Shown here: piece by piece, positions 1 through 34,001 of the stretch | Numbering within the stretch: the stretch's first letter is position 1 | Layout of the letters: each line of letters opens with the position of its first letter | Virus record (IMG/VR): IMGVR_UViG_3300047462_000191 | Coordinates: 1-34,001 of that record | DNA from: a virus | DNA: 34,001 bases | Direction: 5' to 3' (one strand) | The notes under the pieces: model-generated | The model's input: only the letters and a program-made list of their open reading frames with translations | What the model was told of the DNA's origin: nothing | Database searches by the model: none | Made by a program: the position numbers and the translations under genes

Positions 1-717
1 GGACCCGGCTTCGGAGGCACTCTTCCTCTCACCGTCCTCTGTCAGAAACGGCTGGAGCGATCTGTAGAAGTGCAGCGGGTCGAATGACCGGAATCCGACC
101 TCGACGGAGTGCCGCGTGTGCTGAAGCTGCTGCTGGAACGCGTCGCCGACCGCCTTGACGAAGGTGTCGTATAGCTCGGTCTGCAAGACCTTCTGTGCGG
201 CGTCCAGGTGCAGACCCAGCTGGTTCTTCGCCTCGTGGCCGACCTTTTCCTCGAAGTGCGCCTCAAGATGACGGATCGCCTGCCCGAACAGGGTGTAGCG
301 CGACAGGCCGATCTGCCGCTCGTAGCTGCGCTCGGCGTCTATATAGATGAGCGGGAAGCGGTCCTTGATTTTATTGGTAAGATTGTAGACCGGGCCGTCC
401 TGCCTGAACTGGACGCGCGCTCCGGTCTCATTCTCCCCCTCGGGGGCATACTGATACCAGGCACTGAACAGCCCGTCCTGTTCCGGCTCGAACCACACTT
501 GGATGCACATCCCGGCCCTGCGGCTGCGGCCGTAGAAGTCGCTGTCCTCGAGGCTCTGGCTCATTGGCCACTTCGATCCCAGCAGGAAATTGAGCGCCGA
601 CAGGATCGCGGTCTTGCCCGCATTGTTGGCCCCGACCAGGGCGGTGATCCGCCCGGCGGAAAACGACAACTCTTTAATGGAACGCCAGTTCGTAATCTTT
701 ACGGCTGAAATCCTCAC
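1..717 (-). CDS. OLD-like AAA ATPase, N-terminal part (runs off left edge)
   Basis: The 239 visible codons, starting at a GTG at 717 preceded by AGGGG, encode an ABC/SMC-type ATPase head. Residues about 1-40 read as a beta strand, a WRS turn and a Walker A loop GANNAGKTA, the arrangement seen in OLD-family and RecF-like ATPases (VRISAVKITNWRSIKEL at the N-terminus). The rest, including any TOPRIM nuclease half and the ABC signature, lies beyond the left edge. OLD-family proteins (overcoming lysogenization defect; Gabija GajA is a relative) are nucleases linked to phage defence. It is divergent from the Vsr gene, with about 110 bp between them. The ATPase assignment is firm; the OLD subfamily and a defence role are inferred from the motif and the neighbouring restriction-modification genes. 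Confidence 0.75.
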   Translation of the reverse strand, partial: MRISAVKITNWRSIKELSFSAGRITALVGANNAGKTAILSALNFLLGSKWPMSQSLEDSDFYGRSRRAGMCIQVWFEPEQDGLFSAWYQYAPEGENETGARVQFRQDGPVYNLTNKIKDRFPLIYIDAERSYERQIGLSRYTLFGQAIRHLEAHFEEKVGHEAKNQLGLHLDAAQKVLQTELYDTFVKAVGDAFQQQLQHTRHSVEVGFRSFDPLHFYRSLQPFLTEDGERKSASEAGS

Positions 718-827
718 CGGCTTACCCCTGAAATCGGACGGCTGAGTTACCCCCCTGTATTGCGGGATACCTCAACCCGCCGGGCAAGGAGGATTATGGC
801 CCAGCACTTTTCTCGGAAGGCGCCCTG

Positions 828-1313
828 GTGTTTCATGCCAGCAGAATGCCCGTGCCACCATCCTCGCGCCAGCCGTGCCGCTCGGTATTTGAGGGCGTCA
901 CCCGCGCCCGCCGTAACAACATGCGGGCCAACAAGGGGAAAGACACGAAGCCCGAGATGAAGGTCCGCCGTGCCCTGCATGCCCTGGGCTACCGCTACCG
1001 CCTACACAGGGCGGACCTTCCGGGACGGCCGGACATCGTGTTCCCCGGACGCCGGGCCGTCGTCGAGATCCGCGGATGTTTCTGGCACCAGCACCCGGAA
1101 CCGGTCTGTAAGAAAGCCACCGTCCCAGCGACCAGGCGGGAATGGTGGATGGCAAAGCTCAAGCGAAACGTTGCTCGGGACGCTGAGAACGTCACGACCC
1201 TGGAAGCCGCGGGCTGGCGGGTGTCTGTCGTGTGGGAGTGCGAACTCCAGCGGGATCCCGAGCTGGTCTGGCGGCGTCTTACCGAATTCCTCGGGCCTGC
1301 GGGACCATCATAG
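828..1313 (+). CDS. vsr: Vsr-type very short patch repair endonuclease, variant active site
   Basis: The protein of up to 161 residues matches the Vsr family: GKDTKPEMKVRRALHALGYRYRLHR, PGRPDIVFP (with the metal-binding Asp), GCFWHQH, then VPATRREWW and GWRVSVVWECEL near the C-terminus. Vsr nicks beside T:G mismatches created by deamination of 5-methylcytosine and normally accompanies Dcm-type methyltransferases; one lies 1.5 kb away. In E. coli Vsr the segment is THGCFWHHHHC; here Thr63-His64 read Ile-Arg and one zinc-ligand Cys is replaced, so activity is doubtful. The start is uncertain: 828 is a GTG with no clear ribosome site, while a strong AAGGAGG at 786 precedes an ATG at 796 in another frame. 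ATG codons at 846 or 921 are alternatives. Confidence 0.8.
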   Translation: MFHASRMPVPPSSRQPCRSVFEGVTRARRNNMRANKGKDTKPEMKVRRALHALGYRYRLHRADLPGRPDIVFPGRRAVVEIRGCFWHQHPEPVCKKATVPATRREWWMAKLKRNVARDAENVTTLEAAGWRVSVVWECELQRDPELVWRRLTEFLGPAGPS

Positions 1314-1832
1314 TCAGGCTTTCGCCCGAAGTCTTTGAGCGCGCTTCTGGGCCGCCGCGTAGAGCCGGATGGCAGCTCTGGTTGCCGGATCGGAAGTATC
1401 CTGCGACAGCCCTAGTTTCTCCATCTGCTTGGTGTTCCACTCCGGCATGGTGGGGATGTCCACGCCGGGCGGCAATCCGTTCGAGCGTATCCATGTCTCG
1501 AGCCGCCCCCTCAGGACGGGATCCTCCTTGCCTATCAGGCGCCGATGCAGCATCCCGACGGCATATTCGGTTGCGTAAGCCCGGAGCGTAAAGGCGACCG
1601 GATCCTCGTCTTCGAGCCGGTCATTCGCCCAGATGAGCCTCTTTTGAGGTGTGGTCACAGTTTTGACCCTGACATGCCGGGCGGCCAAAACCTCCACCGC
1701 CGCCCGCAGGCTCGACGCCGGTACCCTGTAGTGGCGGGCCACCGCTCTCATTGCTTCGTCGACTTCGAGAGGAAGTGCCTCCTTTTGTCGCCGCGAGATC
1801 CCATTGATCCCGATCTTCGCTCTTCCTGGCAT
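1314..1832 (-). CDS. Unknown protein between vsr and the restriction candidate
   Basis: I do not recognise this 172-residue protein. I chose the ATG at 1832 because the open frame upstream of it overlaps the divergent gene at 1893 and reads like non-coding sequence. It is basic at both ends and mostly predicted helical, with a segment at residues about 22-45 (EVDEAMRAVARHYRVPASSL) that could be a small DNA-binding helical motif. Its stop abuts the vsr stop with no gap, and it diverges from the restriction enzyme candidate with 60 bp between starts, which is where a controller protein of a restriction-modification system might sit. That role is a guess. Confidence 0.5.
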   Translation of the reverse strand: MPGRAKIGINGISRRQKEALPLEVDEAMRAVARHYRVPASSLRAAVEVLAARHVRVKTVTTPQKRLIWANDRLEDEDPVAFTLRAYATEYAVGMLHRRLIGKEDPVLRGRLETWIRSNGLPPGVDIPTMPEWNTKQMEKLGLSQDTSDPATRAAIRLYAAAQKRAQRLRAKA

Positions 1833-1892
1833 CCCTAGCCACCCGGTTGATCGAGCGCCTAGTCTCGCCGAGAACCGGAGTCGAAGTCCACG

Positions 1893-2780
1893 ATGCCTCA
1901 CCGCGCCATACAGCCGCTCTATGAGGCACTTGTCCGACGAGCTGCCGTCGCCGGGGTGCGGGATCTCAAAGGCGACGTCACGGCCCAGAAGCTGATCGAC
2001 CTGGTGACCGCCTGCCGGGTTTTCCTTGATACGCTGGATCGCCGGTCGCTGATATCGAACGTGCCCGGCAAATCGTATTTCATGTTCCACGATGTCGGTC
2101 GGAACAAGCTGTCGAGATCCGTGAATGTGGATCTCTATATCGACGATCTGGATGTCGACCACGTGCGGGCCGCCTTGTCATGCCAGACCGACGGCTTCAC
2201 GTCCGAGGCTCTGACCAGGATCGTCTACACCGCAGCTGCCTCGTATTGCTGCACGGCCGACATCCTGAAGGAAAGCGACCAGAAGACGCCGGGGACATTC
2301 TTCGAAGTCCTTATCGGTCACATTGTCGCCAGAGCTCTCGACGTGAACCCCGAGCAACAGATCAGGGTGCCGACCCTCGATATCGACGTCACCATCCCAA
2401 CTGATTACGTCTTCGACCTCGGCCCTCTGAAAAACAGGGTCCATCTGCCGATCAAGATTTCAACGAGAGAGCGGGTCGTTCAGGTTTGGGCACATCAGCG
2501 GGTGCTGGACGGTATGCACGGTGTCGCCCGCTTCAAAGGCGTCCTGGTGGCGATGGCCGAGACGAACAAGCAGAAGAACATCTCTGTCGTTGAGGTCTGC
2601 CTGCCGAACCAGTGGACGGCGTATCAAATGTATATCGCGCAGATGTATCGGGTTTACTACCTCGATATCCCGCAGCCTTATCTGCGCCTGAAGGAGCGGT
2701 ATCCGTTTATTCAAGTGAAGCCGTTTGGCGACTTCTACGGAGAGGTTGCGAAGATCGAACGGTCGGGCGTCGGCGAGTAG
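1893..2780 (+). CDS. Candidate type II restriction endonuclease
   Basis: This 295-residue protein lies tail to tail with a C5-cytosine methyltransferase, the usual place for its cognate restriction enzyme. Around residues 165-190 there is an acidic beta strand (VTIPTDYVFDLG) followed about 15 residues later by LPIKIST, which fits a PD-(D/E)xK nuclease core with an Ile in place of the usual acidic residue before Lys. After it come RERVVQVWAHQRVLDG and KGVLVAMAET. I recall similar proteins beside cytosine methyltransferases, but I cannot name the specificity. The ATG at 1893 has only a weak CGGAG 12 bases upstream. The nuclease call is inferred from the motif and the context; it could be another R-M accessory protein. 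Confidence 0.55.
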   Translation: MPHRAIQPLYEALVRRAAVAGVRDLKGDVTAQKLIDLVTACRVFLDTLDRRSLISNVPGKSYFMFHDVGRNKLSRSVNVDLYIDDLDVDHVRAALSCQTDGFTSEALTRIVYTAAASYCCTADILKESDQKTPGTFFEVLIGHIVARALDVNPEQQIRVPTLDIDVTIPTDYVFDLGPLKNRVHLPIKISTRERVVQVWAHQRVLDGMHGVARFKGVLVAMAETNKQKNISVVEVCLPNQWTAYQMYIAQMYRVYYLDIPQPYLRLKERYPFIQVKPFGDFYGEVAKIERSGVGE

Positions 2781-3926
2781 CTATTCGGCGGCTAGCAGAA
2801 CCGGTTGTCGGACCCTGCTGCGGGCCTTGACCCCGACGACGTCCTTTGTCTTCACGGCTGCCTTGGCGGCATCCGCAGCGTCGAGAACCTTCTTCAGGGC
2901 AAGGCCGACGGCCCGTCCCAAGGGCGGGGGCACTGCATTACCGATCTGCACCCGGACATCATACCGGGTGCCGTAGAACCGGAACTCGTCAGGAAAGCCC
3001 TGCAACCTTGCACCTTCTCGGAGTGTGAGAGACCTGTGTTGCTCAGGGTGACCGTATCGTCCACGGGTGAAGGAATCGAAGCCAGCGGTGATCGTGGGAC
3101 ACTGCCCCGTCCACTCTAGTCGACCGTAGACATCCGGCCAGCCGCCTTTAGTGACATCCACGCCGTTGTGGCACTCGAGGCGCAGCTGCGCGGGGATGTC
3201 CGGCCAGCCGCCGCCCTGGGGGACGTGCTTAAATCGCTCCAGGTTCAGCGCGGTGATCTTGCACTGGATATGATTTGCGATTGTCGGATGTTCGGTGAAA
3301 TCGGCAGGCGGCGGCGGGAGATCGCCGATGGCATCGCGGACCGTCACCATCTTGCGAGACTTCACGAGGACCGGCTTGGCCGAAGACACGTCCTTGCGGA
3401 CGCCGATCATGATGAAGCGGTCTCGCTTCTGCGCCAGCCCGAAGTCGGAGGAATTCACAAAGAAGCGGTGGACGTTGTAGGCGGTCATCTCTTCTTCGAT
3501 GTGATCGATCAGTTCGAGACCACGCTTCTGTCCGAAAATCTTAACGTTCTCGAACACGAACGAACGGGGATTGATCTCCTTGACCAGCCGGACGTATTCG
3601 CGAACCAGGCTGTTGCGCTCATCCAAGGCCAGATGCGCCCCGCGCTTCTGCTTGGAGAAGCCCTGACACGGCGGGCCGCCGGATAGCACATCGACGCCGG
3701 ACAAGCCGAGGGTCTGCAAAAGAGAACGGCCGTCCATCTCCCGCACGTCAGCCACTTCGGCATGCGGAGCCACGTTGCGATTGTATGTCTGCACCGCCCA
3801 CGGGTCGATGTCACAGGCGTAGCGAACGTCGAATCCGGCCCGGCCGAGACCGAGTGACAGGCCGCCCGCTCCGGCAAAGAGCTCGATGACAGTCGGACGA
3901 GTCGTTTTTTTGGTCGCGGGATCCAT
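2781..3926 (-). CDS. DNA (cytosine-5) methyltransferase, Dcm type
   Basis: The 381-residue protein carries the C5-cytosine methyltransferase motifs in canonical order: motif I ELFAGAGGLSLGLG (AdoMet binding), motif IV GGPPCQGFSKQ with the catalytic Cys, motif VI FVFENV, motif VIII QKRDRFIMIG, a target-recognition region with two WPD-containing segments, and motifs IX-X ending GNAVPPPLGRAVG. It transfers a methyl group from AdoMet to carbon 5 of cytosine in a specific site, protecting DNA from the likely partner nuclease. I take the ATG at 3926 (MDPATKK) because motif I follows after about 15 residues as usual; the frame stays open to a GTG at 4007. Its TAG stop abuts the convergent gene's stop. 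The recognition site cannot be read from sequence. Confidence 0.93.
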   Translation of the reverse strand: MDPATKKTTRPTVIELFAGAGGLSLGLGRAGFDVRYACDIDPWAVQTYNRNVAPHAEVADVREMDGRSLLQTLGLSGVDVLSGGPPCQGFSKQKRGAHLALDERNSLVREYVRLVKEINPRSFVFENVKIFGQKRGLELIDHIEEEMTAYNVHRFFVNSSDFGLAQKRDRFIMIGVRKDVSSAKPVLVKSRKMVTVRDAIGDLPPPPADFTEHPTIANHIQCKITALNLERFKHVPQGGGWPDIPAQLRLECHNGVDVTKGGWPDVYGRLEWTGQCPTITAGFDSFTRGRYGHPEQHRSLTLREGARLQGFPDEFRFYGTRYDVRVQIGNAVPPPLGRAVGLALKKVLDAADAAKAAVKTKDVVGVKARSRVRQPVLLAAE

Positions 3927-4059
3927 GAAAAGGAGTGACTCACGGCCTAGGCTCAGGGTCAAGCGCCTACGAGCGAAAGATGCCCTCCCATGTGGTGCCC
4001 TTGGCACATTAAATGGTATGTCGGATGGGGATCGGCGGTCGGCAGAAGGATGGTAAACC

Positions 4060-4329
4060 GTGGAAGATCAGGAGCCTAAGCGGCGTTACACGCCCTCCGA
4101 GAAGGCCAAGATCGTCGAGGGCGCCCTGAAATCCGGCGACTGGACGGGGGCTGCCCAGGAGCACGGGGTCTCCCTGAGTTCCTTGCTCGACTGGAAGCGC
4201 CGGATCCTGAAGACCCTGGCTCCTGGCGTGAGAGTGGATACAGGCGGCACCGGCTACCTGCTGGAAAAGCATATCCTCGAGTCTGAGGCCGACCGGAAGC
4301 GGATATCCAAACTGGTCGTCGGCCGCTGA
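4060..4329 (+). CDS. Small helix-turn-helix protein, transposase OrfA-like
   Basis: The 89-residue product starts at a GTG with AAGGA nine bases upstream. Residues 7-52 (KRRYTPSEKAKIVEGALKSG, then AAQEHGVSLSSLLDWKRRIL) match the helix-turn-helix of IS3-type transposase OrfA and related DNA-binding proteins. There is no downstream OrfB with a DDE catalytic domain and no inverted repeat was seen, so it is more likely a regulator or a phage protein than an insertion sequence. One base separates its stop from the TTG of the next gene, suggesting coupled translation. Confidence 0.6.
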   Translation: MEDQEPKRRYTPSEKAKIVEGALKSGDWTGAAQEHGVSLSSLLDWKRRILKTLAPGVRVDTGGTGYLLEKHILESEADRKRISKLVVGR

Positions 4330-4330
4330 A

Positions 4331-4615
4331 TTGAAAGACGACCGCGAGAAGCGGTGGCTGTTCGTGTCGGAGGACGGTCGGCATGTGACAGCAGGCCGCT
4401 ACACCGATCCGACGCCCGACGAGATCCAGCGATCTGCCGATTCGCTGGACGGCATGGGGCTAGCCGGATGGCTGGTCGTAAGCGAGGGCATCTACTACTC
4501 GCCGGGCATCCTGACCCTGCTGATGGTGCGCCGTGTGACAAAGAAATCCGGCGACTGGGAGCAAGCAGAGAAGCTCTTCAAGGAGCGCCGGTCTGAGGCT
4601 GTCAAAGAGCGGTGA
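4331..4615 (+). CDS. Unknown small protein
   Basis: This 94-residue protein begins at a TTG directly after the stop of the preceding gene, so it is probably translated by coupling. The sequence reads as a compact alpha/beta domain (KRWLFVSEDGRHVTAGRYTD, then GLAGWLVVSEGIYYSPGI and LLMVRRV) with a charged C-terminal helix, and I recognise no family. It ends 15 bp from the convergent repressor-like gene, too little room for a terminator. It is probably part of the phage's left end, but its role is unknown. Confidence 0.45.
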   Translation: MKDDREKRWLFVSEDGRHVTAGRYTDPTPDEIQRSADSLDGMGLAGWLVVSEGIYYSPGILTLLMVRRVTKKSGDWEQAEKLFKERRSEAVKER

Positions 4616-4630
4616 CGTCTGAACCGGCGA

Positions 4631-4960
4631 CTAGCTTTCCTTCCGTTCTGCCAGTGTCCGTTTCCGCTCCGGCCGTTTGAAGCCGAGATGCGCTAGTAGC
4701 CGTGCGACACGGTCGGCATCCGCTCGTAGCTCGATTTCTTTTATGTCGAGGATATCGATCATAGCCGCGGGCACCCACGCCGGTATAGCCCGCTCCCCTG
4801 CCGCCCACCGGCGCACCAGCCGGTCATCGATCTGATCGCGTGCGCCGTCGGGGTGATATGACCCCAGACTCCTTGCGATAGCCCGGTGCCACTCGTCGCC
4901 ATGGATTTCCTGCCCGGCGATGCGGAAATCCTCAGGTGTCATAGCGCTATCAGTGTTCAA
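4631..4960 (-). CDS. Repressor-like small DNA-binding protein (paralogue of the 12613 gene)
   Basis: The 109-residue protein shares a block with the product at 12613-12939: WHRAIARSLG, HPDGAR, DDRLVRRW, AGxR and IPxWV. The block reads as a helix-turn-helix variant, because DDRLVRRWAAGERAIPAWV resembles the recognition helix and following helix of Cro-type regulators. The TTG at 4960 has GAAGGA nine bases upstream; an ATG at 4942 has no ribosome site. It diverges from the early operon across about 100 bp, the classic position of a phage immunity repressor. A perfect 10-bp palindrome (4941-4950) lies inside its first codons. Repressor function is inferred from position and fold. Confidence 0.6.
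   Translation of the reverse strand: MNTDSAMTPEDFRIAGQEIHGDEWHRAIARSLGSYHPDGARDQIDDRLVRRWAAGERAIPAWVPAAMIDILDIKEIELRADADRVARLLAHLGFKRPERKRTLAERKES
4941..4950. promoter_or_regulatory. Perfect palindrome ATAGCGCTAT at the repressor start, possible operator
   Basis: ATAGCGCTAT is self-complementary and sits at the first codons of the repressor-like gene, about 50 bp upstream of the early -10 box. Its place between divergent genes fits an operator half-site pair, but ten bases alone are weak evidence. Confidence 0.3.
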
Positions 4961-4997
4961 AAAAGAAATCCTTCGGGCTGCTTGCTTTTAGCGAGGC

Positions 4998-5003
4998 TAT
5001 ACT
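4998..5003 (+). promoter_or_regulatory. Candidate -10 box of the early operon promoter
   Basis: TATACT is a near-consensus -10 element, in the AT-rich gap between the divergent repressor-like gene and the early operon. No good -35 box stands 16-18 bp upstream (the bases there are GC-rich), so the promoter may depend on an activator or be weak. Transcription would start near 5010 and give a leader of about 58 bases before the GTG at 5068. Confidence 0.4.
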
Positions 5004-5067
5004 ACCATCTTGGACGTATCGAGATCGAATGGGCGATGTCCTTTCGGTAAACCAGGAGGGAAACCCG

Positions 5068-6786
5068 GTGAAGCTCACTAAACGCACCAACATGCTTGCC
5101 CGCAAGTCGTCAGATCCGAAATTCATCTACTGGTTCTCGTGCGACGAGAGCGAGAAGCATATCCCGGAAAATGCCGATTTCAAGAACAACGGGATGGCAA
5201 ACGGCCAATCGACCTGGAAGACGTTCGACGCGTTGATAGCAGCCCGTCTGCTCGAGTATGCCGACGAGAAGCTATCCGCCGAGTTGCGCGCTGTGCTGGC
5301 CGCGCCTGCGCCTGCGCCCGTAAAGCCGACGCCCCGTCCTGCGCACCTCCTCCGCGCCCACGCTCATGGCGAGGGGACGACTTACATCTTCGAATGCCCC
5401 TACGACGACCGGGACATGGCGAAGGACGCCGGGTTCCAGTGGAACGGCTCCTGCTGGTCGACCGACCGCCCGGGCTGCGCGGTGAAGCTGATAGAGTATG
5501 CGGCGTCACCGGAGATGGCCGACGAGCTTCGGGCTGCTGTCACGGCACTGCCGAACCTGCTGCGTCCCGCCGGGAAACTGGCGAGCAGCCTTGTGACAGA
5601 CATCAAGCTCGCAGGCGGGGTGATCACTGCGGACTTCCCGGAGCGGCACGACGGCTTTCTAGAAGTTATAAAAGACGCCAGCTATCACTGGACAGGCGTA
5701 GCTTGGATCCGGACGATGACAAAATTCACCGGAGCCGCCGAGGACCGCATGGCGGAGCTGGCCAGCGCTCTCCTTGAGGCGGGCTTCAAGGTCCGCATTC
5801 ACAATGCCGTAGCCGAGGCCAAGGTGCTCGCGGGCGAATACGAGCCGGAGCAGACCAGATGGCTCGTCCGGAACGTGCGGCCCGGACACGATTACGACGG
5901 CTGGTTCCGTCTGATGTGGGGCCGTAACGAAAACCTCTATGAGAGTGCGAATTCGCTGCCCGGCGCGCGCTGGCGCGACAAGATGATGCTCGTGCCACCG
6001 GCGGCTTTCGGCGAATTGATGGACTACGCCGGAAGCAACGGCTTTGCGGTTACGGATGCCGCGAAGGAGATCGTCAGGGAACAGGAAGCCGCAATCATCG
6101 GCAGCCTCGTGGTAACCCCGGTGAAGCGGAAGGCTAGGGCCGCTACTCACCACGCCGTCACGCCCAAGGACGCCATCAAAGGAGGCATGGATCCCGAACT
6201 CATGGATGAGTTCGAGCCGGGCGAAATGCCCCCTCCGCCTCAGCAACCCGACACCTCTCCGTCTGCGGTGGTTGCCAGCAACCCGGTCATAGACGTCTCC
6301 TCTAAGGAGTTGCCGCCGCCGCACCCGGGCTTAGTCCCGGAGACGCGGAGCGAACGCTTTACAAGGCTTTTGGCGGTCGTTCGCCCGGTTTTCGGTGATC
6401 ATGCTTACGGCGACCACCTGCTCGAGGGTTTAGCCGAGGTCGCGGAGGCATGGCCGTCCGCAAAATTCGTCGAGCTGGTTTCTACCTATCACTTCGCGAT
6501 CCCGATGCCCCCGACGGCCGAGGTTAATACGCCATGGGGACGTGTCGTCTTCATCACCCAATATTTTGAAACGTCCTATTCTCGCGACGGGGAAAAGGAG
6601 ACCGCGAGGTTCAAGGCACCTGTTTTCCCGAGAGAAAGCGGGTTCACTACGTCGATCATGGAGTGCAGCGGCATACGGGCTAAGAGGACGACGATTACCC
6701 AAACGCCGGATGGTCAGGCCAGAACCGGGTGGCGTCCGCCATCTCCTGCCGACGTGCCGGTTTCTGCGGTGGAGTGCGTATCATGA
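5068..6786 (+). CDS. Early operon protein 1 with DUF5710/HARP-like modules
   Basis: I chose the GTG at 5068 because AGGAGGG lies seven bases upstream; an in-frame ATG at 5029 has no such site. The 572-residue product has at least two modules of the form FxCPYDDRDMAKDAGFQWNG followed by CWSTD, and a second copy reading ITADFPERHDGF then DASYHWTGVAWIRT. These resemble the small DUF5710 or HARP-type modules that accompany SNF2 enzymes. A Pro-rich linker (residues about 400-445) leads to a C-terminal domain (AWPSAKFVELV to KAPVFPRESGFTTSI) that is repeated in the next protein. It overlaps that gene by four bases (ATGA). It probably works with the helicase two genes downstream, perhaps binding branched or single-stranded DNA; that is inference. 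Confidence 0.6.
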   Translation: MKLTKRTNMLARKSSDPKFIYWFSCDESEKHIPENADFKNNGMANGQSTWKTFDALIAARLLEYADEKLSAELRAVLAAPAPAPVKPTPRPAHLLRAHAHGEGTTYIFECPYDDRDMAKDAGFQWNGSCWSTDRPGCAVKLIEYAASPEMADELRAAVTALPNLLRPAGKLASSLVTDIKLAGGVITADFPERHDGFLEVIKDASYHWTGVAWIRTMTKFTGAAEDRMAELASALLEAGFKVRIHNAVAEAKVLAGEYEPEQTRWLVRNVRPGHDYDGWFRLMWGRNENLYESANSLPGARWRDKMMLVPPAAFGELMDYAGSNGFAVTDAAKEIVREQEAAIIGSLVVTPVKRKARAATHHAVTPKDAIKGGMDPELMDEFEPGEMPPPPQQPDTSPSAVVASNPVIDVSSKELPPPHPGLVPETRSERFTRLLAVVRPVFGDHAYGDHLLEGLAEVAEAWPSAKFVELVSTYHFAIPMPPTAEVNTPWGRVVFITQYFETSYSRDGEKETARFKAPVFPRESGFTTSIMECSGIRAKRTTITQTPDGQARTGWRPPSPADVPVSAVECVS

Positions 6787-7673
6787 CCTTCACCGTATCC
6801 GACATAATCCTGAGCGCTCAGCCGGGATCCCCGGTGACGTGGGTGTCGTTCCCTTACGCCGCAGGTGCACCGGCGATCATGCGCAACCTGGACGGCCGCT
6901 GGGACAAGATGGCGTCCGCCTGGGGGATCCCCAATGCCCGCGTGGATGACCTGCGCAAGCGGCTGCCGCAGATCGCCAAAATGGTTTTCCTCCAGCAGGA
7001 AATCGACCGGAGCAACGGGCGGACGCCGAAGCCATCGCCGACGGCCCCGGCGTTTCGGTCGGCGGCCGCCGCTGTGCCGGTTGCGGTTGTGGGAGATGAC
7101 TGGATCAAGCTGCCTGTGCATCCGCAGTCTGCCCGGCGCGCGCTGGAGGACATCGGATGCTGCGCGCAGGCGTCGCTGTATTTCGCTCCCGACCAGGACA
7201 TCGCCGACCAGGCTCTCGCCGTCATCCAATCCTTCGTAGAAGCTGACCAGGCGGCCGCCGACCGGATCGCCGCCTCCAGAGCTGCGCTTGCGGAGTCCCT
7301 TCGCCGCGAGGGCGCCGCAAAAGAGGACGCCGAAGCCCAGGTCAGGACGGCCAGGCTCGACGCCATGGAAGAGATCCGCGCCGCGTGGCCAACCGCCCGC
7401 TTCGTGAAGATCGAGAGCCGGACGCTGGACGGCAGGGGATCCCCTTGGGTGCGGATCACAACGCCATCCGGGAAAACCGTTTACGCCGAGGAACTGGTCA
7501 AGAGCGGCGTGGACCGTATCAGCCGCCGGGTGACTGTCGAGTGGATGAAGGCGCCAGTGTTCCCCGCAGGATCTGGTTTCACGACGGAAGTAGAGACAAC
7601 CTCCAACGGGAAGCCGTATCAGCGGAAGCTTGCCAACCACACGGTCACCCCCGCCGAGCCGGAGGGCGAGTGA
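6783..7673 (+). CDS. Early operon protein 2, HARP-like N-terminus and shared C-terminal domain
   Basis: The 296-residue protein starts at the ATG overlapping the previous stop (ATGA) and ends in TGATG with the helicase start. Residues about 17-60 (VSFPYAAGAP, then LDGRWDKMASAWGIP) read like a HARP module, which in SMARCAL1 directs the SNF2 motor to forked DNA. A helical, Ala-rich coiled-coil-like stretch (residues about 175-210) follows. The last 85 residues repeat the preceding protein's C-terminal domain: AWPTARFV, SPWVRI, KAPVFPAGSGFTTEV. Being wedged between its paralogue and the helicase, it is probably an accessory subunit of that enzyme. The function is not established. Confidence 0.6.
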   Translation: MTFTVSDIILSAQPGSPVTWVSFPYAAGAPAIMRNLDGRWDKMASAWGIPNARVDDLRKRLPQIAKMVFLQQEIDRSNGRTPKPSPTAPAFRSAAAAVPVAVVGDDWIKLPVHPQSARRALEDIGCCAQASLYFAPDQDIADQALAVIQSFVEADQAAADRIAASRAALAESLRREGAAKEDAEAQVRTARLDAMEEIRAAWPTARFVKIESRTLDGRGSPWVRITTPSGKTVYAEELVKSGVDRISRRVTVEWMKAPVFPAGSGFTTEVETTSNGKPYQRKLANHTVTPAEPEGE

Positions 7674-9133
7674 TGCTGGCATTTCAGACGCGAACGGCGC
7701 TCATGGCGCATCAGGAAGACGCCGTGGTGAAACTGCTGCCCGGGCGCGTGGGCGGACTTTACATGGACATGGGGACCGGCAAGAGCCGGACACTGATCGA
7801 GCTGGCGCGCATCCGGTCGGGGAAAATCGACCATGTGATCTGGTTCTGCCCGGTGTCGTTGAAGAAAACCGTCCGGCAGGAGATCCTGAAGCACACGGAC
7901 TGCCTGCCCGAGGACATCAACGTGTTCGGCGAGAAGACCTGCAAGGCCAACCTCCCGGCGGCGCTATGGCATATCGTCGGGATCGAATCCATGGCGAGTT
8001 CGCCGCGGGTGGTACTGGCGGTCAACGCCCTGGTCACCGACCGTACCTTCGTTGCAGTTGACGAAAGCAGCTACATCAAGGGGCACAAGAGCCTGCGTAC
8101 GCGGCGGATCACTCAGATAGCGTCGCGGGCGCGCTACCGGGCGATCCTGACAGGGACACCGTTTTCGCAAGGCGTCGTGGACCTGTTCTCGCAGATGGCG
8201 TTCCTGTCACCGAAGATCCTCGGTTACCAGTCGTTCTGGTCGTTTCAGAACGCGCATCTGGTCTACGAGCAGCGCACGAACAGGGAAACCGGAAAGACGT
8301 TCAACACTGACCGAATAATCGGCTCCCATGACGTCGCGTTCTTGGCCGACCGGATCGCTCCCTACGTCTTCCAGGTGACGAAGGAACAGTGCCTGGATCT
8401 TCCGAGCAAGATTTACGCAGACCGCTACTGCTCGATGACGGAGGATCAGCAGGACTGGCACAAAGCCGCCAAGATCGAATTCATGGCTCAGGCTGACGAG
8501 TACGACTTCCGGCCGATCTGGCTGTTCAAACTATTTACCGCGTTGCAAACGATCTCTTGCGGGTGGTGGAACCGGACCAACGCCGACGGCACTTCGACGA
8601 TGATCGACATCCAGAATGACCGGCTGGCGCTGCTGTCGGCGACCATCACGGACATCGCGCCGGACGAGAAGATCATCATCTGGTCCAAGTTCACGAAGTC
8701 GGTCGACCAGATCATCAAGATGATCGAAGAGGAATACGGCCCCGGACAGGCCGCCCGCTTCGATGGCACGCTGTCCGAAGAGAAGAGGGCGGCCAATCTG
8801 GCGCGCTGGCGCGGTCCCGGCTGCCGATTTCTGGTGAGCACCCAGAGTTCGGGCGGCCACGGGCTGACGCTGACCGAGAGCGCGAACGCCATCTTCTACT
8901 CGCATGCGTTCAAATACAGTGAATGCGTCCAGGCCGAGGATCGCATCCACCGGATCGGCCAGCTGCGGCCGCCGACGTACGTATCGCTCTGGAGCGACAG
9001 CAAGATCGACGAGCGGATATCGAATGCTTTGATGACAAAAGGCAGTGCACTGGGCGCCTTCATCGCGGAGGTAGAGAAGGTGAAAGCGACGGGATCAAAG
9101 GAGAGCGTCAGGGATCTCGTCCGCAGTCTCTGA
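7673..9133 (+). CDS. SNF2-family DEAD/DEAH-type helicase
   Basis: The 486-residue protein has the SNF2/superfamily 2 motifs in order: Walker A MDMGTGKSRT (residues about 30-40), motif II VAVDESSYIKG in place of DEAH, motif III LTGTPFSQGVVDLFSQM, and in the second RecA-like domain IIIWSKFTKSVDQI, VSTQSSGGHGLTLTESANAI and motif VI QAEDRIHRIGQ. Such enzymes use ATP to translocate on double-stranded DNA or to remodel forks; phage versions are common in replication and recombination regions. The ATG at 7673 overlaps the upstream stop, so the three genes 5068-9133 form one tightly coupled unit. It lacks its own HARP domain, which may be supplied in trans by the upstream proteins. Confidence 0.9.
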   Translation: MLAFQTRTALMAHQEDAVVKLLPGRVGGLYMDMGTGKSRTLIELARIRSGKIDHVIWFCPVSLKKTVRQEILKHTDCLPEDINVFGEKTCKANLPAALWHIVGIESMASSPRVVLAVNALVTDRTFVAVDESSYIKGHKSLRTRRITQIASRARYRAILTGTPFSQGVVDLFSQMAFLSPKILGYQSFWSFQNAHLVYEQRTNRETGKTFNTDRIIGSHDVAFLADRIAPYVFQVTKEQCLDLPSKIYADRYCSMTEDQQDWHKAAKIEFMAQADEYDFRPIWLFKLFTALQTISCGWWNRTNADGTSTMIDIQNDRLALLSATITDIAPDEKIIIWSKFTKSVDQIIKMIEEEYGPGQAARFDGTLSEEKRAANLARWRGPGCRFLVSTQSSGGHGLTLTESANAIFYSHAFKYSECVQAEDRIHRIGQLRPPTYVSLWSDSKIDERISNALMTKGSALGAFIAEVEKVKATGSKESVRDLVRSL

Positions 9134-9279
9134 CCCGGCGAAATAAATCAGCCTCCGACGTGCTGACTTTCTTGCGTTCTGCCAGCCAACCGGCGAAGAT
9201 AAAGGAAGACACAGCGAGGACTTGACCTCGTAGCTACACTAGGGGCTGTGCCCCGGTGCCCACATCGGAGGGGGACCCC

Positions 9280-9315
9280 ATGCAGCAGAATACCAATTCC
9301 GGACTCGTAGCGTGA
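9280..9315 (+). CDS. 11-codon leader ORF
   Basis: An ATG at 9280 follows GGAGGGGG by four bases and encodes MQQNTNSGLVA before a TGA at 9313. That stop overlaps the ATG of the next gene (TGATG), which has no ribosome site of its own. This is the arrangement of a coupling leader peptide: ribosomes loaded here could reinitiate on the downstream gene. It is seen directly in the sequence, but translation is unproven. A GGGGC/GCCCC hairpin (9242-9254) lies just upstream. Confidence 0.45.
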   Translation: MQQNTNSGLVA

Positions 9316-10217
9316 TGATCTGCATTGGCATGGACGCCGCGCAGAAGTCCGCATGCATCGCAGATTACTGCGAGAAGCATGCCGTCAAGCGCACCTACGT
9401 CCTCTCCCCGGCGAAGTTCGCCTTCGATTGCAGCATCCCCGGTGCCCGTGACGTCGAGTGGGACGAGATCATCATGTATCGCACGTTCTACCCCCTGCTT
9501 CAGGAGATCGGTTCTGACAGCCTGGTAGTGGTGAACGAGTGCCTGCGGACGACGAACCGAAACGATCTCACCTACAACTGCATCCGGCACTTCCTGGCGC
9601 AGGCCGGGCATCAGATCGTGTTCAACTGGCTCCCGGCGATCAGCGACGCAGCAGACTTCATGACGCTGTTCGACTTCGATACGAAGAGCCGCTGGAAGCG
9701 CGAGAAGTTCGACGCCGACTTCGTGCATGAGAACGCGGCCGTCTCGGTCATCCACCGGGAGCCGACCTTCTCCAAGGTCGACGTTATCACGGACGCCAGG
9801 ACGAAGAAGGCTTACGCCGCTGAGAAGGCCAAGTTGTTCGCAGGCATCGAGGGCAAGGATCCGCACACGATCCCCCGGAACCTGCACCTCGTGGGCGGCA
9901 AGGCACGCATGGCGGCCGCCGATCCCGCCGGTGACTACATCGGGCGCAACAACCGTCTCGGGCATGCTTCGATGGCCGTCTACAAGGCCGACGCCTACCC
10001 GGTTGCCCCCTACATAGTAGCCGAGTTCCCGCACTCCTTCCTCGACTTCGCGGACTTCCTGGCTCTCTCCGGCCAGCGGTCGGTATCCGCGCTGGTGTCC
10101 GATCTCCCGGTCGATGGCTGGTATTTCCAGCGCTACCAGGAGTGGGCCGAGCGCCTTGCCGGATTGAACGCTTGCCTCACCCCCGCCGCGGCTCTTCCCG
10201 CAGCCGTCGCAGCATAG
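9315..10217 (+). CDS. Unknown protein with degenerate P-loop, upstream of ibrA-like gene
   Basis: I do not recognise this 300-residue protein. Its first strand and loop read MICIGMDAAQKSACIADY, which fits a Walker A with Gln replacing the second Gly (G-x4-Q-K-S). Near residue 75, DSLVVVNECLR looks like a Walker B strand followed by Asn-Glu, and a further strand (GHQIVFNWLP) follows. This suggests an altered P-loop NTPase fold. The C-terminal third has aromatic acidic stretches and no known motif. The start is a GTG at 9312 or the ATG at 9315, both dependent on the leader ORF. It leads the PAPS-reductase, ParB and methyltransferase genes, so it probably belongs to the same system. Confidence 0.6.
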   Translation: MICIGMDAAQKSACIADYCEKHAVKRTYVLSPAKFAFDCSIPGARDVEWDEIIMYRTFYPLLQEIGSDSLVVVNECLRTTNRNDLTYNCIRHFLAQAGHQIVFNWLPAISDAADFMTLFDFDTKSRWKREKFDADFVHENAAVSVIHREPTFSKVDVITDARTKKAYAAEKAKLFAGIEGKDPHTIPRNLHLVGGKARMAAADPAGDYIGRNNRLGHASMAVYKADAYPVAPYIVAEFPHSFLDFADFLALSGQRSVSALVSDLPVDGWYFQRYQEWAERLAGLNACLTPAAALPAAVAA

Positions 10218-10226
10218 GAGGCAACC

Positions 10227-11354
10227 ATGGCACGCCAGGTTTACGACAACAGCCGCAACGTCCTTGAAGCCGCCCGTGAGCGGATCTCCATGGTGTTCGA
10301 CAACTTCGAAACGATCCATGTCTCGGTTTCCGGCGGCAAGGACTCCACCGTGCTGGCCCACCTCGCCCTCGTGGAGGCTCACAAGCGCGGCCGCAAGGTC
10401 GGGATGTTCTTTCTCGACGAGGAGGTCGTCTACGACAGCACGGTCAAGCAGGTCGACTACCTGATGACCCTGTTCCCCGAGAACACTATCCCTCTCTGGC
10501 TCCAGATCCCGTTCCGGCTGACCAACGCAACCTCGCTGACCGAGAGCCAGCTGATCTGCTGGGAGCCGGGCAAACACAAGATTTGGATGCGCCCGAAGCA
10601 GTCCTATTCGATCCAGCATAAGCCGTGGGATGTCGCCAAGGAAAAGGTTGCCGACAAGACCAAGGGCTTCGGGTTCTACGACGCCATCAGCAACTTCGAG
10701 GCTTGCTACAAGGACACGGCGTTCCTGGTCGGTCTGCGGGCAACCGAGTCCATGCACCGGTTCCTGACGATGGTGAAGCATCCCATCGACGTCGGCGGCC
10801 AGAAGGTCTTTTGGGGCACCAAGAAGGGCGCGAACGCATCGCTCTACCCGGTCTTCGACTGGACCTTCTCCGACGTGTGGAAATACATCGGCGACCAGGG
10901 GCTGAAGTATTCCTCGATCTACGACATGCAGTTCAAGAAGGGCGTCGGTATCAACGAAATGCGGGTGTCCAGCCTGATCCACGAAAAGTCTTTCCACGCC
11001 ATCTGCGACCTGCCGGAGTTTGAGCCGAAGACTTACGAGCGGCTGGTCGAGCGGATCAAGGGCATCGCGTTCGCGCAGGAGACCGGCAAGGCGTCGAGGA
11101 TGTTCGCGGCGTCGAAGCTGCCGAAGGGCTATCGCAAGTGGCGGGACTACCGCGACTTCCTTCTGGAGACCTACCCGGATCCGGCGCTGGCCGCGAAGTT
11201 CAGCACCCGCTTTGCCCGGCATCTGGAGAACGAGTTCGTCGCCCGCCAGCAGGTCAGGCAGCTCGTGCTGAACGACTACGAGAACAACCTGCCGGTTGCC
11301 AACAAGGAGGATCCCCGCGAGGCGCTGGTCCGCCATTACATGGAGGTGCTGTGA
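10227..11354 (+). CDS. PAPS-reductase-family PP-loop protein, IbrA-like (DUF3440 type)
   Basis: The 375-residue protein has an ATP-pyrophosphatase PP-loop SGGKDSTVL at residues about 35-43, then FFLDEEVVYDST, the GLRATES motif and YPVFDWTFSDVWKY, all typical of the phosphoadenosine phosphosulfate reductase superfamily. Its long C-terminal extension (KLPKGYRKWRDYRDFLLETYPD onward) is the DUF3440 type found in IbrA, which with IbrB regulates immunoglobulin-binding eib genes in E. coli and is phage- or prophage-linked. DndC of the phosphorothioate system is another relative. The GGAGG site seven bases before the ATG is strong, and its stop overlaps the next ATG (TGATG). It probably activates a substrate with ATP; real sulfate assimilation is unlikely because no assimilation genes accompany it. 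Confidence 0.88.
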   Translation: MARQVYDNSRNVLEAARERISMVFDNFETIHVSVSGGKDSTVLAHLALVEAHKRGRKVGMFFLDEEVVYDSTVKQVDYLMTLFPENTIPLWLQIPFRLTNATSLTESQLICWEPGKHKIWMRPKQSYSIQHKPWDVAKEKVADKTKGFGFYDAISNFEACYKDTAFLVGLRATESMHRFLTMVKHPIDVGGQKVFWGTKKGANASLYPVFDWTFSDVWKYIGDQGLKYSSIYDMQFKKGVGINEMRVSSLIHEKSFHAICDLPEFEPKTYERLVERIKGIAFAQETGKASRMFAASKLPKGYRKWRDYRDFLLETYPDPALAAKFSTRFARHLENEFVARQQVRQLVLNDYENNLPVANKEDPREALVRHYMEVL

Positions 11355-11962
11355 TGACCGCCTATTTCGTGAACACCATCGAAGAGTTCCATGCGGCCCG
11401 CGCCGCCATGAAGCCGGTCTACATCAAGAGCAAGAAATACGGCCGCATCCCGGTCCCGTGCGCCAACACGCTGCTGGTGTCGCGAGACCTGATCAAGGCC
11501 AACAACTACAACCCGAACGCGGTCTCCAAGGACAAGATGCGCTTGCTCAAGCAGTCGATCCGCGACAACGGGTTCTGCTTCCCGATCGTCGCCATCTTCG
11601 ACGAGGCGGAGCAGCTGTTCATCATCGTCGACGGCTTCCACCGCAGCAGCATGGGCGGCGCCGATTGGCTGGATCTCGACTACATCCCGGTCGCCCTGGT
11701 CGATCACGACATCAGCAAGCGGATGTATGCCACCGTCCAGTTCAACAAGGCGCGCGGCGTCCATCAGGTCGACATGGACGCCGACCTGATCAAGGCGCTC
11801 ATCGATCAGGGCAACTCCGAGGAGGAAATCTGCGAACACCTCGGCGTCGATCTGGACACGGTGCACCGATACAAGCAGCTGACCGGCATCGCCGGGCTTT
11901 TCGCCAGGGCGGCCTACTCCCCGTCGTGGGCGGCCATCGAGGGGGTTACGGAAAATGTCTGA
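11354..11962 (+). CDS. ParB/Srx-domain protein, IbrB-like
   Basis: The 202-residue protein carries the ParB N-terminal fold: ISSYNPN-like NNYNPNAVSKDKMRLLKQSI (residues about 47-70), NGFCFPIVAI, and the nucleotide-binding box as IVDGFHRSSMG instead of the GERR form. IbrB and DndB-type proteins use similar DGxHR boxes. After it come a helical region and a helix-turn-helix-like segment (SEEEICEHLGVDLDTVHRYKQL). It starts inside the stop of the PP-loop gene and overlaps the methyltransferase by eight bases, so the three are made together. Partners of IbrA-like proteins are nearly always this type. Whether it binds CTP, cuts DNA or regulates transcription is not visible here. Confidence 0.85.
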   Translation: MTAYFVNTIEEFHAARAAMKPVYIKSKKYGRIPVPCANTLLVSRDLIKANNYNPNAVSKDKMRLLKQSIRDNGFCFPIVAIFDEAEQLFIIVDGFHRSSMGGADWLDLDYIPVALVDHDISKRMYATVQFNKARGVHQVDMDADLIKALIDQGNSEEEICEHLGVDLDTVHRYKQLTGIAGLFARAAYSPSWAAIEGVTENV

Positions 11963-12620
11963 TCTCTGGGAATACGGCGGCGCCTACAAGGATCTGGACA
12001 TGTCCGGGGAGATCGCGCTTCCGAACGGCAGCATCGTGTCGGTGTGCGATCTGGTCGAGCGGATGCCCGAATACATGAAGCGGGCAGATACCCTGTTCAT
12101 CGACCCGCCATGGAATACCGGCAACATCCGGTCCTTCTACACCAAGGCCGACGAGCCGCTGCCGGTCTTCGATTTCCTCGAGTTCACGGCTGCTCTTTGG
12201 AGCCGCATCGACGAGATCAAGCCGAGGACGCTCTACGTCGAGATGGGGAAGCAGCACCTCTGGCGTTACCTCGAGCAGGCGGAGCGCCGCTACAAATATG
12301 TGACCTTCTACAACAGTACCTACTACGACAAGCGCGACAACCTGACCTACGTCATCCACGCGACGGACGACTTCGCGACCCGACGTCACAAGGCGCTCGA
12401 GGGCATGGATGAAGCGAAGATCATCGCATGGGTGTGCGCCAACACGGACTACGGGTGCATCGGCGATCTCTGCATGGGGCGCGGTCTGGTCGGCCGGAAC
12501 GCTTATCTCGCAGGGAAGTCCTTCGTCGGCACGGAGCTCAACAGAAAGCGTCTGGCCGTGCTGGTGGACTGGATCCTGAAGGCAGAGGCCACCGGAGCAA
12601 AGGAGTCCCGTCATGCATGA
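11955..12620 (+). CDS. DNA methyltransferase with DPPW motif (beta-type order)
   Basis: The 221-residue protein has motif IV FIDPPWNTGN at residues about 48-57, the catalytic signature of amino-methyltransferases acting on adenine N6 or cytosine N4. The AdoMet-binding part comes later, as GDLCMGRGLVGRNAYLAGKS followed by FVGTELNRKRL, which gives the circularly permuted beta-class order (IV before I). There is little target-recognition sequence between them, so specificity may be relaxed or set by a partner such as the ParB protein. It overlaps genes on both sides by eight bases. A role in modifying phage DNA during early infection is an inference from the operon. Confidence 0.83.
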   Translation: MSDLWEYGGAYKDLDMSGEIALPNGSIVSVCDLVERMPEYMKRADTLFIDPPWNTGNIRSFYTKADEPLPVFDFLEFTAALWSRIDEIKPRTLYVEMGKQHLWRYLEQAERRYKYVTFYNSTYYDKRDNLTYVIHATDDFATRRHKALEGMDEAKIIAWVCANTDYGCIGDLCMGRGLVGRNAYLAGKSFVGTELNRKRLAVLVDWILKAEATGAKESRHA

Positions 12621-12939
12621 GGATATCGAACTGATCAGGCAGGCGGGCACCTTGCTCTTCGGCGAGTTCTGGCAGCGCTCCATCGCCCGCGCTCTGGGGC
12701 CGCTCCATCCGGACGGCGCGCGCAACCAGGTGGATGACCGGCTGGTGCGGAGATGGGTAGCCGGGCAGCGCGATATCCCGGGCTGGGTGCTGACCGGGAC
12801 GGCGACCCTCCTGGATCAGGAGCGCCGGGAGCTGGAGTCCTCGTGCCTGAGGATGCACAGGCTTGCCAGTGAGATGCGCAAAATCAGGGCGTCACAGATC
12901 ACCCCGCATGAAAGTTTCGCCGATATCACAGAAAGTTGA
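12613..12939 (+). CDS. Repressor-like DNA-binding protein (paralogue of the 4631 gene)
   Basis: The 108-residue protein repeats the conserved block of the left repressor-like gene: WQRSIARALG, HPDGAR, DDRLVRRW, AGQR, IPGWV. About 60 percent of the 58 aligned positions are identical by eye. The termini differ. It is the last gene of the early operon, overlapping the methyltransferase by eight bases, and is followed by the repeat array at 13034. A Cro-like early regulator opposing the left repressor is one reading; an array-binding protein is another. Confidence 0.65.
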   Translation: MHEDIELIRQAGTLLFGEFWQRSIARALGPLHPDGARNQVDDRLVRRWVAGQRDIPGWVLTGTATLLDQERRELESSCLRMHRLASEMRKIRASQITPHESFADITES

Positions 12940-12981
12940 AGACTTCCGCGACCTGAATCGGCATGCCCGAACGACGGCCAC

Positions 12982-12997
12982 CACCAAGGATTTGGTG
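12982..12997 (+). other. Small perfect hairpin after the early operon
   Basis: CACCAA and TTGGTG form a six-pair stem with a four-base loop 43 bp past the early operon's last stop. Only TTT follows nearby, so it is at best a weak terminator; an operator is equally possible. Confidence 0.25.
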
Positions 12998-13033
12998 CAG
13001 TTTCCGGGAGGGCTTTCAAGGATAAGGTGACCG

Positions 13034-13132
13034 ATTGAAGGATTACATTGCCAGACTGAAGGATTACCACTTTTTCAAGTAATCCTTCAGTCTTCAAAGT
13101 AATCCTTTCGTCCTTCAAGTTGATCTTTCATG
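13034..13132. repeat. Iteron-like array of about 20-bp repeats with 15-bp inverted repeat
   Basis: The core TGAAGGATTAC occurs twice on the plus strand (cores at 13035 and 13056, 21 bp apart). Its complement GTAATCCTTC occurs at 13079 and, with one change, at 13099; a decayed copy (GTTGATCTTTC) starts at 13119. The three right-hand copies form tandem 20-bp units (13073, 13093, 13113) with the shared frame TTCAAGTAATCCTTC. The two central copies make a perfect 15-bp inverted repeat (13053-13067 with 13079-13093) around an 11-base loop. The even one-to-two-turn spacing is typical of iterons or multi-site operators. The array lies in an AT-rich gap between the early operon and the 13174 gene, so a replication origin or a control region is likely. 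There are no spacers, so it is not CRISPR. Confidence 0.75.
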
Positions 13133-13173
13133 ATTATTGTGACCTTAGAAAGAAGCAACCCAAGGTCAATCCC

Positions 13174-13662
13174 ATGCAAGATTTTCTAGACTATGTTTCT
13201 ACAACCCCGCTGCGGACAGTCGCACCGCCGCTGTGGTATCCGACCGTGATCCCCGGCACTCCCGATCTACTGGTCGTGAGGATCCCGGAGTTGATGGCCC
13301 AGCAGCGCAAGGACGGCCCGGACACGCTCAATCGCTATTACAAGGTCGTCTTCGCTGAAACGGTCGGCGACCAGACTTACCTGAACGGATGCCTGGACAA
13401 GCCGCTTCCGGTGGCGGGGAACACCGTCAGCTTCCGCTTGTCGATCGACAAGACGAACCTCCGCCCCTCTGCCTTCCCTTTCGACGGCGAGATCAAGTTG
13501 CTCCACTACGGCCCATCCGCTGATGGTTGGCCGCACCTGGCCGTGGTCATGCTGTCGGAAAATACAGACGGTCTGCGACTTTGCCGTCTCCGCTATCAAT
13601 GGTTCGCCTTCGCGACAGAACAGGAGGCCATGGCACGCCTACGGTTCATCCGTTCTCATTGA
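13174..13662 (+). CDS. Unknown protein downstream of the repeat array
   Basis: I chose the ATG at 13174 with AAGGT about eight bases upstream; an in-frame TTG at 13120 would begin inside the last repeat. The 162-residue protein has an N-terminal segment MQDFLDYVSTTPLRTV and then reads as a beta-rich domain (PDLLVVRIPEL, RYYKVVFAETVG, GNTVSFRLSIDKT, HLAVVMLSE). No family is recognised. Being alone between the repeat array and the shared terminator, it may be a regulatory or origin-associated gene driven from the array. Confidence 0.6.
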   Translation: MQDFLDYVSTTPLRTVAPPLWYPTVIPGTPDLLVVRIPELMAQQRKDGPDTLNRYYKVVFAETVGDQTYLNGCLDKPLPVAGNTVSFRLSIDKTNLRPSAFPFDGEIKLLHYGPSADGWPHLAVVMLSENTDGLRLCRLRYQWFAFATEQEAMARLRFIRSH

Positions 13663-13674
13663 CGCCTGAAACGC

Positions 13675-13717
13675 AAAAAGACCCGCCCGCCTCCGGGGTT
13701 ACCGAAGGTGGGCGGGT
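13675..13717 (-). terminator. Factor-independent terminator of the leftward late operon
   Basis: A 12-pair stem (13681-13692 with 13706-13717, one G-T pair) is followed on the minus strand by five T residues (13679-13675). It lies just past the last minus-strand gene (13723) and before the convergent end at 13662. On the plus strand no T-run follows at once, so it works mainly leftward but may also slow transcription from the 13174 gene. Confidence 0.85.
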
Positions 13718-13722
13718 GTCTG

Positions 13723-13812
13723 TTAATCGCGGGGATCATGCGGTCGGAATGCCATCCACAGCAGGCGGAAGACCATGACCGCCGAGAGCAAGGTGAGGAT
13801 GACCGACATCAT
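13723..13812 (-). CDS. 29-residue single-span membrane peptide
   Basis: Two ATGs in tandem open a frame of 29 codons that encodes a hydrophobic stretch (SVILTLLSAVMVF, then LLWMAF) followed by a charged tail RPHDPRD. Only a poor AGAAAG lies upstream. It is the last gene of the lysis cassette before the terminator. A small membrane or holin-regulator role is possible. It is visible only as sequence; translation is not certain. Confidence 0.5.
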   Translation of the reverse strand: MMSVILTLLSAVMVFRLLWMAFRPHDPRD

Positions 13813-13863
13813 TACACTTTCTAATGGATATGGTGTGAACTCATACGGTTCATACGATCGCCA

Positions 13864-14196
13864 TTAAGTTGACGGCTTGACCGGCGCAGGCGTCGGCTCC
13901 GGGGTGCCGGGAACCCGCGTCAGCAGGTCGATAGCACCACTGTTCCGGCGCGCGCAGTCTTCCTGGGCGGCCTTGTAATCGAGCGCAGTCCCCTTCAGCG
14001 TCCGGATGAAATCACCCGTCACGACCGGCGACAGAACTACCGGGGGGCACACGAAAGGTTTCGCCTGCTCTACAGTCAGGGCTGCTGTCGGCGGAACCTC
14101 CGAGACGACCAGGGGCTCAACGGGTCGGCTTGCGCAGCCCGTCAAGAAACTGCTGGTCAGCAGGAGTAGCGCGGTAATTTGCAGTGGACGGCGCAT
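13864..14196 (-). CDS. Rz1: Rz1-like outer-membrane spanin lipoprotein
   Basis: The 110-residue protein starts at the ATG at 14196, with AGAGAGGAA upstream. Its signal peptide (MRRPLQITALLLLTSSFLTGC) ends in the lipobox LTGC at residue about 21, so it would be lipidated and anchored to the outer membrane. A Pro-rich tail (TPEPTPAPVKPS) ends the protein, as in o-spanins. The first 80 bases lie in another frame inside the 3' end of the Rz gene, the classic nested Rz/Rz1 layout. With Rz it would fuse inner and outer membranes at lysis. It is longer than lambda Rz1 (60 residues). Confidence 0.85.
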   Translation of the reverse strand: MRRPLQITALLLLTSSFLTGCASRPVEPLVVSEVPPTAALTVEQAKPFVCPPVVLSPVVTGDFIRTLKGTALDYKAAQEDCARRNSGAIDLLTRVPGTPEPTPAPVKPST

Positions 14197-14599
14197 GGCG
14201 GAGTTCCTCTCTCTGTGCTTCGACCGTCGCCTTCGCGGCAGCAAGGTCATCGGCAAGCTTGTTGGTTTTGGCGACGACGATGTCTCTCTCGGCGAGCTTC
14301 GCTTTGAAGGCAGCTTCGTTGGCGGCATTCACGCTCTTGAGGTCGGACACCTGCGAAGTGAGCGTTTTGACCGCCGCGGCATCGGCTGCCGCCGTCTCGA
14401 TGAAGCTCCACAGCTTCCACAGCATGAAACCCATAAGCGCGGCACCGGCGATGTAGGTGCCGACCTTGAGCGCCGTGCCGAATGACGAAATCGGGTTTGA
14501 TGCCGACGCGGCCGCTCCGACCACGGACCCGGCGACCGACGTCGCGGCGCCCTCGGCGGTGTGTTCGACGGCCGTAATGACGGCGGACTCTACTGACAT
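14117..14599 (-). CDS. Rz: Rz-like inner-membrane spanin
   Basis: The 160-residue protein has an Ala-rich start, one membrane span (residues about 48-66, TYIAGAALMGFMLWKLWSF) and a long periplasmic coiled coil (TLTSQVSDLK to EAQREEL, residues about 80-132), the layout of i-spanins. AAGGAGA precedes the ATG by seven bases, and the gene overlaps the holin stop by ten bases. Its 3' end carries the start of Rz1 in another frame. The N-terminus is longer than in lambda Rz. Function in outer-membrane disruption is inferred from layout. Confidence 0.8.
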   Translation of the reverse strand: MSVESAVITAVEHTAEGAATSVAGSVVGAAASASNPISSFGTALKVGTYIAGAALMGFMLWKLWSFIETAAADAAAVKTLTSQVSDLKSVNAANEAAFKAKLAERDIVVAKTNKLADDLAAAKATVEAQREELRHAPSTANYRATPADQQFLDGLRKPTR

Positions 14600-14904
14600 G
14601 GGGGATCTCCTTCGTGGTGCCGCTCAGTCCGCTGATCGAGGGGAACCGGCATTGAGTTGGCCAGCGCGTCCTGGGCGTCGGCGAGCATCGAATCCTTGTT
14701 GTGGGAGCCGACTGTGGATCCGATCCAGTAGCCCACAACGGCGGACGCCATGGCTCCAAGGAAGCCGACCATGGCGTTGGCGATCGGCGCGTTGGCTGGC
14801 GGGATCGCCGTCGTTACAACCAGGAACATGACGATCCCGAATGTGACGAGGATGACGACGGACACGATGATCGCGCCGACGACCGAGACTGTGCGGGGCG
14901 GCAT
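14590..14904 (-). CDS. Holin candidate, two membrane spans
   Basis: The 104-residue protein has two hydrophobic segments: VSVVGAIIVSVVILVTFGIV with VMFLVVTTA (residues about 6-35) and NAMVGFLGAMASAVVGYWIG (about 43-62), then a hydrophilic charged tail. The segment GYWIGSTVGSHNKD resembles phage holin-type proteins of tailed phages. It follows an AGGAGG site and lies between the endolysin-linked gene and Rz, the usual holin position. It would form membrane holes that release the endolysin. A second candidate is the neighbouring 72-residue protein. Confidence 0.7.
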   Translation of the reverse strand: MPPRTVSVVGAIIVSVVILVTFGIVMFLVVTTAIPPANAPIANAMVGFLGAMASAVVGYWIGSTVGSHNKDSMLADAQDALANSMPVPLDQRTERHHEGDPPCQ

Positions 14905-14919
14905 GGTGGCCTCCTGTGT

Positions 14920-15138
14920 TCAGAGTGATTTCGACGCCGGGGGCCTGCTGTGCTCAGGCGGGCGGGCGCAGGCGGACAGCGCGCTTCTCAGCAGCCCGGC
15001 GACCATCCTGTCGGTCGCCATGTCGATCTTCGCCGCCGCCGCATCATCGAGGAGCCTGTGGATCTCGTAGGCACCCGCAAGGACGGTAGCCATCGGCAGA
15101 AAAACCAAGACCACTAGGAGAACCTGGCGCGCCCTCAT
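14920..15138 (-). CDS. Small membrane-anchored protein of the lysis cassette
   Basis: This 72-residue product starts at the ATG that overlaps the endolysin stop (ATGA). Residues 1-24 (MRARQVLLVVLVFLPMATVL) form one span or a signal anchor, followed by a helical region and a Pro/Ser tail. It may be an antiholin or another lysis accessory; no specific family is recognised. Confidence 0.6.
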   Translation of the reverse strand: MRARQVLLVVLVFLPMATVLAGAYEIHRLLDDAAAAKIDMATDRMVAGLLRSALSACARPPEHSRPPASKSL

Positions 15139-15914
15139 GACAGAGCCGCCTTGGCTGCGTTGGAGGCTGCCACGCGCTGGGCATAGCCGAGCATCGCGGA
15201 TCCGTTCACGCCCTTGGTGACGGCTGCAAGGTTCCAGGCTTCCAGCGCAGGCAGGAGTTTGCGGAACGTGAAATACCAGACGCCGGACATCGCAGCGCCC
15301 TCGACCGTCGTGCAGTAGGTTGCCGCGTCTTCCACGGTCATCCCCATGCTGGCGGCAAACGGCGTGTATTCAGCGCGGCCCGTGAGCTGCACCAAACCTT
15401 TACCGGCGAACCGCCAGCCGTCTCCGGAGGCTTCGTCGCCGTTGCCGAGACGGTTGCTGTAGACGCAGTTCGCCAGCTTCTCGGGGTTTCCGACGTAGGG
15501 GGCGGCGGCTGCTTCATTGGCGAAGTGCGAGGGGAAAACGGCTACGAGGCGGGATGCATGCGTGTAGTTCAGGTTTTCCGAAATCTCGGAGAACGCCGAC
15601 CCGGCTTCCTGTGCAAACTGCCCGAGTTCGCCAGCCACCACGTTTACAGACGTCGAGCCGTAGAAGGCGAACGCCTTATCCAGCGCGGCCGTCCACGCAT
15701 CGATCTTGGCAGGCGCAATGTGCGGGGCCGCCGCGAGGATGGCCGCCTCGAGGCTCGGGATGCCGAGTGCTGCGGGTGCCGGAGCGATATCGGCGACCGG
15801 AGCCGGTTCGGCATCCACAGCGACGGGTGCGGCGTCCGGCGCGGGCGCGGGTGCCTGAACCGGAGCGGCGACCGGGTGAATGATGTTGTTAAACCAGGTT
15901 ACGATGTCAGTCAT
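15135..15914 (-). CDS. GH19 chitinase-like endolysin
   Basis: The 259-residue protein, started at the ATG at 15914 (GGAG eight bases upstream), has a Pro/Ala-rich N-terminal segment (residues about 15-55) and a glycoside hydrolase family 19 domain (about 60-255). FAQEAGSAFSEISENLNY carries the catalytic Glu in place of the HESG seen in homologues, and GWRFAGKGLVQLTGRAEY is the diagnostic GH19 segment. Phage GH19 enzymes cut the glycan strands of peptidoglycan. No export signal is clear, so release probably needs the holin. It is the first gene of the lysis cassette, just after a terminator-like hairpin. Confidence 0.9.
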   Translation of the reverse strand: MTDIVTWFNNIIHPVAAPVQAPAPAPDAAPVAVDAEPAPVADIAPAPAALGIPSLEAAILAAAPHIAPAKIDAWTAALDKAFAFYGSTSVNVVAGELGQFAQEAGSAFSEISENLNYTHASRLVAVFPSHFANEAAAAPYVGNPEKLANCVYSNRLGNGDEASGDGWRFAGKGLVQLTGRAEYTPFAASMGMTVEDAATYCTTVEGAAMSGVWYFTFRKLLPALEAWNLAAVTKGVNGSAMLGYAQRVAASNAAKAALS

Positions 15915-15929
15915 TGCAGGCACTCCATA

Positions 15930-15961
15930 GAAAAGGGCACCGCCGTTTCCGGGGTGCCCTC
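15930..15961 (-). terminator. Terminator hairpin between the 15992 gene and endolysin
   Basis: AGGGCACC (15934-15941) pairs perfectly with GGTGCCCT (15953-15960) and on the minus strand is followed by TTTT (15934-15931). It sits 16 bp before the endolysin start, so read-through or an own promoter would set lysis gene dosage. Confidence 0.7.
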
Positions 15962-15991
15962 ATGGGTTGGTCTTCAGTGGCGGCTGGCCGA

Positions 15992-16210
15992 TTACGGCTT
16001 CCGGGAAATCCGGCGTGCCGGGGCCGGGAGGCTGTCCTTCAGGGCGTCGACGGTGTCGTGACGGCGCATGCTCCCGTGCATCGCTGCGACCAGGCTTGCG
16101 GTGATCACGGCGATATCGACGGGCGACAACTCGATCAGAAGCCGGACCTTGTTCACGCCGACCTGCATGATCGCGCCCTCGGCGACGGGAAATACGCTGA
16201 TGTCTGCCAT
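15992..16210 (-). CDS. Unknown 72-residue protein
   Basis: The ATG at 16210 is six bases after a strong GGAGG. The protein reads MADISVFPVAEGAIMQVGVNK, then LLIELSPVDIAVITASLVAA and a basic tail. The middle hydrophobic helix is short and amphipathic rather than a sure membrane span. No family is recognised. It lies between the acyltransferase and the terminator in front of the endolysin. Confidence 0.6.
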   Translation of the reverse strand: MADISVFPVAEGAIMQVGVNKVRLLIELSPVDIAVITASLVAAMHGSMRRHDTVDALKDSLPAPARRISRKP

Positions 16211-16261
16211 GTGTGCCTCCGTAATCCGGCCGTCGGTCGAGGCGGGAAATCCGTGCCGAAC

Positions 16262-17326
16262 TTAGGCGGCGAGCGGTGCGGTCGACCGGCGGATGCGGAG
16301 GCTGGACAGCTTCATCCCCGGGACTTCGATCCACCTGTGCGTGCAGTAGCTCAGGCCCGCCGTCACGATGAGGAACACCGCGATAGACACCGGCACCGAC
16401 ATCGCCCCGGCCTCATGAACAGCGGACACGACGGTCAGGACGATCCAGTGGACCAGGTAGACGCTGTAGCTCCGGGCGGACACCGCACGAACCAGCGGCC
16501 CGATCACGCCCAGGCTTCCAACCTTCAGGGCGGCCGCCACGAGCAGCGCGCATCCGGCGGCGGCCAGCGTCAGCGTTCCAGGCTGCCATTGCGTCGCCGC
16601 GCTCAGGATGCCGCAGGCGTATGGCGACCACGCGACTGAGATCAGCCCGACCCCGGCGACCAGGCACGAGACGGGTTTCCGAAAGAGCGAGGATCCCTGC
16701 CGCTCCAGCTGGGCAAGGACAACTCCCCACCCGATGCCGTCGATGTTGTAGAGGGCGGCGAAGTAGACTTGCGGCTGTCCGTAGGTCATGGCGCGCAGCA
16801 CCAGCGGGAAAGCCAGGAAGGCGATGATGACCGGCCACACGGCACGGCGTCCGAAGAGGCGGGCGGCGGTCAGAAGGCTGGTGGCGAACAGCAGGTAGAA
16901 GAGTTCCTCAACTGTCAGCGACCAGCTCGTGCCCATGAAGGCGCCGAGGGTGGTGTGCGGGATCTCCGAGGTCAGGTTCTGCGTCATCGTGGCGAACTGG
17001 ACAACCGCAAGGAAATCCGGCCGGGCGAGGCAGACCGCGACGGACAGGATGAAGAAATACAGAGGCAGCGTCCTGACCCACCGGCGGCACATGAAATTAA
17101 GCCAGACGCCCGGCGTTGCGGTGTCGACCAGGCCGAGCAGGATGCGGCCGATGAGGTATCCTGATAAGCCGTAGAAAGCCTCGACTGCGACGCCGCCGAT
17201 GGGGAAAACCCACGAAGGTGTCGGGCCGTCGCCGATCACCAGGACGGCCGCATGGAACAGCACGACGGTCAGGACGGCGACGGCGCGGATCAGGTCGAGT
17301 CCTTGAGAGCGGGTAGATACCTGCAT
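16262..17326 (-). CDS. Acyltransferase 3 family membrane protein (O-antigen modification type)
   Basis: The 354-residue protein starts at an ATG with AGGGA seven bases upstream. It begins GLDLIRAVAVLTVVLFHA, with the conserved R and H of acyltransferase-3/OafA proteins, then FYGLSGYLIGRIL, RRWVRTLPLYFF and WSLTVEELFYLLF (all diagnostic), and about ten hydrophobic spans up to YSVYLVHWIVLTVV. These enzymes move acetyl or other acyl groups onto lipopolysaccharide or exopolysaccharide at the inner membrane. In a prophage late region it is a typical serotype-conversion moron, changing the receptor of the lysogen. That role is inferred; the enzyme class is firm. Confidence 0.9.
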   Translation of the reverse strand: MQVSTRSQGLDLIRAVAVLTVVLFHAAVLVIGDGPTPSWVFPIGGVAVEAFYGLSGYLIGRILLGLVDTATPGVWLNFMCRRWVRTLPLYFFILSVAVCLARPDFLAVVQFATMTQNLTSEIPHTTLGAFMGTSWSLTVEELFYLLFATSLLTAARLFGRRAVWPVIIAFLAFPLVLRAMTYGQPQVYFAALYNIDGIGWGVVLAQLERQGSSLFRKPVSCLVAGVGLISVAWSPYACGILSAATQWQPGTLTLAAAGCALLVAAALKVGSLGVIGPLVRAVSARSYSVYLVHWIVLTVVSAVHEAGAMSVPVSIAVFLIVTAGLSYCTHRWIEVPGMKLSSLRIRRSTAPLAA

Positions 17327-17342
17327 GATGTTGTCCCTCGGT

Positions 17343-19127
17343 TCAGGCTGCGACCGAGTAGGCTTTCACGCGGATACGGGGCCTCTCGACCATGTGGTTA
17401 TCGTTCTTCGTGGCTCTCCACTTCGGACCGCGCATCGTGACAATTGCCCGTTTTCCATTCGGGTAAGTGATCACCAGGCTGTGGGACCAAGACGACGGGC
17501 CGCGGTTGTAGGTCATGTCGAGATCTCCGGAGACGCCGGACGACATGTTGCCTCCCCAGATACCTGCTGCGTGGGTGTGAGCTGAGATCGTCCGCATACC
17601 GATGACGCGGTATCCTTTGGTCGATCCGCGGCTCCCGTTGACGCCCCGGTGACCGTGCAAGGAGTTCTCGATCCCGCCGCTCTCCGGGCAGGTGATGAAG
17701 GACTCGTCCTCTCGCAGGAACCGGACGCTTCCCAGCGCGGGCGCCTTTTCGCGAACGGCCGCCTCGAACGGCAAGAACTCCGCACCGCTCTCGATGGACT
17801 GGAATATCTTGTAGTTCCAGTAGTGCCAGTAACGCTGGTTGCCCCTGTCCTTGTGGCCTTCCGCGCGCTCGAGCCATGTCATGAAAGCCTGATCGTGATT
17901 GCTTTCGACCACGACGGTCTGGCACCACGGACGGGTCGCCGACGATAGGAAGGCGGCGCACTGCTCCATCCCCTCTTCGACGCTCTCATCCCGCTTGGCG
18001 TATTGCCGTGCAAGGAAATACGGGCTGTCGACGTTGTGGTGATTACGCACCGTGAAGTCTGTCAGGTCATGGATGAACTGGTATTTCGGCTTCAGCGCAT
18101 CGAGCATTCCGCCCGGAGCCCAGATCGCATCTTCCAACGCGCGATCCGTGAACTTCTCGCGGTGGATATCGCCCGGCGTGATCGCCTCGATGTGAGAGGC
18201 ATGCGATCCGGTCGGGGTGTAGACGCGGTCCAGATCCTGAAAGCAGCCGTCGGAGGTCGCGTTGATCTGCCGGACGAACCAGGATCCGTCCTCCTCCACT
18301 TCGACAACCAGAGCGCCGAGGATATGGTGATGTTCGGCTTTCTGACCGGCTTTGCGCGGGATGTAGTTCGACAGGGTTACTGCGCCGGTGGTGTAGAGGA
18401 ACCGCGCCGGAGAGCCCTTCATCGACGCCATCGGCCGCATTTCGTGCTTGGTGTGTCCGAAGATCCCGGAAGATGTCTTTGTGAAGGATTCGAGCCCGGA
18501 GAGAGGATCGACCGCGCTCGGCGAGATATTCATGTCGGCGCAGAGCACGAGGTCCGGAGCCAGCCTGATCGTGCCGGTGACCACGTTTCCTTGGATGGCG
18601 GGGTCGTACCAGCTGCTCTCGCCCTCGACGAGAACCTCGTGCGGCTTGCCGTAGGCGTTCGCGTTGTAGGAACAGCGGACAACCAGCAGCCTGGCGTTCC
18701 GCTCCTTCTGATAGGTCGCCACGGATGCCAGGAAGTCGGCATGAACGAAGGTGTTGTTCTGGGCCAGGGCGACCAGGTAGACGCCGGATTTGCCGACCCG
18801 GATCTCGCGGGCCTCGGGAGCCTCGTATGTGCCGCCTGCGACGGGCTTCTCAGGCTTCGGTGCCTTCTCGGTCTTAGCGGTCTGCGGCGATCCCTCAAGG
18901 ACTGGAGATTTCGGCCCGGTAAGCAGGGCGGCGATCATCCGCTGGCTTTCAACCAAAGAGGCCATCATCTCTTCGACTGAAGAAGTCTTCGGTGTGATCG
19001 GCACGACTTTCTTGTATCGCTTGAAGAATGTCGTCTTGGCCATCCCGGCCGCCGCTGCCGCTGAGCTTATCGTGCCGTGCGTCTTGACGAGAGCCGCGTA
19101 GTCTATGCTTTCAGTTGCATCCCGCAT
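17343..19127 (-). CDS. HTH-metallophosphoesterase fusion protein
   Basis: Started at the ATG at 19127 (GGAG nine bases upstream; an ATG at 19157 is open but unsupported), the 594-residue protein begins with a helix-turn-helix (VKTHGTISSAAAAAGMAKTT, residues about 13-35) and a charged linker. The rest carries calcineurin-type metallophosphoesterase motifs in order: GDIH (about 319), HDLTDF and NHH (about 350-365), ESNHD (about 407), HGHRG (about 490) and SAHTH (about 516). This set binds two metals for phosphodiester hydrolysis. Phage proteins of this type are known but their role is unclear; the substrate cannot be read. It may be regulatory, DNA-modifying, or a host-takeover moron. It lies downstream of an AT-rich gap. 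Confidence 0.8.
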   Translation of the reverse strand: MRDATESIDYAALVKTHGTISSAAAAAGMAKTTFFKRYKKVVPITPKTSSVEEMMASLVESQRMIAALLTGPKSPVLEGSPQTAKTEKAPKPEKPVAGGTYEAPEAREIRVGKSGVYLVALAQNNTFVHADFLASVATYQKERNARLLVVRCSYNANAYGKPHEVLVEGESSWYDPAIQGNVVTGTIRLAPDLVLCADMNISPSAVDPLSGLESFTKTSSGIFGHTKHEMRPMASMKGSPARFLYTTGAVTLSNYIPRKAGQKAEHHHILGALVVEVEEDGSWFVRQINATSDGCFQDLDRVYTPTGSHASHIEAITPGDIHREKFTDRALEDAIWAPGGMLDALKPKYQFIHDLTDFTVRNHHNVDSPYFLARQYAKRDESVEEGMEQCAAFLSSATRPWCQTVVVESNHDQAFMTWLERAEGHKDRGNQRYWHYWNYKIFQSIESGAEFLPFEAAVREKAPALGSVRFLREDESFITCPESGGIENSLHGHRGVNGSRGSTKGYRVIGMRTISAHTHAAGIWGGNMSSGVSGDLDMTYNRGPSSWSHSLVITYPNGKRAIVTMRGPKWRATKNDNHMVERPRIRVKAYSVAA

Positions 19128-19141
19128 TTCCAGGCACTCCG

Positions 19142-19256
19142 TAGTCCGAGAGTGCAATTAAATCACTGCTCCGAAACAAAAACCTAGCAACTCGAAGCAT
19201 TTGTAAACGCATTACTTTTGAATGCTTGCGTTTCGCAGTCAAAAGCGATGTTTTGT
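19142..19256 (-). promoter_or_regulatory. AT-rich intergenic region, probable promoter of the moron genes
   Basis: This stretch is far richer in A and T than its surroundings. It contains an inverted pair TTGTAAAC and GTTTACAA, and an imperfect hairpin AAACGCATT with AATGCTTGCGTTT. On the minus strand TTGACT lies upstream, but no convincing -10 box stands 17 bp later. It probably starts transcription of the phosphoesterase and acyltransferase, and may also terminate the upstream genes. Confidence 0.35.
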
Positions 19257-19877
19257 TTACAAGCCGTCTGGATTTCCCGCTGTCCCGGTTGCCGACACGC
19301 TGCCGCTGGCGACGACGGTGAAGGGGATATCAGGGAAATCGAATCTCAGGGGCCACCATGAACCGTCGCGGAAGACCCCGTATCTGTGGATCTTGTAGCT
19401 GCCGGGTGCCGCATCCGCCGGGAGCGACAGGAATGCGAACAGATGCCCGCATCTGTGGGCATCACCAGAAAAATGGGAGATCCGAGAGACGACAGCGGTA
19501 TCCTGCGCCCCGTGGTCTTCCACATGCACCAGGCTGACGTGCGCGGTGTAAGCGGCCCCGGCATCTGCGCAGAAGGATGCGTCCCAGCCTACGCGGTCGG
19601 CGGCGTGAAACACCGTCTCCAAATGTCCTTCGACAGGCTTCCCCTCGGCGTCCTCCACTACCGTCAGCGGCGCAATCACGCCGTCGGAGGCGGAGTAATA
19701 CCTCACGTCGAAATACCTCAACCGGAGAGAGTTGTATCCGGTTAGGACCGTCGTCAGAAAGAAGAAGATCGTCGAGAAACGCTTCAAATCGGCCCACGCG
19801 CGCGCGACCACGACCTGCCGTATCGACAGGGGCATCGACTGTACGTCAGTCGCCCTGCGCTGCTGAGTTTCACTCAT
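19257..19877 (-). CDS. Membrane-anchored unknown protein
   Basis: I take the ATG at 19877 (AAGGA ten bases upstream, overlapping the upstream stop). The 206-residue protein has a basic N-terminus, one span (residues about 37-54, FSTIFFFLTTVLTGYNSL) and an outside beta-rich domain (RYFDVRYYSA to FPDIPFTVVA), which would face the periplasm. No known domain is named. It is coupled to the 19874 gene by an ATGA overlap, so the two may form one complex. A lysis or superinfection role is speculative. Confidence 0.55.
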   Translation of the reverse strand: MSETQQRRATDVQSMPLSIRQVVVARAWADLKRFSTIFFFLTTVLTGYNSLRLRYFDVRYYSASDGVIAPLTVVEDAEGKPVEGHLETVFHAADRVGWDASFCADAGAAYTAHVSLVHVEDHGAQDTAVVSRISHFSGDAHRCGHLFAFLSLPADAAPGSYKIHRYGVFRDGSWWPLRFDFPDIPFTVVASGSVSATGTAGNPDGL

Positions 19878-20221
19878 TCGAAGAGATCCTTTACGGCGTC
19901 GACCAGCAGGCTTGTGTGGAGGAGCAACTGCGCCCCGGCGTAACCAAGCCCGATCCGCCAAAGCCACTTGAAAAGGTGCTCAATGAGGTGACGCTTGATG
20001 GTCGCCCATGCGGCCGCTTTGGCGGTCGCCGACGCCGCGCGGACTTCCGCCAGCACGCGGAGCACCACCGCCTCGGGCAGCGTTCCGAGAGCGGTGTCCG
20101 TGCGGGTGGAAAGCATCTCAAGAACACCGGCGATCCGGTCCAGCCGGACAATCAGTGCGTGGAGTTCGTCCCGCAGCGGTCGCATGTCGTCCGTCTGGGC
20201 ACGGGCAAAGAAGTTTTTCAT
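19874..20221 (-). CDS. Unknown helical protein with C-terminal membrane segment
   Basis: The 115-residue protein is helical, with a heptad-like start (RPLRDELHALIVRLDRIAGV) and an amphipathic, moderately hydrophobic end (WLWRIGLGYAGAQLLLHTSL). It overlaps the next gene by four bases. It belongs to the string of small membrane-linked genes between fibre and lysis genes, and its function is unknown. Confidence 0.55.
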   Translation of the reverse strand: MKNFFARAQTDDMRPLRDELHALIVRLDRIAGVLEMLSTRTDTALGTLPEAVVLRVLAEVRAASATAKAAAWATIKRHLIEHLFKWLWRIGLGYAGAQLLLHTSLLVDAVKDLFE

Positions 20222-20280
20222 TTGGTCACCGGGTAAATTATGGGTGGCCGGGATGCGCCCGGTGGCAGCACGCCTGCGGA

Positions 20281-20415
20281 CTACAGGGAGCCGGTCCGCA
20301 GGATTGGCAGTAACTCGATGACCAGGACGCCGATCAGGATGGCGGCGATCAGGAACCGGATGACCGGCCCGAAGGCGTTCGGATCATCCTCGGGCCTCGG
20401 GGACCGCTTAGACAT
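20281..20415 (-). CDS. 44-residue membrane peptide
   Basis: The frame opens at an ATG at 20415 that overlaps the stop region of the upstream gene, so it is probably made by coupling. It encodes a charged head (MSKRSPRPEDDPNAF) and one hydrophobic span (FLIAAILIGVLVIELLPIL). It is too short for usual gene callers. The layout suggests a small holin-type or accessory membrane protein. Confidence 0.5.
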   Translation of the reverse strand: MSKRSPRPEDDPNAFGPVIRFLIAAILIGVLVIELLPILRTGSL

Positions 20416-20659
20416 TTTTTGCTGCTTCGACGGCGACCACAGCAGCGACAGCTACGGCGGCCGTCAACTCCGGTGCGACGACAACCGCGACGACGGCGGC
20501 ACTGGCGGCTTCCGCCGGGTGAGCTTCAACTTCGGAGACGGCTTTGGCCTCGAGGGCATCCGCCTCGGCGACGACTTCGGACTTGGACAGTCCGAGTTCC
20601 GCTTCGAGGAAGGTCTCAACGGCGAGAATGTCGGCTTTGATGGTGGAAACGATGGACAT
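20408..20659 (-). CDS. Small Ala-rich helical protein
   Basis: The 83-residue protein follows a strong AGGAG site. It has a helix (TIKADILAVETFLEAELGL) and then a long Ala/Val/Glu-rich low-complexity stretch that ends in VEAAKNV. Such proteins are common near phage fibre and lysis genes but have no known function. Confidence 0.55.
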   Translation of the reverse strand: MSIVSTIKADILAVETFLEAELGLSKSEVVAEADALEAKAVSEVEAHPAEAASAAVVAVVVAPELTAAVAVAAVVAVEAAKNV

Positions 20660-20660
20660 A

Positions 20661-20966
20661 TCAGACTCCTGTTGTGTTCGGGGGTTGCGGCACGGAGGGC
20701 GACCAGTCCCAGAGTTCGAGACCGTCGGTGCCGGGGGTGAGAGAGTTGGTGCAGTGGTCGCCCTGAGCGCCGAGAAGGTGACCGGCTTTCGTGAGAAGCC
20801 AGCAGGCGGCGGATGCCCACTTCTGTCCGGCCAGCCTGCACCGGGCGGTCCGCTGGCTCAGGGTGACGTTGGGCGATCCGCCGAGCAGGGAGGACGCAAG
20901 TCGGTCGACGGCGATTGCGACGTTCAGCACGAACTGAGCCGCCACCGTGCATGGTGTGCAGGACAT
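20661..20966 (-). CDS. Unknown Cys-containing phage protein
   Basis: The 101-residue product begins MSCTPCTVAAQFVLNVAIAV and contains LASSLLGGSPNVTLSQRTAR and a Cys/Trp/His-rich centre (ACWLLTKAGHLL, then GDHC). I believe similar small proteins occur in phage late regions, but I cannot name the family. It has GGAG in front of its ATG. Confidence 0.55.
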   Translation of the reverse strand: MSCTPCTVAAQFVLNVAIAVDRLASSLLGGSPNVTLSQRTARCRLAGQKWASAACWLLTKAGHLLGAQGDHCTNSLTPGTDGLELWDWSPSVPQPPNTTGV

Positions 20967-21010
20967 GTTGGATTACTCCATGTCTAGGGGGATCATTCTG
21001 CTGGCGGCGG

Positions 21011-21430
21011 TCAGACCACGATGGCGGCCGCCATAACGAACAGGGCGTCTACCTGTGCAGCCGTCAGGCCCAGGCTCGCCGACAGTCCCACCACGAGAGA
21101 CCCCGTGCGGTTCCACGTCGTCGCCTCATTGAAAGCAAGCTGAGCGAGGGGGTTTGTCGCAACTGCCGCCGCTACCGCCGCCGTGACATCGTCCAAAAGG
21201 GTTGCCGGAGGCACTTTGCCGGGCGTCAGCAGCATCGCGGCTTTGGCTTGGAACGATGAAATTGACTGCGGCACGGGCGGCGCGACGAACGCCGATCCGC
21301 CCCATACGAAGCCGACCGAGACATCGTAAGGAAGGTTCACCCACGCCAGAGTCCGGGTCGGTGCTGGAAGCACAGCAGGAGGCGTCGCCGACACCGCTGT
21401 TACGGTACCGGATGAAATGGATGCCCACAT
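21011..21430 (-). CDS. Tail-fibre-associated small protein
   Basis: The 139-residue protein starts after GAGGAA. The second half (SSFQAKAAMLL, DDVTAAVAA, LAQLAFNEATTWNRTGSLV, then LGLTAAQVDALFVMAA) is the type of helical segment seen in small proteins next to phage fibres. It may assist fibre assembly or attach to the fibre. It lies just downstream of the repeat-bearing fibre gene in transcription order. Confidence 0.6.
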   Translation of the reverse strand: MWASISSGTVTAVSATPPAVLPAPTRTLAWVNLPYDVSVGFVWGGSAFVAPPVPQSISSFQAKAAMLLTPGKVPPATLLDDVTAAVAAAVATNPLAQLAFNEATTWNRTGSLVVGLSASLGLTAAQVDALFVMAAAIVV

Positions 21431-21503
21431 TGTCGGGTTTCCTCAAAGCAGGAGAGCCGCGTGCCTCCCGGCAAACGGTTATCGGGTCGGGATGATCTCT
21501 GGC

Positions 21504-22700
21504 TTAGCCGAGTTCTGTGGAGGGAACGCTTTCGATCCACTGTTCGACGGTGATGTACCGGTGCGTATTGAACGCGTCCCACTCATTATCGAGCGTCGAA
21601 AATGTATCAAGGCCGAAACCGATCTTCGCGTAAGTCGCACCGGCACCGAAAGGCGTCTTTGCACCGATCAGATACCAGTCGACGCCGTTCAGCGAATACT
21701 CGAGGTAGATAGCCGCCGGGCGGTCAGTGGTCCCGACCAGATCCGAGGTATTCACGACGGCGGAAATCCAGAGATAACTCGACGTGTTCAGATACAGGGT
21801 CTCCTGCACCGATTGCCCCGTCCCGGCGTAGTCGTTCTGGACCATCAGCTGGAGGTAACCCGCCGTGCTGTAACCCAGGACGAAAAGGGCGCCTGTCCCG
21901 CTCTCGACGTAGAGACCTTCCCAGTTGGCCTGCACCCGGATCGAAGGGTTCAGAAACTTCATGATGTAGCGGATCGGAGTGCTTGGGATGGGCTTCATGA
22001 GGGCGTTGAAAGCGTGGGAATAGGACGTGATCGCGGATGCGTTGATCGTGATCGTCCCGGCGGCTGATTTCGCCCCGCTGGTTCCCGCCGCGAAATTCGT
22101 CTCCGTGAAATCCAGATAGGCAGGGGTGCTGTATGAACCCGCACCGCCGCCGCCGCCGCCCGTGGCAGAGATCACATTGCCGGAGATGGTGATGTTTGCG
22201 CCCGCCGTGAGCGCCGGAGGCACCGCAATGGTGATCGCGCCCGATCCGGTAGGCGACTGGCCGTTGATCGTCTGCACCCCCGTATTGGCCTTCGCAAGCG
22301 CGGCGGCGGCCTCGGCCTCCAGTGTGGCAAGGGTGGCCGCCAGCGTTGCCGATACGCCGCCTGTGGGGGTCACCAGCGCGCCGGAGACATCCTTCCCGGT
22401 CAGCGTGCCTGAAGAGGCTGCCGCTGCTTCCAGGGCGGACAACGTCACCGCCAGCGTCGCCGGAACCCCGCCCGTCGGAGTCACCAGCGCGCCGGAAGCG
22501 TCTCTCCCGGTCAGCGCGCCCGAAGCGGCAGTCGCCGCGACGCCCGCGATGGTCGCCAGGACGTCGGCCATGACGCCCTGCTCGCCGCCGGTCGGGGTGA
22601 CCAGGGACTGCGAAGCGTCCTCACCCGCCAGCGTCGACAGCGGCGTGTAGGTCAGCGCAGTCGTTACGTCGTGCGAAGCAATCTGTCTGCTGTTCGCCAT
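21504..22700 (-). CDS. Tail fibre with three internal repeats and lectin-like C-terminus
   Basis: The 398-residue protein has three repeats of about 38 residues in its first 136 positions, each built on LxGxDxSxxLVTPTGG followed by an Ala/Thr-rich helix. Next come GSGAITIAVPPALTAG, a polyglycine hinge (GGGGGGAGS), and a beta-sandwich-like C-terminal domain (residues about 195-398) such as bind carbohydrates. The arrangement fits a trimeric fibre or side fibre that touches the host surface. The ATG at 22700 follows AGGATT. The receptor is unknown. Confidence 0.75.
   Translation of the reverse strand: MANSRQIASHDVTTALTYTPLSTLAGEDASQSLVTPTGGEQGVMADVLATIAGVAATAASGALTGRDASGALVTPTGGVPATLAVTLSALEAAAASSGTLTGKDVSGALVTPTGGVSATLAATLATLEAEAAAALAKANTGVQTINGQSPTGSGAITIAVPPALTAGANITISGNVISATGGGGGGAGSYSTPAYLDFTETNFAAGTSGAKSAAGTITINASAITSYSHAFNALMKPIPSTPIRYIMKFLNPSIRVQANWEGLYVESGTGALFVLGYSTAGYLQLMVQNDYAGTGQSVQETLYLNTSSYLWISAVVNTSDLVGTTDRPAAIYLEYSLNGVDWYLIGAKTPFGAGATYAKIGFGLDTFSTLDNEWDAFNTHRYITVEQWIESVPSTELG
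22293..22637 (-). repeat. Three internal repeats of the tail fibre gene
   Basis: Repeat units begin at residues 24, 63 and 100 of the fibre (periods 39 and 37). Units two and three are almost identical around LTGxDxSGALVTPTGGV. Copy number may change by recombination and so alter fibre length. Confidence 0.7.
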
Positions 22701-22837
22701 GTCGGGGAATCCTATTCTCTGGCCTGATTTCTTGCCTGTTCAGCCGCCAGCGATCAGGAGGCCGCCGCAGTGATGGGCGGCTGAGTGGTGCTGAGGCCCG
22801 CCGAAAGATCCCCGTGGGTTCCGGCGCGCGCGCCTGG
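22701..22837 (-). other. Intergenic gap with inverted repeat CAGCCGCC/GGCGGCTG
   Basis: No gene is seen in these 137 bp. CAGCCGCC (22741-22748) is the complement of GGCGGCTG (22776-22783), with a 27-base loop; there is no T-run. The palindrome GGCGCGCGCGCC lies near 22820. An mRNA structure between fibre genes is possible. Confidence 0.3.
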
Positions 22838-23269
22838 TTACGGCGTCAGCAGCGCGACCTTGCGGTCTTCCGTGAGAAGTCCCGCAGTAACCAGGGCGTC
22901 GATACTCGCCGCCGTCCTCGAATCCTTGAGATCAACGACCGTGGCGGCGCCGAGGCGGGTCAGGTAGCTCGAAATCTGCGGACTTGAGAGCGCAGCGGTG
23001 TGTAGCGCCAGATCCTCGGCGGGGGTCAGCCTGTCGAGGAACGAGAGCGATGTGATGACGGTGGGCTTTGCGATCACGGACGGCACCGGGGCCGTGAAAC
23101 CGCCTGCCGAACTAAAAAGCCATCCGGCAGCGGGTGCCGGAACGACCGTGGTCGTCTCGACGAGCGTTGCGACGAACGTCGGAGGATACAGCGATCCGAC
23201 GTCCGCCGTAACCGAAAGGATTTCACGGACGACGCCGCCGGTGATATGTGCGTATGTCTTCGCGGTCAT
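22838..23269 (-). CDS. Fibre-associated protein, assembly chaperone-like
   Basis: The 143-residue protein starts at an ATG whose AAGGA site overlaps the stop of the upstream glycine-rich fibre gene. Its N-terminal part (KTYAHITGGVVREIL, then LYPPTFVATLVE) and the later LSFLDRLTPAEDLALHTAA are typical of small proteins that follow phage fibre genes. It is either a fibre assembly factor or a small fibre tip. Confidence 0.6.
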   Translation of the reverse strand: MTAKTYAHITGGVVREILSVTADVGSLYPPTFVATLVETTTVVPAPAAGWLFSSAGGFTAPVPSVIAKPTVITSLSFLDRLTPAEDLALHTAALSSPQISSYLTRLGAATVVDLKDSRTAASIDALVTAGLLTEDRKVALLTP

Positions 23270-23280
23270 TTCATGAATCC

Positions 23281-24465
23281 TTAGTATTCGATTACGACGA
23301 CGCCGCTCTGGCCGCCCGCTCCGCCCGCACCGGCGGTGTAGTAGCCGCCGCCGCCGCCGGAGCCGTAAGCGTTGCCGCCCTCGCCGCCGTACGTGCCGCC
23401 GCGACCGCCGCCGCCCCAGTATCCCGCGCCGCCTGTGCCGCCGTAGCCGGATAGCCCGGCGGGGGAGCCGTCGCCGCCGAAGCCACCTACGATGCCGATA
23501 CCCTCGCTGTAGCCGTTTGCGCCGCCGCCTCCGGCAGTGCCGTTATTCCCGCCCTGTCCGGCTCCTCCGCCTGCCGCTGCCGCATACGGGCCGAAGAAAG
23601 CGCTCCCTCCGTATCCGCCGTCGCCTCCGGACACGCCGGGTGCGCCACCTGCCGGGACCGTTACAGTGATCGAGCTCCCTGCCGCCACCGCGACGAAGCA
23701 GATTGCGGTTCCGCCAGCTCCGCCGCCGCCGCCCGGGAGCGTGGAGGATGCCGAGCCGCCGCCTCCGCCGGATCCGGTCACGGTGACACGGAGATAAGTG
23801 ACGCCGTTCGCGGAGGGAGGAACGACAAAGGTGTAAACGCCAGGCGTGCCGTAGACCGCCATGTCGTGCTTTCCGCGGATCACGTTGGCGATGCTCGTGG
23901 AAAGGCCGTTGACATCGGTCGTTACGCCGCTCGCGAGATTGGCGATGGCCGCGTCGATGCTGTTCACGTCCGTCGTGACGCCAGTCGCAAGGTTAGCGAT
24001 CGCTGCATTCAGCGACACCGTGTCGGCTTCCCGCGCAGCGATTTCAGCCGCCAGTCCGCTGGTGCTTGCCACCCAGCCCGCGCCTGCGGCATCGGGGTTA
24101 GTCAGGTTGTTGTCGACGGTCGACTGATAGGTAAGGCCGGGCGTCGACACGGATCCGATCAGGGCCCCGGCAGGATATCCGCCGATCTCCGTCTGGAACG
24201 TCGGGTCGTAGCTGACCGGGCCACCGGCAGCCACCCACCGCGCCCACGCGGAAAGCTGGTTCAGAATGCCGTTGAAGTCGTAGCCGGAGCACGCGACGCC
24301 ACCTGCGTTCAGAGCCTGGAAGTTCAGCGGCGGGAATCCGTCATTGAGGCTGGCCGCGCCGGGCGTGACGGTAATCTGCGACGCCGTGGGGATCTGACGG
24401 ATATAGGAGCCCGCGTTCGCAGCGAACGGGATCGGGAACTTGGCGGGGATGTTGCTATTCTGCAC
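23281..24465 (-). CDS. Tail fibre with glycine-rich adhesin C-terminus
   Basis: I chose the GTG at 24465 (GGAGA nine bases upstream), which overlaps the DUF2612 gene; the longer open frame starts inside that gene. The 394-residue protein has an attachment-type N-terminus (QNSNIPAKFPIPFAANAG), a helical repeat region (ANLATGVTTDVNSIDAAIAN and a near copy), and about 130 residues of glycine-rich repeats ending SGVVVIEY. Polyglycine domains of this type form sheet sandwiches in phage adhesins such as S16 gp38. It probably binds a surface receptor through loops of the glycine-rich part. Confidence 0.8.
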   Translation of the reverse strand: MQNSNIPAKFPIPFAANAGSYIRQIPTASQITVTPGAASLNDGFPPLNFQALNAGGVACSGYDFNGILNQLSAWARWVAAGGPVSYDPTFQTEIGGYPAGALIGSVSTPGLTYQSTVDNNLTNPDAAGAGWVASTSGLAAEIAAREADTVSLNAAIANLATGVTTDVNSIDAAIANLASGVTTDVNGLSTSIANVIRGKHDMAVYGTPGVYTFVVPPSANGVTYLRVTVTGSGGGGGSASSTLPGGGGGAGGTAICFVAVAAGSSITVTVPAGGAPGVSGGDGGYGGSAFFGPYAAAAGGGAGQGGNNGTAGGGGANGYSEGIGIVGGFGGDGSPAGLSGYGGTGGAGYWGGGGRGGTYGGEGGNAYGSGGGGGYYTAGAGGAGGQSGVVVIEY

Positions 24466-25183
24466 GGGTGGGGTCTCCGCTGAATGAGCCGTAGCCGAAC
24501 GGGGCGAAACCGCCCTCGCCGAAGCCGAACAGCCCGGGTGGAAAAACTTGCTGGACGAAGACGCCGACACCGGCCGGGCGCGGAACCGCGCCGCTCTGCG
24601 TCAGGATCGCCTTCTCTACGAGCTGAAGCTCGAACTCGAAGGTCATGAGCATCAGCATGCTGCCGACATCCGAGCAGTAAGCCCGGCCTCTTCCTGCGAA
24701 GAGTTGCTGCATCAGGCTGTTGATCACCGGAGCGGAGCAGCCGGAGATGTTCGCGGCCGCCTTGATCAGGATGAGTTCGAGATACGCATCGTCTGTCAGG
24801 GAGTAGTTGAGCGAAGCGGTCGACCGCGAGTAGAACACGCCGCTTCCGAAGGTGTCGTATCCGCCTTCCGAGAACCCGAAGTTTCCGGGAGCAGGGATGG
24901 AAAGGATACGGGACACGCCGACGATGCGGCCCCAGACGTCCAGCCCGTAGCCCTCGGCGGTGTCCAGGTTCCAGATGAGATCGTAGAACTCGTCGATCTT
25001 CGCGCCCGGGTCGGCGGCGGACGAAAAGCTCTCGATGATCGCGCGGATGACCGGGCTGTTGGCGTACTGGCTGATGATCGTTGAATTGACATCGAGGAGC
25101 GAGAGATCGCTCTGGCCGTCCGTCAGATAATAGCCGTCCACGCCGACGAGAAACTTCCCGTCAGACCCCAGGAGGAACGCCAT
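24455..25183 (-). CDS. Baseplate/tail-end protein, DUF2612 family
   Basis: The 242-residue protein matches the DUF2612 type: NSPVIRAIIESF, IDEFYDLIWNLDTAEGYGLDVWGRIVGVSR (diagnostic), and a C-terminal LFGFGEGGFAPFGYGSFSG. These proteins follow the J-like wedge in contractile-tail phages and link baseplate to fibre, like Mu gp48. The order here (J-like, DUF2612, fibre) supports that. Confidence 0.85.
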   Translation of the reverse strand: MAFLLGSDGKFLVGVDGYYLTDGQSDLSLLDVNSTIISQYANSPVIRAIIESFSSAADPGAKIDEFYDLIWNLDTAEGYGLDVWGRIVGVSRILSIPAPGNFGFSEGGYDTFGSGVFYSRSTASLNYSLTDDAYLELILIKAAANISGCSAPVINSLMQQLFAGRGRAYCSDVGSMLMLMTFEFELQLVEKAILTQSGAVPRPAGVGVFVQQVFPPGLFGFGEGGFAPFGYGSFSGDPTRAE

Positions 25184-25193
25184 CTTCAGCCTC

Positions 25194-26405
25194 CTACAGG
25201 TAGTTGACCGAGATGTTCGAGGCGTCCGTCACCGGCGTCTGGTTGACCGGGAGCGTCAGCGAGTTCTGGTTGCCCGAGGTGGTGCCGATCTGGATGGACA
25301 GCACCTGCGCCCACGCCCCCAGCCCGGTCACCGCCGAGTAGAAGCGGCTGGCGTAGAGCGTGCTTCCGATACGCGCCCGGGGACCGCCGTCGCCGCCGAC
25401 GAAAGCGGACATGATCGCGGCCTGGATAAGCGCCAGCGCATTGGACGGCGCACCCGATCCGTAGGCCAGATTAACTACGACCGAGATCGAGGTCGGCACC
25501 GGGATATCGAAGGTCACCGCGTAGGTCGGGAGCGGAGTCGTGTAGCCGTTGTTGTCGGTGACGGACACCGTGGTGTTGCCGTTGTAGTTGCAGCCGATGG
25601 ACTTCTTCATCCAGATCGCTCTGGCGATGTCAGCGGCCACACCCCCGACGACGGCGACATAGAGGCTGTGCGGAGCGAGAGTGACGCCGCCGATGACGGT
25701 GGAATTGCCGGAAGGGTTGTCCACGACGAACGCATCCAGCACCCCGGCGCATGTCAGGACGGCCGCGCGGATGGAGCCGACCGAACCGAGCGCGTTGATC
25801 GCCACGCTGGCCTGACGCCGGGCCTCGAACGCCGCCCGCCCCTCGACGAGGTTGCCGATGGTCCCGGCCGCCGATGAGATGGCGGTGTTCCATCCGTTGA
25901 CGGTGCGCGAGATGACGAAGGTCTGCGCCGGGCAGATGACCGGCCCGGTAACGTTGCAAGCGAACTGGATCAGGACCGTGCCGCTGGTCGGGATAGTCCC
26001 GGTTTCCGTGGAAATATACTGGTTGCCGTCATTCGCGGTCAGCAGGCTTCCGACCGGGATCACCGTGCCGACCGCGCCGACACACGCGACGTCGGTGACC
26101 GTGGAGGCAGCGGCGATCCGGTCGAGGAAATAGATGCGCCCGATGGCGTCCTGCATGCGCCCGCTGGCGAAAGCCGGGTCGACCGAGTTGAACAGGGCCA
26201 TCAGCAGGGCGTTGGTGTCGCCGAGGATCGCAGCCTCGCTCGAGGCGAGCTGCCCCTGCGGGGTGAAAAGGTTGGTGACATTCAGAGCGCCGCCGAAGGC
26301 CGCGTTGATGTCGGAAAGCCTCCCGGCGAGGATGGCTGACTCAGGCGGGGCGACGAACCCCGTATCGGTGAACGTCGGCAGCGGGACGGAGCTAGAACCC
26401 GACAT
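25194..26405 (-). CDS. Baseplate wedge protein, J-like
   Basis: The 403-residue protein follows the baseplate J pattern: PPESAILAGRLSDINAAFGG near the start, LDRIAAASTV, ACVGAVGTVIPVGSLLTANDGN, and an end with VSILQIGTTSGNQNSL-like features. It joins the central hub to the outer wedge as in P2 gpJ and Mu gp47. It overlaps the gp46-like gene by 14 bases. Confidence 0.85.
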   Translation of the reverse strand: MSGSSSVPLPTFTDTGFVAPPESAILAGRLSDINAAFGGALNVTNLFTPQGQLASSEAAILGDTNALLMALFNSVDPAFASGRMQDAIGRIYFLDRIAAASTVTDVACVGAVGTVIPVGSLLTANDGNQYISTETGTIPTSGTVLIQFACNVTGPVICPAQTFVISRTVNGWNTAISSAAGTIGNLVEGRAAFEARRQASVAINALGSVGSIRAAVLTCAGVLDAFVVDNPSGNSTVIGGVTLAPHSLYVAVVGGVAADIARAIWMKKSIGCNYNGNTTVSVTDNNGYTTPLPTYAVTFDIPVPTSISVVVNLAYGSGAPSNALALIQAAIMSAFVGGDGGPRARIGSTLYASRFYSAVTGLGAWAQVLSIQIGTTSGNQNSLTLPVNQTPVTDASNISVNYL

Positions 26406-26760
26406 TGGATGTTGCTCCCGTGCTGTCCGTGACCTGAAGCTGTCCTGAGACCTTCCGGGCGACGACGGACGTAATGAAAGTCTGCGCCGTCAGGACGCCC
26501 GGCACTGTCAGGGCTGCTGCCGAGACCTCCGCCTTCACGAGCGCCAGGGGCGGCCGCTTCCCGAGGATCTGCTGGAAGTAGGGCACGCCGACCGTGGTGT
26601 CGTAGTAGACCTCGCCTTTGAACGTTCGGACCGCGCTGGCGCTGTCCTGGGCGACCGCATAGGGCGGGGCGGCCATGGCGATGTTGTCACTCGCATCCGC
26701 ACAGAGATCCCAGGTCGAGATGTCCAGCAGGAGGGTGTTGCCCGGTGTCTGAGCGGTCAT
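26392..26760 (-). CDS. Baseplate wedge protein, gp46/gp25-like
   Basis: The 122-residue protein has the spaced features of the gp46/gp25-type wedge: NTLLLDISTWDLCAD, AQDSASAVRTFKGEVYYDTTVGVPYFQQILG and VTDSTG. It overlaps both neighbours, and the order spike, gp46-like, J-like is the standard one of contractile-tail modules. Confidence 0.8.
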   Translation of the reverse strand: MTAQTPGNTLLLDISTWDLCADASDNIAMAAPPYAVAQDSASAVRTFKGEVYYDTTVGVPYFQQILGKRPPLALVKAEVSAAALTVPGVLTAQTFITSVVARKVSGQLQVTDSTGATSNVGF

Positions 26761-27530
26761 GCCGGTGGTCCCGAGTTGCCATGCCCACCGGCGTTGGTGT
26801 GCGTGTGGGTGTGGACGCTGGTTCCTTCGGCAACCACGTCGTTGGTGACGTTGACCGGACCCTGCATCGAGACGGATCCGCTGCCGCCCTCGAAGCCCAC
26901 CTGCGTGATCTGGCCGTTCAGCGCGATCTGCGGGGCCGACAGCTTGATGCCGTCAGTGGCGTCCAGTTCGATGTCCTTAGCCTGCAACTTGATCGTCTTC
27001 GGCGAGACGAGGGTGATGCCGTCTTCCGAGAACTGGATGTATTGGGTCGGCGTCCCGCCGTGGCAGCTGAAGAGATAGACACCGTCCGACATGTCGTTCT
27101 GGCGGCGGCTGCCCGGATTGGAGCGGGCGCCTGTCGCCTTGACGCCCGAGATATCCCGGTCGGCGAAGACCGCGATGCCGATGTCCCCGACCTTGGGATC
27201 CAGGATGACCGCATCGCCGCCCGAGTTCTGCGTGCGGGCATACGGCAGGCCGTGGACGGTTCCGTGCGGATACGATTTGCCCGATCCGTCGATCATGTTG
27301 ACCAGCGGCGTCACATCGACGGTTCCGACCGGGGTGACGCCTCCGGCGTTGGTGACGGAGACGATCTGCACCAGCGTGGATCCTGCGACGGTGGCGAGGA
27401 TCTGCTTGATCAGGAACTGCTGCGTCAGGAACGGTGATAGGTCGGTTTCTGGCTTGCGGGCACCCGTGATGTAAGGCGTCGGTGCGATGGTCTGGATGGA
27501 GACCTCTGATTGCGCCGTGGAGTCCGCCAT
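26757..27530 (-). CDS. Baseplate central spike, gpV/Gp138-like
   Basis: The 257-residue protein has an OB-fold-like N-terminus with PYARTQNSGG and DPKVGDIGIAVFADRDI (residues about 100-130), a beta-helix-like middle (KTIKLQAKDIELDATDGIKL), and a tip reading SVHTHTHTNAGGHGNSGPPA. Membrane-piercing spikes of this family (P2 gpV, phi92 gp138) bind an iron ion at the tip with a HxH motif, which is visible here. It pierces the outer membrane during tail contraction. Confidence 0.85.
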   Translation of the reverse strand: MADSTAQSEVSIQTIAPTPYITGARKPETDLSPFLTQQFLIKQILATVAGSTLVQIVSVTNAGGVTPVGTVDVTPLVNMIDGSGKSYPHGTVHGLPYARTQNSGGDAVILDPKVGDIGIAVFADRDISGVKATGARSNPGSRRQNDMSDGVYLFSCHGGTPTQYIQFSEDGITLVSPKTIKLQAKDIELDATDGIKLSAPQIALNGQITQVGFEGGSGSVSMQGPVNVTNDVVAEGTSVHTHTHTNAGGHGNSGPPA

Positions 27531-27551
27531 ATCGAGAACTCCACGATGCCA

Positions 27552-28415
27552 TCAGATGTTGCGGACTGTCGGATCTCCGCAGTCGCAGTGGGTCAGCCAG
27601 GTGCCGTCGGGAACCTCAGCCTCGAGGTGATGCTCGACGCCGATGACAGGCCATGTCTTGCAGGCCGCCTGGATGATCGACTTCACCTGGATCTGCGACC
27701 CGATGGTGATCTGCGGGTTGAACTCCGTATCCAGCGAGATGCCGTTTTCGAAGTAGCGCGGATAACCGATCATCCCCGTCTCTTTGCTGATGACGGGAAC
27801 CGCACCTGCGCGGCTGCCGCCCGCTGGCCAGATCGTCATCACGCCGCCGCTGATATCGATTTCGAAGGGCGCGGCGGACTTGATCTTCTCGATCTGCTGC
27901 ATCGCCGTGCCCCACAGGTATTGGGGCGGTATCTGCAACGTCACGCCGTTGTTGACGAAGCGGTAGTTCATCTGGTTGGCGATGCCTGACAGGATGGTGG
28001 CGACATCGGCTCCGTTCGGAAAACTGTTCGGCGTGACCGGCTGCATCTGGTCGTAGACCGAGCCGACCGCCTCGATGACCATCGGCGAGTCCGGACTCTC
28101 GTTCAGATCGGGAAAGCACATCTGAATGTTGCCGACGAACACGGTCGCCATCCCGCTCACGTCGTCACCGGCGGAGATGGTCACCGTGTTCTGGTTCGAT
28201 CCCTGCCTCGGCATGCCGATGGTGCAGAGCCGGTTCATCCAGCTCAGGTTCATGCCGTAAATCTTGATCTGGGCGGTTGGCTGATCGCTCGAGACAGCTT
28301 TTATGTGGGCGGAAACCCGGAGACCTTTTGCGGCCGCCGTGCTGCCTTTGTCTCCCGGCTGCGCAGGGCCTGCCAGTGAGAACGAGATATCGATCTTCTT
28401 CTTGGTGAAGCTCAT
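27552..28415 (-). CDS. Baseplate hub protein
   Basis: The 287-residue protein starts MSFTKKKIDISFSLAG and is beta-rich (IKAVSSDQPTAQIKIYGM, VFVGNIQMCFPDLN, IEAVGSVYDQMQPV), with a middle helical part (VATILSGIANQMNYRF). This agrees with hub proteins of the gp27 or gpD type, which attach to the spike. It overlaps the plug gene by four bases. Confidence 0.75.
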   Translation of the reverse strand: MSFTKKKIDISFSLAGPAQPGDKGSTAAAKGLRVSAHIKAVSSDQPTAQIKIYGMNLSWMNRLCTIGMPRQGSNQNTVTISAGDDVSGMATVFVGNIQMCFPDLNESPDSPMVIEAVGSVYDQMQPVTPNSFPNGADVATILSGIANQMNYRFVNNGVTLQIPPQYLWGTAMQQIEKIKSAAPFEIDISGGVMTIWPAGGSRAGAVPVISKETGMIGYPRYFENGISLDTEFNPQITIGSQIQVKSIIQAACKTWPVIGVEHHLEAEVPDGTWLTHCDCGDPTVRNI

Positions 28416-28723
28416 GTCGCCACCGGAGGATCGCTGGGTTCGAGGTAGAGCAGCACGTATCTGCCGCCGAGGCCGTCATACGAGGGGTCGTCCGATCCCT
28501 GGGTGTCGTAGAAGCAGAGGTCGCCGGTGAACCCGAAATAGGTGTCCCTGATGATCCGGTTGAGGTTCTGCGCGATGACGCCGCCGAGGATAAGGATGCC
28601 GTTCAGGAAGACGTTGACGAACATGCCGTAACGCGTCTGGTAAACCGCAATCGCGCACCCCTGTCCGTTCAGGGACACCGTCACGATCTGGGATGGCACT
28701 GCCTGGAGCGGGATGACCTGCAT
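28412..28723 (-). CDS. Baseplate plug-like protein
   Basis: The 103-residue protein (MQVIPLQAVPSQIVTVSLNG, then RYGMFVNVFLNGILILGGV and YDGLGGRYVLLYLEP) matches the small plug type found beside the hub in contractile tails. It is coupled by overlap to the hub gene. Confidence 0.75.
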   Translation of the reverse strand: MQVIPLQAVPSQIVTVSLNGQGCAIAVYQTRYGMFVNVFLNGILILGGVIAQNLNRIIRDTYFGFTGDLCFYDTQGSDDPSYDGLGGRYVLLYLEPSDPPVAT

Positions 28724-28741
28724 GTGGGTGCCTCCCGGAAG

Positions 28742-29449
28742 TTAGATCGACATCTTCCCCGTCGAGATCGCCGGGGTGACGGTCGGATTCTGCGTGTTCG
28801 GCGACGGCGCCTGTGTCGGCGGCGTCTGCCCGGCTGTCGGAACCTGTGTCTGCGGCGGCCCGCTGTTGACCTGATCGACGGCGGAGGGATCAGCCGTCGA
28901 GGTGAAGGTGACGCCGGAGGCCACGCGGACCTCCTGGACGGCAATCTCGACTACGAAGAGCGTGATGCCGTTCTGGACCTTGCGGCTGAACTGGTAGCTG
29001 CCGAGGTTCGCGTTGATGTAGGTGAACTCGGGCACGCAGACGCTGTAGAATTTCAGGTCGCCGCAGGCCGCCATCACGGCCGCCAGAAACGACTCCCGGT
29101 TAGCCGCGTAAGTCGAAGGGTCACCTGCCGGGACTGTGCCGTCGCATGACAGGCTGATCCGGGCCTCGAATGGTTCCTCGACCTTGTTGTAGCTGGCGAA
29201 GGAACCTTCCTCGATCGGATGATTGGCGACCTTGTAGCCCTTTTTGAATTCGACGCTCAGAACGGAGGTCGCACCCGGAAAGGCGTTCTCGCCGTTGAGA
29301 TAGACACCCCATCTGGCATCTGCGAAGGCCGACACGACAGCGGGATCGTCAGCCGTAAGCGGAGGCAACGGGGATTCCGTTACCTCCGTCTGACGGTCTA
29401 CTACCGGCACGCCTGGCGCGTCCGGGACATCGGGGGTGGAAACAGACAT
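28742..29449 (-). CDS. Baseplate/tail protein, Dit-like
   Basis: The 235-residue protein has FKKGYKVANHPIEEGSFASY, then KVEEPFEARISLSC, which follows the pattern of Dit-like or distal tail proteins (F, then YNKV, then P, then a beta strand). A Pro/Thr-rich tail (TQVPTAGQTPPTQAPSPNT) ends it. It shares its ATG with the tape measure stop region and lies between tape measure and hub, where such a protein belongs. The exact name is uncertain. Confidence 0.65.
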   Translation of the reverse strand: MSVSTPDVPDAPGVPVVDRQTEVTESPLPPLTADDPAVVSAFADARWGVYLNGENAFPGATSVLSVEFKKGYKVANHPIEEGSFASYNKVEEPFEARISLSCDGTVPAGDPSTYAANRESFLAAVMAACGDLKFYSVCVPEFTYINANLGSYQFSRKVQNGITLFVVEIAVQEVRVASGVTFTSTADPSAVDQVNSGPPQTQVPTAGQTPPTQAPSPNTQNPTVTPAISTGKMSI

Positions 29450-31893
29450 CAGACCATCCCCGTATTTGCCTGGCTGACCATATTGCGCCGCATCACCTCC
29501 GCGCTGACCGCTTCCCCGTGGCTTCGCGGGTTAGTGGTCGGCGTATGGACGTGGATGTCGCCGATCGTGGTCTGAGACGTGTTTGCGGGCGGCGGCGTCT
29601 GACCGGCGACCCTGTCTGACGCGTTCGGCGCGTACTGCTTGCCGAGCATCGCCATCGCCCGGGCGTCGAAGTGGCCGTAACGCTGCTTCCAGACATCAAG
29701 AAACTGGGCCACGGTCGGGTTGTTGCCCAGCTTCGCTCTCATGTCGCTCGGGATGTTCCCGAGGATGGCGGATGTTGCGATCCCGCGGGTCTTATAGAAC
29801 CTCGAGATTGCATCGATGGCGCTGGAGTTCGGATCCGCGCTCAGGAGTGCGGGTCCGCCGGATGGGCCCTGCTGGTGAGCAAGGTAAACTTCCCACGGCG
29901 CCGGATCGCGACCCAGCTTTCGCCTCAAGCCGTCGGTCCGCCGCTTCAGTGTCGCGATGCCCGCCCATATCTCGTCTGACAGGGAAGCACCCCGTCTCGA
30001 CTTGCCGGGCATCGACTGCTTCCATTCGTCCTCCGACAGCTGGTATGGCCCCGTGTAGGTGCCTCCGCCGTTATTGGTGCCGAACGAGCTTTCGATGCCC
30101 ATCGAGGCAGCCGCCAGCCTTGGATCGACGCCCTGAGCAGCAGCATCCTTCATCGCCAGCTCGACGTTCGCGCGCTGGTTGCCGGTCGGCCCGGTAATCG
30201 GCGGCGTCAGAGGAACAGGCGGCCCCGGCGGCAACCCGGAGATCGAACTGCCCGAGGTCGACGGAGCCGAGCCGGAACTCGGGAGGCTGCCGGAGCCGGA
30301 GGGAGAGGACCGCCCCGGGCTGTAACCGCCTCCCGATGAGCTTCCGCCGGTGGTGTAACTGGCATTTTGAACGCCGCTGCCGCCGCTGCCTACGCTTCCG
30401 TGGGGAGCATATTGGCGGGACAGCCAATCCAGCAGCCCGTAACCGAACCGGTCCCAGAAGGTGTCGATATGGGTGCCGAGCGCATCCATGGTGCCGTCGC
30501 CGCCGGGATGGAAGGCGCTCTGGTGAATCAGGCCGTCCGTAGGCGGCGGAGAAGCGCCGGGCGGGCTGCCCATCTTTCCTTCCGCACGGAGCCTCGCGAT
30601 CTCGGCGTCTTCGCCGTTGTTCAGGCCGCCGATCCGGAACCCGTAGTAGGTCGTCGCTGCGGCCGCTGCGATCCATGCCAAAGTAGCGGCAGCGGTACCA
30701 ATCACGCCACCCGCGACCGCAGCACCTCCCGCTGCGGCGCCACCTTCTGCCGCGGCGGCGCCACCTGCGACCGCGGCTCCCCCGCCGGTAACGGCCTCAG
30801 GAATGAGCGGAGCTACCTTCGGCAGCAAGCTAGCGATGACGCTCGATGTCACCTTTTTCGCAAGCACGCCGACTGCGGCGAGGAGGCCGACGCCGCCGAC
30901 CGCCGTCGCCGCAAGGGCGGGCCCGTGTCCGGGCTGACTGAGATAAGTCGCGAACTCCGTCAGCCCGTTGATAACCTTTGTGATAGTAGGCGCGAAGACG
31001 TTCTCGATCGTGTCCCCGACTTTCTTGGCGGCGGACTTGAGCTGCTCGAAAGCGGTCTCGAGTTCCTGGTCGTTTTGCACCGTCTTCGGATCGGTGGCTG
31101 CCGGTTTCGCCGAAGCCATCAGCTTTTCGAAGTCGGGGCGCATCATCAGGTTGAATGCGCTCTCGCCGATGCCGAGCTTGTTGGCGAGATACTGCGTGTC
31201 CTGCCGTGTGTGCCCGGCCTGCGACTGGTATTCCAGCAGGCGGTCGCGAACGGTCGACGCGGCCTTCTCCGGATCCTGCAAGTCCCTTGCGGAAAGCTTC
31301 AGGCGCGAGAGGACCGATGTATCGAATCCCTCGTGGTTCTTGAGCTTCTCGAACGTGTCGAGCAGGCCGCCGAACATGGCATTGGCGTCGTCCGCCGTGC
31401 CTCCGGCCGCCTTCATCGCGTTGCGCCAGGTGTCCAGCGCCGGGACGGTCATCCCGAGGTTCTGGGCGGTCCGGCCGAGCGCGGCGTTCAGCGGCGTGAT
31501 GGTCGACACGAATCCTTTGATGCCCATGCCGAGCGTGAAGGCGGCCGCGACGTCCAGGGCGATGTTGCGCACTTTGCCGAGGGTTTCCCCGACCCGCTTG
31601 GTGTGATCGGCGATCTCCTTCTGACGCTTGACGGCTTCGGCGTGGCGCTTCTTTTCTTCCTCTGCGGCGGCTTTCGCGGCGGCGTCCTGCACCTTGGTCG
31701 CCTTCGCAACCGAGGCGGACGCCTTCTGCTGCGCGCCAGCCGTTGCATCTGCGGACGCCTGAGTGACAGTTCCGGCATCCGCAGCCGCCTTGGCGGTCTT
31801 CGCCAGTTCGGCCTGTGTTTCCTTCGCGCCCTTGACGAAGCCTGAATTGTCGATGCCGAGCGATACGAGAAGGGTTTCAATGAAGTCGGCCAT
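29449..31893 (-). CDS. Tail tape measure protein with lytic transglycosylase domain
   Basis: The 814-residue protein starts LVSLGIDNSGFVKGAKETQA, has an Ala-rich coiled coil (residues about 20-120), TLGMGIKGFVSTITPLNAA, an Ala/Gly-rich hydrophobic region (about 330-400) and a Gly/Ser linker. Residues about 570-735 (VDPRLAAASMGIESSFGTN, TYTGPYQLSEDEWKQS) form an SLT-type domain with the catalytic Glu in GIESS. Its length fixes the tail length, and the SLT part would cut peptidoglycan during ejection. It ends IHVHTPTTNPRSHG, a motif common in tape measures. Confidence 0.9.
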   Translation of the reverse strand: MADFIETLLVSLGIDNSGFVKGAKETQAELAKTAKAAADAGTVTQASADATAGAQQKASASVAKATKVQDAAAKAAAEEEKKRHAEAVKRQKEIADHTKRVGETLGKVRNIALDVAAAFTLGMGIKGFVSTITPLNAALGRTAQNLGMTVPALDTWRNAMKAAGGTADDANAMFGGLLDTFEKLKNHEGFDTSVLSRLKLSARDLQDPEKAASTVRDRLLEYQSQAGHTRQDTQYLANKLGIGESAFNLMMRPDFEKLMASAKPAATDPKTVQNDQELETAFEQLKSAAKKVGDTIENVFAPTITKVINGLTEFATYLSQPGHGPALAATAVGGVGLLAAVGVLAKKVTSSVIASLLPKVAPLIPEAVTGGGAAVAGGAAAAEGGAAAGGAAVAGGVIGTAAATLAWIAAAAATTYYGFRIGGLNNGEDAEIARLRAEGKMGSPPGASPPPTDGLIHQSAFHPGGDGTMDALGTHIDTFWDRFGYGLLDWLSRQYAPHGSVGSGGSGVQNASYTTGGSSSGGGYSPGRSSPSGSGSLPSSGSAPSTSGSSISGLPPGPPVPLTPPITGPTGNQRANVELAMKDAAAQGVDPRLAAASMGIESSFGTNNGGGTYTGPYQLSEDEWKQSMPGKSRRGASLSDEIWAGIATLKRRTDGLRRKLGRDPAPWEVYLAHQQGPSGGPALLSADPNSSAIDAISRFYKTRGIATSAILGNIPSDMRAKLGNNPTVAQFLDVWKQRYGHFDARAMAMLGKQYAPNASDRVAGQTPPPANTSQTTIGDIHVHTPTTNPRSHGEAVSAEVMRRNMVSQANTGMV

Positions 31894-31896
31894 GGC

Positions 31897-32127
31897 TCAC
31901 CCGTCTTTCTGGTTCGCCAGTCTCTGGTTGTGCCGGTCGACCGATATGATCTCGAGCAGGTCGTAGAGGTCTTCACCACCGAGGCGGCTGTCGAGGTCTA
32001 CGAAAGTCGCCAGCTTGGCCGAGACAACGGTGCCGATAGAGCGCGGAACGTTTACGTATTCGGCCCAGGCGCGGCCGTCTGGATCCCCGAGATCGACTTC
32101 GAGATCGCTCCGCGCAAAGAAAAACCC
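31897..32127 (-). CDS. Frameshift extension of the tail assembly chaperone (gpGT-like)
   Basis: The open frame downstream of 32121 (HGFFFARSDLEVDL to NQRLANQKDG) has no start or ribosome site of its own and lies in the -1 frame of the chaperone gene. The overlap contains the canonical heptamer GGGTTTT (minus strand, 32127-32121) set as G GGT TTT in the zero frame. A -1 shift would make a fusion from 32510 to 31897, like lambda gpGT. The extension ends four bases before the tape measure start. Confidence 0.75.
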   Translation of the reverse strand, partial: GFFFARSDLEVDLGDPDGRAWAEYVNVPRSIGTVVSAKLATFVDLDSRLGGEDLYDLLEIISVDRHNQRLANQKDG

Positions 32128-32510
32128 GTGTGAAGATCCAGCACCTCGGCGCGGAGGAATACCAGGGTCGAAATCTCGTCGATGTCGTTCTCGGTGATGG
32201 CTGTCTTCAGCTGCTTGGTCTGATCCGGCACGAAGAACACGCACTGCTGCATCATCTCGTCCATGAGAGGCTCGGCCTCGGCGAATGACAGGCCGCTCAG
32301 CGCCTCGATGGCGAACCGCGCAACGGAGGCCAGCCCGCCCTGGGCGACCTCATCGGGGATCTCCGGCTTCGATCTGGCGAGAGCCAGCATCGCCCGGATG
32401 GCCCACTTTTCGGCCCGCATCGCCGACATTTCCTTGATGCGGAACATCTTCAGGTGGTCGCGGTTCGTCTCATCACCGGTGTCGATGATGACGGTCTTCT
32501 CTTTGCGCAT
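32052..32510 (-). CDS. Tail assembly chaperone (gpG-like)
   Basis: The 152-residue protein (MRKEKTVIIDTGDETNRDHLK, then EKWAIRAMLALARSKPEIPD and FVPDQTKQLKTAITENDIDEI) is of the chaperone type that precedes tape measure genes. Its 3' part overlaps the -1 extension. It binds the tape measure during tail assembly and is not part of the virion. Confidence 0.8.
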   Translation of the reverse strand: MRKEKTVIIDTGDETNRDHLKMFRIKEMSAMRAEKWAIRAMLALARSKPEIPDEVAQGGLASVARFAIEALSGLSFAEAEPLMDEMMQQCVFFVPDQTKQLKTAITENDIDEISTLVFLRAEVLDLHTGFSLRGAISKSISGIQTAAPGPNT

Positions 32511-32615
32511 CGGATCCCCCTATGGGACTGCCCTGAGTGGTAGGAGGCGCGGCGGTTCCCGCAGGGGAGACGGGTGTTCGGGGAGCTACCCCTAGCCGCG
32601 CTTTCTCATTGACGA

Positions 32616-33062
32616 TCAGACGTACGGCGGCATCGGAGCCGGATCCATCCGCCCGAAGGTGATCTCGAACTTCCGCGGCTGGAGGACTTTCTTGGCCTCC
32701 GCCATCGGGGAGTACTTCGTCAGGATCCCGGCGCGGCAGTTGTACTGGATGCCGGGTCCCGGCATGTAGATCGTTGCCGCGATCGAGTAGAACTCCTTGA
32801 TGGCCTGCTGCGCGGAGTTCAGCGTATCCATGTCGACGCAGGACGAACTGTCGGCCATCAGCGTGAAGGCGAAAACCCGCAGGGAGGGAACCCACCCGCG
32901 GGAAATCTTGCCGTCCACACCCTGCATGACTTCGCCGGTGGTGATGCCTTCCACGGTGAAGGCGTCGTCGGCCGCCCATTTATCGAGTTCGATAGGATTG
33001 CCGAAGACGCCGGGGATGTTCAGGATGACCGTGTTATTGGCGGATGTAATAGTCTTTGACAT
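32616..33062 (-). CDS. Tail tube protein, DUF3277 family
   Basis: The 148-residue protein (MSKTITSANNTVILNIPGVF, then SLRVFAFTLMADSSSCVDMD and FEITFGRMDPAPMPPYV) belongs to the DUF3277-type tube proteins of contractile tails. It directly follows the sheath gene. It would stack as rings to form the inner tube. Confidence 0.85.
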   Translation of the reverse strand: MSKTITSANNTVILNIPGVFGNPIELDKWAADDAFTVEGITTGEVMQGVDGKISRGWVPSLRVFAFTLMADSSSCVDMDTLNSAQQAIKEFYSIAATIYMPGPGIQYNCRAGILTKYSPMAEAKKVLQPRKFEITFGRMDPAPMPPYV

Positions 33063-33074
33063 GTCGGCTCTCCC

Positions 33075-34001
33075 TTACTGGACTTCGACGGATGCGAGGG
33101 AGATCGACTGGATCGACCCGCCATCGAGATACCAAAGCGTTGATGGCGGCGATCCGCGCGCGGCCCGGACCTGGGGCGAGGCCGGAGCGATCAGGATGTA
33201 GTAACCCTGTGCGACCAGCGCGCCGTCGATCGGCATGTTCGCGGCGCTGTTGATCGCGTCGATCTGCGTGTTGGACAGCACGACGCCGGGGACAATGGCT
33301 CCGAAGGTCAGCCCCTGCTCGACGGGATCCATGATCCAGGACTGGATCTTCGCGTAACCGACCTGAGCATACGGGATGCTCTTCGCGGCCGTGCGGCCCA
33401 CCATGATTGAAAGCTGAACCTGGTTGTTGAGCCAGATCTGGTTGACGTAGCTGTCCACCCAGGCGAACGGGCCGGTGACGTTGCCGTTCGAGTAGTAGGT
33501 GAACTGCTGGTTGGCCGTCGCGAAGGAGCCGTAGAAGCTGACCCCGTTGGACCGCAGGTTGGCCGCCATATTGGCATTCGTGACGTCCGCGGGCAGCCCG
33601 GGGAAGTTCAGGAATTTCAGGGCCGTCCGACCGTTCGCCGCCGAGTAGTCGATGGATGCGATGGCTCCGGCAACCGCCGCCGCCGCCAGCGCGCCGTTGA
33701 CCGGGGCGTAGACGACATGGGTGCCGCTGCCGTCCGACCCTTCGGCGCCGACCAGGTAGGCCAGCGTGTTGGTCGGGAACGATGTGGTGTTGTTGATGTC
33801 GGTCGACCAGTGGATGAACAGGAAGCGGTCGCCCTGGGCCGTGTTCCAGTTATCGAACACCTGCGCCTCGGGGACCGAAGATTCCCACAGGGTGAAGACG
33901 GTCGCGAAGTCCTGGGTGACGCCCAGGACTTCGGCGAAGAACGTGGTCGGAGTGGCCGGGATCGCACCCTGCGAGGTCACCGCGCCGACAGCCGAGGTCA
34001 G
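33075..34001 (-). CDS. Tail sheath protein, DUF3383 family (5' end beyond window)
   Basis: The frame runs open past the right edge (TSAVGAVTSQGAIPATPTTF continues upstream). The visible 308 codons match the DUF3383 sheath type: FFAEVLGVTQDFATVFTLW, FLFIHWSTDINNTT, IASIDYSAANGRTALKFLN, QLSIMVGRTAAKSIPYAQVG and APASPQVRAARGSPP near the end. The sheath contracts to drive the tube through the cell wall. The start is not in the window. Confidence 0.88.
   Translation of the reverse strand: MTSAVGAVTSQGAIPATPTTFFAEVLGVTQDFATVFTLWESSVPEAQVFDNWNTAQGDRFLFIHWSTDINNTTSFPTNTLAYLVGAEGSDGSGTHVVYAPVNGALAAAAVAGAIASIDYSAANGRTALKFLNFPGLPADVTNANMAANLRSNGVSFYGSFATANQQFTYYSNGNVTGPFAWVDSYVNQIWLNNQVQLSIMVGRTAAKSIPYAQVGYAKIQSWIMDPVEQGLTFGAIVPGVVLSNTQIDAINSAANMPIDGALVAQGYYILIAPASPQVRAARGSPPSTLWYLDGGSIQSISLASVEVQ

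Follow-up and report, generated by a model that had tools for sequence, protein, structure and literature searches.

Does a phage gene cluster that includes an IbrA/IbrB-like pair and a DNA methyltransferase form a single system, and if so, what might that system do? The cluster lies in a 34,001-base virus record, which is the whole stretch of DNA that we analyzed ("the window") and which comes from a contractile-tailed phage. The minus strand of the window encodes the tail sheath, tape measure, baseplate, tail fibre, and endolysin genes. The plus strand encodes, in order, a SNF2 helicase, an 11-codon leader, a protein that we call G1, IbrA, IbrB, a methyltransferase, and a small ORF.

These plus-strand genes are tightly packed. 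The leader (9280–9315, 11 codons and a stop) ends in a TGA that overlaps the likely start codon of G1, the ATG at 9315, by one base (TGATG), so the coupled leader that was proposed in a first-pass annotation of this DNA is supported by the sequence. G1 (9315–10217, 300 amino acids) and the IbrA-like PP-loop ATPase (10227–11354) are separated by 9 bases, with no overlap. IbrA overlaps the IbrB-like ParB-fold protein (11354–11962) by 1 base, IbrB overlaps the methyltransferase (MTa, 11955–12620) by 8 bases, and MTa overlaps the small ORF (12613–12939, 108 amino acids) by another 8 bases. The first-pass annotation described a four-protein cassette that is translated as one unit with overlaps of 1–8 bases. 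This is accurate for the leader/G1, IbrA/IbrB, and IbrB/methyltransferase junctions, but not for the gap between G1 and IbrA. Also, although the operon is real, that description was incomplete: it missed the SNF2 helicase just upstream (7673–9133). The small ORF matches phage families of unknown function, and by neighbor clustering it is not among the neighbors that are conserved in at least five loci. A scan for sigma-70 promoters found nothing. In several other loci, MTa is followed by a gene of 160–190 amino acids; we considered whether the ORF at 13120–13662 of the window is the same gene, but there was no match between them.

To see if the gene order is conserved, which was the check that had been set beforehand, we searched IMG/VR with G1, IbrA, and the methyltransferase, and we searched GTDB genomes with G1. 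We found about 55 cassette loci, and after removing IbrA copies that were more than about 90% identical, we had 47 non-redundant loci. G1 is present in all 47, IbrB in 43, and one methyltransferase in 41. The methyltransferase is either MTa, downstream (33 loci), or a second type with a DPPW motif, MTb, which is upstream of G1 (8 loci); the two are never found together. Wherever the contig extends far enough, loci retrieved through an IbrA match of at least about 57% identity have G1 as well. Overlaps are the rule at most junctions: G1–IbrA in 41/42 loci (the window is the exception), IbrA–IbrB in 37/41, IbrB–MTa in 31/32, SNF2–G1 in 20/29, and MTb–G1 in 6/9. No gene fusions joining members of the cassette were found. 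Dozens of independent contigs share this gene order, so the operon is not a chance arrangement.

The cassette is found in viruses and in contigs from at least four bacterial phyla. The five matches from cellular genomes (GTDB) are from a deltaproteobacterium, Desulfobulbales, Bacteroidales, Synergistaceae, and the cultured bacterium Anaerobacterium chartisolvens. Because four of these five genomes are metagenome-assembled, they might include binned phage contigs. In A. chartisolvens, the full set lies beside a run of genes on the opposite strand that encode a lysin and baseplate-like and tape-measure-like proteins (judging from their sequences and order), which resembles the placement in the window.

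The SNF2 ORF of the window opens at 7385, and its relatives begin near 7673. The protein matches Pfam's SNF2-rel_dom (2.1e-12) and Helicase_C (1.2e-12), phrog_62 (3e-89), and the cassette SNF2 profile (619 bits). The family retains Walker A (21 of 23 aligned cassette proteins), DES, and motif VI, and its closest relatives in PADLOC are ZorD, DpdE, and DrmD. The helicase belongs to the same unit as G1, IbrA, IbrB, and the methyltransferase.

This helicase is not the only front end of the cassette. Among the 47 loci, 30 have an intact SNF2 gene upstream, 11 have a set of Csf genes instead, 6 have neither, and none have both. The exclusion is significant (Fisher p = 7e-7), with the caveat that it leans on the six loci with neither, several of which are cut by contig ends. 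The 11 Csf loci contain Csf3 (TIGR03116, 11/11) and usually Csf1 (TIGR03114, 8/11), and the best PDB match of the cassette Csf2 profile is Csf2 of type IV-B (7jhy, 3.6e-36). The single-protein NCBIfam scores that we inspected for Csf proteins from the cassette fall short of the curated cut-offs, so we view these proteins as diverged members of the families. These loci usually encode a second PP-loop protein as well, a relative of the CysH-like protein that type IV-B loci on plasmids encode. The ORFs of the window have no match to Csf; the window represents the SNF2 form.

In a quick tree of IbrA, with moderate support, at least six switches between SNF2 and Csf are needed, which implies that the front end was exchanged repeatedly. 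This bears on one rival explanation, namely that unrelated accessory genes travel together in the cargo regions of phages and that the exclusion of SNF2 and Csf is a sampling effect. Cargo regions do collect such genes, and 6 of the 47 loci have neither front end. On the other hand, several of those six are truncated contigs, the genes re-associate repeatedly on the IbrA tree, and the frames overlap at nearly every junction even though the G1 proteins are just 24–51% identical to that of the window. We consider linkage without function to be very unlikely.

We also checked the association in the reverse direction, using virus csf loci that were identified with a single Csf2 protein and an alignment of CysH. 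Just 4 of the 32 sampled virus loci with Csf2 and Csf3 contained the cassette and 28 lacked it, so type IV-B systems can do without the cassette. Similarly, the type IV-B loci on plasmids of Mycobacterium and Rhodococcus are without it. Near the csf genes of 15 loci, a simple scan for repeats revealed no CRISPR arrays; the one exception was a repeat with a period of 51 bases at locus L042. A related set is found on a haloarchaeal plasmid (NZ_CP071309), where a single run of genes encodes csf1, a cas11-like ORF, csf2, csf3, cysH, MTb, IbrB, an ORF, and IbrA. The 261-amino-acid ORF at the place of G1 aligns with G1 at E = 0.0095 (hhalign), over 23 columns only, and has diverged too far to be identified as a G1.

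The motor's similarity to ZorD, DpdE, and DrmD, the substitution of type IV effector genes for it, and the related set on a haloarchaeal plasmid are what might be expected if the cassette acts in interference or superinfection exclusion. By analogy with DISARM, Zorya, Dpd, and type IV CRISPR, the SNF2 motor or the Csf ribonucleoprotein would recognize invading DNA, the PP-loop/ParB pair would act as the effector, either by consuming nucleotides or by marking the target, and self DNA would be labeled by the methyltransferase. We did not recognize a nuclease or any other killing domain in the core, nor did we find the partner genes of DISARM, Zorya, or Dpd, so we view interference as a real but minority possibility, at perhaps one chance in four.

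The first-pass annotation called G1 a degenerate P-loop protein. It is true that the ATPase motifs are lost: GK[ST] (Walker A) is missing from the N-terminal region of all 46 aligned G1 proteins, and 28 of the 46 have NE in place of DE. Sequence searches of Pfam, PHROGs, NCBIfam, PADLOC, and PDB gave no convincing match to G1, and tblastn with G1 against collections of isolate phages and plasmids gave no match. We used the 46-sequence alignment to build an AlphaFold model (pLDDT 94.7, pTM 0.90). The top Foldseek matches of this model are the nucleosome-remodelling ATPases ISW1, ISWI, INO80, and Chd1 (best E = 2.8e-8, query TM ~0.5–0.6); other matches include viral SNF2 helicases, Mot1, and one unnamed phage protein of 297 amino acids (1.3e-20). 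The predicted fold is strong evidence that G1 is a compact and catalytically dead SNF2 helicase, so pseudo-SNF2 helicase is the more exact description. The missing Walker A and the SNF2 fold rule out an ordinary P-loop enzyme. G1 may have descended from the neighboring SNF2 gene: hhalign aligned G1 to the cassette SNF2 over 168 columns at E = 1.7e-4, at an HHalign probability of only 49.5%.

Turning to the central pair, the IbrA of the window scores better than the curated Pfam cut-offs for both PAPS_reduct (8.8e-14) and DUF3440 (8.4e-10), and its SGGKDS motif is intact, as it is in 35/35 cassette IbrA proteins. IbrB matches a phage ParB family (phrog_2159, 5e-43); by itself, it matches Pfam's ParB_N weakly (0.002, below the cut-off). 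It contains the motifs DGFHR and QFNKARGVH and a C-terminal segment that resembles a helix-turn-helix (HTH), and DGxHR and QFNxARGxH are kept in 31/31 IbrB proteins. In profile searches, the ParB part is nearest to Noc, ParB, and SbnI. Designed repeat proteins score higher against the IbrB profile, over a short helical segment only. ParB-fold proteins can bind CTP, ATP, or GTP (PMC12704722). Given the domain matches and the 1-base overlap, the IbrA/IbrB-like pair that had been proposed in an operon with a methyltransferase is indeed present.

The IbrA/IbrB pair is widespread in phages and plasmids, and a paper on a glacier virome describes IbrA/B on a phage that carries type I-E CRISPR. Because many other phage contigs carry IbrA-IbrB without G1 or the cassette methyltransferase, the pair does not need them. 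The Fusobacterium varium plasmid pFV113-g1-2 encodes IbrA-IbrB-MTa with no G1 or SNF2 annotated alongside. We also considered a SNF2-IbrA-IbrB triple from Listeria NCTC7974, but the next gene is a methyltransferase of another type, so this is not a full cassette.

IbrA/B have been listed among the proteins that co-activate the expression of prophage genes (PMC4490671). If the cassette has a regulatory role, then the pair would co-activate gene expression, SNF2 and G1 would remodel transcription complexes or other DNA-bound proteins (as Mot1 does), and methylation would set the switch. The structural matches of G1 to Mot1 and nucleosome remodellers fit with this, as does the HTH-like C-terminus of IbrB. 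Regulation alone leaves two things unexplained, the invariant active site of the PP-loop protein and the replacement of SNF2 by Csf, and we think that it is improbable, with odds well below those of interference.

What reaction might IbrA catalyze? PADLOC's DndC model matches a stretch of the window's IbrA (1.2e-6), and a ParB-type partner recalls DndB, so one idea is that IbrA has the role of DndC in DNA phosphorothioation (as in Dnd, Ssp, or type-4 BREX-like systems). Across 46 IbrA sequences, we looked for an invariant cysteine column and found none: the best column has cysteine in 39 of 46 and valine in the window. The nearest solved relatives of the IbrA profile are CysD sulfate adenylyltransferase (4.9e-4) and FAD synthase (1.6e-3), although these matches are weak and partial. 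Both of these are PP-loop enzymes that transfer adenylyl groups. Also, cysteine desulfurase, DndD/E, and SspB/C were not found among the neighbors that are conserved in at least five loci or in the scanned ORFs of the window, and PADLOC had no match for PglZ, BrxC, or BrxL among the cassette and left-end ORFs of the window. Neither the cysteine conservation nor the partner genes support phosphorothioation, and because the nearest solved relatives are adenylyltransferases, we disfavor it strongly. The first-pass annotation had reached the same view of simple phosphorothioation from the lack of a sulfur-carrier or desulfurase gene.

The methyltransferase MTa has its motifs in the order DPPW (motif IV, kept in 25/28) and then DLCMGRG (motif I). 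The window's MTa barely matches Pfam's N6_N4_Mtase (0.12), and the family profile matches M1.HpyAVI (there named DpnA) at 1.3e-4. Foldseek with the AlphaFold model (pLDDT 94.4) puts the DNA N6-adenine enzymes M1.HpyAVI, CcrM, MboIIA, and M.BceJIV on top, with N4-cytosine enzymes further down the list. Motif order and predicted fold agree in identifying MTa as a beta-class DNA amino-methyltransferase, and because its structural kin are mostly m6A enzymes, its target is probably the N6 of adenine. MTa was said to lack a recognition domain, which the sequence does not establish: at 221 amino acids, it is about the same size as M1.HpyAVI (232–240 amino acids).

Our preferred reading, which we give roughly even odds, is that the cassette encodes an ATP-driven complex, carried by phages, for adenine-type modification of DNA, with an exchangeable front end. 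In this model, the gene products would form one complex with DNA as the substrate. What varies between loci is the part that engages DNA or RNA, around a fixed set of a DNA methyltransferase, a dead DNA motor, and two proteins that use nucleotides. The SNF2 protein would translocate on double-stranded DNA. Its place would be taken in the sister systems by CysH and a Csf ribonucleoprotein like that of type IV-B, so that delivery would depend either on a motor that translocates or on a filament that is bound to RNA. G1, as a dead SNF2 motor, could be a scaffold or a DNA clamp, and IbrB could be an NTP-bound switch or loader of the ParB type. IbrA would spend ATP via its PP-loop to adenylylate a substrate, and the beta-class enzyme would either methylate the amino group of adenine or contribute, along with IbrA, to a larger modification. 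Such a complex would most likely serve to mark the phage's genome against host nucleases, or else to mark competing DNA or silence it. Operons with regulatory or interference functions can be conserved too, which counts against the modification reading.

A bolder version, which we put forward tentatively and think is more likely wrong than right, is that this is an unnamed system for modifying or marking DNA in which one effector module can be targeted by either of two exchangeable heads, the type IV-B-like complex or the SNF2 motor. That module might comprise the pseudo-SNF2 protein, a PP-loop adenylyltransferase, a ParB switch, and a DNA methyltransferase. If so, then some type IV-B complexes direct the covalent modification of DNA, rather than cleavage or silencing. 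More generally, the swap of front ends predicts that both do the same job, the delivery of a modification enzyme to nucleic acid. The cassette links type IV-B to the scarcely understood IbrA/IbrB via one conserved core, with the motor and the IV-B-like complex swapping around it, and offers an approach to the so far unexplained function of type IV-B systems.

How does the cassette compare to known systems? Type IV-B complexes include a CysH-like PP-loop protein without the catalytic cysteine, and neither the complexes nor this partner have an established function (PMC8175902). Eleven sister loci share csf1/2/3 and the cysH-like gene with type IV-B (Csf1, Cas11, Csf2, Csf3, and CysH-like), in place of SNF2, whereas the window has no match to csf1, csf2, or csf3 and so is not a type IV-B locus. 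A word search of type IV papers that describe csf1–3, cas11, and the cysH-like gene turned up no mention of ParB, nor of a methyltransferase linked to the locus. With Dnd, Ssp, and type-4 BREX, the cassette shares a PP-loop enzyme of the PAPS-reductase type and a ParB-type partner (DndB), but it lacks the desulfurase, the cysteine signature, and the partner genes, and it adds a beta-class methyltransferase. Inactive Snf2 domains have been described in DndH and PglZ, which have been the theme's examples so far (PMC12839542); G1 would add a phage system that has a dead SNF2 motor in its core.

The SNF2-family motor is the point of resemblance to DISARM, Zorya, and Dpd. DISARM and Dpd combine such a motor with DNA-modifying enzymes. 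To our knowledge, a core of PP-loop, ParB, and pseudo-SNF2 proteins is not part of any of these systems. PADLOC scans of the cassette and left-end ORFs gave weak matches to DrmD (the SNF2 protein) and DrmMII (a C5 methylase), and none to DrmA/B/C, ZorA/B, or the Dpd partners.

We found no description of this combination of genes in the literature, mainly in openly readable papers, in agreement with the initial view that the system is little described. The closest relative is the IbrA/IbrB pair of E. coli and of phages (DUF3440-ParB), in which a protein with PAPS_reduct and DUF3440 domains adjoins a ParB-domain protein. The IbrA of the cassette form a subfamily (about 57–67% identical) while other phage IbrA are about 26–34% identical, and the loci of those others lack both G1 and a clear cassette methyltransferase, with SNF2 in about nine. 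As judged by domain tests on the sequences, the operon contains an IbrA/IbrB pair, and this is the sole known kind to which it belongs; there is a fair chance that it represents a new kind of system, beyond a variant of IbrA/IbrB.

Right behind the first IbrA-IbrB pair, and within its operon, L025 and L029 carry another, diverged IbrA-IbrB pair (L025, 5637-7303; L029, 10436-12102). In L002, the closest relative, an exonuclease-like gene of 179 amino acids (7975-8514) splits IbrA from IbrB. A family of 160-190 amino acids and of unknown function follows the DPPW methyltransferase MTa in L039, L113, L041, L045, L059, L068, and L021; it is absent from the window.

Immediately after the cassette, copies of AAGGATTAC/GTAATCCTT are clustered in the window (13036-13130), some as direct and some as inverted repeats; among them lies a perfect 15-base inverted repeat (13053-13067/13079-13093). 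The cluster resembles an array of iterons or operators.

The left end of the window (828-4007) encodes a type II restriction-modification set: a Vsr-like endonuclease (828-1313, + strand; match at 1e-25), a REase_II match (1893-2780, + strand; 4.5e-28), and a C5-cytosine methylase (2781-4007, - strand; 2e-60). Elsewhere, genes for an O-acetyltransferase (16262-17326, - strand) and a "DNA transfer protein" match (17343-19157, - strand; phrog_1745, 5e-165) are flanked by endolysin and tail fibre genes. The O-acetyltransferase could alter the host surface.

Among the virus contigs of IMG/VR, csf/cysH loci of the type IV-B-like kind (L127-L160) are frequent, and the cassette is missing from most of these loci. 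Listeria monocytogenes NCTC7974 (L125, 4803-7818) has a SNF2-DUF3440-ParB triple amid the housekeeping genes pyrH, frr, tkt, and lexA, although the record is labelled as a plasmid. This triple is a cellular relative of the module seen in phages, but lacks the pseudo-SNF2 gene G1.
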